DNA of 64,000 nt, from NCBI RefSeq assembly GCF_003955735.1, contig NZ_CP034464.1, positions 3,844,001 to 3,908,000 on the forward strand, in the 5' to 3' direction. The notes under the pieces are model-generated. The model was given only the letters and a program-made list of their open reading frames with translations, had not been told where the DNA came from and did not search any database. Positions 1 through 64,000 of this stretch are shown piece after piece; positions within the stretch are counted from its first letter, which is position 1, and each line of letters opens with the position of its first letter. The position numbers and the translations under genes were made by a program. This stretch comes from Undibacterium parvum (GTDB lineage: Bacteria > Pseudomonadota > Gammaproteobacteria > Burkholderiales > Burkholderiaceae_D).

Positions 1-1207
1 TTTCTGCCAAACTGTCTTCATCATTAAGTTGACTACGCATCTGATCGAAGTAAGCGATCTGCAGCTTGGTACCTTGCTTGATGGTGCCGCTGTCTGGCTG
101 GTCTTGACCGAGTATCAGTTTGAGCAGGGTGGTTTTACCGGCACCGTTGTGACCGATCAGACCGATCTTGTCGCCGCGCATGATGATGCTGGAGAAGTCG
201 TTGATGATCTTCTTCTCGCCAAAGCTCTTGAAGACATTTTCCAACTCAGCCACGATCTTGCCCGAACGCTCGCCGGTGGTGACATCCAGACGTACCTGAC
301 CTTGTTGCTCGCGACGTGCGCTACGCTCTACGCGCAGATGCTCGAGGCGCTTAACGCGGCCTTCATCACGCACGCGACGCGCTTTCACGCCTTTGCGTAT
401 CCAGATTTCTTCTTGTGCCAAGAATTTATCAAACTTGGCCGCTTCGACTTCTTCCACTTCCAGTTGTTCTTCCTTGCGGATCTGGTAAGTGCTGAAGTTG
501 CCCGGGAAAGAAGTGATCTTGCCGCGATCGAGTTCTATGATGCGGGTAGTGACGTTATCGAGGAAGCTACGATCATGGGTGATGAACAGGACGCTGCCTT
601 TGAAATCGCGCAACAGACCTTCTAACCACAAGATCGATGAGAAATCCAGATGGTTGGTCGGCTCATCGAGCAGTAAAACATCGGGTGCGCTGACTAAGGC
701 GCAGGCCAGCGCCACGCGCTTTTTCATACCGCCAGAGAGGGTGCTCATGACCGCATCTTTGGACAGGTTCAGCTTGTCTAAAGTCGTCTCTACCGTGTTA
801 TTCAGGTTCCAGGCATCGGCCGCATCGATTTGCACCTGGATGTCGTGCATGCGCTCCATCAGGGCGTCGTCATTGTCGCCGCCGAACTGACCGGTGATCG
901 CTTCATATTCCAGCAACAGCGCTGGCATTTCACCCAGACCAGAGGCTACTGCATCAAACACGGTTTGATCAGGATCGAATTGCGGCTCTTGCTCTACATA
1001 GGCAATCTTGATGCCTTGTTGCATCACCAGCAAACCATCATCGAGTTTGGAGGTGCCGGCAATAATTTTCAGCAAAGACGATTTGCCGGTACCATTGCGG
1101 CCGATCAAACCGACGCGTTCTGAGGTTTCGATAGAGAATTCTGCGTGGTCTAGCAGGGCGACGTGGCCAAATGCCAACTGAGCGTTACTGAGTGAAATGA
1201 CTGCCAT
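1..1207 (-). CDS. uup: ABC-F family ATPase, Uup-like (5' part, cut by window edge)
   Basis: Reading leftward from an ATG at 1205-1207, the frame stays open to the window edge, so only about 402 N-terminal residues are visible; the C-terminus lies outside. Two ATP-binding cassettes are seen: Walker A GRNGTGKSS at about residues 36-44 with signature LSGGMKKR near residue 155 and Walker B LLLDEPTNHLD, then a second Walker A GHNGAGKTT near residue 352. There are no membrane segments, as expected for soluble ABC-F proteins, which act on ribosomes or, for Uup, are linked to DNA transposon excision and ribosome function. The N-terminal sequence resembles Uup more than EttA or YheS. The assignment to ABC-F is firm, the Uup subtype likely. 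Confidence 0.88.
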   Translation of the reverse strand, partial: MAVISLSNAQLAFGHVALLDHAEFSIETSERVGLIGRNGTGKSSLLKIIAGTSKLDDGLLVMQQGIKIAYVEQEPQFDPDQTVFDAVASGLGEMPALLLEYEAITGQFGGDNDDALMERMHDIQVQIDAADAWNLNNTVETTLDKLNLSKDAVMSTLSGGMKKRVALACALVSAPDVLLLDEPTNHLDFSSILWLEGLLRDFKGSVLFITHDRSFLDNVTTRIIELDRGKITSFPGNFSTYQIRKEEQLEVEEVEAAKFDKFLAQEEIWIRKGVKARRVRDEGRVKRLEHLRVERSARREQQGQVRLDVTTGERSGKIVAELENVFKSFGEKKIINDFSSIIMRGDKIGLIGHNGAGKTTLLKLILGQDQPDSGTIKQGTKLQIAYFDQMRSQLNDEDSLAE

Positions 1208-1362
1208 AAATACTTCTGTAGGGCTGAAAAGAGCCGATGCGGGGTAAATAAAAGGCGTATTGTACCGTAGCCAGCGATTCTTCTTAATTGATTGTTCGTG
1301 TTAGCTCATGTATTATTGCTGGCTTCGCAGAAAAAAGTGTCGTTTCGCTATTTTCCCCGCGT

Positions 1363-1437
1363 CTCTCCGTAGCACAATGGATAGTGCACATGCCTCCTAA
1401 GCGTGGGATACAAGTTCGATTCTTGTCGGAGGGACCA
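1363..1437 (+). tRNA. tRNA-Arg (anticodon CCT)
   Basis: A full cloverleaf can be folded by hand: acceptor CTCTCCG pairs with CGGAGGG, D stem GCAC/GTGC, anticodon stem CATGC/GCGTG around loop CTCCTAA (anticodon CCT, reads AGG), T stem ACAAG/CTTGT with loop TTCGATT, then discriminator A and an encoded CCA at 1435-1437. It stands alone between uup and the PhaB-like reductase gene and reads rightward, followed by a terminator-like hairpin at 1501-1535. Confidence 0.93.
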
Positions 1438-1500
1438 GCGATTTATTGCCATAAAAAATACGCACATGCTGGTTTGCCTACGTTGTTGCGTTTGACAGAG

Positions 1501-1535
1501 CCCCTTGATTCTTTATCGAACGAGGGGTTTTTTGT
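1501..1535 (+). terminator. Rho-independent terminator-like hairpin after tRNA-Arg
   Basis: CCCCTTG at 1501-1507 pairs with CGAGGGG at 1521-1527 (one G-T pair), followed by a run of six T. It lies about 65 bases past the tRNA and fits as its transcription terminator. The rest of 1536-1856 shows no convincing gene. Confidence 0.6.
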
Positions 1536-1856
1536 TGCCCGCGAGGTTTTCCACGCTCAAACGTCTGGTGCCTTGCTTGAAATTAATTTTCCCCGTTTTT
1601 GAGATTCCGCAAGCTGTCTGCTGATGCGGGCAGGGCAAAGCGCATCCAGCGATATAGAATTTAGAACAAATATACTCTTGCCCACGAAGTGCAGGAAACG
1701 CGCGAAAAGTCCAAAGGCGCGGCGCTTGATTCCCGGGCGTAATTGCGTATTCGCTTGTTTGAGTCTTTGGTGTTTTTGGTGTTTTTTGTGGAAAAGGTTT
1801 TGCCTTTGTGTAAATACGCAGTCTTTACCATCAGCTAGCCCAATAAAGGAAAGATT

Positions 1857-2582
1857 ATGTCTCGTATCGCAATCGTCACAGGTGGAACCCGCGGTCTGGG
1901 CAAAGCGATTTCGCTGTCGCTGCAGGCGGCTGGTCATCAGGTCGCAGCCGTGTATCGCAATAACACCGAGGCGGCGCAGGCGTTTTCGCAAGTGAGCAAG
2001 ATACCTGTGTTTCAGTGGGATGTCGCCGATTTTGAGGCATGTCGCAGCGGTATTGCCGCCGTCGAACAGCAATTGGGCGGCGCGGTTGATATCCTGGTCA
2101 ATAACGCCGGCATTACCAGTGACGCTGTATTGCATCGCATGAGCCACGAGCAATGGTGGAAGGTCATCAATACCAATCTGGGCTCGATGTTCAATATGTC
2201 GCGCCACGTGATCGAAGGTATGCGCGAGCGCGGCTATGGGCGCATCGTCAATATCAGTTCCATCAATGGTGAAAAAGGTCAGCTGGGTCAGAGTAATTAT
2301 GCCGCTGCCAAAGCCGGGATCTTGGGATTTACCAAGGCGCTGGCGCTGGAAAGTGCGCGTAAAAATATCACGGTTAATGCAATCGCACCGGGCTATTGCG
2401 AGACAGATATGGTGGCAGCGGTATCGCCCGAAGTCTTGCAGGGAATTATTGCTGGGATACCGGTAGGACGGCTAGGTTCTCCCGCCGACATCGCGCGCAT
2501 GGTGGCGTTCTTGGTTGACGAACAAGCCGGTTACATCACCGGGGCCACCTTTGATATCAATGGCGGTCAGTATATGTCGTAG
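1857..2582 (+). CDS. phaB: Acetoacetyl-CoA reductase-like SDR (PhaB family)
   Basis: A 241-residue short-chain dehydrogenase/reductase. The N-terminal Rossmann motif TGGTRGLG (residues 8-15), the NNAG motif, the catalytic Ser (ISSINGEKGQ), YAAAK (Tyr and Lys) and the APGYCETDM segment are all present. The NGEKGQLGQSNY stretch and the C-terminal GATFDINGGQYMS match PhaB, which reduces acetoacetyl-CoA to (R)-3-hydroxybutyryl-CoA with NADPH for polyhydroxybutyrate synthesis, rather than FabG. The start is supported by AAAGGAAAG just upstream. No phaA or phaC lies alongside, so a FabG-like role cannot be excluded. Confidence 0.8.
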   Translation: MSRIAIVTGGTRGLGKAISLSLQAAGHQVAAVYRNNTEAAQAFSQVSKIPVFQWDVADFEACRSGIAAVEQQLGGAVDILVNNAGITSDAVLHRMSHEQWWKVINTNLGSMFNMSRHVIEGMRERGYGRIVNISSINGEKGQLGQSNYAAAKAGILGFTKALALESARKNITVNAIAPGYCETDMVAAVSPEVLQGIIAGIPVGRLGSPADIARMVAFLVDEQAGYITGATFDINGGQYMS

Positions 2583-3067
2583 CCCTTTGTATCTTGACCA
2601 CGGAAATCTTCACTCCAGGGTTCTTTATTCCGAGGTTCTTCATTTACTACTCAAGCGTGGTTGACGGCTGCGATGACGATGCGGCACTGTTGTCAAAACA
2701 TGTCAGCGTTTTCGATTAGAGTTTAACTTCGGTTTTTCTAGTTGAGCTGTTGCAAGCTACTCTTGAGGGTTTTGTTCCGAACATATCACTTCTCTAATTG
2801 CTGATATTTTCGTTCTTCTTGTTGCCATCCTCTTAAAAATACACCGTTATGCACGATGTATATCTAATTTTTTTCTGGCCGTGTATGTGCGCATAGTGGC
2901 TTCGGATAGGCGTTGACTTTGCGTTTTCAATACACTACTGTATGTAGTCATAAATGCACGCAATATCGATAATTTATCTCGTTTTTTTTATGGGTATAGA
3001 GCAGCGTCGTTGATGTGGTGACGGCTGTTTTTTTTCGTTACATTTTTGGATTGATACCAACACGGCT
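2583..3067. other. Intergenic stretch without a recognisable gene
   Basis: About 485 AT-rich bases between the reductase and the acyl-CoA ligase. No ORF with coding character and no RNA gene is seen. A weak promoter-like TTGACT near 2913 with 17-base spacing to a poor -10 could serve the downstream ligase gene. Otherwise nothing can be supported. Confidence 0.4.
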
Positions 3068-4744
3068 ATGGAAAAAATTTGGATTAACAGTTATTCCTCC
3101 GGGGTTCCGGCGGAGATTGATGTGAGCGCGTATGACTCTTTGGGTGATTACTTTGATCATGCCGTTGCTCAATTTGCCGACCGTACGGCGTTCATTAGTG
3201 GCTCTACCGGTGTGGCGATCACTTATCGTCAGCTGGAACAATATAGCCGTAATCTTGCGGCATATTTTCAGAGCGTATTGGGTTTGCCGAAAGGTGCGCG
3301 GGTTGCTCTGATGATGCCCAATATTTTGCAGTATCCGATTTGTCTGTATGGTCTGTTGCGCGCCGGCTATGTGGTGGTCAATGTCAATCCTATGTACACC
3401 GCACGTGAGCTAGAGCATCAGTTGCGCGACTCAGGTGCTCAGGCCATGGTCGTGGTTGAATTGTTCGCGCATATCCTGGAAAAAGTGATCGCCAACACCA
3501 GTCTGAGTAAGGTCGTCGTTACCGGCTTGGCCGACATGATGCCTTTTCCCAAGCGTGTAATGGGCAACTTCATTATCCGCAGAATCAAAAAAATGATACC
3601 GGATTACACATTGCCGGGTAGCATCAGTTTTCTCGATATGCTGGGCGCTGGCGCCGCAAGTAGCTTTAGTCCGGTCAAGATGCAGCGGCAGGATATCGCG
3701 TTCTTACAGTACACCGGCGGTACAACCGGCGTCTCCAAAGGCGCAATGTTGAGTCATTTAAATATCTTGGCCAATGTGAAGCAAACCCAGGTCTGGAGCG
3801 ATCCCTTCATTGATAAAAACGAGCAGTTGACCAGCATCACCGCGATTCCGCTGTATCACATCTTTGCCTTAACGGCGAGCCTCGGGTTTATAGCCATGGG
3901 CGGCAGTAATGTTCTGGTGGCAGATCCGCGCAACATACCTGGCTTTGTCAGCGTGCTGGCTAAGTATCCGTTCGCCTCTCTGCCTGCAGTAAATACCTTA
4001 TTTAATGGCTTGCTCAATGATGCCGGTTTTGCCAAGGTCGATTTTAGCCGCCTGCGTTTCGCACTCGGCGGTGGTGCGGCCGTGCAACGATCAGTTGCCG
4101 AACGCTGGCAAAACGTTACCGGCGCACCTTTGATCGAGGCTTATGGTTTAACTGAGTGTTCGCCCGCAGTCAGCATGAACCCTCTGTGTCTGGGTGTATA
4201 CAACGGCAGCATAGGCTTACCGCTGCCATCGACCGAGGTGTCGATACGTAATGAGGCAGGAGAGGAGTTGCCGTTGGGCGCCGCTGGCGAACTCTGCGTG
4301 AAAGGGCCACAAGTGATGGCTGGTTACTGGAATCTTCCGAAGGAAACCGCTGCAGTGATGACTAACGATGGTTTTTTGCGTACCGGCGACGTGGCGCAAA
4401 TGGATGAAAAAGGGTTTTTGAAATTGGTTGACCGGCTCAAGGACATGATCCTGGTGTCGGGCTTCAATGTCTACCCCAATGAAATTGAAGAAGTGGTGAT
4501 GATGCATGCTGACGTATTGGAGGTGGCGGCGGTGGGCAAGTTTGATGCCGGTAGTGGTGAGGCGGTCAAGATTTTCGTAGTCAAGAAGAATGCGACGCTG
4601 ACTGAAGAAAGCCTGCTTAAGCATTGCCGGGAAAATTTGACGGGCTACAAAATGCCTCGCCAGGTGGTATTTCTCGATGATCTTCCCAAGAGCAATGTAG
4701 GGAAAATTTTGCGGCGTGATTTGCGTGAGCTTCATGCAAGTTGA
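3068..4744 (+). CDS. fadD: Long-chain fatty acid--CoA ligase, FadD-like
   Basis: A 558-residue member of the ANL adenylating superfamily, the usual length of FadD. The ATP/AMP-binding loop YTGGTTGVSKGA lies near residues 216-227, followed by AYGLTECSP and the C-terminal hinge TGDVAQMDEKGFLKLVDRLK (GD plus the DRLKD linker), then the catalytic-lysine region PKSNVGKILRR. These show activation of a carboxylate to acyl-AMP and thioesterification with CoA; the overall pattern is that of medium/long-chain fatty acids. The next gene starts 30 bases downstream on the same strand, so both are probably co-transcribed. Confidence 0.9.
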   Translation: MEKIWINSYSSGVPAEIDVSAYDSLGDYFDHAVAQFADRTAFISGSTGVAITYRQLEQYSRNLAAYFQSVLGLPKGARVALMMPNILQYPICLYGLLRAGYVVVNVNPMYTARELEHQLRDSGAQAMVVVELFAHILEKVIANTSLSKVVVTGLADMMPFPKRVMGNFIIRRIKKMIPDYTLPGSISFLDMLGAGAASSFSPVKMQRQDIAFLQYTGGTTGVSKGAMLSHLNILANVKQTQVWSDPFIDKNEQLTSITAIPLYHIFALTASLGFIAMGGSNVLVADPRNIPGFVSVLAKYPFASLPAVNTLFNGLLNDAGFAKVDFSRLRFALGGGAAVQRSVAERWQNVTGAPLIEAYGLTECSPAVSMNPLCLGVYNGSIGLPLPSTEVSIRNEAGEELPLGAAGELCVKGPQVMAGYWNLPKETAAVMTNDGFLRTGDVAQMDEKGFLKLVDRLKDMILVSGFNVYPNEIEEVVMMHADVLEVAAVGKFDAGSGEAVKIFVVKKNATLTEESLLKHCRENLTGYKMPRQVVFLDDLPKSNVGKILRRDLRELHAS

Positions 4745-4774
4745 TGCGATTCAATATAAACAAGGAGAGCACTG

Positions 4775-5608
4775 ATGAGCGATTTAATAGTGAGACGTCT
4801 TTTGATCGATATGAAAAGCCCGATTGCCAGCCGCTGGAATGGTGGCGACGCGTTTCGCTCGGCATTTTTCAACGCCTTGTCGATGAGTTTTCCGGTTGGC
4901 GAGCAATATTTTATAGACTCGGTAAGGAACGGTTTAAAAAGTCTGCGGGAACCAGAGCGAGAACGTTTTGACGCGGAAGTGCGGGGCTTTATCGGCCAGG
5001 AGGCGACCCACCGTCGCCTTCACACTTTGTTTAACGGACATCTCGATAAGTTAGGCTACACGAATGAAATTGAAGCGCGCGCGATTAAACGCATCAAGGC
5101 TAATGCTGCCTATAATTTGCGTGCACACGTCGCTGCCACAGCCGCCACTGAACATTTCACAGCCCTATTTGCGGATTGGATATTAAGGCATCCTGAAGCT
5201 TTGGCTGATACCGAGCCGCGTTTGCAAACCTTATGGCAGTGGCATTGCGCTGAAGAGTCCGAGCATCGCAATGCCGCCTTCGATATCTATGTGGCGATGG
5301 GCGGCGAGCATGCTTGGCGCATCAGAGCCTTTTATTATATTTCTCTGATTTTCATGATGGACCTGACACGCCAGACTTTGCGCAATCTTTGGCATGATTC
5401 CAGTCTGTTTTCATTTTCGACCTGGCGCAGTGCGGCTAAGTTTTTGTTTGCCAAAGATGGTTTGATACGGGGCAATATCGGTCTATGGCGTGATTATCTA
5501 TCGCCCGATTTTCATCCCAGTCAACATGAATCGAGCTTGTCGCAACAATGGCTAATCGCGAACGCGACGCAGTTTGCCGTAGTCGGCCAGGTCGAACCTG
5601 CTAAGTGA
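4775..5608 (+). CDS. Predicted metal-dependent hydrolase (PF10118-type, ferritin-like)
   Basis: A 277-residue soluble protein. Conserved acidic and histidine residues are arranged as in ferritin-like di-metal helices: IGQEATHRR (about residues 72-80), ATEHF (about 125-129) and CAEESEHRNAAF (about 154-165). This matches the family known as predicted metal-dependent hydrolases, often next to acyl-CoA ligase and TetR genes; the actual substrate is unknown. AAGGAGAG upstream supports the ATG at 4775. It follows the FadD-like gene by 30 bases and is convergent with a TetR gene. The stop codon lies in a 13-base tandem repeat (see 5595-5659). Confidence 0.8.
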   Translation: MSDLIVRRLLIDMKSPIASRWNGGDAFRSAFFNALSMSFPVGEQYFIDSVRNGLKSLREPERERFDAEVRGFIGQEATHRRLHTLFNGHLDKLGYTNEIEARAIKRIKANAAYNLRAHVAATAATEHFTALFADWILRHPEALADTEPRLQTLWQWHCAEESEHRNAAFDIYVAMGGEHAWRIRAFYYISLIFMMDLTRQTLRNLWHDSSLFSFSTWRSAAKFLFAKDGLIRGNIGLWRDYLSPDFHPSQHESSLSQQWLIANATQFAVVGQVEPAK

Positions 5609-5659
5609 ACCTGCTAAGTGAGCCAGCTAAATGAGCCAGCTAAATGAGCCGGCTCATTT
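5595..5659. repeat. 13-bp tandem repeat ending in an 18-bp perfect palindrome
   Basis: Five consecutive 13-base units: AACCTGCTAAGTG twice, AGCCAGCTAAATG twice, then a diverged AGCCGGCTCATTT. The first two units include the last codons and TGA stop of the upstream gene. The last junction forms the perfect palindrome AAATGAGCCGGCTCATTT (5642-5659), which could act as a hairpin between the convergent hydrolase and TetR genes. Confidence 0.85.
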
Positions 5660-5680
5660 GCGCGACACGCTAATGTTTGT

Positions 5681-6280
5681 TTATAAGGCTTGTTGTTGGA
5701 TCAGGTAGGTGGCGATGATATTTTTTAGGTGGTTTTTTAGTTGCGGCGAATTTGCAGGGCGGCTAAGAGCCTGAAAGCTGCCGACCAGGGCAAGGTAAAA
5801 CAAGGAGGCCAGTTCGCTTGCTTTCTTGCTGTCATTGGTCAATCTCTGGAACTTACTTTCAAATAAATGCATGCGTGTCTGATCTACCTCGGTCAGCATG
5901 CTGGCCACGGCTGTATCGCGTCGTCCCAGGCCGCGCAGGGCGAGTTCAAAGCGCATATTTTCCAGATCCTCGCCTGCCTGCGATAAGGCAGCCTCCAGCA
6001 AATGTTCCAGGTCTGCCCGTGGGTCAGCCAGAAGATCGGTTCTAAGGCGTAGATTTTGTTCTTGCTCGTGCTCTCGCCAACGAGTCAGTAAGGCGCTGAC
6101 CAGTTCGGCATGATCAGCAAAGTGCCAGTAAAAACTTCCCCGCGTTACCCCTAATTTATCTGCCAGCACTAACACCCTGATATTGTCAAAGCCCGCTTCC
6201 ACCACAGCCCTGAAAGCTGCATCGAGCCAGGCATCTCTGGTCAGCCTTTGTGCGGAGGGGGGGGTCTTTACAGGTGTCAT
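5681..6280 (-). CDS. TetR/AcrR family transcriptional regulator
   Basis: A protein of about 199 residues with an N-terminal TetR helix-turn-helix (LTRDAWLDAAFRAVVEAGF, then VLADKLGVTRGSFYWHFADH) and a variable, mostly helical ligand-binding C-terminus. The frame continues upstream to 6361, but the ATG at 6280 (MTPVKTPPSAQR) is placed better relative to the domain. It is convergent with the FadD-like/hydrolase pair and may regulate it, as TetR members commonly control neighbouring lipid genes; that is inference. Confidence 0.88.
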   Translation of the reverse strand: MTPVKTPPSAQRLTRDAWLDAAFRAVVEAGFDNIRVLVLADKLGVTRGSFYWHFADHAELVSALLTRWREHEQEQNLRLRTDLLADPRADLEHLLEAALSQAGEDLENMRFELALRGLGRRDTAVASMLTEVDQTRMHLFESKFQRLTNDSKKASELASLFYLALVGSFQALSRPANSPQLKNHLKNIIATYLIQQQAL

Positions 6281-6472
6281 ATGTCGGATGTTGTAGTGGA
6301 GCGATTGCTGAGACTTTGCGTGACCTTTGAGGTCGTCTATTTTACGGCCATACATGGGCAAGGCCTAGAGAACTACATAAATTAGATTGTTTATGCGAAT
6401 TTTCATAAAAACTGTCCGGAGAATGAGGGGGAAACCAAAAGTCGACGGGTGGCGCTACTCTGTGCACTATGC

Positions 6473-6501
6473 TTGGTCGTGCCACAGGCTGCAGGTATAA
6501 T
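6473..6501 (+). promoter_or_regulatory. Candidate sigma-70 promoter for pyrF
   Basis: TTGGTC (6473-6478) and a perfect TATAAT (6496-6501) are separated by exactly 17 bases. A transcript from here would start near 6508 and carry a leader of about 140 bases before the pyrF ATG. The TetR-pyrF gap (6281-6649) holds no other supported feature. Confidence 0.55.
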
Positions 6502-6649
6502 GATGCCGTTTTGTGCAGTTGCACATCCGGGATCGTCTAAAAAACTATTCGGCCGTATTGCCGCAGTGTGCGCCTTGCGCTACAGTCCGGAGCAATATTC
6601 TCGGGACCAGCTTTTTAGACCTTGCCATACCTCTTTGCAAAGCCACATC

Positions 6650-7468
6650 ATGACTTTTATACAAAAACTTTCGGCCGCTTGGGCTAGCAATAATTCTCTG
6701 CTGTGCGTCGGTCTTGATCCTGACGTGAATAAATTCCCAGCTGAACTGGCGCAGCAGCCGGATGCTATTTTTGCGTTCTGCAAAACCATGATCGATGCCA
6801 CTGCCGATCTGGCTTGCTCGTTCAAGCCACAGATCGCCTATTTCGCGGCGCTGCGCGCTGAAGACCAGTTAGAAGATATCTGCCGCTACATCAAGCGCAC
6901 TTATCCTACCATTCCGATTATTCTAGACGCCAAGCGTGGCGATATCGGCGCCACTGCTGAGCAATATGCGCGTGAAGCCTTTGAGCGTTATGACGCCGAT
7001 GCCGTGACGGTCAACCCTTACATGGGCTTTGATTCGGTGGCACCGTATATGGAATGGACGGACCGCGGCGCGATTGTGCTGTGCCGCACCTCGAACGCGG
7101 GCGGTTCTGATCTGCAGTTCTTAAATGTCGATGGTAAGCCGCTGTATCAGCACGTGGCACAACTGGTGGCCGACAAATGGAATACCAATGGACAGTGTGC
7201 TTTGGTCGTTGGCGCCACCTTCCCGAATGAATTGGCACAGGTACGCAGCATCATCGGTGATATGCCTTTGCTGGTGCCTGGCATAGGCGCGCAAGGCGGT
7301 GATGTGGCCGCTACCGTGGCTGCCGGTAAAACGGCCGATGGCACCGGCATGATGATCAACTCTTCACGCGCTATTTTGTATGCAAAACCTTTGGCGGATG
7401 AGTCTTATACTCAGGCGGCACGCCGCGTTGCGCTGGAAACCCGCGATGCAATTAATGCTTGCCGTTAA
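6650..7468 (+). CDS. pyrF: Orotidine 5'-phosphate decarboxylase (PyrF, type 2)
   Basis: A 272-residue protein that decarboxylates OMP to UMP, the last step of de novo pyrimidine synthesis. The catalytic motif DAKRGDIG lies near residues 87-94, with CVGLDPD near the N-terminus and [10 protein letters not shown] for phosphate binding towards the C-terminus. Length and motifs fit the longer type 2 enzyme found in betaproteobacteria. The frame is open upstream to 6449, but [11 protein letters not shown] from 6650 is the conserved start. A bidirectional terminator follows. Confidence 0.94.
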
Positions 7469-7516
7469 GTTATAGGCGAGCTTGTAAGCGAACTTGTAGG
7501 CTAGTGAGTGGTGAAA

Positions 7517-7546
7517 TAAAAAAGGAGCGCTAAGCTCCTTTTTTAT
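7517..7546. terminator. Bidirectional terminator between pyrF and pncC
   Basis: AAAAAAGGAGC, a short loop, then GCTCCTTTTTT: a perfect hairpin with an A run on one side and a T run on the other, between two convergent genes. It can terminate pyrF and pncC from both sides. Confidence 0.9.
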
Positions 7547-7557
7547 TTTCGTGCCAC

Positions 7558-8043
7558 TTAAATTTCATCCAGATAACGTTGCAGCCGCTCTAGCGCATAG
7601 ACTATGGTTTGTTCGCGTACCGCATGGCGGTCGCCCGCGAATACCCGTCTTTCTGTATGCGTTACGCCACCGACTACCCAGCCAAAACAGATGGTGCCGA
7701 CTGGCTTGCCCGGTACTGCGCCGGTGGGGCCGGCGATGCCGGTGGTGGAGACGGCCACATGCGCCTCGGTGAGTGCTAATGCGCCTTCGGCCATGGCGGC
7801 AGCAATCTCTTCACTGACCGCGCCATGTTGGGCGATCAGGGCGTCTGGGATATTCAGAAGTTCGGTTTTTGAAGCGTTTGAGTATGTTACAAAGCCACAG
7901 TCAAACCATTCGGAACATCCAGCCACTTCGGTGACGGCTTGGCAGACCCCGCCACCCGTGCAGGATTCGGCTATCGTCAGCAATAACTTACGCGATTTTA
8001 GTGCCTCGCCCAATTTTTCTGCCAGTTGTATAGCGTTCTGCAT
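7558..8043 (-). CDS. pncC: Nicotinamide-nucleotide amidohydrolase (PncC / CinA C-terminal domain)
   Basis: A 161-residue stand-alone CinA C-terminal domain. Motifs AESCTGGG (about residues 25-32), the FVTYSNASK segment, HGAVSEE and STTGIAGPTG are those of PncC, which deamidates nicotinamide mononucleotide to nicotinate mononucleotide in pyridine nucleotide recycling. The long CinA N-terminal domain is absent, as in many proteobacteria. It ends against pyrF; in related bacteria it is often next to pgpA, but here two other genes lie between. Confidence 0.92.
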   Translation of the reverse strand: MQNAIQLAEKLGEALKSRKLLLTIAESCTGGGVCQAVTEVAGCSEWFDCGFVTYSNASKTELLNIPDALIAQHGAVSEEIAAAMAEGALALTEAHVAVSTTGIAGPTGAVPGKPVGTICFGWVVGGVTHTERRVFAGDRHAVREQTIVYALERLQRYLDEI

Positions 8044-8176
8044 GGCATGCTCTCCTCGGATGGTGGGTGTAGAAATACTTTACCACTTTGTGACTGGGAT
8101 TTTGCGGTTTTTCTATAGAGAGAAGAGAAAAAAACAAGTAAAATTAGCAACACGGTCTGAGTAAAAAAATAGATCG

Positions 8177-8270
8177 AGAAGTTCCCAGAACCGATTGCCC
8201 AATATCCATGGGCCTTCCAGGCCCAAAAGGCGCGCAAAGGCGCATGGATATTGCGCGCACGGTTTGGCGC
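8177..8270. repeat. Dispersed hairpin repeat, family B copy 1
   Basis: Imperfect inverted repeat: CAATATCCATG at 8200-8210 faces CATGGATATTG at 8243-8253. The flanks AGAAGTTCCC, CGATTGCCC and GGTTTGGC are shared with the copy at 38914-39006. It lies between pncC and the small secreted protein gene (gap 8044-8479). Confidence 0.75.
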
Positions 8271-8350
8271 TTGCGCTCGCTTTGTGTGCGGCTTGTTTTT
8301 CAGTTCGCGTAAATTTACTGATCAAGCTGCCAAGTGCTGGCCGTGCTTGC

Positions 8351-8356
8351 TATAAT
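8351..8356 (+). promoter_or_regulatory. Candidate -10 element for the secreted protein gene
   Basis: A perfect TATAAT inside TTGCTATAAT lies about 125 bases upstream of the ATG at 8480. No good -35 box is seen at 17 bases, so this is only a candidate extended -10 type promoter. Confidence 0.35.
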
Positions 8357-8479
8357 CGAAACCCTAGCTTGTCTGTGTCGTAGTTGCTTAATTCAATCAC
8401 TTAATTGAATAAGTAAGCACGCAAGCAAACCCAGAGTAAGCACGCCAATAATTCAACTATTAAGAATGAGACTAACAAG

Positions 8480-8893
8480 ATGAAACGAGCACTGACTTCT
8501 GTATTTTTGGGCGCAGCCCTATTGGTTTCCGCTAACGCCATGGCCGCAGCGCCAAAATTTGCGGTTAAAAATAATGCCCCAGTGGCCTTGATCGACGATG
8601 CCGGCGCGCGCGCAATTTGGCTAGAAAATTTGCCAGAAGCGACGGCCCTTAAATATCCAGTGAAAAAACTCGGTTACCTGAGCGAAGTCAATGGCGGTTT
8701 TGATGACCATAAAAATTGCGTGGTCGTTGCGCGTGCTATGCAAGTGCCAGTCAGCGGTAAAAACTTCATTTACGAACCTAAGAAAACCTCGATTACTCTG
8801 GCGACCCAAGCCGGTGCCACACCTGAACAATGCAGTGCCTTGGCTAAAGTGAAGTTGAAAGAAGCAGTGCAGTCGTTGGTCGCCGCTTTGTAA
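8480..8893 (+). CDS. Small secreted protein of unknown function
   Basis: A 137-residue protein with a clear Sec signal peptide: MKR, a hydrophobic core, and a likely cleavage after NAMA-A around residues 23-24. The mature part is lysine-rich, with two Cys residues (CVVVARAM and EQCSALAK) that could form a disulphide in the periplasm. I do not recognise the family. It is monocistronic, framed by a repeat upstream and a terminator downstream. The ribosome-binding site is weak. Confidence 0.72.
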   Translation: MKRALTSVFLGAALLVSANAMAAAPKFAVKNNAPVALIDDAGARAIWLENLPEATALKYPVKKLGYLSEVNGGFDDHKNCVVVARAMQVPVSGKNFIYEPKKTSITLATQAGATPEQCSALAKVKLKEAVQSLVAAL

Positions 8894-8913
8894 TTTGGTG
8901 TTGATTCAGAAAT

Positions 8914-8944
8914 AAAAAAAGCGATGCAAGGCATCGCTTTTTTT
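8914..8944. terminator. Bidirectional terminator
   Basis: AAAAAAAGCGATGC, loop AAG, GCATCGCTTTTTTT: a perfect stem with A and T runs between the secreted protein gene and the convergent DUF3667 gene. Confidence 0.92.
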
Positions 8945-8953
8945 ATGGCTAGC

Positions 8954-9985
8954 TCACAGTAGTAGCGTGGCGGCCAGTGCCCCGGCTAAGGCCAAACCGA
9001 TGGCGATCGGATACAGCATCCCCAATATCAGGCAGCGCCACAGCGCGCCAAACCAGCTTATCGCATAGGTGGTGCGTAGTGCCAGGGGCAGATACACGGC
9101 GCTGCCGACTACGATGAAGAAAGTGATTGTTCCGTAGAATGGTAGCAATAACAGCAGCAAACTCAAAAACAAAAACGCATGGAAATGGAAGGCAAACAGT
9201 AAATGCGCACCATAGGGGATGCGCCGCCGCACAAATAGCAGTTTCAAGAGCATGGCAAATACTGGCATCAAGAAAAACATGGCTTTCGGGGCCTGTGCCA
9301 GCATGCCTTGCACGATGGCCTCAATGCGCTCTTTGGCTGGCAGTTTTTCGAAGTGTTCTATTTTTGCCGAAATTGCCTTGGCAGTGCGTTGACCAAAGGT
9401 TTTGCCTAAAAAATCCATGGCGATCTTGCTGTCGCCTGTCAAAATATGAAACTCTTCATCTTCCGGGATATTGATCTGAATTGAATTTTCTGGCAGATCC
9501 GGATGCGCTCCAGCCGAGCTAATGCCCGAACTAATTCCTAGTGGCACGGTGATTTTTTTTGACTTTTTTGCGTGCTCTGGCGCCGTAGACTGACTGCTTG
9601 TTGTTGGACCCTCGACCGGCTTAGTAGCCTCAGAGTCGAATTTGCTTACCAGCGATAACATCAAAAAATACAGCAGAGATAAACCAATATACAAACGCAC
9701 GGGGCGGATAAATCTTTGTCGCCGACCTTCCAGGAAATCCACCGTCAGACCACCCGGGTAGCGGATCAGATGCCAAAGTGTGCGCGGCATCTTGCCCCGC
9801 TCTAGCACATTGCGGGTTAAAAATTCGTAGATGAAATCGAGCGCGGTAGGCGCGCCCAGCAAAGACTCTTGTCCGCACTGTGGACAGTAATTTCCGCTAA
9901 ATACGGTTTTGCAATTGGCGCAGGGCGTATGCTCTGCGGCCTTGGTAGAGCGCATAAAGCGCGCAAGTTGGGCGGGTTTTGTCAT
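8954..9985 (-). CDS. DUF3667 membrane protein with N-terminal zinc ribbon
   Basis: A 343-residue protein. Residues 22-39 form a zinc ribbon, CANC then CPQCGQ, in the cytoplasmic N-terminus. It is followed by a conserved segment (GGLTVDFLEGRRQRFIRPVR), a membrane segment (about 97-115), a polar charged region (about 120-215) and several hydrophobic helices to the C-terminus. This is the layout of DUF3667 proteins, whose function is unknown. It starts 6 bases after pgpA ends and is probably the third gene of a thiL-pgpA operon. Confidence 0.78.
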   Translation of the reverse strand: MTKPAQLARFMRSTKAAEHTPCANCKTVFSGNYCPQCGQESLLGAPTALDFIYEFLTRNVLERGKMPRTLWHLIRYPGGLTVDFLEGRRQRFIRPVRLYIGLSLLYFLMLSLVSKFDSEATKPVEGPTTSSQSTAPEHAKKSKKITVPLGISSGISSAGAHPDLPENSIQINIPEDEEFHILTGDSKIAMDFLGKTFGQRTAKAISAKIEHFEKLPAKERIEAIVQGMLAQAPKAMFFLMPVFAMLLKLLFVRRRIPYGAHLLFAFHFHAFLFLSLLLLLLPFYGTITFFIVVGSAVYLPLALRTTYAISWFGALWRCLILGMLYPIAIGLALAGALAATLLL

Positions 9986-9991
9986 GGCCGC

Positions 9992-10510
9992 TTACAGCAC
10001 GCGCCACAAGGCAAATGCCAGCAGCGTAAAAAAAGCCGCCACGATGTCATCAAACATGACGCCGAAGCCACCTTTGTAGCGCCTATCGAAATAGCCTATA
10101 GGCGGCGGTTTGACCATGTCAAAAAAACGGAAGGCGATAAACGCCCAGCACTGCGTTTTAAAGTCGGCCGGTGTCACCAATAACAGCACCAACCAAAACG
10201 CGATGATCTCATCCCACACCATACTGCCATGGTCGGCTACGCCCATATGTTTGCCGGTGACGGCGCAAGCCCAGATGCCGATAAAAAAACCGAGAACGAT
10301 GATAATGCCCCAATTGAGCGGGGTAAACAGCTCAGGCCAACGCACCGAAAATAGATTGAAAGTGAGCCACCCAAACAAAGTGCCGGCGGTACCCGGCATG
10401 ATGGGGGAGAGCCCGCTGCCAAAACCCTGCGCCAGTATGTGGGCAGAATGCGAAAACATAAAACGCGCGGTGGGGCGTACTTTTTTTACGCTTGGCTCGG
10501 AGCTAGTCAT
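9992..10510 (-). CDS. pgpA: Phosphatidylglycerophosphatase A
   Basis: A 172-residue inner-membrane enzyme that removes phosphate from phosphatidylglycerophosphate to give phosphatidylglycerol. FGSGLSPIMPGTAGT, the acidic VWDEIIAFWLV and FRFFDMVKPPPIGYFDR, and the GVMFDDIVAA segment are the conserved acidic motifs of PgpA; four hydrophobic segments are visible. The ATG overlaps the thiL stop by four bases (ATGA-type coupling). Confidence 0.93.
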   Translation of the reverse strand: MTSSEPSVKKVRPTARFMFSHSAHILAQGFGSGLSPIMPGTAGTLFGWLTFNLFSVRWPELFTPLNWGIIIVLGFFIGIWACAVTGKHMGVADHGSMVWDEIIAFWLVLLLVTPADFKTQCWAFIAFRFFDMVKPPPIGYFDRRYKGGFGVMFDDIVAAFFTLLAFALWRVL

Positions 10511-11475
10511 GGGCTGGAGAAATGATCAAAAGAAGTTAATTGCAAAGTCACAGGCTGGCCGAAATCATCGAGTAAGCGCAGACCCGGCGCCGCTTCTATG
10601 CTGCCGACACGGGTCACAGTGGTGGCGCTGCTGACCCCGGCTGCCAGCACCGCCGCACGTTGCGCTACTGGCGCGGTGAAACATAATTCGTAATCGTCGC
10701 CACCCGCCAAAGTAAATGCTCGCTGTAGTGCCAGTGGCTGGCGCGCGAGTACCGGTCCGGCTGGCAAGCTATCGATGTGCAAGCTGGCACCGAGTCCAGA
10801 GCGCTGCAGGATGTGGCCCAGGTCACCGATCAATCCATCCGAAATATCCAGTGCCGCATGCGCGACGCCACGCAAGGCCGTGCCCAATGCGATCCGTGGG
10901 CTAGGCTGATGCATGCGCGTGGCTGCCAACTGATGCTCTAGCGGCGCCAAACTTAACTCTTTGCGATAGCTGGCCAAGGCCAGACGGGCGTCACCTAGGG
11001 TGCCGGAGATCCAGATGTCGTCGCCTAACTGCGCTGCATCGCGGCGTAAAGCGCTGCCAGGCGGCAGTTCTCCAAACACTGTGATGCAGATGTTGAGCGG
11101 GCCCTTGGTGGTGTCGCCACCGATCAGACTGCAGCGATGGGTATCGGCCAAGACCAGTAAGCCTTGCGAAAATTTTTCTAGCCAGAGCGGATTGGCTTCA
11201 GGCAGCGACAGCGCCAAAGTAAACGCCAGCGGGCTGGCGCCCATCGCGGCCAGATCTGAGAGATTCACCGCCAGGCATTTATGTCCGAGCAGGTAAGGAT
11301 CGGCATCAGCAAAAAAATGGCGCCCTGAAACCAGCATGTCGGTAGAGACCGCCAGCTGCATGCCCGGGCTAGGATTGAGCAGGGCGCAATCGTCGCCTAT
11401 GCCCAGCGCGATGCGCGGGTCGGTGCAGCTATGTTGCGCAAAATAGCGCTTGATGAGGTCGAATTCTGAGAGCAT
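10507..11475 (-). CDS. thiL: Thiamine-monophosphate kinase
   Basis: A 322-residue enzyme that phosphorylates thiamine monophosphate to thiamine pyrophosphate. Motifs GIGDDCALL, STDMLVSGRHF, NLSDLAAMGA, GGDTTKGP, and DISDGLIGDLGH (ATP and Mg binding) are in order. The frame extends upstream to 11532, but MLSEFDLIKRYF at 11475 matches the family start. First gene of the thiL-pgpA-DUF3667 run. Confidence 0.94.
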   Translation of the reverse strand: MLSEFDLIKRYFAQHSCTDPRIALGIGDDCALLNPSPGMQLAVSTDMLVSGRHFFADADPYLLGHKCLAVNLSDLAAMGASPLAFTLALSLPEANPLWLEKFSQGLLVLADTHRCSLIGGDTTKGPLNICITVFGELPPGSALRRDAAQLGDDIWISGTLGDARLALASYRKELSLAPLEHQLAATRMHQPSPRIALGTALRGVAHAALDISDGLIGDLGHILQRSGLGASLHIDSLPAGPVLARQPLALQRAFTLAGGDDYELCFTAPVAQRAAVLAAGVSSATTVTRVGSIEAAPGLRLLDDFGQPVTLQLTSFDHFSSP

Positions 11476-11565
11476 GCGGCATTGTACCGAATGCGAGGCT
11501 AGACGAAAGCAGGAATAGAGAAAAATCCACACACAAAGAGACTTTGCCAGGGCACTCGGGTTCGC

Positions 11566-14118
11566 CTAGCAGGATGAGGCTAGGGTGGCGCAGCCCGAGT
11601 GGTTTTGTGGCTCGCCAGAAAAAGCGCTATTGAGGGTCACAGGAGTAGCGATTTCAGCGCTTAGTAAGGTGAGTAACTCTTGCTCGCTACAAGGCTTACT
11701 CAAACAATGATCAAAGCCCAGCGCCAGATAGTCGGCATGACTCTGCGCATCATCGTTGCCTGAGTATGCTGCTATCAGGCTGGCGCTATGGCCAGCTTGC
11801 GCTTGCCAAGCGCGAATTCCCGCCAAGGCCTCTATGCCGTCCATGACAGGCATATCCAGATCCATAATGATGATATCCGGACGCTGCTGTTTGATCGCCT
11901 CAAGCGCCAGGCGGCCATTCAAGGCGGTGTCCAGCACAAATCTAGAGTGTGGAATTAATTCACTCATTATCATCAGATTGAATTCATCATCATCTACTAA
12001 TAAGATACGACGCTGCCGGTCGGTGCTCTTTGTCAATGAGATAATCGGCTTGGCTGGCCGCTCTTCCAGCGCAATAATGGGCGCTGAATGAGCCGGTTTT
12101 AACTCTAATAAAAGAGTGGTGCCATCCTGTATCGAGGAGCTCATGCTGAGGTTGCCACCCTGAATTTTGGCCAGCAAATGTGCGGAGTAAGTGCCTAGCC
12201 CAATACCGCCACTTTTTCCGCTGGTCGCATATTTAGCGAAGAAGTTTTCCCTTAAAGCCTCAGGAATGGCACCCTGGTTTTGTATGCTTAGTCTGACCTT
12301 TTCACCGCGTTGCAGTAATACCTGAACATCACTATCAGGCGGTGCCGCTTCGACCGCATTCTTAAGCAGGTTGGCAATCACCGAATAACAGAGCGCATCT
12401 TCAGCCTCGACCAAGGTCGGCGAGGCTGGCTCGGAAATAAGGATATTGACCGATTTTGACTGCGCGTGCGCCGACAGGTCTTGCGCCACGTCGGCTACCA
12501 GGGCACTTAAATTTACGCTGACAGGGCGCAGCACATAAGTGCCACTTTCCATCTGAAACAGATCCAAAGACAGATTGACCATACTCAGCGCACGGCGCGC
12601 CGCATGCTCTATCATATTCAGCACTTTTTCTTCCTGATCCTCCAAAATTCTTCCAGCACGTAAGACTTTAGGTGCTGCAATGATGCTCGCTAAGGGAGTT
12701 TTTAAATCGTGTCTGGCGATCCGTTCTACATCTTCCAGTGAACGCATGGCACGGGCTAATTTTTCATTTTTCTTATCCAGTTCTAGGGTGCGCTGAATCA
12801 CCCTTTCTTCGAGTATCCGTTCTGAGGAAGTTAGGGTTTCAACCAGTTGACGTTGCGCATCAAGTGCCAGATTTTGCGCTAACTCATGGGCTCGACGAAT
12901 CGCATTAAAACGATCGGCTAAGGCAAAGGCGAGTACCAGCATTTCAAAAATCGAGCCTAATTGCAAAATATTTGTAGTCAGTTGATTGGTGCTGACCAGG
13001 CCTAAGGCACGCAGTACCGTGGTAATCGCAGCAAAACACAACACGCTAAACGCGCTTAAAAAAAAGTAGGCACTACGCTGGCGCTTTAAGGCACACACCA
13101 GGCTAGTGACGAGGATGAGCACGGCGGTAAACCCATACAAGAGCGCCGCGGGTTTGATTACGCTTTGTAGCGAAATCACAAAGGCGATCGGCGTAAGGAA
13201 AAAGATCACTAGCAAAGCTTGTAGCAATCGATCCAAACCAGGCACGATCGCTGCTGTGCTGAGCATTCTGCGCATAAAAATTAACAAGCAAGCCAGCGTC
13301 AAGGAATAGCCTACATTGGTGGCGATATTCGACCAAAGTGGCGCTGCTTGCCAAAAATATTCTTTATCTAAACCATTTTGAATTGCCATGGTCAGCGCCA
13401 TGCAGCTTACAAAATTCACATACAGCAGATACATCACATCTCGTAAGGCAAGAAACAGCAATAGGTTAAACAGTGCCATCGCCGTCGCCCCTCCGAAATA
13501 CCAGGCCTGATTGGCATAGTCACTGCGCTCGTGCGCGTGGAATGCGGCGGGCTGCCATAATTTGACAGGAATCGAGACCGGCCCCAAGGATTGCACTCTG
13601 AGATAAAAACTTTGTACCGAGTTTGGTGCCAGGCTTAGCGGGAAGACAAAAAAGCGATTCGGGTAGGGACGCGCCGAGAAATCGGTTTCGCGCCCGGTGC
13701 GAATTGAGTAATTTTGAGTCGGTGTCGCGCTGTCGGTATCGGTGGCTATTTGATGAAATTCTACCTTGGTCAGCCCCGGTTCACTCAGTTCCAGTATGCG
13801 CTGTATCGTGTGCGCGCTGTCATTGCGTAGTTGCAGGCGCAGCCAAAATGCAGAGCGGGTATACCCAAAACTTAGGGCTTCGGCGCTCGAAGAGCTGCTG
13901 ATAAAACGGCTGGCGATTGCTGGGCTAAGTACCTGCTCTAAGTTCAAAGTCGCACTGGCATCTTCGAAAACCTCGAAATAAGGCGTCAAAGCGAGTGACT
14001 GTTGCAGTGTAGTCTGGTCTGCCAAGCGCAACTCTATCGCCCCAAGCTGAGACGGCAGGTTGCTGCAGATTAGCAATAACAATCTGAGTATCCATAGCCC
14101 GCTGTTGTGCACATTCAT
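11566..14118 (-). CDS. Hybrid sensor histidine kinase, 7TMR-DISM type
   Basis: An 850-residue protein with a signal-anchor N-terminus, a periplasmic 7TMR-DISM extracellular domain (about residues 30-200, beginning FEVFEDASATL), seven hydrophobic segments (about 205-400), a coiled-coil linker (about 405-465), HisKA with H470 in IARHDLKTP, an HATPase region (N box NLLKNAVEAA, G box GGIGLGTYSAH) and a C-terminal receiver domain (about 700-820) with phosphoacceptor D753 in MDLDMPVMDG. DISM domains are thought to sense carbohydrates or small ligands outside the membrane. No separate response regulator or output gene is adjacent, so its target is unknown. Confidence 0.9.
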   Translation of the reverse strand: MNVHNSGLWILRLLLLICSNLPSQLGAIELRLADQTTLQQSLALTPYFEVFEDASATLNLEQVLSPAIASRFISSSSSAEALSFGYTRSAFWLRLQLRNDSAHTIQRILELSEPGLTKVEFHQIATDTDSATPTQNYSIRTGRETDFSARPYPNRFFVFPLSLAPNSVQSFYLRVQSLGPVSIPVKLWQPAAFHAHERSDYANQAWYFGGATAMALFNLLLFLALRDVMYLLYVNFVSCMALTMAIQNGLDKEYFWQAAPLWSNIATNVGYSLTLACLLIFMRRMLSTAAIVPGLDRLLQALLVIFFLTPIAFVISLQSVIKPAALLYGFTAVLILVTSLVCALKRQRSAYFFLSAFSVLCFAAITTVLRALGLVSTNQLTTNILQLGSIFEMLVLAFALADRFNAIRRAHELAQNLALDAQRQLVETLTSSERILEERVIQRTLELDKKNEKLARAMRSLEDVERIARHDLKTPLASIIAAPKVLRAGRILEDQEEKVLNMIEHAARRALSMVNLSLDLFQMESGTYVLRPVSVNLSALVADVAQDLSAHAQSKSVNILISEPASPTLVEAEDALCYSVIANLLKNAVEAAPPDSDVQVLLQRGEKVRLSIQNQGAIPEALRENFFAKYATSGKSGGIGLGTYSAHLLAKIQGGNLSMSSSIQDGTTLLLELKPAHSAPIIALEERPAKPIISLTKSTDRQRRILLVDDDEFNLMIMSELIPHSRFVLDTALNGRLALEAIKQQRPDIIIMDLDMPVMDGIEALAGIRAWQAQAGHSASLIAAYSGNDDAQSHADYLALGFDHCLSKPCSEQELLTLLSAEIATPVTLNSAFSGEPQNHSGCATLASSC

Positions 14119-14296
14119 GTAACACTCCAGTTTCTGAGTCCAAGCTGCTGCCAGCCCCTAGTTCAAGAACGCTGCTAATAAATTAACCTATTTATATGTT
14201 TAGCGCTATGATTTTAGACATCTATTTGTAGACGTTTCGGTACAGCATGGCAGAGCGGCATTGCCATCAAACTGATGTTGTATTGCGAGACAACTT

Positions 14297-14782
14297 TCAG
14301 TCGATCTTGCGGGTGTAGAAACGCGTTTCTTGCGGGATGCGCGGGAACGCCGCTGGCAATGACTCCAGCGTGACTTGGCTAAAACCGGTTTTTTCATAGT
14401 AGCGACAGGCCGCGGCGAATTTTTCTGTGGTCGCCAGGTACAGGGTGTGTATCTGCGCGGCATGCGCCGCCGTCAATAAACGCGCCATCAATAGCGTCGC
14501 GATACCATGCTGAGCACCGCGGTAGCTGGCCTTGACATACAGTTTGCGCAGCGCGCCTTGCTGTTGGCCTATGCAGCGTAAGCCTAGCGTGCCGACCACT
14601 TCATCACCGCATAGCGCCACCCAAAAATCGCCACCGGCGCTGCGGTAATAGTGTGCAATATCTGCCAGATCGGGCAGATCCGCTAAGCTGCTAGCCAGCC
14701 CAAATTCTTGCCGCTGTATCTGCAGTATCAGCGCGATCAGGGCGTCTTTGTGGGTGTGGCTGGCGGGCTCTATGCTGATCAT
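14297..14782 (-). CDS. GNAT family N-acetyltransferase
   Basis: A 161-residue single-domain acetyltransferase. The acetyl-CoA binding segment LRKLYVKASYRGAQHGIATL (motif A, Q/RxxGxG/A in the form RGAQHG) lies near residues 79-98, and ACRYYEKTGF near 128-137 is the usual C-terminal GNAT signature. The substrate cannot be told. It stands alone, downstream of the hybrid kinase promoter region. Confidence 0.85.
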   Translation of the reverse strand: MISIEPASHTHKDALIALILQIQRQEFGLASSLADLPDLADIAHYYRSAGGDFWVALCGDEVVGTLGLRCIGQQQGALRKLYVKASYRGAQHGIATLLMARLLTAAHAAQIHTLYLATTEKFAAACRYYEKTGFSQVTLESLPAAFPRIPQETRFYTRKID

Positions 14783-14833
14783 GTTTACTTTTTGTGCCTC
14801 TAGAATTTCTGCTGAAAAAAAGGATACTGGGCA

Positions 14834-14905
14834 GGGGTATCAGTGATTTTAGAGCATTCGCGCATATACAATATGTGCGAAATCGCTATGAAAACCGATA
14901 CTCCC
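14834..14905. repeat. Dispersed palindromic repeat, family C copy 1
   Basis: Imperfect palindrome centred on CGCATATACAATATGTGCG; the left arm begins GGGGTATC and the right arm ends GATACTCCC. It resembles the elements at 23683-23764 and 46811-46893. It lies between the GNAT and DUF1294 genes. Confidence 0.65.
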
Positions 14906-14966
14906 TCTATTTGTCAAAAAATTTGGGTTGGTATGGGGCCCAAAGCCCAGCCGCTTGCTGCCAGCT

Positions 14967-15449
14967 TCAATAATTGAACAGCGCCAACAGGGGCGTCGTG
15001 AACAGTAGAAACAGCGCGATATTGAGCACGACTGTGATCCAAAATACGATGCGAAATGCCAGCTTACTCGATTTATGCCGCAGCCACTGTTGCGCCAGCA
15101 GCGCGCCCGGCCAGCCACCCGACAAAGCCAGCAAGTGCAAAGTGTTTTCTGGGGTGCGCCAGCGTCCAGCTTTAGCCGCGGCTTTGTCGATCGCATAGAC
15201 CACCAAGCAGAGCAGACTGAGCAGCAGATAACTGAGTGCCCACCAATGTGGCATTGGCCAGCGCAGATCGATCAATAAATACAGCAAGATAAAGAGTGGA
15301 ATCACGCTAAGCGCAAGCCAACTCGATTGCCCTTTTGACTGGCCGCGTGCGGCCGGTTTTGAGCTGGCTTTCGGGGTATTTTTAGTGCGGCTGTTGGTCA
15401 TGGGTTTAGCTACGGGATTGGCCATGGATTTAGCCAAGGGCTTAAGCAC
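14967..15449 (-). CDS. DUF1294 family membrane protein
   Basis: A 160-residue protein whose C-terminal two thirds carry the DUF1294 pattern: two hydrophobic helices, the segment VVYAIDKAAAKAGRWRTPE, SGGWPGALLAQQ, HKSSKLAFR and a final helix. The first about 45 residues are a lysine/proline/alanine-rich, repetitive tail (AKSMANPVAKPMTNS). The longest frame starts with GTG at 15449, overlapping the DinB-like gene; ATG at 15425 or 15401 are alternatives. Function unknown. The overlap suggests co-transcription with the upstream DinB-like gene. Confidence 0.75.
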   Translation of the reverse strand: MLKPLAKSMANPVAKPMTNSRTKNTPKASSKPAARGQSKGQSSWLALSVIPLFILLYLLIDLRWPMPHWWALSYLLLSLLCLVVYAIDKAAAKAGRWRTPENTLHLLALSGGWPGALLAQQWLRHKSSKLAFRIVFWITVVLNIALFLLFTTPLLALFNY

Positions 15450-15936
15450 GCACGGCTTCTATTTTTCCAAGTAACCATTGCAAGCCGGCCAGATGTTGTT
15501 GATCGTGGCTGCACAAATAATGCACCAGACTGCGCATGCTGAGCGGCCCATAGCCTTCAAACTGCGCCTTGCGCTTAAATTGTTCTTCAGTGACGCTGCG
15601 CAGTAAGCGCATGGTTTGCGCCCGCGCCGTGCAAAATGAGGCAAATACCTCAGCCGCATCTTGCTTTGCATAGGCGCGACTGATGGCGAGTGGTTCACTG
15701 TCTATCGAGAGCAAAAGCGGATTCACTTCGTTCAGGGTGCGACTAAAGCGCAGCTGATAGCCCTCGATCTCTATGTCCCGGATATGGCAAATCTGCTGTA
15801 TCGCGGTAAATGCCTCACTAGGAACACCGTCCCAAGAGGCGGGCGCCCAGTGTTTAAAATCATCAGGTATCGCATCGTAGTGCGCCTGCAACTGCGCTGG
15901 GAAGGCTGCTAGTGTATCGAAGGTGATGGAATTCAT
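15442..15936 (-). CDS. DinB-like (DUF1993/DinB_2-type) four-helix protein
   Basis: A protein of about 164 residues. Three histidines in the positions used for metal binding by DinB-type bundles are visible: ICHIRDIE, and HYLCSHDQQHLAGL near the C-terminus. DinB-like proteins include thiol transferases and enzymes of unknown role; the substrate here is unknown. The frame opens at 16005, but MNSITFDTLAAF at 15936 is the more typical start. It overlaps the DUF1294 gene by 8 bases. Confidence 0.72.
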   Translation of the reverse strand: MNSITFDTLAAFPAQLQAHYDAIPDDFKHWAPASWDGVPSEAFTAIQQICHIRDIEIEGYQLRFSRTLNEVNPLLLSIDSEPLAISRAYAKQDAAEVFASFCTARAQTMRLLRSVTEEQFKRKAQFEGYGPLSMRSLVHYLCSHDQQHLAGLQWLLGKIEAVRA

Positions 15937-16196
15937 AGACGGCTTAGCTTGGCTTAATTCGAAAGAGTTTGAAAGAGTTTGATAGGGTTGGATTGCGCTA
16001 GACACCGATCATAAGCCCTTATCAGGTTTTTTTAGACGGCATGCTAGGCCAGTAATTGATTTTAGCTGTTTCCTGGCGATCACCAACAAAGTTAGAATTC
16101 GCCAAACCAGTTTCAATGGCGCTGGTTCAGCGCGCCGGTCAGCGCAGCCGTACAGCATCAATAATCATGGTGCCGGTGGCGCGGTTTTGCATTTTC

Positions 16197-16625
16197 TTAT
16201 TCGAGCACAAGTGCCAGATGATGGCTATTAAACTGAAAGCCTTTTTCCAGATACAGACGGTGTGCCGCGTGGCGTGCGTAGCCTGAGTCTAGGTGTAGGG
16301 CGGCGCAGCCAGCCTCTTTGGCCTGCGCATTTAAACGGTCTAAGATTTTGCCAGCAAAACCATTGCCTCTGGCGTTTTGCTGGGTGCTTAGATCGTCGAT
16401 GAAAAGGACTTTACCTCGGCCTAAAAATTCCATATATCTAAAACCAGCGACACTTTTTATGCGGCCTTCATGTTGCAGTGCCAGAATCTGATAGCCCTGA
16501 CTCTCTTGTCGTCTGATTTGCGCTAAAAATTTCTCAAGTTCTAACAGCGGTCTGAGTTCTTTGAAAGCCGGGAAGCAGCCCATGATTTCCTCGTCAGAGC
16601 TAGCCATAAATAATTCTAGAGTCAT
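16197..16625 (-). CDS. GNAT family N-acetyltransferase
   Basis: A 142-residue acetyltransferase. The acetyl-CoA loop is seen in TQQNARGNGFAGKILDRL and the C-terminal signature in RHAAHRLYLEKGF. The ATG at 16625 has AAGG eight bases upstream and is preferred over the ATG at 16658. The substrate is unknown. It is unrelated in sequence detail to the GNAT gene at 14297. Confidence 0.82.
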   Translation of the reverse strand: MTLELFMASSDEEIMGCFPAFKELRPLLELEKFLAQIRRQESQGYQILALQHEGRIKSVAGFRYMEFLGRGKVLFIDDLSTQQNARGNGFAGKILDRLNAQAKEAGCAALHLDSGYARHAAHRLYLEKGFQFNSHHLALVLE

Positions 16626-16873
16626 CGTACTTACCTTATATGTAGATTTGGCGCTCATGGCTTTTAGCCGGCTAGCGCGTTTTTTTTCATAGACGAAATT
16701 GAGGATGCACTGAGTCTAAGTGCTACGCTGTAGGCGGCGAGCGAGCGCTTTTACACACTCATAATTGTAAATCAGGAAACCCTGATTTTGCTAGTAATTT
16801 GATAATAATTTGCGAGCTGCCTGGACTAGCGCTTACTCTTTACTCAATATCAGCGATTTTGCCAGCATGCCCT

Positions 16874-16943
16874 GCCAACGCGCATATTCCATGCGGGTCT
16901 ACAGCCTATCTGGCCTGCAGCCCGCATGGAATATGCGTGCTGG
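16874..16943. repeat. Dispersed hairpin repeat, family B copy 2
   Basis: Two 23-base arms, 16874-16896 and 16921-16943, are inverted copies with two mismatches; the core is GCATATTCCATGCGGG facing CCCGCATGGAATATGC. It lies in the gap 16659-17147, which contains no gene. Confidence 0.85.
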
Positions 16944-17011
16944 GCTAGCTGCAATTTCAAAGTATATTTAACGTAGCTATTTAGCCTGCTACTAAAATTA
17001 TTAAAAAAAAC

Positions 17012-17116
17012 GAAAACCTCTCAAAGGAGACACAGAGACACAGAGAAAAACGGAGAACTGCCTCGCTTTACTCTGTGAATCTCTGTGTCTCTGTGTCTCT
17101 GTGTTGAGTGGTTTTG
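17012..17116. repeat. Long inverted repeat of CACAGAGA motifs
   Basis: GAAAACC followed by GACACAGAGACACAGAG on the left faces CTCTGTGTCTCTGTGTCTC and GTGGTTTTG on the right, so a long hairpin with a loop of about 35 bases can form. The arms are built of the short repeat CACAGAGA. It lies just beyond the 3' end of the PP2C-kinase gene and may protect or end its transcript. Confidence 0.8.
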
Positions 17117-17147
17117 ACTTTCTTCATAGCGGGCTGAACAGTAAAAT

Positions 17148-18869
17148 TTAACGTACGATCAACACATACAGCAAGAGTAGATTGAGCACGATGGCGCCGA
17201 CTGCGATGGCGCGCCATAGGGTGGCGGGGTCGCTGTTGACCAGCGGGGTGGCGTTGGGGGCGGGCAGTGGACGGGCGGCACCGCGTTCCAGTGCGAGTAA
17301 AAATTCTTCGGCGGTTTCGAAGCGCTCTTGCGGCTCGCGCGCAACTGCTTTGAGCAAGACGTTTTCTAGCCAGATCGGCAGATCGGGGCGGTAGCGGCTA
17401 GGCACCACAGCATCGCCAAATTTTGGTCTTTGAAACGGTTCTATCTCACCGTAAGGATAGTGCCGCGTCAGCAGGTAATACAGGGTGACGCCGGTGGCGT
17501 AGATGTCGCTCTGAGCGGTGGCCTTGGCACCCTGAAATTGTTCGGGGGCGAGAAAGGACGGGGTGCCGGCCATGTTAAAACTGGCCGATAAATTCTGGTC
17601 TTGTGCATCCAGACCAGATTGCGCAACGCCTAGATCGAGAATGCGGATCTCGCCATCTTCGCCCAGATGCACATTGTCTGGTTTAATGTCTCTATGCACA
17701 ATACTACGTCTATGCAAGGCACCGATGGCACGCACTAATTTGCTGCCGTAGGTGATGACATCGGGCACGGTAAAATGCTGGCCTGCGAGCAGCCGGTTCT
17801 GCAGCGAATCACCGGCATGCCAGGTCGACAGGTAGTACAGAAAATTTCTTTGTTCAGGCGTGATCACTTGCGGGAAGAAGCGTGCCACTACCCGCTTGGC
17901 AAGCCAGGCTTCATGCGCAAAAGCAGAGCGCTCATGGGCGTCGTTGGCACGATCAGGATGCAGGGTTTTTAACACCAGCTTGCGGTGCTGCACGCTGTCG
18001 TTGACCAGGTAGAGCAGGGTGGTCATCGAGGTGTGCAAAATTTCTTCGACCAGGTAGCCGTCTATCATCTGCCCGGGTTTCAGCTTGGGTGGCGCTGGCA
18101 GGCTGCGTAGTTCGGATAAGGCATCGCGCAAATCGCCTTCGGGCAGGCTCGTCACTTGCAGCACGATGGCACTGCAATTGTCTTGCGAGCCCGCCGCTAA
18201 CGCTGCCTGGCACAGAGTTTGACTGGCTAGTTCGGGTGTTAGGCTGTGCTGACTGACTTGTTTTAAGGTATCGCAAATATCGTATTCGCTGAGGGCCGCC
18301 CAGACCCCATCGCTGGCGAGTAAAAACACATCGTTCTGACGTACTTCACCCATGCCATGATCGACCGCCAGACGGGTGTCCATGCCGATTGCGCGGGTCA
18401 GTACGTGCTGCATTTCCGGTCTATCCCAGACATGGTCTTGCGTCAGTTTTTGTAGCTTGCCAAAGCCATCATCGCGTAGCAAATAGCAGCGGGTATCGCC
18501 CACATGCGCGGTGTAATACATACGACCGCGCAGCACCAGTGCCGTCAGGGTACTGGCCATGCCAGCCAATTCGCGCCTTACCGTGCCTTGCTGCTGCACC
18601 CAGCTATTGATGGCGACCAGCACTTTCTCTAGTGAGGTGGTGATTTCCCAGGTGTCGGGAGTGGCGTAATAATCGGTCAGCAAACCACGCACCGCATATT
18701 CAGAAGCCTCGCGCCCACCCTCGTTACCTGAGACGCCATCGGCAATTGCGGCGATCAAGCCCTTACTAGAAAGCTCGGGCTCGTTCGGCGTGACCATGCC
18801 GACGAAGTCTTCATTGCGTGGACGAACTCCCGCCAGCGAGTGGTGGCCAGTGCTAACGATCAGGGGCAT
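17148..18869 (-). CDS. Bifunctional PP2C phosphatase / Ser-Thr protein kinase with C-terminal membrane anchor
   Basis: A 573-residue fusion. Residues 1-240 are a PP2C-type phosphatase: RNED (18-21), ADGVSG with D44, SDGVW with D187 and QDNCS with D230 supply metal ligands. Residues about 270-535 are a Hanks-type kinase: K301 in LVLKTLHP, HRDIKPDN with D394, and DLG (D412) instead of DFG; the glycine-rich loop is poorly conserved (GYLVEEILHTSMTTLL). A single membrane helix ends the protein (about 551-573). It lies 61 bases after the NarK-type transporter gene on the same strand; this pairing is common in nitrate assimilation loci, so a role in controlling nitrate uptake or reduction is plausible but unproven. 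Confidence 0.9.
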   Translation of the reverse strand: MPLIVSTGHHSLAGVRPRNEDFVGMVTPNEPELSSKGLIAAIADGVSGNEGGREASEYAVRGLLTDYYATPDTWEITTSLEKVLVAINSWVQQQGTVRRELAGMASTLTALVLRGRMYYTAHVGDTRCYLLRDDGFGKLQKLTQDHVWDRPEMQHVLTRAIGMDTRLAVDHGMGEVRQNDVFLLASDGVWAALSEYDICDTLKQVSQHSLTPELASQTLCQAALAAGSQDNCSAIVLQVTSLPEGDLRDALSELRSLPAPPKLKPGQMIDGYLVEEILHTSMTTLLYLVNDSVQHRKLVLKTLHPDRANDAHERSAFAHEAWLAKRVVARFFPQVITPEQRNFLYYLSTWHAGDSLQNRLLAGQHFTVPDVITYGSKLVRAIGALHRRSIVHRDIKPDNVHLGEDGEIRILDLGVAQSGLDAQDQNLSASFNMAGTPSFLAPEQFQGAKATAQSDIYATGVTLYYLLTRHYPYGEIEPFQRPKFGDAVVPSRYRPDLPIWLENVLLKAVAREPQERFETAEEFLLALERGAARPLPAPNATPLVNSDPATLWRAIAVGAIVLNLLLLYVLIVR

Positions 18870-18930
18870 AGGTGGATCATCTCATTCGGTGAAAACGTTT
18901 TTCCGTCCAGGCGATGGTTTGGTTTTAGAT

Positions 18931-20145
18931 TTAAATCTTAGCAGTGGTCATGGCAGCCGAGCCCCAGGTAGTGCGCCAGCGTTTTTTGACCAATGATAAA
19001 CCCAATAAGGCGATCACAGCCAGACTGGCGAAGATGGTCAGACCGATCTGGTAGCTGCCGGTGAGCTGGCGTGAATAACCGAGGCTGGAAGCTAAATAGA
19101 ATCCACCGATACCGCCCGCCATACCCACTAATCCTGTCATCACGCCCATCTCTTTGCGGAAACGTTGCGGCACCAATTGAAACACTGCACCGTTGCCGGT
19201 ACCCAGTGCCAGCATCGCACCGACAAACACAATCACCGCGCCTATCGCTGATTGTAAGCCGGTAGAAGCGACGAACAAGAAGGCCGCCGCAATCACATAC
19301 ATGATAGAAAGCGTTTTGATGCCACCGATGCGGTCGGCGATACGCCCGCCCATAGGTCTGACCATAGAGCCGGCGAACACGCAGGCGGCGGTGAAGTAAC
19401 CAGCAGTGATAGGCGATAATCCATATTGAGTATTGAAATAAATCGTCAGGGATGACGCCAATCCCGAGAAGCCACCAAAGGTCACGCTGTAAAAGAACAT
19501 AAACCACCAGGCGTCCTTGTCTTTTAATACCGCCAGATATTCACCCAATGATTTGCTCGGTACTTCGCCCGGCGCATCCTTGGCAAACACCATGTACACC
19601 GCCAGAGCGACCAGCAAGGGGATGATGGCCAGGCCAAATACGTTCTGCCAGCCGAACATAATTGCTAAAGTAGGCGCAAACAGGGCCGCGAAGGCAGTAC
19701 CAGAATTACCGGCACCGGCGATACCCAGGGCGGTGCCCTGGTGCTCAGGCGGATACCAGCGTGAGGCTAGTGGCAATGCCACTGCAAAAGCAGCACCAGC
19801 CACGCCCAAGATGATGCCCAGAAACAGCAATTGCTCATAGCTGTGCAAATTACCCAACCAGGCCCAGCTCAGACCCGCGATCACCACCACCTGGCCGATT
19901 AAGCCGGCTTTTTTTGGTTTTAAGTGATCCACCAGCATACCCATCACGATGCGCAGCAAGGCTCCGGCCAGCAAGGGCGTGGCCACCATCAAGCCTTTTT
20001 GCGCCGCGCTTAAACCAAGGTCTTTCGCGATCTGTATACCTAGGGGGCCGAGTAAGACCCAGACCATAAAGCTGAGGTCAAAGTAAAAGAAGGAGGCGAG
20101 TAAAGTCGGGGTGTGCCCGGCTTTCCAGAATGAGGTTTTTTGCAT
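18931..20145 (-). CDS. Nitrate/nitrite transporter, NarK/NasA family MFS
   Basis: A 404-residue major facilitator protein with about 12 hydrophobic segments. The nitrate-porter signature is visible in GIAGAGNSGTAFAALFAPTLA-like form (GNSG motif near residues 147-150) and again in the second half (GLVGMAGGIGGF). LSFMVWVLLGPLG near the N-terminus is typical of NarK-type proteins. It is divergent from nirB and shares the sigma-54/NtrC-type control region, indicating import of nitrate for assimilation. Confidence 0.92.
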   Translation of the reverse strand: MQKTSFWKAGHTPTLLASFFYFDLSFMVWVLLGPLGIQIAKDLGLSAAQKGLMVATPLLAGALLRIVMGMLVDHLKPKKAGLIGQVVVIAGLSWAWLGNLHSYEQLLFLGIILGVAGAAFAVALPLASRWYPPEHQGTALGIAGAGNSGTAFAALFAPTLAIMFGWQNVFGLAIIPLLVALAVYMVFAKDAPGEVPSKSLGEYLAVLKDKDAWWFMFFYSVTFGGFSGLASSLTIYFNTQYGLSPITAGYFTAACVFAGSMVRPMGGRIADRIGGIKTLSIMYVIAAAFLFVASTGLQSAIGAVIVFVGAMLALGTGNGAVFQLVPQRFRKEMGVMTGLVGMAGGIGGFYLASSLGYSRQLTGSYQIGLTIFASLAVIALLGLSLVKKRWRTTWGSAAMTTAKI

Positions 20146-20215
20146 ATTTGCTCCAGCTTATAGGCTAAAAGTTGAGGTCGATTGACGCGGTAATGGCGAT
20201 GCTAATCTGTGCTAT

Positions 20216-20231
20216 TGCAATTGCCGTGCCA
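20216..20231 (-). promoter_or_regulatory. Sigma-54 promoter for the nitrate transporter
   Basis: On the minus strand the sequence reads TGGCACGGCAATTGCA: a perfect -24/-12 sigma-54 element with GG and GC ten bases apart. Transcription would start near 20205, about 60 bases upstream of the transporter ATG. Sigma-54 use points to nitrogen-status control by NtrC. Confidence 0.85.
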
Positions 20232-20310
20232 CCTGTTTGGGCGCATTTTGCGAACAGCGAAGCGACAAATAGATGCAGATAAGTATTAATGCCGCCCTGA
20301 AATTGTGCGA

Positions 20311-20402
20311 TGCACCAAGTGGACAGCGTTAATGCCACTTTTGAGTGCGAAGCGAGCCAGAGCGTAGGATCTTGGTGCCAGCGGCCTGGGCACTTGCACC
20401 AA
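20311..20402. promoter_or_regulatory. Cluster of NtrC-like half sites
   Basis: TGCACCAA at 20311-20318 and 20395-20402 and TTGGTGC at 20372-20378 match halves of the NtrC-binding consensus (GCACC...GGTGC). They lie between the two facing sigma-54 promoters, at enhancer-like distance from both. The inverted pair 20372/20395 has a wider spacing than the classical site, so direct NtrC binding is inference. Confidence 0.55.
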
Positions 20403-20512
20403 ATTAACTTTGGAAAGTGTCTGACTTGTCTATGCTAAATGCTTGATTCTTTTTATTTTTTTCGACTTTTGTATTGTTGTCTGCATAGCCTAAGTCTGGA
20501 AAACTAGCGAGC

Positions 20513-20528
20513 TGGCATTGCTTTTGCT
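20513..20528 (+). promoter_or_regulatory. Sigma-54 promoter for nirB
   Basis: TGGCATTGCTTTTGCT fits the sigma-54 consensus with GG and GC spaced by ten bases. The start would be near 20539, leaving a leader of about 23 bases before the nirB ATG with AGGAG at 20551-20555. Confidence 0.82.
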
Positions 20529-20561
20529 TATACAAGGCTAAGACAAGCAAAGGAGTTGGCC

Positions 20562-22991
20562 ATGAAGAAGTTGAAGCTAGTGATGGTAGGGAACGGTATG
20601 GCAGGCGCGCGTACCTTAGAAGAGTTGTTGAAGATCGCCCCCGATCTGTACGATATTACGGTTTTTGGTGCAGAGCCACACGCCAATTACAATCGCATTC
20701 TTTTGTCCCCAGTGCTCTCCGGTGAGCAAGCTTTCAAAGACATCATGCTCAATGATGAAGCCTGGTATGCAGAAAACAATATCACCCTGCATCTGGGCAA
20801 AAAGATCGTCAAGATCGATAGAGTGAAGCGCATCGTCATTGCCGAAGATGGCACCGAGGCTGAGTACGATCGCTTGCTGATGGCCACCGGCTCTTCGCCG
20901 TTTATCTTGCCAGTGCCAGGCAAAGATGCGCGAGGCGTGATTGCCTATCGCGATATTTACGATACCAATACCATGATCGCGGCAGCCGAGAAGCATACTC
21001 ATGCGGTGGTTATCGGTGGTGGTTTGCTCGGTCTGGAAGCGGCTAACGGCTTGATGATGCGCGGCATGCAAGTGTCGGTGGTGCATTTGCCGGGCTGGCT
21101 GATGGAGCGTCAACTCGATCCAGTCGCCGCCAAGATGCTGCAAAAATCTCTGGAAGATCGCGGCCTGAACTTCCTACTGGAAAAAAATACCGAAGCCATC
21201 CTGAGTGACGATCAAGGTCAGGTCAAAGGCATACGTTTCACCGATGGTTTAGAAATCCCGGCGCAACTGATTGTGATGGCGGTCGGGATACGCCCGAATA
21301 CCACACTGGCAGAATCGGCCGGTCTGCATTGCAACCGCGGCATCGTGGTGAATGACACCATGCAAACTTTCGACCCGCGTATCTATTCGGTCGGTGAGTG
21401 CGTGAATCATCGCGGCACCGCTTACGGTCTGGTTGCGCCTTTGTATGAAATGGCGAAAGTCTGCGCCAATCATCTGGCCAATTTCGGCATCGCGCGCTAC
21501 CAGGGTTCGGTCACGTCGACCAAACTCAAGGTCACCGGTATCGATTTGTTTTCGGCTGGCGAATTCATGGGTGGCGCTGACACCGAAGCCATCATCTTGT
21601 CTGACCCTATCGGTGGCGTGTATAAAAAGCTGGTGATTAAGGACGATAAATTAGTCGGTGCCTGCCTGTATGGCGATACCTCGGACGGTAGCTGGTATTT
21701 CAAATTGCTGCGCGAAGGCAAGAGCATCGCCGAGTTCCGTGACACTCTGATGTTTGGTGAATCGAGTACCGGTGATACTGGCCATGAAGGCTATAGCAAA
21801 GCTGCAGCCATGCCCGATACCGCCGAAGTCTGCGGTTGCAACGGGGTTTGTAAAGGCACTATCGTCAATACGATTAAAGAAAAAGGTCTGCTCACTTTAG
21901 ACGAGGTGCGCAAGCATACCAAGGCTTCTGCTTCTTGCGGTTCTTGCACAGGTTTAGTCGAACAAATCTTGATGTTTACGGTCGGTAGCGATTATAGCGA
22001 TGTGGCGAAAGTTAAAGCCATGTGTAGTTGTACCGATCACACCCATCAAGAAGTGCGTGATGCAATCAAGGCACAAAAATATCTGACTGTCGCCAGCACC
22101 CAGCAAGGCATGAACTGGCGTACCCCTGACGGCTGTTCTAGCTGCCGCCCCGCGATCAATTACTACCTGATCTCAACCTGGCCACGCGAAGCCAAGGACG
22201 ATCCGCAATCACGCTTCATCAATGAGCGTTCGCACGCGAATATCCAGAAAGACGGCACTTACTCGGTGATACCGCGTATGTGGGGTGGTGAGACCAATGC
22301 CTCAGAGTTACGCCGGATTGCCGACGTGGTGGATAAATACCAAATTCCTACCGTCAAAGTGACGGGCGGTCAGCGTATCGATTTACTCGGTGTCAAGAAA
22401 GAAGATCTGCGCGCAGTTTGGCAAGATCTGGGCATGCCTTCCGGACTGGCCTACGCCAAGGGCCTGCGTACCGTAAAAACTTGCGTGGGGAGCGAGTGGT
22501 GTCGTATGGGTACTCAAAACTCTACCCTGATGGGTCAGCAATTAGAGCGCGAATTAGCCCGCATGTATGCGCCGCATAAAGTCAAATTGGCAGTCTCCGG
22601 TTGCCCACGAAACTGCGCTGAATCCGGGATCAAAGACGTAGGGATTATCGGTGTTGAATCTGGCTGGGAAGTGTATGTGGGCGGTAATGGCGGCATCAAA
22701 ACCGAAGTCGCGCAATTCTTCGTCAAGCTCAAAACCCATGAAGAAGTGATGGAATACACCGGCGCTTTCCTGGAACTATATCGTCAGGAAGGCTGGTACC
22801 TGGAGCGCACCGTGCATTATCTGGAACGGGTAGGGCTGGATCACGTCAAGCGCATCGTCCTCGATGACGCTGAGCGCCGCAAAGAGCTGTATGCGAACTT
22901 GCTGTTTGCGCTAGAAGGTGAAAGCGATCCATGGCACCAACCAGAAAAAGCACAAGTCGATACGCGTCAGTTTGAGATGCTGAGCGTGTAG
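20562..22991 (+). CDS. nirB: Nitrite reductase (NADH) large subunit
   Basis: A 809-residue cytoplasmic enzyme that reduces nitrite to ammonium. In order: FAD/NAD(P)H-binding reductase part (MVGNGMAGARTLEELL at the N-terminus, VIGGGLLGLEAANGL near residue 150), two BFD-like [2Fe-2S] segments (CGCNGVCKG... CGSCTGLVE; CSCTDHTHQEV... CSSCRPAINYY), and the sirohaem/[4Fe-4S] sulfite/nitrite reductase module with C641, C647, C681 and C685 (CVGSEWC and CPRNC). The ATG at 20562 has AGGAG six bases upstream; a TTG six bases earlier is in frame but less likely. First gene of a nirB-nirD-nasA run. Confidence 0.96.
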   Translation: MKKLKLVMVGNGMAGARTLEELLKIAPDLYDITVFGAEPHANYNRILLSPVLSGEQAFKDIMLNDEAWYAENNITLHLGKKIVKIDRVKRIVIAEDGTEAEYDRLLMATGSSPFILPVPGKDARGVIAYRDIYDTNTMIAAAEKHTHAVVIGGGLLGLEAANGLMMRGMQVSVVHLPGWLMERQLDPVAAKMLQKSLEDRGLNFLLEKNTEAILSDDQGQVKGIRFTDGLEIPAQLIVMAVGIRPNTTLAESAGLHCNRGIVVNDTMQTFDPRIYSVGECVNHRGTAYGLVAPLYEMAKVCANHLANFGIARYQGSVTSTKLKVTGIDLFSAGEFMGGADTEAIILSDPIGGVYKKLVIKDDKLVGACLYGDTSDGSWYFKLLREGKSIAEFRDTLMFGESSTGDTGHEGYSKAAAMPDTAEVCGCNGVCKGTIVNTIKEKGLLTLDEVRKHTKASASCGSCTGLVEQILMFTVGSDYSDVAKVKAMCSCTDHTHQEVRDAIKAQKYLTVASTQQGMNWRTPDGCSSCRPAINYYLISTWPREAKDDPQSRFINERSHANIQKDGTYSVIPRMWGGETNASELRRIADVVDKYQIPTVKVTGGQRIDLLGVKKEDLRAVWQDLGMPSGLAYAKGLRTVKTCVGSEWCRMGTQNSTLMGQQLERELARMYAPHKVKLAVSGCPRNCAESGIKDVGIIGVESGWEVYVGGNGGIKTEVAQFFVKLKTHEEVMEYTGAFLELYRQEGWYLERTVHYLERVGLDHVKRIVLDDAERRKELYANLLFALEGESDPWHQPEKAQVDTRQFEMLSV

Positions 22992-22999
22992 TTTTTTAA

Positions 23000-23150
23000 C
23001 CCTCTCCCGCGAGCGGGAGAGGGCAGGGTGAGGGCGGTTGAATCGAGCGAAATCTGTGTTTTCTTAGATATTTAAATTTATTGAAAATACCAGCGCATGG
23101 CTTGCTCGGTCGCCCTCACCTCTACCCCTCTCGCGCGAGCGGGAGAGGGG
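23000..23150. repeat. Pair of REP-like hairpins inside the nirB-nirD gap
   Basis: A hairpin of CCCTCTCCCG/CGGGAGAGGG type at 23000-23023 and a second of CCCCTCTC/GGGAGAGGGG type at 23125-23150, with AGGGTGAGGGCG and CGCCCTCACC flanking them in opposite orientation. The whole block is a bipartite inverted element, like REP pairs known from many proteobacteria. It splits nirB from nirD by 190 bases and can stabilise or attenuate the operon transcript. Confidence 0.88.
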
Positions 23151-23181
23151 AATTAAAATCAAACTAATTGAAGGAAATACC

Positions 23182-23529
23182 ATGTCGCAAGAATGGCAAG
23201 CCATCTGTAAAGTCGAAGATATCCCAGTGCTGGGCGCGCGTGTCGTGGTGCGTAGCGCGAAACCCGATGTGGCGATTTTTAGAAATAGTCAAAACAAAAT
23301 TTTTGCCTTGTTAGATAAGTGTCCGCATAAAGGCGGGCCGCTCTCGCAAGGTATCGTGTTCGGTGAAAAAGTGGCCTGCCCGCTGCATAACTGGAACATA
23401 GAATTGCCGACCGGTTGCGCGGTCTCGCCGGACGAGGGTTGCACCCAGAAATTTAGCCTCAAGGTAGAACTAGAGCTGGTGTATCTGGATGCGGCGGAGT
23501 TGCGTACGCTGGCGCTGGACGCCAGCTGA
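23182..23529 (+). CDS. nirD: Nitrite reductase (NADH) small subunit
   Basis: A 115-residue Rieske-fold protein that partners NirB. The full Rieske ligand set is present: C47 and H49 in CPHKGG and C66 and H69 in CPLHNW, so it likely binds a [2Fe-2S] cluster; some enteric NirD proteins lack these ligands. GAAGGAAATACC upstream supports the ATG. It is separated from nirB by a REP-like element. Confidence 0.94.
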   Translation: MSQEWQAICKVEDIPVLGARVVVRSAKPDVAIFRNSQNKIFALLDKCPHKGGPLSQGIVFGEKVACPLHNWNIELPTGCAVSPDEGCTQKFSLKVELELVYLDAAELRTLALDAS

Positions 23530-23546
23530 TCGCCGCATTTCCCCAA

Positions 23547-23654
23547 AACTTATGCAAAACTGCCCCAGCGTCCTTGTATCCGCCCAGTTTCACGATGAGT
23601 ACAAGTGTAAGTCTTCGGCGGCACGCCTAGCTGGAACAATTTTGCGTAAGTCCT
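23547..23654. repeat. Dispersed repeat, family A copy 1
   Basis: About 108 bases with inverted ends: ACTTATGCAAAAC on the left and TTTTGCGTAAGTCCT on the right, and an internal block with CCCCAGCGTCCTTGTATCC and GTCTTCGGCGGCACGCCTAG. The same block recurs at 32926, 37121 and 58434. It begins 17 bases after nirD. Confidence 0.88.
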
Positions 23655-23682
23655 AAAATAGAGTAAGCACAGTAAATAACAA

Positions 23683-23764
23683 GATACTCCCCCTAAATTT
23701 AAAAAAATTGAGCCAATCGCGCATATAGATATTGGGCGAATAAAAAATACTCGTGGGGAGTATA
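23683..23764. repeat. Dispersed palindromic repeat, family C copy 2
   Basis: Ends GATACTCCCCC and GGGGAGTAT are inverted; the centre contains AATCGCGCATATAGATATT and GGGCGAA. It ends 16 bases before the nasA start, so it occupies the leader or promoter of that gene. Confidence 0.72.
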
Positions 23765-23780
23765 GATAAAAGGCTAGAAA

Positions 23781-26534
23781 ATGACTGAAACGAAAGCCAC
23801 CTGTTGTTACTGCGGCGTAGGCTGTGGGGTATTGATACAAAGCGATGGCCAGCAAGTGTTGGGCGTGCGTGGCGATCCGGATCATCCGGCCAATTTTGGT
23901 CGACTCTGCAGTAAGGGCAGCACCCTGCATTTATCCGCGCAGCCGCTGCTACAGCAGCAAGTGCGGGCGCTGTATCCCGAAATGCGCAGCAGCCGTGGGC
24001 AAGCGCGCCAACGTAGTGACTGGGACAGCTGCCTCGATAGCATGGCACGCCGTTTTGCCGATACCATCCGCGAGCACGGCCCCGATAGCGTCGGCTTCTA
24101 CGTCTCGGGCCAATTGCTGACTGAGGATTATTATGTCTTCAATAAACTCGCCAAGGGTCTCATCGGCACGAATAACATCGATAGCAATTCGCGTCTGTGC
24201 ATGTCGAGCGCGGTGGCCGGTTACAAGCAAACTTTGGGTGCCGATGCGCCGCCTGCCTGTTACGAAGATATAGATCTGGCGCAGGTGATTTTTATCGTCG
24301 GCTCCAACACGGCGTATGCCCATCCTATTTTGTACCGGCGCATCGAGGATGCCAGAAAAAATAATCCCGAATTAAAAGTCATCGTAGTCGACCCACGCCG
24401 CACCGATACTGCGCGTGAAGCCGATTTATTTTTGGCGATCTTGCCTGGCACCGATGTCGCTTTGTTTAACGGCATGCTGCACCTGTGTTTGTGGGAAGAC
24501 TTGGTCGACACCGCCTATATCGCCGCGCACACCGAAGGTTTTGCCGAGCTCAAACAAACCGTGCGCAGCTATACACCGGCTTTCGTGGCGCAAACCTGTG
24601 GCATCCAGGAAGCTGACTTGCTACTGGCGGCGCGCTGGTTCGGGCAATCGAAGGCGACGCTGTCTTTGTATTGTCAGGGTCTGAATCAATCCTCGTCCGG
24701 CACCGCAAAAAACGCCGCTTTAATTAATCTGCATCTGGCCACCCATCAGATAGCCAAACCTGGCGCCGGGCCGTTCTCATTGACTGGCCAACCGAACGCC
24801 ATGGGCGGGCGCGAAGTCGGCGGCATGGCCAATCTGATGTCTGGCCATAGGGATTTGGCAAATCCAGAACATCGCGCTGAAGTGGCCGCGCTGTGGGGTG
24901 TGGACGCTGTGCCAGCGCTCCCCGGTAAGACCGCGGTCGAGTTATTTGAAGCGGTCAGACAAGGGCAGATTAAACTACTCTGGATAGTCTGCACCAACCC
25001 GGCGCAATCCATGCCCGAGCAAAATCTGATACGCGAAGCCTTGAATAAGGCCGAGCTGGTGATCGTGCAGGAAGCCTATAGCAGCACCGCCACCGTGCCC
25101 TATGCCGACATCTTGTTACCGGCCAGCACCTGGGCCGAAAAATCCGGCACTGTGACTAATTCGGAGCGGCGTATCTCGCGCGTCAACGCTGCCATCGCGG
25201 CACCGGGTGAGGCGCGCGCCGATTGGCAGATCGCCACTGCCTTTGCCCGCAAGCTAGAAAAATATTTAGATAAGCCATCGACCATATTCCCTTACGAAAG
25301 CCCCGAACAAGTCTGGAATGAGCACAGAGAAAGCACGCGTGGGCGCGATCTGGATATCACCGGTCTGTCGTATCAATTATTAGAACAGCAGGGGCCGCAG
25401 CAATGGCCGTATCCGACTGGCGCAAGCAGCGGCAAGCAACGCCTGTATCAGGATGGCGTGTTCGCCACCGCTAATGGCCGCGCCAAATTTGTCAATACCC
25501 CGTATCTGCCGGTAGCTGAAACGGTTGATCCGCGCCATCCTTTTTCTCTGAATACCGGCCGCCTGCGCGATCAATGGCATGGTATGAGTCGCACTGGCAG
25601 CGTGGCGCAATTGTTTTCGCATGTAGCTGAACCGAGTATCAATATGGCGGCGCAAGATATGCAGCGGCGTTTCCTGAAAAATGGCGACTTGGTGCATGTG
25701 ACGAATAAGCGCGGCTCGCAAATTTTTGCTGTCAGTGAGAGCGATGAGCTGCGTCCCGGGCAAAGCTTTATCGCCATGCATTGGGGCGAAGAATACGTCT
25801 CGGGGCGCGGCCATGCCGGTACTGCCAGCACTGGGGTAAATGCCCTGACCTCGTCGGCCTTAGATCCGAGTTCGAAACAACCCGAGCTCAAACACGCGGC
25901 GGTAAAAATACTCAAGGCTGAATTGCCATGGCGTTTTGCCGCTTTTGCCTGGGTCGATGCGGCGCAGGCATTTAGTCTACAACTTGCCTTGCGTCCCTTG
26001 ATGCGTGAATTTGCCTATGCCAGTTGCGTGCCGTTTGGACGCGATCAAGTCGGGGTCTTATTCCGTGCCGCCGATGACTACCCGGCAACACCTGAGTTAT
26101 TGCAAAAAATCGAGGCAATGTTCGGCATAGCCGGGGCGAGTGTCTTGCGCTACGATGATAATAAACGCGGCAATTCCAGGCACATTATGGTCAAAGACGG
26201 CACTCTGGCTGCCGTCGCTTTAGCCGGTGATATTGCGGCCGAAAGCTGGTTGCGGCCCTATCTGCTAGATCAGCAGGCAGTGGCCAAACTAGGTCGCTTA
26301 TTACTCATGCCTAGCACTAGCGCTCCACAAGGTTTTAAAGCGCGCGGTAAAGTAGTTTGCGCTTGTCTGAACGTGGCTGACAGCGAGATCAATGCTGCAC
26401 TCGATACGCTCGACGGCACACCTGCCGATATCCTGGCTGGCCTGCAAACCCGCCTAAAATGCGGCACCAACTGCGGCTCTTGCGTGCCAGAACTCAAGAA
26501 GATGATCTTTGTGAAGAGTGGGGTAGCGGCCTAA
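23781..26534 (+). CDS. nasA: Assimilatory nitrate reductase catalytic subunit
   Basis: A 917-residue molybdopterin enzyme that reduces nitrate to nitrite in the cytoplasm. The N-terminal [4Fe-4S] ligands are C8, C11, C15 and C43 (CYCGVGCGV and RLCSKGS), followed by the molybdopterin oxidoreductase domains (SRLCMSSAVAGYKQTLG, SNTAYAHP, GQPNAMGGREVGG) and the dinucleotide-binding domain (about residues 590-715). The C-terminus has a BFD-like [2Fe-2S] module (VVCACLNVADSEI and CGTNCGSC), a feature of NasA-type rather than respiratory enzymes. There is no twin-arginine signal. It follows nirBD on the same strand, so nitrate is taken to ammonium by neighbouring genes. Confidence 0.95.
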   Translation: MTETKATCCYCGVGCGVLIQSDGQQVLGVRGDPDHPANFGRLCSKGSTLHLSAQPLLQQQVRALYPEMRSSRGQARQRSDWDSCLDSMARRFADTIREHGPDSVGFYVSGQLLTEDYYVFNKLAKGLIGTNNIDSNSRLCMSSAVAGYKQTLGADAPPACYEDIDLAQVIFIVGSNTAYAHPILYRRIEDARKNNPELKVIVVDPRRTDTAREADLFLAILPGTDVALFNGMLHLCLWEDLVDTAYIAAHTEGFAELKQTVRSYTPAFVAQTCGIQEADLLLAARWFGQSKATLSLYCQGLNQSSSGTAKNAALINLHLATHQIAKPGAGPFSLTGQPNAMGGREVGGMANLMSGHRDLANPEHRAEVAALWGVDAVPALPGKTAVELFEAVRQGQIKLLWIVCTNPAQSMPEQNLIREALNKAELVIVQEAYSSTATVPYADILLPASTWAEKSGTVTNSERRISRVNAAIAAPGEARADWQIATAFARKLEKYLDKPSTIFPYESPEQVWNEHRESTRGRDLDITGLSYQLLEQQGPQQWPYPTGASSGKQRLYQDGVFATANGRAKFVNTPYLPVAETVDPRHPFSLNTGRLRDQWHGMSRTGSVAQLFSHVAEPSINMAAQDMQRRFLKNGDLVHVTNKRGSQIFAVSESDELRPGQSFIAMHWGEEYVSGRGHAGTASTGVNALTSSALDPSSKQPELKHAAVKILKAELPWRFAAFAWVDAAQAFSLQLALRPLMREFAYASCVPFGRDQVGVLFRAADDYPATPELLQKIEAMFGIAGASVLRYDDNKRGNSRHIMVKDGTLAAVALAGDIAAESWLRPYLLDQQAVAKLGRLLLMPSTSAPQGFKARGKVVCACLNVADSEINAALDTLDGTPADILAGLQTRLKCGTNCGSCVPELKKMIFVKSGVAA

Positions 26535-27007
26535 CTAAGCGCAACTAAGTCCAACTGAGCCCAGCCAAGCCCGGGTAGTTAAGTTCGCTGACGAAATCGC
26601 AGACAGGCACGGGCTTGCCAAATAGCAAGTCTAAAATGCAAGCCTGCCACTGCGCATAGTCCATGCGCTTCTTCTGGTATATCGGCCGGAGAGCCGCATG
26701 GAATATGCGCGCGGCAGGTGCAGGTACTAAAATTTCGTACAACTTAATATGCTGCAGCTATTAATTAATGATCATGACAAGGCGAATCAGCCGCGTGTTC
26801 CGTAATACTAGAATGTCGTCATTCTCGGCGGATTAGGTTGGTTATTCTTTATTTGCTATTAAACAGCATTTAAGTTGTCGATTCTTCGCTTACAATCACC
26901 TTTGTGCGCCAAACTGGCGGATTAATCCAACAAACTTTATCCGTTGCAAGCAGGTCGTAAATCTTATTTACTTCTTTTCCGCATTGTTGATTAATGTTAT
27001 TCAGCAC
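26535..27007. other. Intergenic stretch with a family B hairpin
   Basis: After nasA there are about 470 bases without a supported gene. A short imperfect repeat of CCAACT/CCAGCC words follows the stop codon, then the hairpin listed at 26644-26717. AT content rises towards the next gene. Confidence 0.5.
26644..26717. repeat. Dispersed hairpin repeat, family B copy 3
   Basis: CTGCCACTGCGCATAGTCC ATGCG on the left faces CCGCATGGAATATGCGC GCGGCAG on the right. The arms match the copy at 16874-16943 in the ATTCCATGCGG core. Confidence 0.8.
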
Positions 27008-27526
27008 ATGCTCTTAATTTCTCAATCAAAAATGATTTTCAGTCTTTTAATTGCTACGCTATTGCTTTTTTATATATTTATTCCGATGCTCAAGTGGGTG
27101 CGATATTTAAGTGCTGCTGTATTGGTCGGTGGTATATATTTACTTTTTTTGCCGTCGATTTATAAGAACTATCAACTTGAGAAAAAAGGCATTCATACGA
27201 CTGGCATTCTGCTGGCTAAGAAATGTGAAGGCCGGAATAGTCAAATAATTTCCTATAAATTTCAAGTTGAGAATAAGGAATACCTAGGGAAAGGGACGCC
27301 AGGAGTTGGAAATCAAACTTGTGAAACGTTTCAGCTTGGTGAGCAAGTTTTTATAACCTATCTTGCTAGTGATCTCGGTATCAATACGCCGGAGCGAGAA
27401 GTTCGCAGTGGCGTGTTTCTTAGCCTTATTTTTTCTTTTTCTATGTTCGCTTTTCTTATATGGCTAAACTCGGAACAGACTCGTTTTAGAAAAGAAAAAT
27501 TGAGCAAGCGAGTGAGAAATGTATAG
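27008..27526 (+). CDS. DUF3592-like small membrane protein
   Basis: About 172 residues with two N-terminal hydrophobic helices (about 8-30 and 33-50), an extracytoplasmic or cytoplasmic beta-rich middle part with two Cys (KKCEGRNSQ and NQTCETF), and one C-terminal helix before a basic tail. The layout and the TTGILLAKKC/GEQVFITYLAS words resemble DUF3592-type proteins; function unknown. A TTG at 26984 would add eight residues and other ATGs lie close; no strong ribosome-binding site decides. GC is lower than in the nitrate genes beside it. Confidence 0.6.
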   Translation: MLLISQSKMIFSLLIATLLLFYIFIPMLKWVRYLSAAVLVGGIYLLFLPSIYKNYQLEKKGIHTTGILLAKKCEGRNSQIISYKFQVENKEYLGKGTPGVGNQTCETFQLGEQVFITYLASDLGINTPEREVRSGVFLSLIFSFSMFAFLIWLNSEQTRFRKEKLSKRVRNV

Positions 27527-28062
27527 CTCTACGCTTGATCGAAGCGGACCCGAAGTACTCGAATGCTATTTACTTGGTGGACTCCAACTTTATTGCGTTA
27601 GCATTGGAACTTTATGATTGCTCGCATCGCAAATTTTGTCGGTGATATTGACGGACTATGGATTTTATTAACGGTTTTTGTAGGGTAAGGAATGCTCAGC
27701 CATGTAGGCTTTGCATGGTTTGTTTATCTGTTTAATCATGACCGTTTTATTCGGCTTGCTGTATGCAGTTTTTTTTGGCAGGTCTCATTTGCCGCCGTCT
27801 CAAGACGAATACCGATTGCCCTTATTCTTGTTTTCGGTGGATCGATGGTGTGTGGCGTCGCTTTACTGTCCGGATATGCGCATGTCTTGCTCCCATAGAC
27901 CCAGTCGAGCAGCAGCGCTACCCTGGTAGATGAATGCAAGGAAAGATGGAGGGTATTTATATTATTTTAGTTGGAATTTTTTCGACTCATTGCGAGCGCT
28001 TAGCTGCTTTGAAAAGCTGCTTCTTCTGCTAAGCGTCTATGCTGGTTTTGACTTCAGCTTGG
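27527..28062. other. Low-coding stretch with short overlapping frames, possible gene remnant
   Basis: Several overlapping short plus-strand frames (27692-27898, 27711-27929, 27930-28154) encode hydrophobic fragments such as MTVLFGLLYAVFFGRS, but none has a good start or a recognisable family. The mixture of frames suggests a decayed membrane-protein gene; this is weak. No RNA gene or repeat is seen. Confidence 0.35.
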
Positions 28063-28590
28063 CTAGGAAAGATCTGGTTTTTTCTCGTTCACTAATTCCC
28101 TTAAGCGCTCGATCGGACTATCCCCATTTAAGGAGCTATCTGGTCTGCTATTGACGTCAATGACAATTTCTTTAATGTCGGCACTTCCTATTCCTCCAGT
28201 ATGCTCGATTCGTCGCTGGTATAGATTGCTTAAACTGCTCATGCTCGCCAATGTACCTTTGTTGACTGTCTTCGCCAGTAAAATGGCATCGTAGCCAGTT
28301 AATGCGCTTGCGATTTCAGGCTGAGAGAATTTTTCCTGCTCTAAGGCATATTTAATACCGTTAATCAGAATTTGACCAATCGCGTCGATATGTGCTCGTC
28401 GAATTTTGGTGACTATGAAATTGAAATGAGTCTTCTCATTGACAAAGATGAGGGCGTCATCGCGCCCGGTTGAGAATAGATTGGCGTACCAGCCACCTAG
28501 TAAACTCTCGTCGATCAGCTCTGGAGGTGGCAGCAGAGATTTCAGGCCTATTGAAGTGATTAAAGTTTTAGTGCAATGAAGTGTCAACAT
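28063..28590 (-). CDS. DUF6933 domain protein
   Basis: A 175-residue soluble protein. The N-terminal LHCTKTLITSIGLK, GGWYANLF and DALIFVNEKTHFNFIV pattern matches the small DUF6933 family, and the C-terminal ILLAKTVNKGTLASM fits its end. Function unknown. It stands alone next to the degraded stretch 27527-28062, and is convergent with it. Confidence 0.7.
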   Translation of the reverse strand: MLTLHCTKTLITSIGLKSLLPPPELIDESLLGGWYANLFSTGRDDALIFVNEKTHFNFIVTKIRRAHIDAIGQILINGIKYALEQEKFSQPEIASALTGYDAILLAKTVNKGTLASMSSLSNLYQRRIEHTGGIGSADIKEIVIDVNSRPDSSLNGDSPIERLRELVNEKKPDLS

Positions 28591-28740
28591 GAGGCGATTT
28601 TTTTTAGCTAAATTTTATGGTCGAGCTTAGTATTTTTGAGTATTTGATTGGTTTGCTTTTGCACTTGCCTCAAAGGGCAATCTTAAGTGTGAATCAAAAA
28701 ATGTGATTTGATTATGGCTCTAGCCTAGGTGCGGATTTTT

Positions 28741-29880
28741 TCAGTATTGTGTCACTTGATTCAAATTTTCGAAGCAGGCCAGTTGTGCCGTGCTTAGCCC
28801 AGATTTGACAGTGTCATCGATGATTTTGATTTGTCTTTGATTGGCTAAAATGCGCATTTTAGCCAGCAAGTCGGCGTCGTGTAGCAGGCAGCCTAGTTCG
28901 CTCCAGACGATAGGCTTGCTGCCTGGCGTTTGCTGCTGCAAGGCGACTAAGACTTCAGCCGGGAAGCCCCAGCGTTGCGCGATCCGGTAAGAGAGCGTGG
29001 CGGCGACTGAGCTAAATGTTTGCTGGAAAGCGCGCGAATAAGAAAATTTTGGCTGCTCACACACTTGGTCGAGCAGGCGAAAGGCAATGATCAGTCCTAC
29101 ATTTTTGATCATGCCTGTGAGAAAGGCCTCAAATGGATCAAGCACAATCGCCAGCTCACGGCAGGCGATCGCGCATTTTTCGGATTGCGCCCAGATATGC
29201 GGGGCAGCACGTCGGGTGTACAGACCAGAATTGAGATTGATGATGGGGCGGAACGCGACTTTTGCGATCAGCAGGCGCAGGCCATCTTCGCCTAACATCA
29301 TGACCGCATTTTCAAGGTTGTTGATGCGGTCGGCCGGATTGTAAAGCGCGCTGTTGACCGCATTGATGACTTCACCCACCAACACCACGTCTTTGACAAT
29401 CTGCCGTGAAATCTCACCATTCGAGATGCTGCGACTGCGCAAGCTAGCCAGCAGTTGCGGAATGATGGTCGGTACACGTGGCACTACGATGGCGTCGTTC
29501 AGGTCTGAGCTTAATAAGCCAAATAGCGCTTGCAGTACTTTTTGCTCTATCTCTAGATTGCAGCCTTCGCCTGGGTAGGCCATGATCCAGTCGAAAAATA
29601 GGCTGTCTATCGGTAATTGCGGCTTCCACGGGCTAAAAACGGATGGCTCGGGGCTGCCGGCAACAGTTAGCTCTTGCTTGGCATCGCCAAGCATCGGTGC
29701 CGTTGTTGGTATAGCCGTTGGGATAGCCGTCGGGACTATCGGCGCATTAATTTCGGGATTAAGGGCTGGTTGTATTGTGGATACAGATGGCGGCGCTGCG
29801 GCTAGTGGCGTGCTGGCTTTGGGCTCAGGCGCAGTCGAGGATGAAAACTGCTTGAAGAAATTTCTCAGAGTATTTCTCAT
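28741..29880 (-). CDS. HDOD domain signalling protein
   Basis: A 379-residue protein. The first about 85 residues are proline/alanine/threonine-rich and repetitive (VPTAIPTAIPTTAP); residues about 120-340 form an HDOD domain, with the segments VPTIIPQLLASLRS, VVLVGEVINAVNSALYNP, AVMMLGEDGLRLLIAK and FLTGMIKNVGLIIAF. The HD catalytic dyad is not evident, as usual for HDOD proteins, which serve in signalling and c-di-GMP-linked regulation. AAGGA upstream supports the start. Partner genes are not adjacent. Confidence 0.85.
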   Translation of the reverse strand: MRNTLRNFFKQFSSSTAPEPKASTPLAAAPPSVSTIQPALNPEINAPIVPTAIPTAIPTTAPMLGDAKQELTVAGSPEPSVFSPWKPQLPIDSLFFDWIMAYPGEGCNLEIEQKVLQALFGLLSSDLNDAIVVPRVPTIIPQLLASLRSRSISNGEISRQIVKDVVLVGEVINAVNSALYNPADRINNLENAVMMLGEDGLRLLIAKVAFRPIINLNSGLYTRRAAPHIWAQSEKCAIACRELAIVLDPFEAFLTGMIKNVGLIIAFRLLDQVCEQPKFSYSRAFQQTFSSVAATLSYRIAQRWGFPAEVLVALQQQTPGSKPIVWSELGCLLHDADLLAKMRILANQRQIKIIDDTVKSGLSTAQLACFENLNQVTQY

Positions 29881-30069
29881 GGAGTTCCTTTTTTCATTTT
29901 TTTCGACTAGCTGCGTAGCACTATCTCAGCCTGATGGCGAGAGTTTAAAACGATAGCACGACTTCGACGACTTGGTCTTGCTGTCGGTAAAAACGTTTTT
30001 CTGCACAACACCGCTGGCGCGGGAGCTAGCTGGCGCTGTGCCAGACGTATCCCGACTGACTGCAAAATC

Positions 30070-30336
30070 TTAAATCTTTTCCATCTCTTCAGGATCAAGA
30101 GCAATCACATGGGTTTGCAATAGACCGTGCTCGTCGTGCCATTCGCGCATCACGCATGGTTGGCCTTCTTCGTCTATCGCCATGACTTTGAAAAAATTGC
30201 CTATCATCGATTCGATCAAAATTCTTTCTTCTTCGGGAAAGCTCTTGATGAATTTTTTGCTGAGGGTGACGACGCGCACGATATCGCCTAAGGCGACGAC
30301 TTGGTTTTTGCTGTCTAGCAGTTTGGGATCGGACAT
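30070..30336 (-). CDS. Conserved small protein of unknown function
   Basis: An 88-residue acidic protein (VVALGDIVRVVTLSKKF, then MIGNFFKVMAIDEEG). The small beta-barrel-like pattern of hydrophobic residues and the acidic C-terminus ALDPEEMEKI are visible; no family is recognised with certainty. It lies 190 bases upstream of the HDOD gene on the same strand and could be its operon partner. Confidence 0.65.
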   Translation of the reverse strand: MSDPKLLDSKNQVVALGDIVRVVTLSKKFIKSFPEEERILIESMIGNFFKVMAIDEEGQPCVMREWHDEHGLLQTHVIALDPEEMEKI

Positions 30337-30474
30337 GGAATGACTTTCAGTGGAGTTTGCTGCATTTTAAGCGCATTCACAAATCGATGGCGCACTATCT
30401 ATGCGGCTGCTGGCAGATAATCGGGCTGCGAGGCGCATGTTTATTGCGCCTAGGTTTTTTGTTTTGAATAAAAC

Positions 30475-30508
30475 AGGGGCTTAAACCGTACTGCGTTTAA
30501 GCCCCTCT
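30475..30508. terminator. Terminator after the OPT transporter gene
   Basis: GGGGCTTAAAC, eight-base loop, GTTTAAGCCCC followed by CTCTTTG: a perfect 11-base stem. It lies just past the stop of the minus-strand OPT gene; on that strand it is followed by TGTTTTATT, a reasonable T-rich tail. Confidence 0.75.
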
Positions 30509-30549
30509 TTGTTTAGCTAGCCTTGGCGGCGGATGACTTGCTAGTCAGC

Positions 30550-32823
30550 TTACGCAGCTGGTTTATTTTTCTCGCGCGCGACCCAAAACAAACCAAGCAC
30601 GATCAGGGCATACGGCAGCATAGACAGACCGTTGGCGTTGATACCTTCAAAGAAAGGATTATTCGCAGTTGCCCAGTCGCCCAGTTTCTTGTCGAAATCG
30701 GTCAGGATGCCGGCGGTAAACGCGATCACAATGCCGCCTAGCGCGCCACCTGCGATATAGCCCGATGCCAGCAAAGTGCCAGAGCCACTGTCGCCAGCGG
30801 CTTGTTGTTCTTCCTCACTGAGATTTTTGTTTTGCTCCAGCTTGTTATTTCTGCGGTCAACCAGATAACGTATTATGCCGCCGACAAACAAGGGTGCGGA
30901 AGACGACAGCGGCAGATACACACCGACCGCGAAGGCCAGCGATGGAATACCTGCCATCTCTAGTACCAGTGCAATCATGACGCCAAACAGCACCAGGGTC
31001 CACGGCAACTGTCTATCCAGTATCCCTTTGATGATGTAAGACATCAGCACCGCCTTAGGCGCATCGTACTTTTTCACTTCGGTGCCGTCCGGACGTTTGT
31101 TATATGCGCCGTTGATGCCCGGGTCGACCAGATACACTGCTTTGCCTGCATTATCGACCAGGTATTTACCGGCAGGGCCACCGACAGTATCGCTCTTATG
31201 CCAGACCTTATACGTGCCTTGGTCTTGCTCGGCTTGCGGACCTTGCAGTTGGGCCGTGTCGCTCAGTTTGGACGCGTCGGTCATCAAGCTTGGTGCCACT
31301 TGTGCAGCAGGGACGTAGACCGTGCCGGCATCATTGAGTTTGAGCAGGATAGGGCCCAAGATCAGTGCGGAAGACAGCGCGCCAGCCAAAATCGCGTACT
31401 GCTGCAAGCGCGGTGTAGCGCCGAGTATGTAGCCGGTTTTTAAATCTTGCGAGGTAGTGCCAGCGTTACTCGATGCGATACAGACGATGGCGCCTACTGA
31501 CAGCGCGGTGACGTAATATTGGCCACCAGTCCAGCCCATGATCAGGAAAATCAGACAGGTGAACAACAGGGTGGCAACCGTCATGCCCGAGATAGGATTG
31601 GACGAAGAGCCGATTTCACCCGTCAGGCGCGACGACACGGTGGCGAACAGGAAGCCAAATACCAGGATCAATAAAGCGCCCAGTAAATTCATGTGCAGCG
31701 GGGTGGCGAAGGTAATCACCGCGATGATAGACAGTGCGCCTATCAATACCCATTTCATAGGGATGTCTTGGTCGGTACGAAGACGTACTTCGGCGGCACG
31801 TGGTGCACCGCTTTGATCGGTTTTTTTCAAGCCAGATAGTCCTGCCGATAAACTGCGCCAGATAGTAGGCATGGCGCGTACCAGACTGATTAAGCCACCT
31901 GCCGCAACCGCACCGGCACCGATGTAAAGCACGTAAGCGCTGCGCACATCATGCGGACTCATTTCGCTAATCAGTTTGACGCCCGGGCTCAAAGGCACAC
32001 TGAGCGAGTCGCCAAAAAATTTGATCATAGGGATTAACAGCAGATACGACATGACACCGCCAGCGGCCATCACAGAAGCAATCTTAGGGCCGATGATGTA
32101 GCCGACGCCGAGTAGTTCAGGCGAGACTTCTATCCCCATCGAGCCACCCTTGAGCGGCGCGCCAAAGGCGACTTCAGGCGTATCTTTCCAGCCTTTAAAA
32201 GCGACGTTGATGACCTTGTACAAAATACCGACCGCGAAACCGCCGAAGATGATGGCGGCGCGTTTGCCCGCCTCATCTTGTGCGTGCGGATTGCTGCTTT
32301 CACCGGCGGCAGCACGCGATGAATCGGTCGCTGCGGCTTTCAGGACTTCGGCGCAGGCAGTGCCTTCCGGGTATTTCAGTACACCGTGGTTTTCAACGAT
32401 CATGGCGCGGCGCATAGGGATCATTAATAAAATACCCAATAAACCGCCGAGTACCGCAACCAAGGCGACCCGTGAGATTTCCAGATCGAAACCTAAAATC
32501 AAAATCGCGGGCATGGTGACACCCAGACCAAAGGCGATCGACTCGCCGGCTGATCCTGCAGTCTGGGTAATGCTGTTTTCTAAGATGGTTGAATCTTTTC
32601 CGCCTAGCTTATTGATCAGTCGAAAAAACGTGATGGCGATCACCGCGACCGGAATGGAGGCGCTGACCGTGAGGCCGACTTTGAGTACCAGATACAGCGA
32701 GGATGCTCCAAAAATCATCCCCAGTACCACGCCCATCACGAGCGCGCGCAGGGTGAATTCGGGAAGCACGGCCGAGGCCGGGATATACGGTTTAAATTCG
32801 GGAGCGGCGATTTCTTTTGGCAT
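30550..32823 (-). CDS. OPT family oligopeptide transporter
   Basis: A 757-residue membrane protein with roughly 15 hydrophobic segments. The N-terminal ELTLRALVMGVVLG-like start (EFTLRALVMGVVLGMIFG), the NITQTAGSAGESIAFG-like conserved segment, YPEGTACAEVLKA, and GYILGATPRLQQYA with SNAGTTSQDLKTG are the OPT family hallmarks. It imports peptides or metal-chelate peptides with protons. A large periplasmic loop near residues 480-600 is a typical insertion of bacterial OPT members. AAGG precedes the ATG. Monocistronic. Confidence 0.92.
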   Translation of the reverse strand: MPKEIAAPEFKPYIPASAVLPEFTLRALVMGVVLGMIFGASSLYLVLKVGLTVSASIPVAVIAITFFRLINKLGGKDSTILENSITQTAGSAGESIAFGLGVTMPAILILGFDLEISRVALVAVLGGLLGILLMIPMRRAMIVENHGVLKYPEGTACAEVLKAAATDSSRAAAGESSNPHAQDEAGKRAAIIFGGFAVGILYKVINVAFKGWKDTPEVAFGAPLKGGSMGIEVSPELLGVGYIIGPKIASVMAAGGVMSYLLLIPMIKFFGDSLSVPLSPGVKLISEMSPHDVRSAYVLYIGAGAVAAGGLISLVRAMPTIWRSLSAGLSGLKKTDQSGAPRAAEVRLRTDQDIPMKWVLIGALSIIAVITFATPLHMNLLGALLILVFGFLFATVSSRLTGEIGSSSNPISGMTVATLLFTCLIFLIMGWTGGQYYVTALSVGAIVCIASSNAGTTSQDLKTGYILGATPRLQQYAILAGALSSALILGPILLKLNDAGTVYVPAAQVAPSLMTDASKLSDTAQLQGPQAEQDQGTYKVWHKSDTVGGPAGKYLVDNAGKAVYLVDPGINGAYNKRPDGTEVKKYDAPKAVLMSYIIKGILDRQLPWTLVLFGVMIALVLEMAGIPSLAFAVGVYLPLSSSAPLFVGGIIRYLVDRRNNKLEQNKNLSEEEQQAAGDSGSGTLLASGYIAGGALGGIVIAFTAGILTDFDKKLGDWATANNPFFEGINANGLSMLPYALIVLGLFWVAREKNKPAA

Positions 32824-32925
32824 TTTTCTACCTTATTGTGGTGTCAAATCTAGGCTGATGCATCGTGTACGCCAGCCTGCTGCGTTGATCGTGCCTTAGT
32901 GTCTCCGCCAAGGCGCATCAAAAAT

Positions 32926-33027
32926 AGGACTTACGAAAAACCGCCCCTGCGTCGTTGTATCCGCCTTGCCGTACTAAAGTACTGTCTTCGGCGGTACGCC
33001 TAGCCGGAGCAATTTTGCGTCAGTCCT
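32926..33027. repeat. Dispersed repeat, family A copy 2
   Basis: Starts AGGACTTACG and ends TTTTGCGTCAGTCCT, with CGTCGTTGTATCCGCC and GTCTTCGGCGGTACGCC inside. Same orientation as the copies at 23547, 37121 and 58434. It lies between OPT and MFS genes. Confidence 0.9.
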
Positions 33028-33160
33028 AAAAAACTCAGAGCAAAATACTGAGTCTGGGCATTATCCCGCTTTTTACTCTGCCTATGCAATCTCCGTGACT
33101 AGCAAATTAGCTAATGTGCTGACTCTGTTGTATTCGCTTTGCTGCGTCTTTACCCATTTT

Positions 33161-34453
33161 TTACTTATTATCTTGCGTGCTCAAACTAGGTAAGACCTTA
33201 ATACTGCGAATCAGGGGATTTCTCCATGCCAGTACAGTCAGCAATAGTGCCAAGATGCCGGCGAACCCCAGGGCATAGCGTAAGCCTAGATGTTCGCCCA
33301 GCCAGCCACCGATCAGGGCTCCGGGGCCAGCCGGCAGCAGGATCAGCCAGCGCATGGTACTAGTCATGCGACCCAGCATGGGTTCTGGCGTGACCGCCTG
33401 GCGTAGCGCCAGAAAATTAATGAAAATTAGCACACCACCGACTGAAAAACACGCCAGCATTACGGCAAATGCGGCGATGCCCCAGGCGTTCGCCGGCGCG
33501 ATCGCCAATAGACACCAACCCAGGCTGCAGACCGCGACGCCCAGTACCATACAGGGCCCAGGACCCAGGCTGCGACTGATGCGATTGCCGTAGACACTGG
33601 CAATGATGGTGCCCACCCCCATGCCCATATAACTGAGACCTACCGCCTGCTCAGATAAGCCCAGGATGCGGGTGGCGAATAAAATTTGCACCACCAGCGC
33701 GGCGTTGTAGCAGAGTTGCCAGGTGCCGACCATCAGGGCCAAAGTAATTAGTAGTGGTTTGTGGGCGACAAAGCGCACACCGGCTTTTAGATCGGTCCAG
33801 AAGTGGGCATCTTCGCGTACCGGGCGTATCTCTAGAATTTTGATGCCACGCAGTATCAGTGCCGAGCTTAGCAATAACAGCGCATCGGCCAGTAAAGCTA
33901 AGGGCGCACCGAGCAATTTAATCAAAGCACCAGCGCTAGCTGGCCCCGCTACTTCGGCACCGGAAGTGGCTAGCGCATTTTTTGCATAGGCTTCTACCAG
34001 TCTTTCGCGCGGTACGATTTGCGTCAGTACAATCTGCGCGGCGGTACCAGCGGTGGTATTGACTGCACCAATCAGAAAACCGACCACATACAGCCAGCGC
34101 ATATCCAGGTAACCCAGCCACCATGCCAAAGGCACGCTTGCAACACCGACAGCGATCATGCTCTCGCCGACAATATACACAGGGAGCTTTTTGACGCGGT
34201 CTAACCAGACGCCGGACGGCAGCGAAAGTAAAACAAAGGGCAGGGTTTCCATAAAAATCAGGATACCCATCTGGGTTGGGCTGGCCTTTAGCAGTACGGC
34301 CGCCGTCAAAGGCAGGGCCAGCATGGTGATTTGCGCACCGAAGGAGCTGATCAGGATCGAGGTCCAGAGACGCCGATAGACGAGGTCGCGCAAGAGATCG
34401 CGTTTCGGCAAAGAAAAGCGGGACGAGATACTTTGTCTGAGAGAGATAAACAT
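33161..34453 (-). CDS. MFS transporter (MFS_3/enterobactin-exporter-like)
   Basis: A 430-residue major facilitator protein with about 12 hydrophobic segments. RLWTSILISSFGAQITMLAL at the N-terminus and PSGVWLDRVKKLPVYIVGE (motif A of the drug/siderophore exporter type) are visible. Homologous proteins export drugs or siderophores; the substrate here is unknown. Monocistronic, with a repeat on its 3' side and a 270-base gap to the divergent exonuclease gene. Confidence 0.85.
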   Translation of the reverse strand: MFISLRQSISSRFSLPKRDLLRDLVYRRLWTSILISSFGAQITMLALPLTAAVLLKASPTQMGILIFMETLPFVLLSLPSGVWLDRVKKLPVYIVGESMIAVGVASVPLAWWLGYLDMRWLYVVGFLIGAVNTTAGTAAQIVLTQIVPRERLVEAYAKNALATSGAEVAGPASAGALIKLLGAPLALLADALLLLSSALILRGIKILEIRPVREDAHFWTDLKAGVRFVAHKPLLITLALMVGTWQLCYNAALVVQILFATRILGLSEQAVGLSYMGMGVGTIIASVYGNRISRSLGPGPCMVLGVAVCSLGWCLLAIAPANAWGIAAFAVMLACFSVGGVLIFINFLALRQAVTPEPMLGRMTSTMRWLILLPAGPGALIGGWLGEHLGLRYALGFAGILALLLTVLAWRNPLIRSIKVLPSLSTQDNK

Positions 34454-34722
34454 TTTTTACCTATATTGTTTGCTCGCCGCCTTATGAGTAGTAAGCAAAT
34501 TTAAGCATTTTGCACTCACCTCTATGCACGTAGTTCCGGACGAGGCAAGAGAGCAGAAGGAGGGGCTTGCAATGAGATTTCAAGAAAATAAGCGAGGGCT
34601 AGGTATTTTCTTGGGTAAATTAATTCGAGCAGCGTTTACAATGCTGCAAATGTGCACCAGAGTTTTTTATTATTCTAGATTGAGTGCCTATTTTAATTTT
34701 AGTTCCCGCAGGATGGTAAACA

Positions 34723-35589
34723 ATGTTTGAAAAACCGATAGTAATGATCGACTTTGAGACCTCGGGCATGAGTCCGGATCAAGGCGATCGCGTGACCGAA
34801 GTGGCAGCGTTGCGAATTGTGGGCGGTGCCGTGGTGGATAGATATGTCTCGCTGATTAACTGCAATGTGCGGATTTCTTCCTTCATCACACAATTGACCG
34901 GCATTACCCAGTCCATGGTGAACCGCGCACCTTCATCTACCGAAGTGATCCCTGAATTACTTGAGTTCATAGGTAAAGATACCTTGGCTGCTCACAACGC
35001 CAGTTTTGATGAGAAATTTTTACAAGCCGAGAGTGCACGACTGGGCTTGCGTTCGCAACACGATGGTCTGATTTGTTCGGTGAAGCTGGCGCGCCGTGTG
35101 TATCCAGGTTTAAGCTCGTATTCGCTAGGAGCTCTGGCCGCAAGTCTGGGCATACGTTTTAAAGGCAATGCGCACAGAGCCGAGGCGGATGCCGAAGTGG
35201 CATCGGCTTTGCTGTTGCAGGTGGGTGCAGATCTGAGCGAACGTTATGGCATGCGTAGTGTGGCACCGTCACTGCTACAGCAAATCAATAAGCTGACAGC
35301 TGCCAAGGTGCCTGCCTATCTGGATAAACTGAACGCACCTCCAACTGTCATCGTCAAACCAGCTGCAGCCGCTAGAGCCTCGAAAAAGACAGTCAGTCAG
35401 CCGCAGCTGTATCGCCATTATAAAGGCGGCATTTATGAGCTGGTGTGCGAAGCCACCCAAGAGTCCGATCTGACGCCGGTGATCGTGTATCGCTCACACA
35501 ATGGTAGTGTTTGGACCCGGCCTAAAGAGGTGTTTTTTGAGATGGTGGAAGTCAACGGAGTGATGCTGCAACGCTTCACCCCGTTGTAG
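34723..35589 (+). CDS. DEDDh 3'-5' exonuclease fused to a DUF1653 domain
   Basis: A 288-residue protein. Residues 1-170 form a DnaQ-like exonuclease: DFETSG (Exo I, D9 and E11), AHNASFDEKFL (Exo II) and HRAEADAEV (Exo III, with His and Asp). A linker rich in Ala/Lys follows, then YRHYKGGIYELVCEA ... SLGVW-like (GSVWTRPKEVFFE) from about residue 228, the DUF1653 pattern. Fusions of an exonuclease to DUF1653 are uncommon as far as I know. The role in DNA or nucleotide metabolism is open; it is not clearly the epsilon subunit. Confidence 0.85.
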   Translation: MFEKPIVMIDFETSGMSPDQGDRVTEVAALRIVGGAVVDRYVSLINCNVRISSFITQLTGITQSMVNRAPSSTEVIPELLEFIGKDTLAAHNASFDEKFLQAESARLGLRSQHDGLICSVKLARRVYPGLSSYSLGALAASLGIRFKGNAHRAEADAEVASALLLQVGADLSERYGMRSVAPSLLQQINKLTAAKVPAYLDKLNAPPTVIVKPAAAARASKKTVSQPQLYRHYKGGIYELVCEATQESDLTPVIVYRSHNGSVWTRPKEVFFEMVEVNGVMLQRFTPL

Positions 35590-35607
35590 TTATAGACTGC
35601 GCGGTGC

Positions 35608-37089
35608 TCAGGACTGCGAGGGCGCTGCGCTAGTCGGATTGTCTTTAATCAGCCTGCGCAAGGTCGGCACCAGGATCACCATCAAAACACCAACGGCGAC
35701 GCTACCCCAACCCAAGTTTGAAAAAATACTGTAATAGGTCGGGTTGGTGGAATGTGCCAGGCCTTCAGTTGCTTCTGGAATAAAGCCCGAGAAGTAGCTC
35801 GATAATACCGATGCTACACCTGTGCACAGCATAAACGTCCCCATCATCAGACCCTGGTATTGACGTGGGGCCAGCTTACCTATCATGGCGTAGCCGACTG
35901 GTGAAATCAGTAGTTCTCCCAGACTCTGTAGCAGGTAGCTGATGGCTATCCATTTAAACGCACTCAAGCCATCGGCACCGGCCAGCGAAATGCCCAGCGG
36001 CAGCACTAAAAAGCCAGCACCGATCAAGAGTAGGGAGGCGGCGAACTGTCTTGGAATATCAATGTTCCAGCCTTTGGCGCGCAACTTGTCAAACCAGATC
36101 GCTACCAGTGGGCCGCCGACCATAATCGCGAAGCTATTGATGTTTTGTATCCACTGCGGTGCGATCTCTATACCCCACACCATGCGATTGACATTATTCA
36201 CCGCAAATAATTGCAGACCGACTGGTGCCATGGTGTAAGAAGTCCAAAACACTAAGGAGCCCAGGGTCAGCATCAGATAGGCCCACATATTATTGCGTTC
36301 TCTGAGGTCCTTATGTTTGAGCGTCAGCACGGTCAAGATGATCGCTATCAGTATGCCTATGCTGATCACCAGATTGCCGCTCAATTCTGCGTGTTGCAGC
36401 ATCACATGTACTAAGGGCACCAAGCCGACCAGGATCGCCAGGCCAACCAGGAAGCGCCACTTAAATTGCTGAGGGGTGGCGTCTAATAAACGGGTATTCA
36501 AATCGCCCAATACTTTCCAGTTAAACCCGGCCAACACGATCGCGAGAAAATTTCCTACGGTGGCGAAGATGAACAGGCTAGGGTAGTCTTCCTGCAATTG
36601 GAAGTAACCGGCTACCGTAAAGCCAACAAAAAAACCCAGATTCATACCCGCGTAATTCCACAGGAAGGCACTTTCGCGGCGCGTATCTTCGGGCTTAAAT
36701 CTTTGCGTCAGCATCAGGTTAAGGCAGGTGACATTGAGACCGCTGCCGGTCAGGAAAAACGCCAGTCCCCAATATAATTGCGACACCGAGCCACCGGCAA
36801 TGCAGGCACAGCCTATGACTTGCGCCACCATGCCGCCAACAAACAGGTTGCGGTTACTCATGAAGCGCCCGCCCAAATAGCCGCCGAATAAATGTAGGCC
36901 ATAGTTAAAGGCACCAAACACGCCCATGATGGCGGTCGCATCCTTGGCACTGAAATTGAGCTTCTTTGTGGCGTACAGAACCAGCGTCGAGTACAGAACG
37001 GCAAACCCGAGGGTGGCAAAAATTTGTATAAAAAATAGAGCGCCAGCACCTTCGGGGATGGCGGAAATTTTTTGTTTGAGGGTTAGCAC
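35608..37089 (-). CDS. POT/PTR family proton-coupled peptide transporter
   Basis: A 493-residue membrane protein with about 12-14 helices. FIQIFATLGFAVLYSTLVLY at the N-terminus (E-x-x-E-R motif not strictly preserved), HLFGGYLGGRFM, FKPEDTRRESAFLWNYAGMN and the GELLISPVGYAMIGKLAP segment are POT family features for di- and tripeptide uptake. The start is a GTG with GGAG seven bases upstream. It is convergent with the exonuclease gene. A degenerate ExxERFxYY motif makes a simple di/tripeptide function less certain. Confidence 0.85.
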   Translation of the reverse strand: MLTLKQKISAIPEGAGALFFIQIFATLGFAVLYSTLVLYATKKLNFSAKDATAIMGVFGAFNYGLHLFGGYLGGRFMSNRNLFVGGMVAQVIGCACIAGGSVSQLYWGLAFFLTGSGLNVTCLNLMLTQRFKPEDTRRESAFLWNYAGMNLGFFVGFTVAGYFQLQEDYPSLFIFATVGNFLAIVLAGFNWKVLGDLNTRLLDATPQQFKWRFLVGLAILVGLVPLVHVMLQHAELSGNLVISIGILIAIILTVLTLKHKDLRERNNMWAYLMLTLGSLVFWTSYTMAPVGLQLFAVNNVNRMVWGIEIAPQWIQNINSFAIMVGGPLVAIWFDKLRAKGWNIDIPRQFAASLLLIGAGFLVLPLGISLAGADGLSAFKWIAISYLLQSLGELLISPVGYAMIGKLAPRQYQGLMMGTFMLCTGVASVLSSYFSGFIPEATEGLAHSTNPTYYSIFSNLGWGSVAVGVLMVILVPTLRRLIKDNPTSAAPSQS

Positions 37090-37120
37090 ACGGGTCTCCG
37101 GGTTATTTTTATTGATTTGT

Positions 37121-37231
37121 AGGACTTACGCAAAACCGCCCCAACTTTGTTGTATTCGCCCCTAGTCGTCCATCGTACAAAAGTACTGTCTTCGGGGGTA
37201 CGCCTAGCTGGGATAATTTTGCATAAGTCTT
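37121..37231. repeat. Dispersed repeat, family A copy 3
   Basis: Starts AGGACTTACGCAAAACCGCC and ends TTTTGCATAAGTCTT, with GTACTGTCTTCGGGGGTACG inside. About 111 bases; the most complete ends of the family. It lies in the promoter region of the POT gene and the tungstate-binding gene. Confidence 0.9.
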
Positions 37232-37397
37232 AAGTGGTCTGGCATTGTAAATCAAGAGTCTAAAAATTTTGTAGGGATCTTTCGTCTAGGAAATGAACGA
37301 ACTGCCTGTCTGGTCCACTCTAAACAAGCAATCCGGATATTTTGTGCGTTTCAGTGAAAAAGCATGCGAAAATTGCAGACTAACTATTGGAGAGTCT

Positions 37398-38219
37398 ATG
37401 TCTTATCTGAACCGGAAACGGGCGCTGCTATTGAGCCTGGTTTTATTCTGTCACGGTGCCAGTCTCACTGCCCATGCCGAATCGGTACTGCGCTTGTCGA
37501 CTACGACCAGCACCGAAAATTCTGGTTTGCTCAAAGTCTTGTTGCCGCAGTTTGAGGCGCAGACGCATATCAAGGTTCATGTGATTTCTGTTGGTACTGG
37601 CAAGGCACTGGAGCTGGCCAAGAATGGCGACGTCGATGTAACGCTGGTGCATGCCCGCGCTGCCGAAGATAAATTTATGGCTGAAGGCCATGGCGTCAAT
37701 CGACGCGATGTCATGTACAACGATTTCATCATTGTCGGGCCAGTTGAGGATGCCGCTGGCATCAAAGGCAGTCGTGATGTGATTGCAGCGATGCGCAAAA
37801 TCGTCGCAGCGAAAGTTAAGTTTGTGTCGCGCGGAGATAATTCTGGCACCGATCAAATGGAACAAGCTTACTGGAAAGAGGTTGGCGCTAAACCGCAGGC
37901 GGGCGCTTACGTGTCGGCGGGCCTGGGCATGGGCGAGGTCTTGACCATGGCCGCGCAAATGCAGGCCTATACCCTGACCGATAGAGCTACTTACGGTGCT
38001 TATCGTGCTAAGACTGGGCTGGCTGTACTGGTTGAGGGGGACGCTAAGATGTTTAATCCGTATGGCATCATCGCGGTGAATCCTGCAAAGTACAAGGATA
38101 TCAATATTGAGGGCGCCAATAGCCTGATAAACTGGCTCACTTCCGCACCAGGTCAGGCCGCCATCAATGCTTTTAGAGTAGATGCTCAGCAGTTGTTTTT
38201 TGCTGCATATAAAAAATAA
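37398..38219 (+). CDS. tupA: TupA-like tungstate/molybdate-binding periplasmic protein
   Basis: A 273-residue protein with a Sec signal (MSYLNRKRALLLSLVLF, cleavage near AHAES). The mature part begins LRLSTTTSTENSGLLKVLLP and has KFVSRGDNSGTDQMEQAYWKE and PYGIIAVNPAKY, as in TupA, which binds tungstate for an ABC importer. GGAGAG precedes the ATG at 37398; the frame is open to 37293 but the signal peptide fixes the start. No tupB permease or tupC ATPase gene lies beside it, so it is an orphan here. Moco enzymes (nasA) and Moco-linked genes are near, which fits oxyanion use. Confidence 0.9.
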   Translation: MSYLNRKRALLLSLVLFCHGASLTAHAESVLRLSTTTSTENSGLLKVLLPQFEAQTHIKVHVISVGTGKALELAKNGDVDVTLVHARAAEDKFMAEGHGVNRRDVMYNDFIIVGPVEDAAGIKGSRDVIAAMRKIVAAKVKFVSRGDNSGTDQMEQAYWKEVGAKPQAGAYVSAGLGMGEVLTMAAQMQAYTLTDRATYGAYRAKTGLAVLVEGDAKMFNPYGIIAVNPAKYKDINIEGANSLINWLTSAPGQAAINAFRVDAQQLFFAAYKK

Positions 38220-38327
38220 GCATCGCGCTGAGGTGGCGATAATGCACAATGCCAGTCTAAGCAAAACCTCAGCCTGATGTGCACGCTGATAAAGAGGGTT
38301 TCAAACTGAAACCAGATGGAGACAAAA

Positions 38328-38795
38328 ATGACGATCAGTTTCAAGATGAATGGTAAGCCTGTAACCTGTAATTCTGCCGACGATACCCCGCTGTTGTGGG
38401 TGATCCGCGATGAATTGGGATTGACCGGCACTAAATTTGGCTGCGGTGCGGCGCTGTGTGGTGCCTGTACCGTGCATCTGGACGGCGCGCCAGTGCGCTC
38501 TTGCCAAACGCCGCTCGCTAGCGTGGCCGGTAAAGAGGTGGCGAGCATAGAATCATTATCGAGCGATAATTCGCATGTCTTGCAAAAGGCCTGGATCGCC
38601 CACGATGTACCGCAATGTGGCTACTGCCAATCGGGCCAGCTGATGAGTGCTGCCGCGCTTTTGGCGGAGAATAAAAATCCTAGCGATAGCGATATCGACA
38701 ATGCCATGAGCGGCAATATCTGCCGCTGCGGCACCTATCCGCGCATCCGTGCTGCCATCAAGAGCGCAGCTGCTGAGCTGCGTACAAGTAAGTAA
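38328..38795 (+). CDS. [2Fe-2S] subunit of a xanthine dehydrogenase-family enzyme (orphan)
   Basis: A 155-residue small subunit of the xanthine dehydrogenase / isoquinoline 1-oxidoreductase alpha type. The plant-type cluster [13 protein letters not shown] (about 39-51) and the second cluster [10 protein letters not shown] and [11 protein letters not shown] are complete, so it should bind two [2Fe-2S] centres. ATG at 38328 with GGAG ten bases upstream is preferred over the one at 38316. In known operons a large molybdopterin subunit gene follows; here a 121-bp repeat and then xdhC follow instead. Either the large subunit lies elsewhere or it was lost. Confidence 0.88.
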
Positions 38796-38802
38796 CTTAT
38801 TT

Positions 38803-38923
38803 GGGAACTTCTAAAAACCCATAATCGTGCGCATCGCGGCGTTACAAATCCTCGCAATACCGACGTATTGCTCCGGTTTGCGCCTTGCGCTGCATCCCGA
38901 TTAACGGGTTTTTAGAAGTTCCC
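38803..38923. repeat. 121-bp element with perfect 18-bp terminal inverted repeats
   Basis: Ends are GGGAACTTCTAAAAACCC (38803-38820) and its exact reverse complement (38906-38923). The inside has GCGCATCGCGG and AATACCGACGTATT. It starts eight bases after the stop of the [2Fe-2S] subunit. It may be a small non-autonomous element or a transcript-end structure. It abuts the family B copy at 38914-39006. Confidence 0.85.
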
Positions 38924-39006
38924 GTTTTCGATTGCCCAGTATCCATGCGCCTTCCAGCCCATTTTAGGTCTGCAAGGCGCATGGATACTGCGCATAGCGT
39001 TTTGGC
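38914..39006. repeat. Dispersed hairpin repeat, family B copy 4
   Basis: Perfect 17-base arms CAGTATCCATGCGCCTT (38937-38953) and its reverse complement (38974-38990). The flanks AGAAGTTCCC, CGATTGCCC and TTTGGC are shared with copy 1. It ends close to the xdhC start and lies in its leader. Confidence 0.88.
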
Positions 39007-39020
39007 TTTGAGGTAGAGCA

Positions 39021-40013
39021 ATGGATAGTATCGATCTGGAAGTCTTGAAAACCTGTGATCTCTGGCTTACTGGCGGACAGCAGGTGGCGCTGGTGACGGT
39101 GATCAAGACCTGGGGCTCTAGTCCCAGACCAGTAGGGGCAACGCTGGCTATTTGTGAGGACGGACGCGTGGTCGGCTCGGTTTCCGGTGGTTGCATCGAG
39201 GATGATCTGATTGATAGAGTCAAGCGTGAAGGTATCAATCTCGGGCGGCCTGAGCTGCTTACCTATGGCATCACGGCCGATGAAGCGCATCGTTTCGGTC
39301 TGCCTTGCGGCGGCACCATACAATTGGCGATAGAGCCGCTGTCTGAAAAAAGCCGGATTCCAGAGTTATTGCAACGCCTGAGTAAGCATGAATTAGTGGC
39401 GCGCCGACTCGCTTTAGACTCCGGTCTGGTCAGTTTACTGCCAGCCGCGCCGGAAGATAATTTGAATTTGTCTGAGCAGGCGCTCACTAGCATCCATGGT
39501 CCGCGTTGGCGACTCTTGATCATCGGTGCCGGGCAATTGTCGCGCTTTTTGGCCAGTATTGCGCTGGCCATGGATTATCTGGTGACGGTTTGCGATCCGC
39601 GTGAAGAATATCGTGATGGCTGGCAAGTGGAGGGCGTGCAAGTGCTGCATGCCATGCCGGACGATCTGGTGCTAGAGATGCGCCTGGATAGCCGCAGCGC
39701 AGTGCTGGCGCTCACGCACGACCCTAAGCTCGACGATCTGGCCTTGATGGAAGCTTTGAAGTCGCCAGCATTTTACGTCGGTGCGATAGGTTCCAGGTTA
39801 AATAACGCAAAACGGCGTGAGCGACTCAAAGAGTTTGATCTGACTGAAGATCAATTGGCCAGGCTACATGGCCCGGTCGGTATGTACATAGGCAGCAAGA
39901 CTCCGGCAGAAATCGCTATTTCTATTTTGGCGCAATTGACGGCAGTCAAGAATCATGTGCCTTTAGCGGCGGCACTGTCGATAGCGCAGGCCAAAAGCGT
40001 GCTGGCATCTTGA
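39021..40013 (+). CDS. xdhC: XdhC/CoxI family protein
   Basis: A 330-residue protein. The N-terminal CoxI-type domain has VTVIKTWGSSPRPVGATLAI and VSGGCIEDDL, the C-terminal part a Rossmann motif LLIIGAGQLSRFLA (about residues 168-181) and YVGAIGSRLNNAKRRERL with GPVGMYIGSKTPAEIAIS. XdhC binds molybdenum cofactor and delivers or sulfurates it for xanthine dehydrogenase-type enzymes. GAGG precedes the ATG. It lies after the orphan [2Fe-2S] subunit. Confidence 0.9.
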   Translation: MDSIDLEVLKTCDLWLTGGQQVALVTVIKTWGSSPRPVGATLAICEDGRVVGSVSGGCIEDDLIDRVKREGINLGRPELLTYGITADEAHRFGLPCGGTIQLAIEPLSEKSRIPELLQRLSKHELVARRLALDSGLVSLLPAAPEDNLNLSEQALTSIHGPRWRLLIIGAGQLSRFLASIALAMDYLVTVCDPREEYRDGWQVEGVQVLHAMPDDLVLEMRLDSRSAVLALTHDPKLDDLALMEALKSPAFYVGAIGSRLNNAKRRERLKEFDLTEDQLARLHGPVGMYIGSKTPAEIAISILAQLTAVKNHVPLAAALSIAQAKSVLAS

Positions 40014-40143
40014 GTAAAAACTTCTGCAATTTGGATAAAGCGCGAATTTAAGCAAGCTTTGCCGATTTTTAGCTGGCTAAACGCAGATTTACTCACTGAA
40101 TTCGCGTAAAATTCCACCCAACATCAATTGGCAGGAGTAAGGC

Positions 40144-40710
40144 ATGAGTATTAAGTCAGACAAGTGGATACGCCGCATGGCGGAGCAGCAGGGCATGATA
40201 GAGCCGTTTTCGCCAGGCCAGGTACGCGAAGAAAACGGTCAGAAAATCGTTAGCTACGGCACTTCATCGTATGGTTACGATATACGCTGTGCCGATGAGT
40301 TCAAGATTTTTACCAACATCAATAGCACCATCGTCGATCCTAAGAATTTTGACGAAAAATCCTTCGTCGATTTTAAGGGCGATGTCTGCATCATCCCACC
40401 TAACTCATTTGCGTTAGCACGCACCATAGAATATTTCCGTATTCCACGTAGCGTATTGACGATCTGTCTGGGTAAATCAACCTATGCGCGTTGCGGCATC
40501 ATCGTCAACGTAACCCCGTTCGAGCCAGAGTGGGAAGGTTATGTGACGCTGGAATTTTCCAACACCACCCCCTTGCCAGCCAAGATTTACGCTGGTGAAG
40601 GCTGCGCTCAGGTCTTGTTTTTTGAGAGCGACGAAATTTGCGAAACTTCGTACAAAGACCGTGGCGGCAAATATCAAGGACAACGCGGTGTGACTTTGCC
40701 TAAGGCCTAG
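40144..40710 (+). CDS. dcd: dCTP deaminase
   Basis: A 188-residue trimeric enzyme that deaminates dCTP to dUTP, feeding dTMP synthesis. The motifs [38 protein letters not shown] and [20 protein letters not shown] (catalytic Glu in the last one) are all present. GGCAGGAGTAAGGC precedes the ATG. A shared bidirectional terminator follows, convergent with the decarboxylase gene. Confidence 0.95.
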
Positions 40711-40754
40711 GTTTTAAACTTCAAACGTTCAACCTTTGCATTCGTAACGCTGTA

Positions 40755-40787
40755 GAAAAAAAAGGACCTCAGTTTGAGGTCCTTTTT
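40755..40787. terminator. Bidirectional terminator between dcd and the decarboxylase gene
   Basis: AAAAAAAAGGACCTCA, loop GTT, TGAGGTCCTTTTT: a perfect hairpin with A and T runs on each side. Confidence 0.93.
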
Positions 40788-40810
40788 GTTTAACGCTAGC
40801 GTATCCAGTC

Positions 40811-43081
40811 TTAACTTGCGAGCTCAGCACCTAGTCGTACGCAGTCAACAAAGTAACCGCGTTTTCCGTCGACTTCTGCTTTGACCAAGCCGTGGCAATC
40901 GGTCTCGAAACCTGGGAATTGCTCGTTAAAGCTACGCACAAATTTCAAGTAATCGACGATAGTCTTATTGAAGCGCTCACCCGGTATCAGCAAAGGGATG
41001 CCCGGTGGGTAAGGCGTCAATAAGATGGCCGTGACGCGGCCTTCCAGATCATCGATAGAAACACGATCGAGTTCCCTGTGCGCCATCTTGGAGAAGGCGT
41101 CCGACGGTTTCATCGCCGGTTGCATATCCGACAGGTACATCTCTGTCGTCAGGCGCGCCACATCATGCGATTTGTAGACCTCATGGATGCTCTGGCACAG
41201 ATCTTTTAAGCCTGAGCCTTCGTAACGTGGATTGGCCGCCGCAAACTCGGGCAAGATGCGCCACATCGGTTGGTTTTTATCGTAATCGTCTTTAAATTGC
41301 TGTAAAGCTGTCAGCAAAGTATTCCAGCGGCCCTTGGTGATGCCGATAGTGAACATGATGAAGAATGAATACAGTCCGCATTTTTCTATGATCACGCCAT
41401 GCTCAGCCAGATACTTGGTGACGATGGAGGCGGGGATGCCGGACTCACCAAATTTACCTTCCAGCGACAGGCCGGGGGTAACAATGGTGGCCTTGATAGG
41501 ATCGAGCATATTGAAGTTAGGCGCTAAGTTACCAAAACCATGCCAGTCGTCTTCGGCGCGTATCATCCAGTCTTCTTGCGATCCCATGCCGTCTTCTGAC
41601 AGAGTTTCCGGACCCCAGACCTGGAACCACCAGTCCTTACCCCATTCCTGATCGACCTTGCGCATGGCACGGCGGAAATCGAGCGCTTCAACGATAGATT
41701 CTTCAACCAGTGCGGTGCCGCCCGGTGCTTCCATCATTGCTGCAGCCACATCGCAAGAGGCAATAATCGCGTATTGCGGTGAGGTCGAAGTGTGCATCAG
41801 ATAGGCTTCATTGAAGCTGTCTTTATCCAATTTGACCGTTTGTGATTCGCGTACCAGAATCTGCGATGCCTGTGAAATACCGGCTAGCAATTTGTGGGTG
41901 GACTGCGTAGAGAAAATCATGGATTTCTTGGCCCGTGGTCTGTCTTTGCCTATCGCATGCATATCCTGGTAGAAATTATGGAAGGTCGCGTGTGGCAACC
42001 AAGCCTCATCAAAATGCAGGGTATCGATCTCGCCGTCTAGCATTTCTCGCAAAGTTTCTACGTTGTAGAGCACGCCATCGTAAGTTGATTGCGTAATGGT
42101 CAGGATGCGCGGCTTCTTGTTTTTGGCTTCACGTGCGAAAGGATTGGCCTCTATCTTGCGCTGTATGCTTTCCATCGTGAATTCTTCCAGCGGGATCGGT
42201 CCTATGATGCCCAGATGGTTACGCGTCGGCATCAAAAATACCGGAATAGCGCCGCACATGATGATGGAGTGCAAAATCGATTTATGGCAGTTACGATCCA
42301 CCACCACGATGTCGCCGGGCGCCACCGTAGAATGCCACACCATCTTATTCGAGGTGGAGGTGCCATTGGTCACGAAGTAGCAATGGTCGGCATTGAAAAT
42401 ACGTGCGGCATTGCGCTCAGAAGCTGCCACCGGACCGGTGTGGTCCAATAATTGGCCAAGTTCTTCTACCGCATTGCAGACGTCGGCGCGCAACATGTTT
42501 TCACCAAAAAACTGGTGAAACATCTGGCCTATAGGTGACTTCAGAAACGCCACGCCGCCAGAGTGGCCAGGGCAGTGCCAAGAGTAAGAGCCATCATTGG
42601 CGTAATGCACCAGCGCGCGGAAAAACGGCGGCGCCAGACTGTCGAGATAGGACTTGGCTTCGCGGATAATGTGGCGCGCCACGAATTCAGGGGTATCTTC
42701 AAACATATGAATGAAGCCATGCAGTTCGCGCAGAATATCGTTAGGGATATGGCGCGAGGTGCGCGTTTCGCCATACAGATAAATAGGAATGTCAGAGTTC
42801 TTGTAGCGAATTTCTTCGACGAAGGCGCGCAGCGGTTTTAAGGCGTGGTCGCTTTCCTCGTCGGAACCGGCACCAAATTCTTCATCATCGATGGAGAGAA
42901 TAAAGGCCGATGCGCGTGATTGTTGCTGCGCGAATTGGGATAAATCGCCATAACTGGTGACGCCCAGTACTTCCATACCTTCTTTTTCCATGGCATCGGC
43001 AAGCGCGCGAATACCAAGACCAGAGGTATTTTCAGAACGGAAATCTTCGTCAATGATGACGATGGGGAAGCGGAATTTCAT
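40811..43081 (-). CDS. Arginine/lysine/ornithine decarboxylase, PLP-dependent (AdiA-like)
   Basis: A 756-residue prokaryotic Orn/Lys/Arg decarboxylase, the length of AdiA. An N-terminal wing domain (IVIIDEDFRSENTSGLGIRA) is followed by the PLP-binding fold with HCPGHSGGVAFLKSPIG, FVTNGTSTSNKMV, HFDEAW and the Schiff-base lysine in STHKLLAGISQAS, then a C-terminal domain. Decarboxylation of arginine or lysine to agmatine or cadaverine consumes protons in acid stress; the exact substrate cannot be read. ATG at 43081 with GGAG upstream is preferred to an in-frame start at 43108. No antiporter gene lies beside it. Confidence 0.88.
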   Translation of the reverse strand: MKFRFPIVIIDEDFRSENTSGLGIRALADAMEKEGMEVLGVTSYGDLSQFAQQQSRASAFILSIDDEEFGAGSDEESDHALKPLRAFVEEIRYKNSDIPIYLYGETRTSRHIPNDILRELHGFIHMFEDTPEFVARHIIREAKSYLDSLAPPFFRALVHYANDGSYSWHCPGHSGGVAFLKSPIGQMFHQFFGENMLRADVCNAVEELGQLLDHTGPVAASERNAARIFNADHCYFVTNGTSTSNKMVWHSTVAPGDIVVVDRNCHKSILHSIIMCGAIPVFLMPTRNHLGIIGPIPLEEFTMESIQRKIEANPFAREAKNKKPRILTITQSTYDGVLYNVETLREMLDGEIDTLHFDEAWLPHATFHNFYQDMHAIGKDRPRAKKSMIFSTQSTHKLLAGISQASQILVRESQTVKLDKDSFNEAYLMHTSTSPQYAIIASCDVAAAMMEAPGGTALVEESIVEALDFRRAMRKVDQEWGKDWWFQVWGPETLSEDGMGSQEDWMIRAEDDWHGFGNLAPNFNMLDPIKATIVTPGLSLEGKFGESGIPASIVTKYLAEHGVIIEKCGLYSFFIMFTIGITKGRWNTLLTALQQFKDDYDKNQPMWRILPEFAAANPRYEGSGLKDLCQSIHEVYKSHDVARLTTEMYLSDMQPAMKPSDAFSKMAHRELDRVSIDDLEGRVTAILLTPYPPGIPLLIPGERFNKTIVDYLKFVRSFNEQFPGFETDCHGLVKAEVDGKRGYFVDCVRLGAELAS

Positions 43082-43108
43082 GGAGGTCTCCAAAAAAGCT
43101 TGTTGCAA

Positions 43109-43520
43109 GGGAGACGCCTGGGCAAGTTAACTCAACCGCTTGCGCGCCAAAAATTTTAAAGAATCGAATTCTCTCAGATATGTGGGCCTAGATGTAAAAA
43201 AATACGCTGAAATAGCGGCAAATTTCAAAGATTTCATACTGCTGTCATGCTGCAATAAAAAGAGCTTAGGCGTTTTGTAAAAAAATGCTGTTTGTACATC
43301 AATATCGATGCCTATTTTGTCTTGCGAGAGTGTGGCTTTTTAGTCTGGCGGCCTTGCTCGCTAAGAGTGTAGTGCGATTTGTCGGTTTTTTGGGCTAAGT
43401 TGGCCTTATCTGCGCTGAAAAAAGTGCAAATGCCTGAACAAGTGCTTGAATAATTGTTTGTTGAATGCTATCTTTTTGCTGTGGTAAAAAGCGCATCTTC
43501 TTAAACTTAAAGGAAATAAA
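43109..43520. other. Divergent intergenic region
   Basis: About 410 bases between the decarboxylase gene and the divergent secreted-protein gene. It should hold both promoters; the only box I would point to is a weak TATCTT near 43471. No gene, tRNA or repeat is seen. Confidence 0.4.
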
Positions 43521-43946
43521 ATGAATAAAATTGTTAACATCCTGGCGACTTTGGCTTTGCTGTCTAGCCCTTACGCAGTGCAAGCGGCGACCACATCGAC
43601 CGATCCTATCGTGCAAGGCCGGGTCGCGATGAGTGATGCGGAAAAAGCCAAAAAAGCGGAAGTTAAAGCGGCTCGCAAAGAATACAGCGCAAGCAAATCT
43701 CAGGCTAAGGCAGAATTAGCTGCAGAGAAGAAAGAAAATGCGGCAAAAGCGAAAGCCGCTGCGGCTGAAGGTAAAGATGCACTGGTGGTTAAGCGTGAGT
43801 TAGACGCCGCTTCTTCGGCAACTTACAAAGCAAAAATCAAAGCGGCTGATGAAAAGCTGGGCGCAAATAAAAAAGCCTCTAAATCTGCCATGAATGAGAA
43901 AAAAGCAGAAGCTACAGAAAAGATGGAAAAAGATTTGAAGAAGTAA
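43521..43946 (+). CDS. Secreted Lys/Ala-rich protein of unknown function
   Basis: A 141-residue protein with a signal peptide (MNKIVNILATLALLSSP, cleavage near VQAAT). The mature part is dominated by Lys, Ala and Glu in long helices (KKAEVKAARKEYSASKSQ; KMEKDLKK end), likely a periplasmic helical or coiled-coil protein. AAAGGAAATAAA upstream supports the start. Monocistronic, with a strong terminator. No family is recognised. Confidence 0.75.
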   Translation: MNKIVNILATLALLSSPYAVQAATTSTDPIVQGRVAMSDAEKAKKAEVKAARKEYSASKSQAKAELAAEKKENAAKAKAAAAEGKDALVVKRELDAASSATYKAKIKAADEKLGANKKASKSAMNEKKAEATEKMEKDLKK

Positions 43947-43983
43947 ATTGCTCAGAATTAGCGCGGTAAGTGAGCGCTAGATG

Positions 43984-44026
43984 AAAAAAAATCTGGATCA
44001 CTGCGAAGTGATCCAGATTTTTTTTG
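43984..44026. terminator. Bidirectional terminator
   Basis: AAAAAAAATCTGGATCACT, loop GCGA, AGTGATCCAGATTTTTTTT: perfect long stem between convergent genes (secreted protein and mipA-like). Confidence 0.94.
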
Positions 44027-44041
44027 TCCAGCAGGTATATT

Positions 44042-44842
44042 TTAAAATCGATAGCTGGCCGATGAAAACACTGTGACCGGTGTTTTTTGAACTACGAAAG
44101 GGCTATTTGCCGCATCACCAAGGATTTGCTTTACCGAGGTGCCGGTAATCAGAGTCCAGTTGGTGTCTATGCTCCAATGCCAGTTGGCGCCTATCTTCAT
44201 GTCGGTCAAGCCAGCACCGGCGCTATATTGGCTATAACCGCTAGCGGCCGCCTGCTGCGCGTTGACGCCGTAATAAGATTGCATATAGGTGCTATTCGCC
44301 CAATTCACGCTGAACAAGGCCGAGAAGCGATGTTGCGCATTGATAGGGCGGAAATAACGACCACCCAGACTCAGTTGCGCGCCGTTGTGATCTAAACCTG
44401 AACCGTAGCGCAATGAGGATAGAACCGCATAAGTAGGGTTGATGTAGTAGTTGAAAAAAGCGCCAGGTTCTACCGTGGTATCGATATCACCCAGGCCTTT
44501 TAATTTAGCTGATTTTGTTTCGTCGCGGCCGGGTTCTGCGGTCATGCGCACGCCGTATTGCAGGGAGGGGTCTTTGGAAAAGTTATAGCCAAGACCGGAG
44601 ACCGCACTGAAAAATACGCCATTTTTCCATTGCGCATCAAAGGCTGGGTAGGCGGCAATGCGGCGCTCATCCGAACCTGAGTACTTAGGTGCAGAGATGA
44701 CCACGGCTCCTAAGGAAAAATTGACGTTCCCTTGGATATACGGTGTAGGTGTGAGTTGCGCGAAATCGAGAACCTGCGCTTGGGCAGTCGAGGCGGTAAA
44801 CGAGGCTGCCAATAGTAAGGCAAGGCTTAGATATTTTTTCAT
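44042..44842 (-). CDS. MipA/OmpV family outer-membrane protein
   Basis: A 266-residue protein with a signal peptide (cleavage near TAQAQ) and a beta-barrel-like alternation ending in an aromatic C-terminus (FSSASYRF), as outer-membrane proteins do. The segments SLGAVVISAPKYSGSDERRI, YPAFDAQWKNGVFFSA and GLGYNFSKDPSLQYGVRM match MipA/OmpV. MipA is a scaffold or porin-like protein; the role here is not known. Near it upstream lie DUF4337 and the folA-thyA pair, on the same strand. Confidence 0.87.
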   Translation of the reverse strand: MKKYLSLALLLAASFTASTAQAQVLDFAQLTPTPYIQGNVNFSLGAVVISAPKYSGSDERRIAAYPAFDAQWKNGVFFSAVSGLGYNFSKDPSLQYGVRMTAEPGRDETKSAKLKGLGDIDTTVEPGAFFNYYINPTYAVLSSLRYGSGLDHNGAQLSLGGRYFRPINAQHRFSALFSVNWANSTYMQSYYGVNAQQAAASGYSQYSAGAGLTDMKIGANWHWSIDTNWTLITGTSVKQILGDAANSPFVVQKTPVTVFSSASYRF

Positions 44843-44860
44843 TTTCTTCTTGGTTTTTTC

Positions 44861-45430
44861 TTAGATATGTAACCAGGCCAGAGCCGCGATGCCCACGCCT
44901 GCTGCAGCAACACCGTACGAGGTAAATTGCAGCCATTTTTTCTTGGTCAGCAAGGTGATCGCTGCCAGTGAAATAGCGATTTGTAAAGCCGTCATTGCTT
45001 GCGCCCAACGGTGATGCTGGTGCAATGCTGCTTCGGATTTTTTATCCCACTCGGTGGATTCGGCTTCAAATTTTTCTGCGACCAGTTTAATCGCTTCTTT
45101 TTCGGAGTCGTAGCGTGCCACTTTGGCCTTGTATTTTTCGACATCCGCGCCCGGCAAGATCATCGCCAATTCAGCCAGATTTTGTTTGCTGGATTTGGAT
45201 TGGTAGAAGTTCCATTGGTTAGCGGCTTCGGTTTTTTTAATTGCGGCCTCATTCTTAAACATGGCGGCGTCATTTTGCGTCGCTCCACCCTGGAAGCCAA
45301 ACAGCGCGCCTACCGTTGCCATGATGGCGGTCATTACGGCAATTTTGCTGGCGAATTGATCGTTGCCATGGGCCGCGTGTTCTAGCTCATGATCGTGTGG
45401 TCCGTGTACGTGAAAACCTTCTGCTGACAT
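44861..45430 (-). CDS. DUF4337 domain protein
   Basis: A 189-residue protein. A His-rich N-terminus (HVHGPHDHELEHAAH) precedes a membrane segment (KIAVMTAIMATVGALFGF), a polar helical domain with QNDAAMFKNEAAIKKTEAA and ANQWNFYQSKS, and two C-terminal hydrophobic helices. This is the DUF4337 pattern; function unknown. AGGA precedes the ATG. It lies 8 bases downstream of folA and 18 bases upstream of mipA, so an operon is possible. Confidence 0.85.
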   Translation of the reverse strand: MSAEGFHVHGPHDHELEHAAHGNDQFASKIAVMTAIMATVGALFGFQGGATQNDAAMFKNEAAIKKTEAANQWNFYQSKSSKQNLAELAMILPGADVEKYKAKVARYDSEKEAIKLVAEKFEAESTEWDKKSEAALHQHHRWAQAMTALQIAISLAAITLLTKKKWLQFTSYGVAAAGVGIAALAWLHI

Positions 45431-45438
45431 GTTATTTC

Positions 45439-45924
45439 CTATCTTCTTTTATATGTGACAAATGCGTAGTTGAATTGATTAGTCTCTGAGTGTTGCGGTT
45501 CCCGCTTCACTTCTTGCCAGACTTGCGGTGCGATTTCCGGAAAAAAAGCATCACAGGCGAATTCTTGCTCTATCTCGGTAACGATCAGTTGATCGGCCAA
45601 ACCCAAAGCCTGCTGATAAATCTCGGCACCACCGATAATGTAAGCATGCTCTTGCTCCACCAGAGCTTGTGCCGCGGCCAATGAGCTAACGCTTTCGACG
45701 CCCGCATGCTGCCACTCCGGGTTGCGGGTAATGACGATATTGCGGCGGTTCGGCAATACTCTGCCGATAGACTCAAAAGTTTTTCTACCCATGATAATGG
45801 CGTGGCCGCTAGTGGTGCGCTTGAAATGCGCCAGATCCTCAGGCAGACGCCATGGCAGCGTGTTCTTTATTCCTATGCCATTTTTCTTATCAGTGGCAAC
45901 TATAATGGTGAGCGATGACATCAT
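45439..45924 (-). CDS. folA: Dihydrofolate reductase
   Basis: A 161-residue enzyme that reduces dihydrofolate with NADPH. ATDKKNGIGIKNTLPWRLPEDL carries the catalytic Asp-equivalent and Trp region (LPWRLPED), then AIIMGRKTFESIG and IIGGAEIYQQAL. GGAG precedes the first of two ATGs. Directly downstream of thyA on the same strand, giving the usual thymidylate cycle pair. Confidence 0.95.
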   Translation of the reverse strand: MMSSLTIIVATDKKNGIGIKNTLPWRLPEDLAHFKRTTSGHAIIMGRKTFESIGRVLPNRRNIVITRNPEWQHAGVESVSSLAAAQALVEQEHAYIIGGAEIYQQALGLADQLIVTEIEQEFACDAFFPEIAPQVWQEVKREPQHSETNQFNYAFVTYKRR

Positions 45925-45938
45925 GATGAAATACTCCC

Positions 45939-46733
45939 TTAGACTGCGACTGGCGCTTTGATATGCGGGTGAAACTGATAATCGGCGAACTCAAAATCTT
46001 CGAATTGATAGTCGAAAATCGACTCGGGCTTGCGTTTGATAATCAGCTTAGGTAGTGGCAGGGTGCTGCGTGAGAGTTGCTCTTTGACTTGCTCCAGATG
46101 GTTGGCATACAGGTGGCAGTCGCCACCAGTCCAGATGAACTCACCGACTTCTAAGCCAGTTTGCTGCGCCATCATGTGGGTCAGTAGGGCGTACGAGGCG
46201 ATATTGAAGGGCACGCCCAAAAAGATGTCGGCACTGCGCTGATACAGCTGGCAAGAGAGCTTGCCATCGGCCACGTAAAACTGAAACAGGGCATGGCAGG
46301 GCGGTAATTTCATATTCGGAATGTCAGCGACATTCCATGCTGAGACTATCAGTCTGCGTGAGTCTGGATTGTTTTTGATTTGCTCTACAAGCTGACTAAT
46401 CTGGTCGACATGGCCGCCATCAGGCAAAGGCCAGCTACGCCATTGCGAGCCATACACAGGACCCAGGTCACCATTCTCATCGGCCCAGTCATCCCAGATC
46501 GAAACCCCATTGTCTTTGAGGTATTTGATATTGGTGGAGCCGGCCAGAAACCAGATCAGCTCATGCACGATGGATTTTAAATGCAATTTTTTTGTGGTGA
46601 CCAGCGGAAAGCCCTGGCTCAAATCAAAACGCATCTGATGCGCGAACACCGACAGCGTGCCGGTACCGGTGCGGTCGGTTTTAATCGTGCCATGTTCTTG
46701 CACATGGCGCATGAAGTCTAGGTATTGATGCAT
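45939..46733 (-). CDS. thyA: Thymidylate synthase
   Basis: A 264-residue enzyme that methylates dUMP using methylenetetrahydrofolate. The catalytic Cys is in [12 protein letters not shown] and the dUMP site in [20 protein letters not shown]; the C-terminus ends [11 protein letters not shown]. Together with folA (14-base gap) and dcd it feeds dTMP synthesis. The ribosome-binding site is weak. A family C repeat lies upstream. Confidence 0.96.
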
Positions 46734-46810
46734 GAGGGAGCAGACAGAAAAAGTTTTGTGCGATTGTAACTGTTAACCACTTTTCTGGTAAGACCCAGAA
46801 GTGTAAGAAA

Positions 46811-46893
46811 TATACTCCCCACTATTTACAGTTAAACCCTGCCATTGGCGCACGTAGTGATTGGGCGTTGAAATTATACTAGGGTGGAGTATC
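46811..46893. repeat. Dispersed palindromic repeat, family C copy 3
   Basis: TATACTCCCCAC on the left faces GGTGGAGTATC on the right; the centre has TGGCGCACGTAGTGATTGGG. Matches copies at 14834 and 23683 in ends and in the GCGCAY...GGGCG centre. It lies between thyA and the sensor kinase gene. Confidence 0.72.
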
Positions 46894-46953
46894 TCGAATT
46901 TGGTGGAACTTTTACTTTTGCCAGTTGCAGCGCGGGCAAGGCTTTGTTGTTGA

Positions 46954-48564
46954 TTAATTATTCAGTAGCGGGTTGGCTAACTCAGGATTGCCAGGTGCGA
47001 CCAGGGGAATCCGGATTTCAAAGCGCGAGCCTTGACCAGGCACGCTGCTCACTTTGATCTCACCACCCAAGACATTGCTGATGATGTTGAAGGTAATGCT
47101 CAGGCCCAAGCCACTGCCGCCCTGACCAAATTTAGTGGTGAAGAAGGGCTCGAAAATACGTTTAATAATATCCGGCGGGATGCCGACCCCATCGTCTTCA
47201 AACGTGATCGCGACATGATCGTCTTGCAGCTTGGCACTGCAACGCATATGGCCGCGCTCCAGACCTTCGAGACCGTGCGCCACCGCATTATTGACTAAAT
47301 TGGTAAATACCTGACCTAAGGGACCAGGATAGCTATCGAGACTAATGTTGTCGGGAATGTCGAGTTCTAGTGTGAACGGGGTCTTGCGTAAGCTAGAACC
47401 CAATAAAGCCACCAGTTCCTGCAACATCACCAATAGGTTGAATTGGCGTCTTTGCGCACTCGATTGATCGACCGCGACCTGTTTAAAATCACCCACCAAG
47501 CGGGCCGACTGTTGCAGCCCACGCAGTAATAATTTCGTCGACTCTGTGGCGACTTCTGTATATTTAGCCAGGTCAGAGCGGCGCATTCCACCTTCGTTGA
47601 TCAGTTTTACTAGATAGCGGGTTTCGTCTTCTAAGGTGCTGCACACCAGCAGGCAATTTCCTAAAGGGGTGTTGAGCTCATGCGCGACGCCGGCCACCAT
47701 AGAGCCCAGGGCCGCCATGCGCTCGACCCTGGCTAGTTCGTTTTGCACTGAATTAACGTCGTTAAGCGCCGTCTCTAAACTTATATTCGCATCCTCTAAT
47801 TCCTGAGTGCGGCGCTTGACTTTGGATTCTAGCCCGCCCGAGTATTCGAGCAATTGTTGATTCTTGACTTCAAGCTCTTGAAAGCTGCGCTGCAATGCTT
47901 GTCGGGTGGCTTCCAGGCTCAGGGCTAATTGCCCCAGCTCATCGCCACGATTAAGGGCAATCGGCTCACTCAGTTGGCCATTGGCCAGGCGTGCTGATTC
48001 ACTCATTAAACGCTTGATGGGCTGCACCATGCGCCATTGCAACACCAAGAGAATGAAGGCGACCGCCAACAGTAGTGATAAAACGCCAGTACTGACATAG
48101 CGACGGAAATCAGCCTCCAGATCGGCTCGCAACAAGTCTTCCGCCAAGGTGAGTCTTACCTCGCCTATGGATTGTTCGCCATGTTTGATTTCACGACTCA
48201 AACTGGTAAACGGCCCGGTTTGGCTGCGCATCCTGACATCATTGGTAATGAAATTTTTACGGTCGGGCAGGGTGATGACTTCTATCTTGGCCACTCTGGG
48301 GTCGGAATACACCACTTCGCTAGAGATATTCGCAATTTCTGGGGTGATTTGCCAAAGTGGTTCGCTCAGGATAACCGACAAAATTTCAGTCAGGCGCTTA
48401 TGATCTGCCGCGACTTTCACGCGCGCCGCATCTTCGATAGTGCGTAGATGATAGGGGATTAGTATTGCAGCGGGGACGAAAAGACCAAACACAACCGCCA
48501 GGATGATTGCTAGCCTTAAAGTGATACGACTACGTAGCGCGTAGAGAAATTGTCGGAACTGCAT
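46954..48564 (-). CDS. Sensor histidine kinase with HAMP domain
   Basis: A 536-residue membrane kinase: a first membrane helix (about 15-37), a periplasmic sensor part with VYSDPRVAKIEV (about 40-165), a second helix (about 168-188), HAMP, a coiled coil (about 235-275), HisKA with H295 in VAHELNTPLGN, and an HATPase domain with NNAVAHGLEG and DDGVGIPPD and GLGLSITFNI. The ligand is unknown. No response regulator is adjacent, so its partner must be elsewhere. Confidence 0.9.
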   Translation of the reverse strand: MQFRQFLYALRSRITLRLAIILAVVFGLFVPAAILIPYHLRTIEDAARVKVAADHKRLTEILSVILSEPLWQITPEIANISSEVVYSDPRVAKIEVITLPDRKNFITNDVRMRSQTGPFTSLSREIKHGEQSIGEVRLTLAEDLLRADLEADFRRYVSTGVLSLLLAVAFILLVLQWRMVQPIKRLMSESARLANGQLSEPIALNRGDELGQLALSLEATRQALQRSFQELEVKNQQLLEYSGGLESKVKRRTQELEDANISLETALNDVNSVQNELARVERMAALGSMVAGVAHELNTPLGNCLLVCSTLEDETRYLVKLINEGGMRRSDLAKYTEVATESTKLLLRGLQQSARLVGDFKQVAVDQSSAQRRQFNLLVMLQELVALLGSSLRKTPFTLELDIPDNISLDSYPGPLGQVFTNLVNNAVAHGLEGLERGHMRCSAKLQDDHVAITFEDDGVGIPPDIIKRIFEPFFTTKFGQGGSGLGLSITFNIISNVLGGEIKVSSVPGQGSRFEIRIPLVAPGNPELANPLLNN

Positions 48565-48786
48565 TGCAGAGGTCCTTTTGCTGACTGCGTCGTCGGGCTG
48601 GCAAAATAGGCTATGGGCTGCAGGCTTTTGGCTTGTCGTCTAAGGGCTATTTGCTTTTGTGTTTAAAATTGATCTGAACGCACGACCACCGCACGACCAC
48701 CGCCCGCCAAAAACGGCGACCACAGTGAACCAATAGTAAATTGTTTTAATGGTAAAAGGTTTTTTGCATTTCAGCAAGTAGCCTGC

Positions 48787-48981
48787 TTACTTTGCTTCCT
48801 CTATCCAGCACATTTGTATCGCTTCTAAGACTTTTTCGCCGCCATGACTGGGATCGTCATCAAATTCCTCTAAGTCTACGACCCAGTTGTGCAGATCTGT
48901 AAATCGTATGCTAAGGGGATTTTGATCGGGGAACTTGTCACACAGTGCCTGCGCGATTTGCCAGCTATCTATCCATTTCAT
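48787..48981 (-). CDS. iscX: Fe-S cluster assembly protein IscX
   Basis: A 64-residue acidic protein (FTDLHNWVVDLEEFDDDP), matching IscX, which interacts with IscS and modulates sulfur transfer. The ATG at 48981 with AAGGGG at six bases is preferred to the ATG at 48987. Last gene of the isc operon, 44 bases after fdx. Confidence 0.93.
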   Translation of the reverse strand: MKWIDSWQIAQALCDKFPDQNPLSIRFTDLHNWVVDLEEFDDDPSHGGEKVLEAIQMCWIEEAK

Positions 48982-49025
48982 CTGCATCCCCTTGTGCCTA
49001 GCGGCCTTGCTTGTGAAAAATCGCC

Positions 49026-49364
49026 TTAGTGATTTTCACGCGCGTGGTTGATGGTGTATTTTGGAATTTCTATGGTGATGTCTTGGGTGCCTAATTTGAC
49101 TTGGCAAGACAGACGCGAGCAGGCTTCTAAGCCCCAGGCGGCATCGAGCAAGTCTTCTTCGTCATCGCTAGACGCATTGAGGGATTTGAAGCCCTCGCGT
49201 ATCACCACATGGCAAGTGGTGCAGGCGCAAGACATCTCGCAGGCGTGTTCGATCGCAACATCGCTTTCGACCAGGGCTTCGCACAAGGATTGACCTTCGG
49301 CGGCTTCGATCACTGCGCCTTCAGGACAGAGTTCGGCGTGAGGTAATACGATAATTTGGGGCAT
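49026..49364 (-). CDS. fdx: Isc [2Fe-2S] ferredoxin
   Basis: A 112-residue adrenodoxin-type ferredoxin. Cluster ligands are in HACEMSCACTTCHVVI and SRLSCQV. It donates electrons in IscU-based cluster assembly. It lies 30 bases after hscA. Confidence 0.95.
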   Translation of the reverse strand: MPQIIVLPHAELCPEGAVIEAAEGQSLCEALVESDVAIEHACEMSCACTTCHVVIREGFKSLNASSDDEEDLLDAAWGLEACSRLSCQVKLGTQDITIEIPKYTINHARENH

Positions 49365-49393
49365 GGCGTTCTCTATCTGTTCTTTATCTAAAT

Positions 49394-51259
49394 TTAGGAA
49401 ATTTCATCTAATTTTTTACCGGCTAAAGCGCTGCGTACACTTTGGTCCATGCGGCGCGCCGCGAACTCTTCGGTGCCGTCTGCCAGTGCGCCTATCGCGG
49501 CGTGTAGGGCATCAAGATCATCTTGCTGCGCGAGTTGAGCGACTTGCGTCATTAAAACGGCAATCGATGCTTGTTCTTGTACAGAGAGTAAGCTGGCATC
49601 GCTAGCCAGGGCCGACTGGGTTGCCAGTAAAATGCGCTCGGCCTCCACTTGTTCTTCTTTTAGCGCACGTATTTTCATGTCGCCTTCCGCCGAGGTAAAC
49701 GAGTCTTGTAGCATGCGCGCTACGTCGCCATCCGCTAAGCCGTAAGACGGTTTGACGGTAATCGAAGTCTCGACACCGGAGCGCAGTTCACGTGCAGAAA
49801 CCGAGAGTAAGCCATCGGCATCGACCTGGTAAGTGATGCGTATGCGGGCAGCACCGGCTGCCATCGGCGGAATGCCGCGCAGTTCGAAGCGCGCCAGGGA
49901 GCGGCAATCGCTAACTAATTCACGCTCGCCTTGCACCACATGTATCGCCAGCGCGGTTTGGCCATCTTTGAAGGTGGTGAATTCTTGGGCGCGTGCGCAA
50001 GGAATGGTGGAATTGCGCGGTATGACTTTTTCAGCCAGACCGCCCATGGTTTCGATTCCCAGCGAGAGTGGTATCACATCGAGCAATAACCAATCGTCAC
50101 CAGCGGCGCGGTTGCCTGCCAGTAGATTGGCTTGGATCGCGGCACCCAGTGCCACTACCTTATCTGGATCGATGTTCGCCAGTGGGGTAGTTTGAAATAA
50201 TTCGCTGACGGCCTTGCGTACGTGCGGCATGCGGGTGGCGCCACCAACCAAGACGACACCATCGATATCATCAATCGACAGGCCTGCATCACGCAGCGCT
50301 TTGCGGCAAGGTGTGGTGGTTTTTAAGACCAGATTTTGCGTCATCTCAACAAAGTTGCTGGCCTGAATTTGTAAATGTACGCTTTCACCAGAGAGCAATT
50401 TTGCGTCTATGTAGGTCGATGTTTTGCTGGATAGGATTTCCTTGGCCTCACGCGCCTTGGTCATCAGTAAACGGGTATCTTCATCAGATAAAGGTGCTAA
50501 CTTGGCTTCTTGCAGTATCCAGCAAAATAATCGATGATCAAAATCATCTCCGCCCAGGGCTGAGTCGCCGCCGGTGGAGAGCACCTCAAACACGCCCTTG
50601 CTCATTTTGAGGATAGAAATATCAAAGGTGCCACCGCCCAGATCAAACACCGCATAAGTGCCTTCGGAGGCATTATCCAGACCGTAGGCAATCGCGGCGG
50701 CGGTTGGCTCGTTGAGTAAGCGTAAGACGTTAAGACCGGCCAGTTTGGCTGCGTCTTTGGTGGCTTGTCTCTGTGCGTCGTCGAAATACGCGGGAACCGT
50801 AATGACCGCGCCTACCAGATCGTCGCCAAGCGCATCTTCGGCTTGCTGCCTCAGCGTCGCCAGGATTTGCGCTGAAATTTCTACCGGGCTCTTGATGCCG
50901 GCAATGGTCTTGAGTTGTACCATACCAGGTTCGTCATGGAAATCGTAGGGCAGATGCTCGGCATAGGCGATGTCTTTTAAGCCGCGCCCCATAAAACGCT
51001 TGACCGAAATGATCGTATTTTTAGGGTCGTTACTTTGTTCGGCTTGCGCCTTATAGCCTATGTGGGCGTGACCGTTGGCCAAATAGCGCACCACCGACGG
51101 CAATAGAGAGCGGCCCTCTTCATCGTTGAGGACTTCCGGGATGCTATTGCGTACCGTTGCTATCAGTGAATTGGTGGTGCCCAAGTCTATGCCTACCGCC
51201 AGCCTGTGCTGATGCGGTGCGGTGGACATGCCGGGTTCAGAAATCTGCAGTAAGGCCAT
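49394..51259 (-). CDS. hscA: Hsp70-family chaperone HscA
   Basis: A 621-residue chaperone. [20 protein letters not shown] is the typical HscA start, so 51259 is chosen although the frame runs to 51286. The ATPase domain has [13 protein letters not shown] and [15 protein letters not shown] and [14 protein letters not shown]; the C-terminal substrate domain follows. HscA with HscB binds the LPPVK motif of IscU. It lies between hscB and fdx. Confidence 0.96.
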
Positions 51260-51341
51260 GATGAATGTAGGTGGATGGCTAGCCATCGCTCAAGCGCAAA
51301 ACGAAGGAATTGTTTTGCCGGGTTATTCGGGTATTCGTGTT

Positions 51342-51845
51342 TTATTCGTCTAAGGCAGCGATGTCGTTCATGAATTTCTCTAAGAACATGCAAGCACGTA
51401 TCTGTTGTGCCGCCAAAGGAAAATCTTTTGCATCCAGAGCCAGTGCTACCTTTTCCAATTGCAATTTGAGTGCCATTCTCAGCTCAGTCTCAAGTGCAAA
51501 TAAGGCTTTTTGATTCTTGGCCATGCGCGCATCATCAAAGGCTTCGCGCCATTCGATTTGTTGCATCAGGAAAGCGGCCGGCATGCTGGTATTCGATTCA
51601 GTCTGCAAATCGACACCCTGCAATTCACACAAATAGGTGGCGCGCTTCAAGGGCTTTTTCAGAGTCTGATAAGCTTCATTGGCGCGGGTAGACCATTGCA
51701 TGGCAACCCGTTTTTCAGCATCGCTAGCCTGTACGAATTTATCTGGATGCACCTTGCTTTGTACTTCTCTAAAGGCCGCATCCAGACCTGCTGCATCTAG
51801 GGCGAATTGCTGCGGTAGCTGAAATAGCTCAAAATGATTCTGCAT
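51342..51845 (-). CDS. hscB: Co-chaperone HscB
   Basis: A 167-residue J-domain protein: FELFQLPQQFALD start and the HPD tripeptide in VQSKVHPDKFVQAS, then the C-terminal helical domain that binds IscU. Downstream of iscA by 10 bases, upstream of hscA. Confidence 0.95.
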   Translation of the reverse strand: MQNHFELFQLPQQFALDAAGLDAAFREVQSKVHPDKFVQASDAEKRVAMQWSTRANEAYQTLKKPLKRATYLCELQGVDLQTESNTSMPAAFLMQQIEWREAFDDARMAKNQKALFALETELRMALKLQLEKVALALDAKDFPLAAQQIRACMFLEKFMNDIAALDE

Positions 51846-51855
51846 CTGCTAATGC

Positions 51856-52182
51856 CTATGAAATCCGGAAGCTCTCGCCGCAACCGCACTCGTCTTTGAC
51901 GTTGGGGTTGTAGAATTTAAAGCCTTCATTCAAGCCTTCACGGGCAAAGTCTAGCTCGGTCCCATCGATGTACGGTAAGCTCTTAGGGTCGACGAAGACC
52001 TTCACACCATGTGATTCGAAGACTTGATCATCGCTGCCGACTTCATCCACATATTCCAGTTTATACGCCATGCCTGAGCAACCGGTGGTGCGTACGCCAA
52101 AGCGCAGGCCTATGCCTTTGCCGCGTCTTTCCATATAGCGGGTGACGTGTTTTGCGGCTTTTTCTGTCAGTGTGATAGTCAT
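51856..52182 (-). CDS. iscA: Iron-sulfur assembly protein IscA
   Basis: A 108-residue A-type carrier. The three conserved Cys are visible: TTGCSGMAY and DECGCGESF. The frame extends to 52236, but [13 protein letters not shown] at 52182 is the family start. It follows iscU by about 75 bases. Confidence 0.95.
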
Positions 52183-52258
52183 GATCGTTCCAATGCGTAT
52201 TGCTTTGAGCCGCTTTAATTCACGACTCAAACGCAATATTTAAAATCAAATAGCGAAA

Positions 52259-52654
52259 TCAGGTATTTTGTTCAGCTGCGTGTTTGGTCTTATAGTCCAA
52301 AACCGCTGCCTTGATCGCATCTTCCGCCAAAATTGAGCAATGAATTTTTACTGGCGGCAAAGCCAGTTCTTCGGCGATCTGGGTATTTTTGATAGACAAA
52401 GCCTGATCCAGAGTTTTACCCTTGACCCATTCCGTTACCAGCGAAGACGAGGCAATCGCAGAACCGCAACCGTAGGTCTTGAATTTTGCGTCTTCAATGA
52501 TGCCATCTGCGCCGACCTTGATCTGCAGTTTCATGACGTCGCCGCAAGCAGGAGCGCCTACCATGCCGGTGCCTACTGTCTCATCGCCTTTTTCGAAGGC
52601 GCCGACGTTACGTGGATTCTCGTAGTGATCCAATACTTTTTCTGAATATGCCAT
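52259..52654 (-). CDS. iscU: Iron-sulfur cluster scaffold IscU
   Basis: A 131-residue scaffold. C37 and D39 (PACGDVM), C63 (YGCGSA) and C106 (HCSI) are the cluster ligands, and LPPVK (HscA-binding) precedes C106. It lies 42 bases after iscS. Confidence 0.97.
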   Translation of the reverse strand: MAYSEKVLDHYENPRNVGAFEKGDETVGTGMVGAPACGDVMKLQIKVGADGIIEDAKFKTYGCGSAIASSSLVTEWVKGKTLDQALSIKNTQIAEELALPPVKIHCSILAEDAIKAAVLDYKTKHAAEQNT

Positions 52655-52696
52655 TTTGTAGCCTCTAATAAGTTGAAATTAGTCTGTGCGCGAAAT

Positions 52697-53950
52697 TTAG
52701 TGCGCAGCCCATTGGATAGACGCAATATCTATCCCATCTTTAAACATGTCCCATAGCGGTGACAGCTCGCGCAGTTTCGCTACCTTGGTTTTCAGTAGGT
52801 TGATGGTGAAGTCGATATCTTCTTCGGTAGTGAAGCGTCCTATGGTAAAGCGGATAGAGCTATGTGCCAGCTCGTCGCTGCGACCCAAGGCGCGCAATAC
52901 ATACGAAGGCTCAAGACTGGCCGAGGTGCAGGCCGAGCCTGAAGAGACGGCGATATCTTTAATCGCCATGATCAGCGATTCGCCTTCTACATAATTGAAA
53001 CTGACGTTTAAATTATGCGGTACGCGATGTTCCATGTCACCGTTGACATAGGTTTCTTCAATCTCTTGCAAACCTTTGGCGAGGCGATCACGCATACTAC
53101 GCACGTGCGCCAATTCGCTGTCCATTTCTTCCTTGGCGATGCGGAAGGCTTCGCCCATACCGGCGATCTGGTGCGGTGGCAAGGTGCCAGAGCGCAAACC
53201 ACGCTCGTGACCGCCACCATGCATTTGCGCCTCGATACGTACGCGCGGCTTGCGGCGTATATACAAAGCACCTATGCCTTTAGGTCCGTAGGATTTATGC
53301 GCTGAGAAAGAGACTAAATCGACTTTGGTGTTTTCCAGGTCGATCACGACTTTGCCTGTTGCTTGCGCTGCGTCAGAATGGAAAACGATGCCTTTTTCGC
53401 GGCATAGCTCGCCGATCTCCGCGATAGGCTGAATCACGCCGATTTCGTTATTCACCCACATCACGGATACGAGAATTGTATCTGGACGGATTGCCGCTTT
53501 GAGTTGTTCTAGGGTGATCAGACCATTATCTTGCGGTTGCAAATATGTGGCTTCAAAACCCTGGCGCTCTAATTCACGCACTGTATCTAAGACGGCTTTA
53601 TGCTCAGTCTTGACGGTAATGATGTGCTTGCCCTTGGCTTTGTAAAATTGCGCTGCGCCTTTCAATGCCAGGTTGTTGCTTTCGGTCGCGCCCGAAGTCC
53701 AGATGATTTCGCGCGGATCGGCATTCACCAGCGCCGCCACTTGGCCGCGTGCTTCTTCTACCGCAGCTTCCGCATCCCAGCCATACATGTGGCTACGGGA
53801 GGCTGGATTGCCAAATTGGGCGCGCAAAAACGGGATCATCTTGTCGGCCACGCGCGGATCAACAGGCGTCGTCGCCGAGTAATCCATGTAAATAGGGAAA
53901 TGCGGTGACTTGAGTGTGTCGAGCAGGCTTTTTTCTAAGGGTGCGTTCAT
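52697..53950 (-). CDS. iscS: Cysteine desulfurase IscS
   Basis: A 417-residue PLP enzyme that supplies sulfur for clusters and thiolation. The PLP lysine is in [12 protein letters not shown] and the active-site Cys in [14 protein letters not shown]. The frame is open to 54082, but [11 protein letters not shown] at 53950, with GGAG upstream, is preferred; the N-terminal extension of about 20 residues before [13 protein letters not shown] is longer than in E. coli and is typical of Burkholderiales homologues. It follows iscR by 16 bases. Confidence 0.95.
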
Positions 53951-53966
53951 TAAATACTCCAAATTA

Positions 53967-54449
53967 TCAAGTTGCGGTGTGGACAACATGCACAGGGCGC
54001 ATGACAACAACGTTTTTATCCAAGGTTTTTTGTCTTTGCTGGTTGACCAGATCCTGTAATGACACTGAATCGAGATAGTCAACCATTTTTGCGTTTAGCG
54101 TGGACCACAGGTCATGCGTCATGCAGTGGATGCCATTGTCGTGATCGCTGCCATGGCAATTGCCTTTGCTGCCGCATTGGGTTGCATCGAGCGGTTCGTC
54201 GACCGCAATGATGATGTCTGCCACCGTGACGTTTTGTGCCTTGCGGGCCAGATGGTAGCCGCCGCCAGGTCCACGTACCGATTCTACTATCTCGTGGCGG
54301 CGCAATTTTCCGAATAATTGCTCTAAATAGGAAAGGGAAATATCCTGGCGCTGGCTGATACCGGCCAGCGTCACAGGTCCCTTATCCTGGCGCAGAGCCA
54401 GGTCTATCATTGCCGTTACAGCAAAACGGCCTTTGGTTGTCAGGCGCAT
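53967..54449 (-). CDS. iscR: Fe-S cluster-sensing regulator IscR
   Basis: A 160-residue Rrf2-family repressor. N-terminal winged helix ([17 protein letters not shown] and [14 protein letters not shown]) and cluster ligands C92, C98, C109 and likely H112. Relative to the enteric spacing (C92-C98-C104-H107) there are five extra residues between the second and third Cys ([10 protein letters not shown]). It heads the isc operon and probably represses it through the dyad at 54517-54543. Confidence 0.94.
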
Positions 54450-54502
54450 GAGTGTAGAACTCCTACAGTAAATTCCAAGTGCGAAGGGAGTAAATTAATC
54501 TT

Positions 54503-54552
54503 TAATCCCGAGCTATTTACTCAAGTATAGCAAACTTGAGTAATTTTGTCAG
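54503..54552 (-). promoter_or_regulatory. isc operon promoter with IscR-type operator
   Basis: On the minus strand CTGACA (54547-54552) and TATACT (54524-54529) are exactly 17 bases apart. A perfect 10-base inverted repeat TTACTCAAGT/ACTTGAGTAA (54517-54543) covers the spacer and -10 region. A further stretch, ATACTTGAGTAAATAGCTCG (54509-54528) continuing into GGGAT, resembles the type 1 IscR site. Repression by IscR is inferred. Confidence 0.72.
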
Positions 54553-54645
54553 GCATAGGGGATTTCTGCGGGAAGGAGGGCGTTGGCAGAGATTATGATT
54601 TGCGGCAACTCTGCTAGCGCGCACATTTTACCTGAGCTGGCAAAA

Positions 54646-54939
54646 TTATGTGCCTTTGCCCCGCAAGTGGGCTTTGCGCTCTTCTGTGTGCGCCCACCAG
54701 GGCAGTGCCGGGCCACCCTCCATATATCGTACTGCAGCAATAAACACGTCGTAGACACAGGGATCGTGTCTTTGCGCAGTGGCTAAACAGAGTTCTTCAT
54801 ACATGGCATAGGGATCGCGCCCTATCAATTGTTGGGGGTGCTCTATGCCAATAAGTCGCAGATCAGCGGCACCAGCCTTGGCGATGTTCGGCAATTGTTC
54901 TAATCTTTGAATTTGCTCACGCGGAATTTCAGCTTTCAT
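54646..54939 (-). CDS. Cdd1/helix-hairpin-helix (pathogenicity locus-type) protein
   Basis: A 97-residue small protein. PNIAKAGAADLRLIGIEHP resembles a helix-hairpin-helix and RHDPCVYDVFIAAVRYMEGG the Cdd1 pattern. The function is unknown, though the HhH suggests DNA binding. It lies between iscR and serS, on the minus strand, divergent from serS. Confidence 0.8.
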   Translation of the reverse strand: MKAEIPREQIQRLEQLPNIAKAGAADLRLIGIEHPQQLIGRDPYAMYEELCLATAQRHDPCVYDVFIAAVRYMEGGPALPWWAHTEERKAHLRGKGT

Positions 54940-55097
54940 TTTTGTGCTCGCTTTTGGCTTGAGTGTTCTCGCTAGGCGTGAAAATGGTCAATTTTAGAAG
55001 TCTGCCTCGCTCGAATAAATCGAATTGCGTAGATTTTATACGGAAATTTCGCGGCACTTGTTACAATACTCGATTCACGTACCCACTAATAATTTAG

Positions 55098-56408
<1,311 letters not shown>

Positions 56409-56444
56409 GCCCTAACTAAAGCTAAGCAAGGCTAAACAAGTGTG

Positions 56445-56470
56445 AAAAAACCGGCAATGCCGGTTTTTTT
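56445..56470 (+). terminator. Terminator of serS
   Basis: AAAAAACCGGCA, ATGCCGGTTTTTTT: a tight stem with A and T runs; it can also act for the convergent EAL-GGDEF gene. Confidence 0.92.
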
Positions 56471-56530
56471 TATTACTATTTTTTCCGTAGTTCAGTGAGA
56501 AATTGCGTAATTGAATCTACGCCTAAGTCC

Positions 56531-58405
56531 CTAGAGTTGGCTGCTGGTCTCTAGCTCACCGCGCCGATCTACAAACAGGCTATTTCCATGGATTTTCTTC
56601 GCCTGTTTTTTTGCATCCGAAGCGGCGATCGATATTTGGTGATGAGAATAATATTGTTGTGGCCGCGATTTAATCACGCCTAGCGAGAGACTCACGAGGG
56701 GATGAAACACTTTTTTTCCTTGCCTATCCTCGCTCAGATAGCCGCCTTGTTGTTTATCTTCATTGCTGTAGAAGTCGAGTATTGTATTGGAAAAATTTTC
56801 CAATAGCGCCAGGCAACGCGCCTCCCAATCCTCGCTCTGAAATAGGATAATGAAGTCGTCACCGCCGATATGCCCAATAAAATCATGCTGCACGTCGCAA
56901 TGCTGTAGCAGCAGTTCACCGGTCATCTGTATGATGTCGTCACCGCGCCGATAGCCATACATATCGTTAAACGGTTTAAAGTGATCGAGGTCGCAATAGC
57001 AGGCAACAAAGGGCGTGTGCTTTTGCAATAATTCATCGATATGCTCATTGATGGGGACATTGCCCGGCAGTTGAGTCAGCGGATTGGCATAGCGCGCCGC
57101 CTTAATTTGCATTTGTGTGATTTCACGCATCAAATCTGGGCCTGTGCCTAGACCTAAATACTTGCCTTGGTCAGTAATGATAATGCCGTTAATTAATTGG
57201 TCTGGATTGGCTTCGACGATGATGTGGCTGACTGCCTGCATGCTGGTGTTTTTGTCTACAATAATCGGTGCGACATCCATAAACACCGTGCAGGCCTTTT
57301 TGCCATACAACTCACGCTGAAACGGCCGCGCAAAACAGTCGATCATGTGATAACGGTTGATCAGGCCGATAGGGATGCCATCGTCAACGATGGGGATGAT
57401 TTGCAGTTTTGGGTCACGCAAAAACAGCGCATCGACCTCATTGTTGCGCATGCTAGAGCTCACTGTGATCGGTGTCTTGAGTATTTTTTCTATGGTTGAC
57501 TCAGGCTCAAAGCGCGCATTTTGGCGTAGCTTGCCATTGCTTTGAGGTCCGCTCAAGAGCTTGGCGACGTTGGCGGAAATCGCCTTGGCTGGGCTAGCAT
57601 CTGGCCTGGCAATGTGATAGCCCTGGCCACAGCTGACGCCTAAATCGCGAATCGCGATTAGTTCGGCTTGCGTTTCTATGCCTTCGGCCACGACGTGGGT
57701 GCCGCATTGCTCGGCGATGCTTTGTATCGAGCGTACAAATTGCATTTTCACGGGATCAAGATCGATACCCTGAATAAAATGCATATCAATTTTGACGTAT
57801 TCCGGTTTCAGCTCCGACCACAGGCGCAGACTGGAAAATCCCTCGCCAAGATCGTCGATCGCAATCTCAAAACCCATATTCCGGTAGTGCAGAACCGCTT
57901 CTCTTAAAAGACTGTAGTCATGCGTAGGTTGATATTCGGTGAGCTCGATGATGACGCGCTCAGGGTTGATGCCTAGCTCATGAATATAGTCTAGCGTCTC
58001 GCCATGCTTGGCATCGCGCTGCAGCAGGCATTCTGGGCTGACATTGAGAAATAATTTGCCGGGTAAGTTGAGTGCGGCAAATTGCTCCAGCACGATACGG
58101 CGACACAGATGCTCGACCGTCACCGTGAGATTGTGTTCTGCGGCCGCACTAAACAGATTGAGCGGCGAGTGCAAGGGGCTATCCGAAGGCCCGCGTATTA
58201 AACCTTCGTAACCCAAAATCTCACCGCTGTGCATGTGGATGATAGGTTGAAAGCGCGCGCTGAGCAATTGATGGCGGATGATGCGATGCAGTTGCGTCAG
58301 CACCGCGCTGCTTTTTTGCTGGCTGAGCTGTTCGCTAGTTAATGAATCTGAAACTGCTTCATAAAAAGCATATTCAAGGGGGTCGTCAGTCATTGCGCAA
58401 TCCAT
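56531..58405 (-). CDS. EAL-CBS-GGDEF c-di-GMP protein
   Basis: A 624-residue cytoplasmic protein. EAL domain about 45-285 with intact catalytic residues (E67 in YEGLIR, IIELTEYQ, AIDDLGEGFSS, YVKIDMHF, VAEGIET, GQGYH). A CBS pair follows (about 305-435; PITVSSSMRNNEVDALFLRD). The C-terminal GGDEF domain has GGDDF (514-518), which keeps the catalytic Asp/Glu-type acidic pair and is likely active or regulatory. CBS domains may sense adenine nucleotides or c-di-AMP. No partner gene is adjacent, and a family A repeat lies upstream. Confidence 0.9.
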   Translation of the reverse strand: MDCAMTDDPLEYAFYEAVSDSLTSEQLSQQKSSAVLTQLHRIIRHQLLSARFQPIIHMHSGEILGYEGLIRGPSDSPLHSPLNLFSAAAEHNLTVTVEHLCRRIVLEQFAALNLPGKLFLNVSPECLLQRDAKHGETLDYIHELGINPERVIIELTEYQPTHDYSLLREAVLHYRNMGFEIAIDDLGEGFSSLRLWSELKPEYVKIDMHFIQGIDLDPVKMQFVRSIQSIAEQCGTHVVAEGIETQAELIAIRDLGVSCGQGYHIARPDASPAKAISANVAKLLSGPQSNGKLRQNARFEPESTIEKILKTPITVSSSMRNNEVDALFLRDPKLQIIPIVDDGIPIGLINRYHMIDCFARPFQRELYGKKACTVFMDVAPIIVDKNTSMQAVSHIIVEANPDQLINGIIITDQGKYLGLGTGPDLMREITQMQIKAARYANPLTQLPGNVPINEHIDELLQKHTPFVACYCDLDHFKPFNDMYGYRRGDDIIQMTGELLLQHCDVQHDFIGHIGGDDFIILFQSEDWEARCLALLENFSNTILDFYSNEDKQQGGYLSEDRQGKKVFHPLVSLSLGVIKSRPQQYYSHHQISIAASDAKKQAKKIHGNSLFVDRRGELETSSQL

Positions 58406-58433
58406 TGAAGGTGCCTTGTAAATATTAAAGTTT

Positions 58434-58531
58434 AGGAGTTACGCAAAACCGCCCCAGCGTCCTTGTATCCGCCTCATCGTACTGACTGTCTTCGGCGGTA
58501 CGCCTATCTGGAACGATTTTGCGTAAGTCCT
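58434..58531. repeat. Dispersed repeat, family A copy 4
   Basis: Starts AGGAGTTACGCAAAACCGCC and ends TTTTGCGTAAGTCCT, with CCCCAGCGTCCTTGTATCC and GTCTTCGGCGGTACGCC inside. Same orientation as the other three copies. It lies upstream of the EAL-GGDEF gene. Confidence 0.9.
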
Positions 58532-59010
58532 ATAAATCTTAGAAACGTAGCAAAAGCGCGCGTCTTTGCTCGCTCGCGCTTTGCGTTTAAGCTTAATTCT
58601 AAGTACTAATGTGCGGCTATCGACGCCGAGCTGGATATGGAGTGAATATATCAATTGTTGGTCAGCGTGAATATTTCGCTATGGTAATGTTGATATATGA
58701 CAGCAGTATGTCCGCAGCCGTTTTAACTAGTTCGCTGCAGGGCGAGATGAGTCGCGCAAAAAATCCTGCAATGAAAAGAAAAATTCTTGCTATAATTGCG
58801 GGCTTGCTTAAGTTGCTAGTCGTTAAGGGCAACTGCTGTGCTAACAATTAGATTGTTTGAAAAAAGCATCTACCGTTAAATTGTAAAAAGCTTAAGGTGT
58901 TGTAAGTTAAAAGCCAGCTTTTCGCAAAATGCCAGCGTCACAGCCAAGCATCAATTTGTAGAAAATTCTAGCGTCGACCTGCTAGAGTTTTTTTGTAAAA
59001 GTTAGCACCT
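58532..59010. other. Intergenic region upstream of tRNA-Ser
   Basis: About 480 bases with no supported gene. A strong -10-like TTGCTATAAT at 58787-58796 lies about 215 bases before the tRNA with only a poor -35; it could start a leader transcript that is processed to the tRNA. A plus-strand 80-residue frame at 58609-58851 lacks coding features and is not called. Confidence 0.4.
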
Positions 59011-59100
59011 GGAGAGGTGGCAGAGTGGTCGAATGTACCTGACTCGAAATCAGGCGTGCGTGCGAACGTACCGAGGGTTCGAATCCCTCTCTCTCCTCCA
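59011..59100 (+). tRNA. tRNA-Ser (anticodon CGA)
   Basis: A class II tRNA with a long variable arm. The acceptor GGAGAGG pairs with TCTCTCC (one G-T), anticodon stem CCTGA/TCAGG around CTCGAAA (anticodon CGA, reads UCG), variable arm GTGCGTGCGAACGTAC, T stem GAGGG/CCCTC, T loop TTCGAAT, and an encoded CCA. It is followed at once by a P4-type integrase and is the likely attachment site of the island. Confidence 0.94.
59076..59100 (+). other. Likely attB/attL core at the 3' end of tRNA-Ser
   Basis: P4-type integrases commonly insert into the 3' end of tRNA genes. The 25 bases from the T loop to CCA (TTCGAATCCCT...CTCCTCCA) are the expected core. A second copy marking the other end is not visible in this window, so the island extends past the right edge or the copy is degenerate. 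Confidence 0.5.
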
Positions 59101-59130
59101 ATATTACGTTTCAGGCAGTGCCAAGAAACA

Positions 59131-59172
59131 CCAAAAGCCGCATTACTCACTATGAGAATGCGGCTTTTTTGT
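59131..59172 (+). terminator. Terminator downstream of tRNA-Ser
   Basis: AAAAGCCGCATT, loop, AATGCGGCTTTTTT: a clear stem with a T run, about 30 bases after the tRNA. A similar AAAAGCCGC hairpin follows the integrase gene at 60552-60577. Confidence 0.88.
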
Positions 59173-59210
59173 TTCAGGAAGTGCCAAGCAGTTTCTTGAC
59201 ATCCCAACTT

Positions 59211-59265
59211 TTTGCATCCATGCTTGCATCCATGGATGAACCCATCAAGAAGTCATGGATGCAAA
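59211..59265. promoter_or_regulatory. Inverted repeat at the integrase start, possible operator
   Basis: TTTGCATCCATG (59211-59222) and its perfect reverse complement CATGGATGCAAA (59254-59265), with a further CATCCATGGATG palindrome at 59227-59238. The right arm ends one base before the integrase ATG. Binding of a repressor or the integrase itself could control int expression. Confidence 0.6.
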
Positions 59266-60531
59266 ATGCCGAAACTCGCTACTCCGCTAACTGACATACA
59301 GGTCAGAAATAGCAAGCCTACCGACAAGACCAGAACCCTAGCCGATGGTAATGGCCTTTATCTGGAAATTACCAAGACCGGCAAGAAGAGCTGGCGCATG
59401 GCCTACCGCCGTCCAATTACCAAAACCAATAACCGCCTAAGCTTTGGTGATTACCCCTTGGTTAGCTTGGCTGAAGCGCGCACCAAATGCTTAGCCGCGA
59501 ATAAACTACTTCTGGACGGGATAGACCCCGCTGTCCAAAGAGAAGAAAAGAAACAGCTCGCGGCTCTGGAAGCCGCCAACACCTTTGAAAAGCTAGCGCG
59601 TCAATGGCATAACACCCTTCTCTCGAAGTGGAGCCCATCGACCGCCAAAGAGACGATCAACCGGCTAGAGAAAGATATTTTTCCTGAGATTGGTCATTTG
59701 CCGATTGCATCAATTACCAATCAACAGGTCATTGCAGCCTTACGCAAAATCGAGGAACGCGGCGCAGGTGAAGTCGCGCACCGGCTCAAGGCCACCTGTG
59801 CGCGAGTGTTTAGTTATGCTAACCAGCACGACATAGAAAATAAAAATCCCGCCGCTGATTTAAAAGATGTGCTGAAGCCCGTCAAGATCGGCCACTTTGC
59901 AGCTATTGCACCTGACGAGCTGCCCGCTTTTCTGGAGGCGATAAGGGCAAATAATGCAAGGTTATACGCCCCGACCCGCATTGCTTTACGCTTGATGCTC
60001 TTAATTTTTGTGCGTAGTAGCGAACTACGCACGACACCGTGGAGCGAAATCAACTTAGAAACAGGCGAGTGGGTAATTCCATGGCAGCGCATGAAGCGTG
60101 GCAAGCTGACCATGAACCCAGATACCACGGATCACCACGTTTGTCTGTCGCGCCAAGGGCTAGAGTTATTGCGTGAGCTGCACCAGTACACTGGCGGCAG
60201 CAAGTACCTGTTCCCGAACCAGCGCGACCATGAAAAACCTATGAGTGGCGATGCAATCCGTATGGCACTAAACCGCATGGGTTACGAAGGCAAGATGACC
60301 ACGCACGGGTTCCGAGCCTTAGCCATGACGACACTCAAAGAAAAACTAGGCTACCGGCACGAGACCGTGGACAGGCAACTTGCCCACGCCCAAAAAGATA
60401 AGATCGCCAGCGCCTACGACCGCGCCCAGTTTATCGACGAACGTAAAAAGATGATGCAGCATTGGGCAGACTACCTCGATGGAATAAAGGCTGGCGGCAA
60501 CGTCATACAAGGAGGCTTCAAACAAGCCTAA
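59266..60531 (+). CDS. P4-type tyrosine recombinase (integrase)
   Basis: A 421-residue integrase with the N-terminal DUF4102 arm-binding domain (MPKLATPLTDIQVRNSKP; LADGNGLYLEI), a SAM-like core-binding domain (about 100-200) and the catalytic domain with R255 (SSELRTTPW), H347 and R350 (THGFRALAMT), H374 (QLAHAQKD) and nucleophile Y384 (SAYDRA). All catalytic residues are present, so it may be active. The in-frame TTG at 59212 lies in a repeat and is unlikely; 59266 matches the family start. It lies next to tRNA-Ser, its target. Confidence 0.94.
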   Translation: MPKLATPLTDIQVRNSKPTDKTRTLADGNGLYLEITKTGKKSWRMAYRRPITKTNNRLSFGDYPLVSLAEARTKCLAANKLLLDGIDPAVQREEKKQLAALEAANTFEKLARQWHNTLLSKWSPSTAKETINRLEKDIFPEIGHLPIASITNQQVIAALRKIEERGAGEVAHRLKATCARVFSYANQHDIENKNPAADLKDVLKPVKIGHFAAIAPDELPAFLEAIRANNARLYAPTRIALRLMLLIFVRSSELRTTPWSEINLETGEWVIPWQRMKRGKLTMNPDTTDHHVCLSRQGLELLRELHQYTGGSKYLFPNQRDHEKPMSGDAIRMALNRMGYEGKMTTHGFRALAMTTLKEKLGYRHETVDRQLAHAQKDKIASAYDRAQFIDERKKMMQHWADYLDGIKAGGNVIQGGFKQA

Positions 60532-60551
60532 GTGCCAAAGAACGCACAGCA

Positions 60552-60577
60552 AAAGCCGCCAGCTAGCGGCTTTTTTG
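60552..60577 (+). terminator. Terminator after the integrase
   Basis: AAAAGCCGC, CAGCTA, GCGGCTTTTTT: a tight hairpin with a T run just after the integrase stop. Confidence 0.9.
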
Positions 60578-61083
60578 ACGTTGCTAGGTTAGAAAAAACT
60601 TAGAAATCGAAAAATGCAGGTGTTACAGTGTTACATGAGAAAGAGCAGGCTAGAAAGTTAGGCTGGCTCTAGTTCTTGCTGTAACACTTTATATATAAAC
60701 TAGTGTTACATAGGTGTTACGTTAGTGTTACTGACTAACGGGTTCTTGTCTATTCGGACAGTTTTTCGCTTGGATTAGTTACTGGCACTTGTAAAAACTA
60801 AGCGCGGGTGGATTTTCTGGCGCAGACCCTTCGGCGGATTACCCCAATATAAATTACTCGTATCCAGCTAGTCATTTAAGTGGTCGGTTGATGCGAAGTT
60901 GCATGGTTATAATAAATTCGAAATTTGTTAATTTAGTTGATACAACGAAAATAAAATGTAATGATTCTTTTCATGCTTTTAGTACTAATTAATTTTAATG
61001 TTCATTAGTGAAAGCAAAAGCAGTAACAGGGTTTTGATTGTTTTCTTTCAAAATATTATGAAAAACGAGTCCGATTAGCCGAG
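60578..61083. other. AT-rich non-coding stretch of the island with iteron-like repeats
   Basis: About 500 bases between the integrase and the three-gene operon. The left part contains the GTGTTAC repeats listed at 60620-60731; the rest (from about 60870) is strongly AT-rich and should hold the promoter of the next operon. No gene is seen. Confidence 0.55.
60620..60731. repeat. Iteron-like GTGTTAC repeats
   Basis: GTGTTAC occurs at 60620, 60628, 60703, 60714 and 60725, and inverted (GTAACAC) at 60681. The last three are exactly 11 bases apart, so they lie on one face of the helix. The arrangement is like protein-binding iterons of replication or control regions; no replication gene is in view. 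Confidence 0.82.
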
Positions 61084-61845
61084 ATGGTGACGGACACATC
61101 TAGGACTTTAACCCTAATGGAAAAACTCGATAAGCCTCAAACGAAAGATTACGACCCTCTGGTAATGTGGGCTTGTGATCTTGAAGAGATTTTCTCCGTG
61201 CTAAATAATTGTACAAAAATAGAATTTGTTGCGGATCATGTGAAATTCGAATCTGTAGAGGAGTTCGTTAAGGCAAGTAAGGGCCGCAATCCAAAGGTAG
61301 TAAAGATAAAAACAAGCGAGCCCTATCTGACAATCGACCTATACCATCGTTGGGCTCAACTATATGTTTCATCAAGTGAGTTGTTAGCATCCGGTTTGTT
61401 CCACAAGATTGATTCCATTTTGAGTCGCTGCGAGAGAAAACCTAAATTTTTCTATCGATATGGCTGGGTATTCGGTTGCTCTTTGATTCTTCCGAATATT
61501 TTCTACTTGTCACAACTGAAATCATATCGCTACCTTTCTTACTGGAGTGGGAGCCTAATAATTTTATGGCTTTCGTACGTTGCATTCATTCAGCTTTGGC
61601 GTTTTTCAGTAATTCACCCAATGTATAGAGAAGCGAGACTTAATTTTTTTCGCAGAAACAAGGATTCTTTAGTCATTGCACTTATTTCTGCAATGGTTGG
61701 CGCCGTCGGAGGCGTTGGTGCAACAAAGATAGCTGACCGAGTTTGGCCTAGCACGAGCACGAGCACGAGCACGAGCACTAGTCCTGCTGCTGAGATGGGA
61801 GCTCCGCGAACAACAACGTCGCCTTCTCCGCGCCTCTCACCATAA
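61084..61845 (+). CDS. Membrane protein of unknown function, first gene of a three-gene island operon
   Basis: A 253-residue protein. The N-terminal about 120 residues are soluble (DLEEIFSVLNNCTKIEF; EPYLTIDLYHRWAQLYV), followed by two hydrophobic helices (about 130-150 and 155-175) and a third (about 195-215, VIALISAMVGAVGGVG), then a Ser/Thr-rich tail. A six-base repeat AGCACG (about 61750-61778) encodes an STSTST tract. No family is recognised. Lower GC than the core genes. The next gene starts five bases after its stop, so translation is likely coupled. Confidence 0.72.
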   Translation: MVTDTSRTLTLMEKLDKPQTKDYDPLVMWACDLEEIFSVLNNCTKIEFVADHVKFESVEEFVKASKGRNPKVVKIKTSEPYLTIDLYHRWAQLYVSSSELLASGLFHKIDSILSRCERKPKFFYRYGWVFGCSLILPNIFYLSQLKSYRYLSYWSGSLIILWLSYVAFIQLWRFSVIHPMYREARLNFFRRNKDSLVIALISAMVGAVGGVGATKIADRVWPSTSTSTSTSTSPAAEMGAPRTTTSPSPRLSP

Positions 61846-61850
61846 ATATT

Positions 61851-62501
61851 ATGGTGCTTCAACGCGAAAAACTTGAGCAGCCTCATACGCTTGACGAGAT
61901 GCGAAACTTGCTCGACAGATTCTCTGCTGACCACATAGCTTTTCCAGACCAACTCGTGCATCTCCGTCGCGGAGTGTTCAAGGACATCATTGAGGAGTAC
62001 GCGCCGCTGTATAGCCTAGCGAACAATCTGGAAGGTTTTATGTGGGCTAGATTGACTAAAGAATCCTTTCCTGGACCGGACGCAATCATTCAACTGAACG
62101 ATCAAAGTCAAATTGCCATCCAAATTACCACTGCCGGTGAAACCCAGAAGACAGCACTTCAGCGAGAGGTTCTCAGCCGAGGCGAGTCTATTTTCCGAAA
62201 TCAAGATGCCCTCAGAATCCTTCCTTCAAAGAAAATCTTAATGAGTGGCAGAGCTTTGACTACAAAGAAGGCGAACACGGAAGAAATGATAGAGGAGGTT
62301 AAGACTGCAATTAAAAGAAAAATCTCGGCTTACCGCAATGGAACTCAATGTCTCCTCATCCTTATTTGTCAGCAATCAATAACAATGGAATTTGACTGGA
62401 AATCTCAGCTTAGAGCTGCGCTCTTAAATATAACTTTCGCTCCATATTTAGAGGTGTACGTTACGAACACTGACACTTGTACTCGGTGCGCAGGTGTGTA
62501 A
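61851..62501 (+). CDS. Soluble protein of unknown function, second gene of the island operon
   Basis: A 216-residue protein. FPGPDAIIQLNDQSQIAIQI (about residues 73-92) resembles the PD ... (E/Q)xT-type strand pair of restriction-like nuclease folds, but the final Lys is replaced, so this is only a hint. The middle part has IIEEYAPLYSLANNLEGF and SKKILMSGRALTT. No family is recognised. It starts five bases after the first gene and its TAA overlaps the next ATG (TAATG). Confidence 0.72.
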   Translation: MVLQREKLEQPHTLDEMRNLLDRFSADHIAFPDQLVHLRRGVFKDIIEEYAPLYSLANNLEGFMWARLTKESFPGPDAIIQLNDQSQIAIQITTAGETQKTALQREVLSRGESIFRNQDALRILPSKKILMSGRALTTKKANTEEMIEEVKTAIKRKISAYRNGTQCLLILICQQSITMEFDWKSQLRAALLNITFAPYLEVYVTNTDTCTRCAGV

Positions 62502-63208
62502 TGCAGCGTAACTCAGCGGAGACAGCCCGCAGACACGAAGCAAAAATTGACTATGGCAGCCCAATTTTAAAAAATTTTCCTAAGTTCACGGCGGTGCTTC
62601 GTGAGCGTGATTTAGATATAAATAGAACATTGGCTGCCGATTTAATGAAATATGACTCCGAAGCTTCTGTGGTAACTCGTTTGAATAGAATCGTTCGTCA
62701 TGCAAAGGAGCGTTTACCGATAGATAACGGTGACCGTAAAACAAACAAACCCAGAGTTTTAAACAAGATCGAAGAACTAAACGCTAAGTTGATCGAGTGC
62801 AAACAATTAATGGAATATCTATCGCATGATGATTTGCCGACAGGTGGCGAGTTATCTAAGGCATTTGAATTAGAATTTCGTGTGGTTGTGCCCGACGTTG
62901 GTCTAAACAGTTTTGGTTTTGACGCCGCATACGAGCACCTCTGTGGCCTCGTTCGCGGTGTGCAAAATGCGCAAGAGCACATCAAAACTAACCTTCCTTT
63001 TGCATGGGAAAAAACCGCTTTGTCTGGTACCGCGTTGGAGGTTTGCACGCTACTGCTCCAGTTCGATCAAAAACCGACCGCATACCTGCAAGGTTTGGCC
63101 GTAGGCTTACTTGGCGCATGCTATGAAGCTGCCGGTGGTGCCTTAAGTGCTGCCACCTATAAAAATGCGATTCAAGAAGCCTTAACACAGTTAAAAACAA
63201 AAAAATAA
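62501..63208 (+). CDS. Soluble protein of unknown function, third gene of the island operon
   Basis: A 235-residue, mostly helical protein. TAADLMKYDSEASVVTRLNR-like (AADLMKYDSEASVVTRL) and INEL-type helices (IEELNAKLIECKQLMEYL) are visible, and a C-terminal segment YLQGLAVGLLGACYEAAGGA. No family is recognised. The ATG at 62501 overlaps the stop of the second gene, so the three genes form a translationally coupled unit. A hairpin at 63213-63233 may end the transcript. Confidence 0.7.
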   Translation: MQRNSAETARRHEAKIDYGSPILKNFPKFTAVLRERDLDINRTLAADLMKYDSEASVVTRLNRIVRHAKERLPIDNGDRKTNKPRVLNKIEELNAKLIECKQLMEYLSHDDLPTGGELSKAFELEFRVVVPDVGLNSFGFDAAYEHLCGLVRGVQNAQEHIKTNLPFAWEKTALSGTALEVCTLLLQFDQKPTAYLQGLAVGLLGACYEAAGGALSAATYKNAIQEALTQLKTKK

Positions 63209-63212
63209 GCTA

Positions 63213-63233
63213 TTTTGTTTTATTCAAAATAGG
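63213..63233 (+). terminator. Candidate terminator of the three-gene operon
   Basis: CTATTTTG, loop TTTTATT, CAAAATAG: perfect eight-base but AT-rich stem without a clear T run. Weak. Confidence 0.35.
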
Positions 63234-63339
63234 TAAGCATTTTGGCTTATCTTTAAATCGCTAAAATTCCCATAATTCCACCTGTTCCCGCCCAATACCG
63301 GACGGCACTCTTCTCAACCTAACAGGTGCGAATATGACG

Positions 63340-64000
63340 AATCAAAAGTAAGCGTCCAACAGATCCGTCTAGCATTTATTCCTAAAGCGCATTAACAAGG
63401 CAGCGGTAGCAGTTCATCAATCCGGCTGTTTGGATGCGTCGGTAATTTTTCGAGTGTGCCTTTAAGCCATGCCAAAGGTTCTATGCCATTGGCTTTCGCG
63501 GTGGCGAGCAGGCTTTGAATGGCGGCAGCTTGTCGGCCTGCTCGTTCAGAACCGGCGAAGAGCCAGTTCTTTTTGCCAATGGCAATAGGGCGAATGGCGT
63601 TTTCAATCGGATTATTGTCGATTGGCAGATGACCGCTATTGGCGTAGCGTTCAATCGCGCTCCAGCGTTTGAGGCTGTAGTCGATGGCTTTGGCGAGACT
63701 GCTGCCATCGGCGCTCTGTTGGCGTGTGTGAATCAGCCAGGCATGCATCGCTTTGAGTTCTGGCAGCGCCTGTGTAGCACGTCGTTGTTGTCGTTGTTCG
63801 ATACTGTCGCCTTTACCCTCGGCCTCAATGTGATACAGCTTTGCAATGCGTGTAAGTGCCTCATTGGCAATCGGATGCCCATTGGCGGCGTGCAGGTCGA
63901 AGAATTTGCGACGGGCGTGCGCCAGGCAGGCCAGTTCGGTGATGCCCAGCGCGAACAGGGCTTTGTAGCCGGCATAATCATCCACCATAAGATGGCCTTG
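63340..64000. mobile_element. IS66-family insertion sequence, one end inside the window
   Basis: The element end begins GTAAGCGTCCAACAGATCC at 63348, the typical IS66-type terminal sequence. The eight bases before it, AATCAAAA (63340-63347), are the presumed target duplication, which can be checked beyond the right edge. The transposase reads leftward and its 5' part lies outside. The element is the last thing seen and may interrupt or bound the island. Confidence 0.82.
63392..64000 (-). CDS. IS66 family transposase TnpC, C-terminal part
   Basis: About 202 C-terminal residues are visible, open at the right edge. LMVDDYAGYKALFALGITEL, CLAHARRKFFDLHAANGHP, YANSGHLPIDNNPIENAIRP and GRQAAAIQSLLATAKANGIE are IS66 transposase hallmarks; the DDE residues include D in VDDYAGY and E in NNPIENAIRP. 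The C-terminus ends LPLPC 40 bases before the IR. Confidence 0.93.
   Translation of the reverse strand, partial: QGHLMVDDYAGYKALFALGITELACLAHARRKFFDLHAANGHPIANEALTRIAKLYHIEAEGKGDSIEQRQQRRATQALPELKAMHAWLIHTRQQSADGSSLAKAIDYSLKRWSAIERYANSGHLPIDNNPIENAIRPIAIGKKNWLFAGSERAGRQAAAIQSLLATAKANGIEPLAWLKGTLEKLPTHPNSRIDELLPLPC

What the first reader, a model, noticed from the sequence alone, without database searches (positions are those of the whole stretch)
61084..63208. Unrecognised three-gene coupled operon in a tRNA-Ser integrative element
Seen: three plus-strand genes with a five-base gap and a TAATG overlap, so they are translated as a unit: membrane protein (253 aa), soluble protein (216 aa), helical protein (235 aa). 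They are of lower GC than the core, sit between a P4-type integrase and an IS66 element, and none belongs to a family I can name. Known: such tRNA islands often carry defence or toxin cargo. Inference: a compact sensor-effector system, with the membrane protein as possible effector and the second protein, with its PD...QIT strand pair, as possible nuclease-like partner.
Basis: partly seen in the sequence, partly recalled or inferred. Interest (0 to 1): 0.88.

Follow-up and report, generated by a model that had tools for sequence, protein, structure and literature searches.

The report
Orphan three-gene cargo of defence island
Three tightly linked bacterial genes with no recognisable relatives ride next to the integrase of a small mobile element that also carries a known anti-phage retron, which makes them a candidate, still untested, new defence module.

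Summary
Three plus-strand genes lie at 61084-63208, with a 5-base gap and a TAATG overlap, downstream of a tyrosine integrase at tRNA-Ser and before an IS66-like insertion. P1 is a membrane protein, P2 soluble, P3 predicted helical. None has a convincing match in Pfam, PADLOC, NCBIfam, PHROGs or PDB sequences. The only other copy found is in 1 of 42 other genus genomes: 14.2 kb, operon included, is identical while flanking core DNA is about 76-86% identical.

Beyond the window the element carries a P4-type primase and the three proteins of a type IX retron. Two sister elements share integrase, alpA-like region, primase and right end but have other genes in the integrase-proximal slot. Of 15 islands fetched with related integrases, 5 carry PADLOC-recognised genes, though none of the 5 with the closest integrases. 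So the operon is exchangeable cargo.

A defence role is likely but unproven. The 'nuclease' reading of P2 is weak: spacing fits PD-(D/E)XK (D77, Q91, T93), but catalytic acid and lysine are replaced. AlphaFold models of P2 and P3 were unusable.

The parts
59011..59100 (+). tRNA-Ser (anticodon CGA), likely integration target and left end of the element
   Evidence: ARAGORN
59212..60531 (+). P4-type tyrosine integrase (439 aa from the first start; 420 aa from 59269; 'P4-type' is a recalled label)
   Evidence: Pfam Arm-DNA-bind_3 2.9e-24, Phage_int_M 6.1e-30, Phage_integrase 2.1e-15
61117..61845 (+). P1: membrane protein, probably 242 aa: N-terminal soluble part (cytoplasmic by inference), hydropathy-positive stretches at about 140-166 and 185-203, S/T/P-rich tail. 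Longer alternative start at 61084 (253 aa)
   Evidence: ORF; hydropathy; start inferred from the copy in G522; no family match
61851..62501 (+). P2: 216-aa soluble protein with D77-x13-Q91-x-T93, which has the spacing of PD-(D/E)XK but lacks its acid and lysine
   Evidence: ORF; motif positions; no family match; AlphaFold pLDDT 34
62501..63208 (+). P3: 235-aa predicted all-helical protein; start overlaps the P2 stop (TAATG)
   Evidence: ORF; rough propensities and pLDDT-43 model mostly helical; no family match
63348..64000 (-). part of an IS66-like insertion (L002:5348-7834 = window numbering 63348-65834, continues beyond the window), inserted at the 5' end of the alpA-like ORF
   Evidence: inverted ends, 8-base target duplication AATCAAAA; family label recalled

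Best explanation
P1-P2-P3 are one closely packed, probably co-translated accessory module in the integrase-proximal cargo slot of a roughly 15.6-kb P4-type integrative element (about window 59100 to 74735) that also carries a type IX retron. Shown: operon layout, element anatomy, different genes in the same slot of two sister elements, recent sharing between two genomes of the genus, no detectable relatives in the searches made. Inferred: it is an anti-phage or anti-mobile-element module that helps element and host against competing phages. Most likely way of working (inference only): the soluble pair P2/P3 senses or binds a product of infection, and P1, held in the membrane with its N-terminal domain in the cytoplasm, is the output, for example by disturbing the membrane and stopping growth. 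The confidence given is for 'defence-type cargo module'; for this division of roles it is about 0.15.
For: Close packing: gap of 5 bases, then a 1-base overlap. The same element carries HEPN_IX (5.3e-51), HTH_IX (3.4e-65) and RT_IX (5.7e-124). Sister elements in G247 and G526 share integrase (87% and 86%), alpA-like region, primase and right end but other genes in the int-alpA slot. Near 5 of 15 fetched related integrases are PADLOC-recognised genes at E <= 1e-10: CRISPR I-E, Hachiman HamB, type I RM, CBASS E1-E2 plus a cyclase, and a GajB-like helicase. 10 of the 30 island proteins scanned hit, against 1 of 10 long core ORFs of the window, that one with PD-T4-6 and other kinase-type models ('kinase-type' for PD-T4-6 is recalled). 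In E. coli P4-like satellites the locus beside int is a published hotspot of antiviral systems that also holds unannotated proteins (PMC9122126, passages). All three genes are intact and identical in G522 although its integrase is mostly gone.
Against: None of the three proteins matches a PADLOC model convincingly; the best are AbiEii 0.038 for P1 and mad3 0.026 for P2, both noise level. 10 of the 15 islands showed no hit at E <= 1e-10 among the proteins scanned. In particular the 5 islands whose integrase is at least 75% identical (L055, L056, L057, L058, L064) gave 0 hits in 12 proteins scanned; the 5 positive ones have integrases 43-71% identical, and the ends of those islands were not determined. 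With only identical copies known, selection on the proteins cannot be measured, and the three are seen together in one lineage only. P2 lacks two of three catalytic residues of the nuclease motif. No function has been tested.
Confidence: 0.45

Rival explanations
1. The operon serves the element itself (maintenance, excision control, helper-phage exploitation) and is not a defence system.
For: It sits directly downstream of the integrase, inside the element.
Against: The closest sister elements share integrase, alpA-like region and primase but have no relative of any of the three genes, so the genes are not needed for this kind of element.
Confidence: 0.2
2. A toxin-antitoxin-like or addiction module: the membrane protein is the toxin and one or both soluble partners the antidote.
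For: Small packed operon with a membrane protein on a mobile element; still present after loss of most of the integrase in G522.
Against: No match to any toxin or antitoxin family; three genes of similar size are unusual for such modules (recalled).
Confidence: 0.15
3. Orphan cargo without a selected function, kept so far because the transfer was recent.
For: No relative outside one genus member in any search made; 14.2 kb identical between the two genomes leaves little time for decay.
Against: Three long intact frames beyond chance in a packed layout.
Confidence: 0.15
4. P2 is an active PD-(D/E)XK nuclease and the module is a restriction-like system.
For: P76-D77 followed by a predicted strand pair with the right spacing; rough order of helices and strands fits.
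Against: The position of the catalytic acid is Q91 and of the lysine T93; no profile match; model confidence 34.
Confidence: 0.05

Closest known systems
Integrase-proximal antiviral hotspot of P4-like satellites (E. coli; PMC9122126, passages)
   Same: Element with P4-type integrase and primase at a tRNA, exchangeable cargo beside int, reverse-transcriptase systems and unannotated proteins among the cargo
   Different: Other bacterial group; the slot lies between int and an alpA-like gene rather than psu and int; psu and other helper-exploitation genes were not looked for; a second variable slot lies after the primase
Type IX retron (HEPN, HTH, RT; retron-Kva2, PMC13405049, abstract)
   Same: A full-length set of the three protein genes lies in the same element, about 7.4 kb downstream of P3
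   Different: Separate genes with no detected sequence relation to P1-P3; the non-coding RNA was not looked for
PD-(D/E)XK nuclease superfamily
   Same: Spacing and predicted strand pair around P76-D77 in P2
   Different: Q91 and T93 in place of acid and lysine; no profile match; fold not shown

Membership tests
P4-type integrative element | Tyrosine integrase with arm-binding domain beside a tRNA gene | tested here: met
P4-type integrative element | P4-type primase | tested here: met
   DUF927 5.2e-88, PriCT_2 5e-17, Toprim_3 2.7e-11
P4-type integrative element | Remnant of the tRNA 3' end at the far end | tested here: inconclusive
   Short imperfect remnant plus arm repeats at window numbering 74635-74804; right end and arm repeats conserved in two sister elements; empty site not shown (no right-flank match in 6 genomes)
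P4-type integrative element | Helper-phage exploitation genes (psu, sid, delta) | not tested
   no call made
Known anti-phage system (PADLOC-DB 2.0.0) | Profile match of P1, P2 or P3 | tested here: not met
   best E 0.026
Known anti-phage system | Protection against phage | not testable with these tools
   needs a bench test
PD-(D/E)XK nuclease | Catalytic D, then D/E-x-K at motif spacing | tested here: not met
   D77 present, Q91 and T93 instead
PD-(D/E)XK nuclease | Core fold | tested here: inconclusive
   AlphaFold without alignment, mean pLDDT 34
LysR-type regulator (considered for P3) | Similarity of the N-terminal part to LysR HTH proteins | tested here: not met
   one LysR-type protein (L008) aligned well, but against 29 others P3 beat all shuffles in 0 of 29 and a profile of them gave E 17; Pfam HTH_1 not hit
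Type IX retron (neighbour, not P1-P3) | HEPN, HTH and RT proteins in order | tested here: met
Type IX retron (neighbour, not P1-P3) | msr-msd non-coding RNA | not tested
   no call made

The most novel reading that the evidence does not exclude
P1-P2-P3 is a new three-gene anti-phage system made only of protein families not yet described: a membrane effector with an unknown cytoplasmic domain, a catalytically altered restriction-endonuclease-like protein used as a nucleic-acid sensor, and a helical adaptor.
Probability: 0.2. Interest if true: 0.75.

Novelty: new member of a known kind. Interest (0 to 1): 0.42.

Why it matters
Hotspots beside satellite integrases have yielded new immune systems. 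Here is a compact operon of three proteins without a match in the profile libraries searched, in an element that also holds a known retron, while other islands with related integrases carry CRISPR, Hachiman, CBASS-type and restriction genes. If it protects, it would add new effector and sensor families; the test is small (about 2.1 kb to clone).

Tried and rejected
Sequence relatives. P2: scans of genome contigs and viral contigs, plasmids and phages, 294 family, 43 genus and 299 phylum genomes. P1: genome contigs, viral, plasmids, phages, 294 family, 229 class and 225 order genomes. P3: viral, plasmids, phages, 294 family and 224 phylum genomes. Result: only P2 in G522, whose locus then showed P1 and P3 too. 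P1 and P3 themselves were not searched in the genus set. The genome sets overlap and are samples, and the contig scans need exact peptide words, so rare or distant relatives can have been missed.

Weak hits, judged chance. P3 to L008 (E 0.007 per genome, so about 2 expected in 294): the ORF is a LysR-type regulator (Pfam). The pair alone scores far above 500 shuffles (104 against a maximum of 51), which at first speaks for a relation; but L008 was picked as the best of 294 genomes, and against 29 LysR-type proteins of the own genome (30 loci fetched, frame found in 29) P3 beat all shuffles in 0 of 29, with profile E 17 against 1.8e-37 for L008. P2 to L033 and L034 (1.3e-4 and 2.3e-4 per genome in 299): the matched frame holds stops and lies opposite a 740-aa transporter-like ORF in both (label recalled). 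P1 to L097 (6.9e-4 in 225; local E 7.7e-8): the match is to a membrane-protein frame and runs through its stop. P1 to L005 and L006 (0.004 and 0.008 in 294): the S/T-rich tail. Two phage hits for P1 have E 4 and 7.

DNA motif scans of viral contigs: PD...QITTA gave 21 stretches; the peptide in the inspected frame of each did not resemble P2 (tblastn of P2 against them gave nothing); for many of them the frame that I printed did not show the motif, so that inspection is incomplete. A P1 motif gave 0. A second P2 motif gave 1, in a short protein that matches elsewhere.

Structure: two AlphaFold jobs without alignment, P2 pLDDT 34 and P3 pLDDT 43; no fold search was made because such models give meaningless matches. 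P1 was not modelled (cap reached). Promoter and terminator scans did not clearly exceed shuffles (7 against 4.9, sd 2.4; 2 against 2.7, sd 1.6). An empty site was sought and not found. A paper search around mad3 gave nothing useful.

Full report
What is there. Three plus-strand ORFs at 61084-61845, 61851-62501 and 62501-63208 follow a tyrosine integrase at tRNA-Ser(CGA). The first gap is 5 bases and the second junction is TAATG. The open frames (272, 235 and 244 codons) are longer than the longest run in each of 500 first-order Markov simulations of the region (maximum 227). P1 is basic (pI 9.4 for the 242-aa form) with hydropathy peaks at about 140-166 and 185-203 and a tail rich in S, T and P; P2 and P3 have no such peaks. 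P1 most likely begins at 61117, because a 2-base deletion in the second genome breaks the frame of the upstream start.

The element. The window is part of a 4.91-Mb single-contig genome. Reading on beyond the window (L002; L002 position plus 58000 gives window numbering), the element holds an IS66-like insertion with inverted ends and an 8-base target duplication, an alpA-like ORF at whose 5' end the insertion sits (label recalled), small ORFs, a 983-aa primase with PriCT_2, Toprim_3 and DUF927, and a type IX retron set HEPN, HTH, RT at L002 12645-15013, about 7.4 kb downstream of P3. The right end is placed at about 74721-74740: arm-type repeats like those after the tRNA and a short imperfect copy of the tRNA 3' end lie there, and a similar right-end sequence follows the primase region in two sister elements. 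The attachment core is short and imperfect and an empty site was not found, so this end is likely, not proven.

Slots. In the genus, 27 of 43 genomes, the own one included, have an integrase match at E <= 1e-30. I fetched 15 of the 48 listed matches outside the own genome, from 12 genomes; three of them are contigs of 7 kb or less. The two nearest (L055, L056; integrase 87% and 86%) share integrase, alpA-like region, primase and right end, but between int and alpA they have other genes, of which I scanned one each without a clear family, and after the primase only small ORFs instead of the retron. No ORF of 60 aa or more in the 15 loci resembles P1, P2 or P3 (phmmer --max, best E 0.46). Thus the operon is exchangeable cargo.

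Company. Near 5 of the 15 integrases are PADLOC-recognised genes at E <= 1e-10: L061 (CRISPR I-E Cas8e, Cas3e), L063 (Hachiman HamB and a restriction-type protein), L068 (type I restriction and methylase, and an LmuB/AriA-like protein), L069 (cyclase and E1-E2), L059 (GajB-like helicase). In all 30 proteins were scanned, chosen by me and mostly large, and 10 hit; as a control the 10 longest of 17 long ORFs of window 1-58000 were scanned and 1 hit, with kinase-type models. Against the reading: the 5 islands with the closest integrases (75-87%: L055, L056, L057, L058, L064) gave 0 hits in 12 proteins; the 5 positive ones have integrases 43-71% identical, and where those islands end was not determined. 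L055 also has a fimbrial usher, but beyond that element's apparent right end. In E. coli P4-like satellites the place beside int is a published hotspot of antiviral systems (PMC9122126, passages). A type IX retron has been described as an abortive-infection system with a HEPN RNase (PMC13405049, abstract).

A second copy. G522, another genome of the genus, has the operon at the same tRNA-Ser. From window 61105 to 75312 the two are identical, while the flanking blocks over 1 kb, apart from one identical block, are 76-86% identical. In G522 the integrase is lost except for its 3' part (homology starts at 60263), and between 60263 and 61104 there are ten small deletions and one substitution, none in the next 14.2 kb. 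Identity runs about 0.6 kb past the likely right end, and a separate 1,362-bp block downstream is identical too, so flanking DNA was shared along with the element, as homologous recombination would do.

No relatives. No convincing family match in Pfam, PADLOC, NCBIfam or PHROGs (and, for parts of the proteins, 133; best E 0.026), none among PDB sequences (best E 0.45), none in plasmids or phages, none in E. coli genomes at the DNA level, none in sampled genomes of family, class, order or phylum apart from hits judged chance. One of these, P3 to a LysR-type protein, looked strong on its own and was tested against 29 other LysR-type proteins, where nothing remained. The searches have limits: contig scans use exact peptide words and genome sets are samples.

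P2 as a nuclease. P76-D77, then 13 residues, then Q91-I-T93 has the spacing of PD-(D/E)XK, and a rough propensity plot gives helix, two strands, helices, strand. The acid and lysine are missing, so by the motif it fails the test; it could still have the fold and bind nucleic acid. AlphaFold on the single sequence gave pLDDT 34 for P2 and 43 for P3, too low to use.

How it may work. The best-supported statement is that this is a mobile accessory module; that it is defensive is inference from company (0.45). The split of roles, with P1 as membrane output and P2/P3 as sensing pair, is speculation (0.15). Overall the finding is a real orphan operon in a known kind of place; its novelty lies in the proteins, and its function is open.

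Noticed in passing
L002:12645-15013 (window numbering 70645-73013, beyond the window): Type IX retron protein set (HEPN, HTH, RT) in the same element, after the primase.
   Followed up: partly
L010/L011 (G522:C1:68442-83450) against window 60263-75315: 14.2 kb identical between two genomes, yet ten small deletions (1-10 bases) and one substitution crowd into the first 0.84 kb and stop just before P1. Assembly fault or a local process; unexplained.
   Followed up: partly
window numbering 74740-75312 and 76361-77722 (L002:16740-17312, 18361-19722): Identity with G522 continues past the element's likely right end and returns in a separate 1,362-bp identical block, a mosaic that suggests transfer by homologous recombination.
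   Followed up: partly
L002:5348-7834 (window numbering 63348-65834): IS66-like insertion with 8-base target duplication sits at the 5' end of the alpA-like ORF.
   Followed up: partly
L002:17092-19169: Cluster of 12-base tandem units and longer direct and inverted repeats just beyond the element's likely right end.
   Followed up: no
L061, L063, L068, L069, L059: Loci with related integrases at tRNA-Ser or tRNA-Leu carry CRISPR I-E, Hachiman, type I RM with an LmuB/AriA-like protein, CBASS-type genes and a GajB-like helicase.
   Followed up: partly
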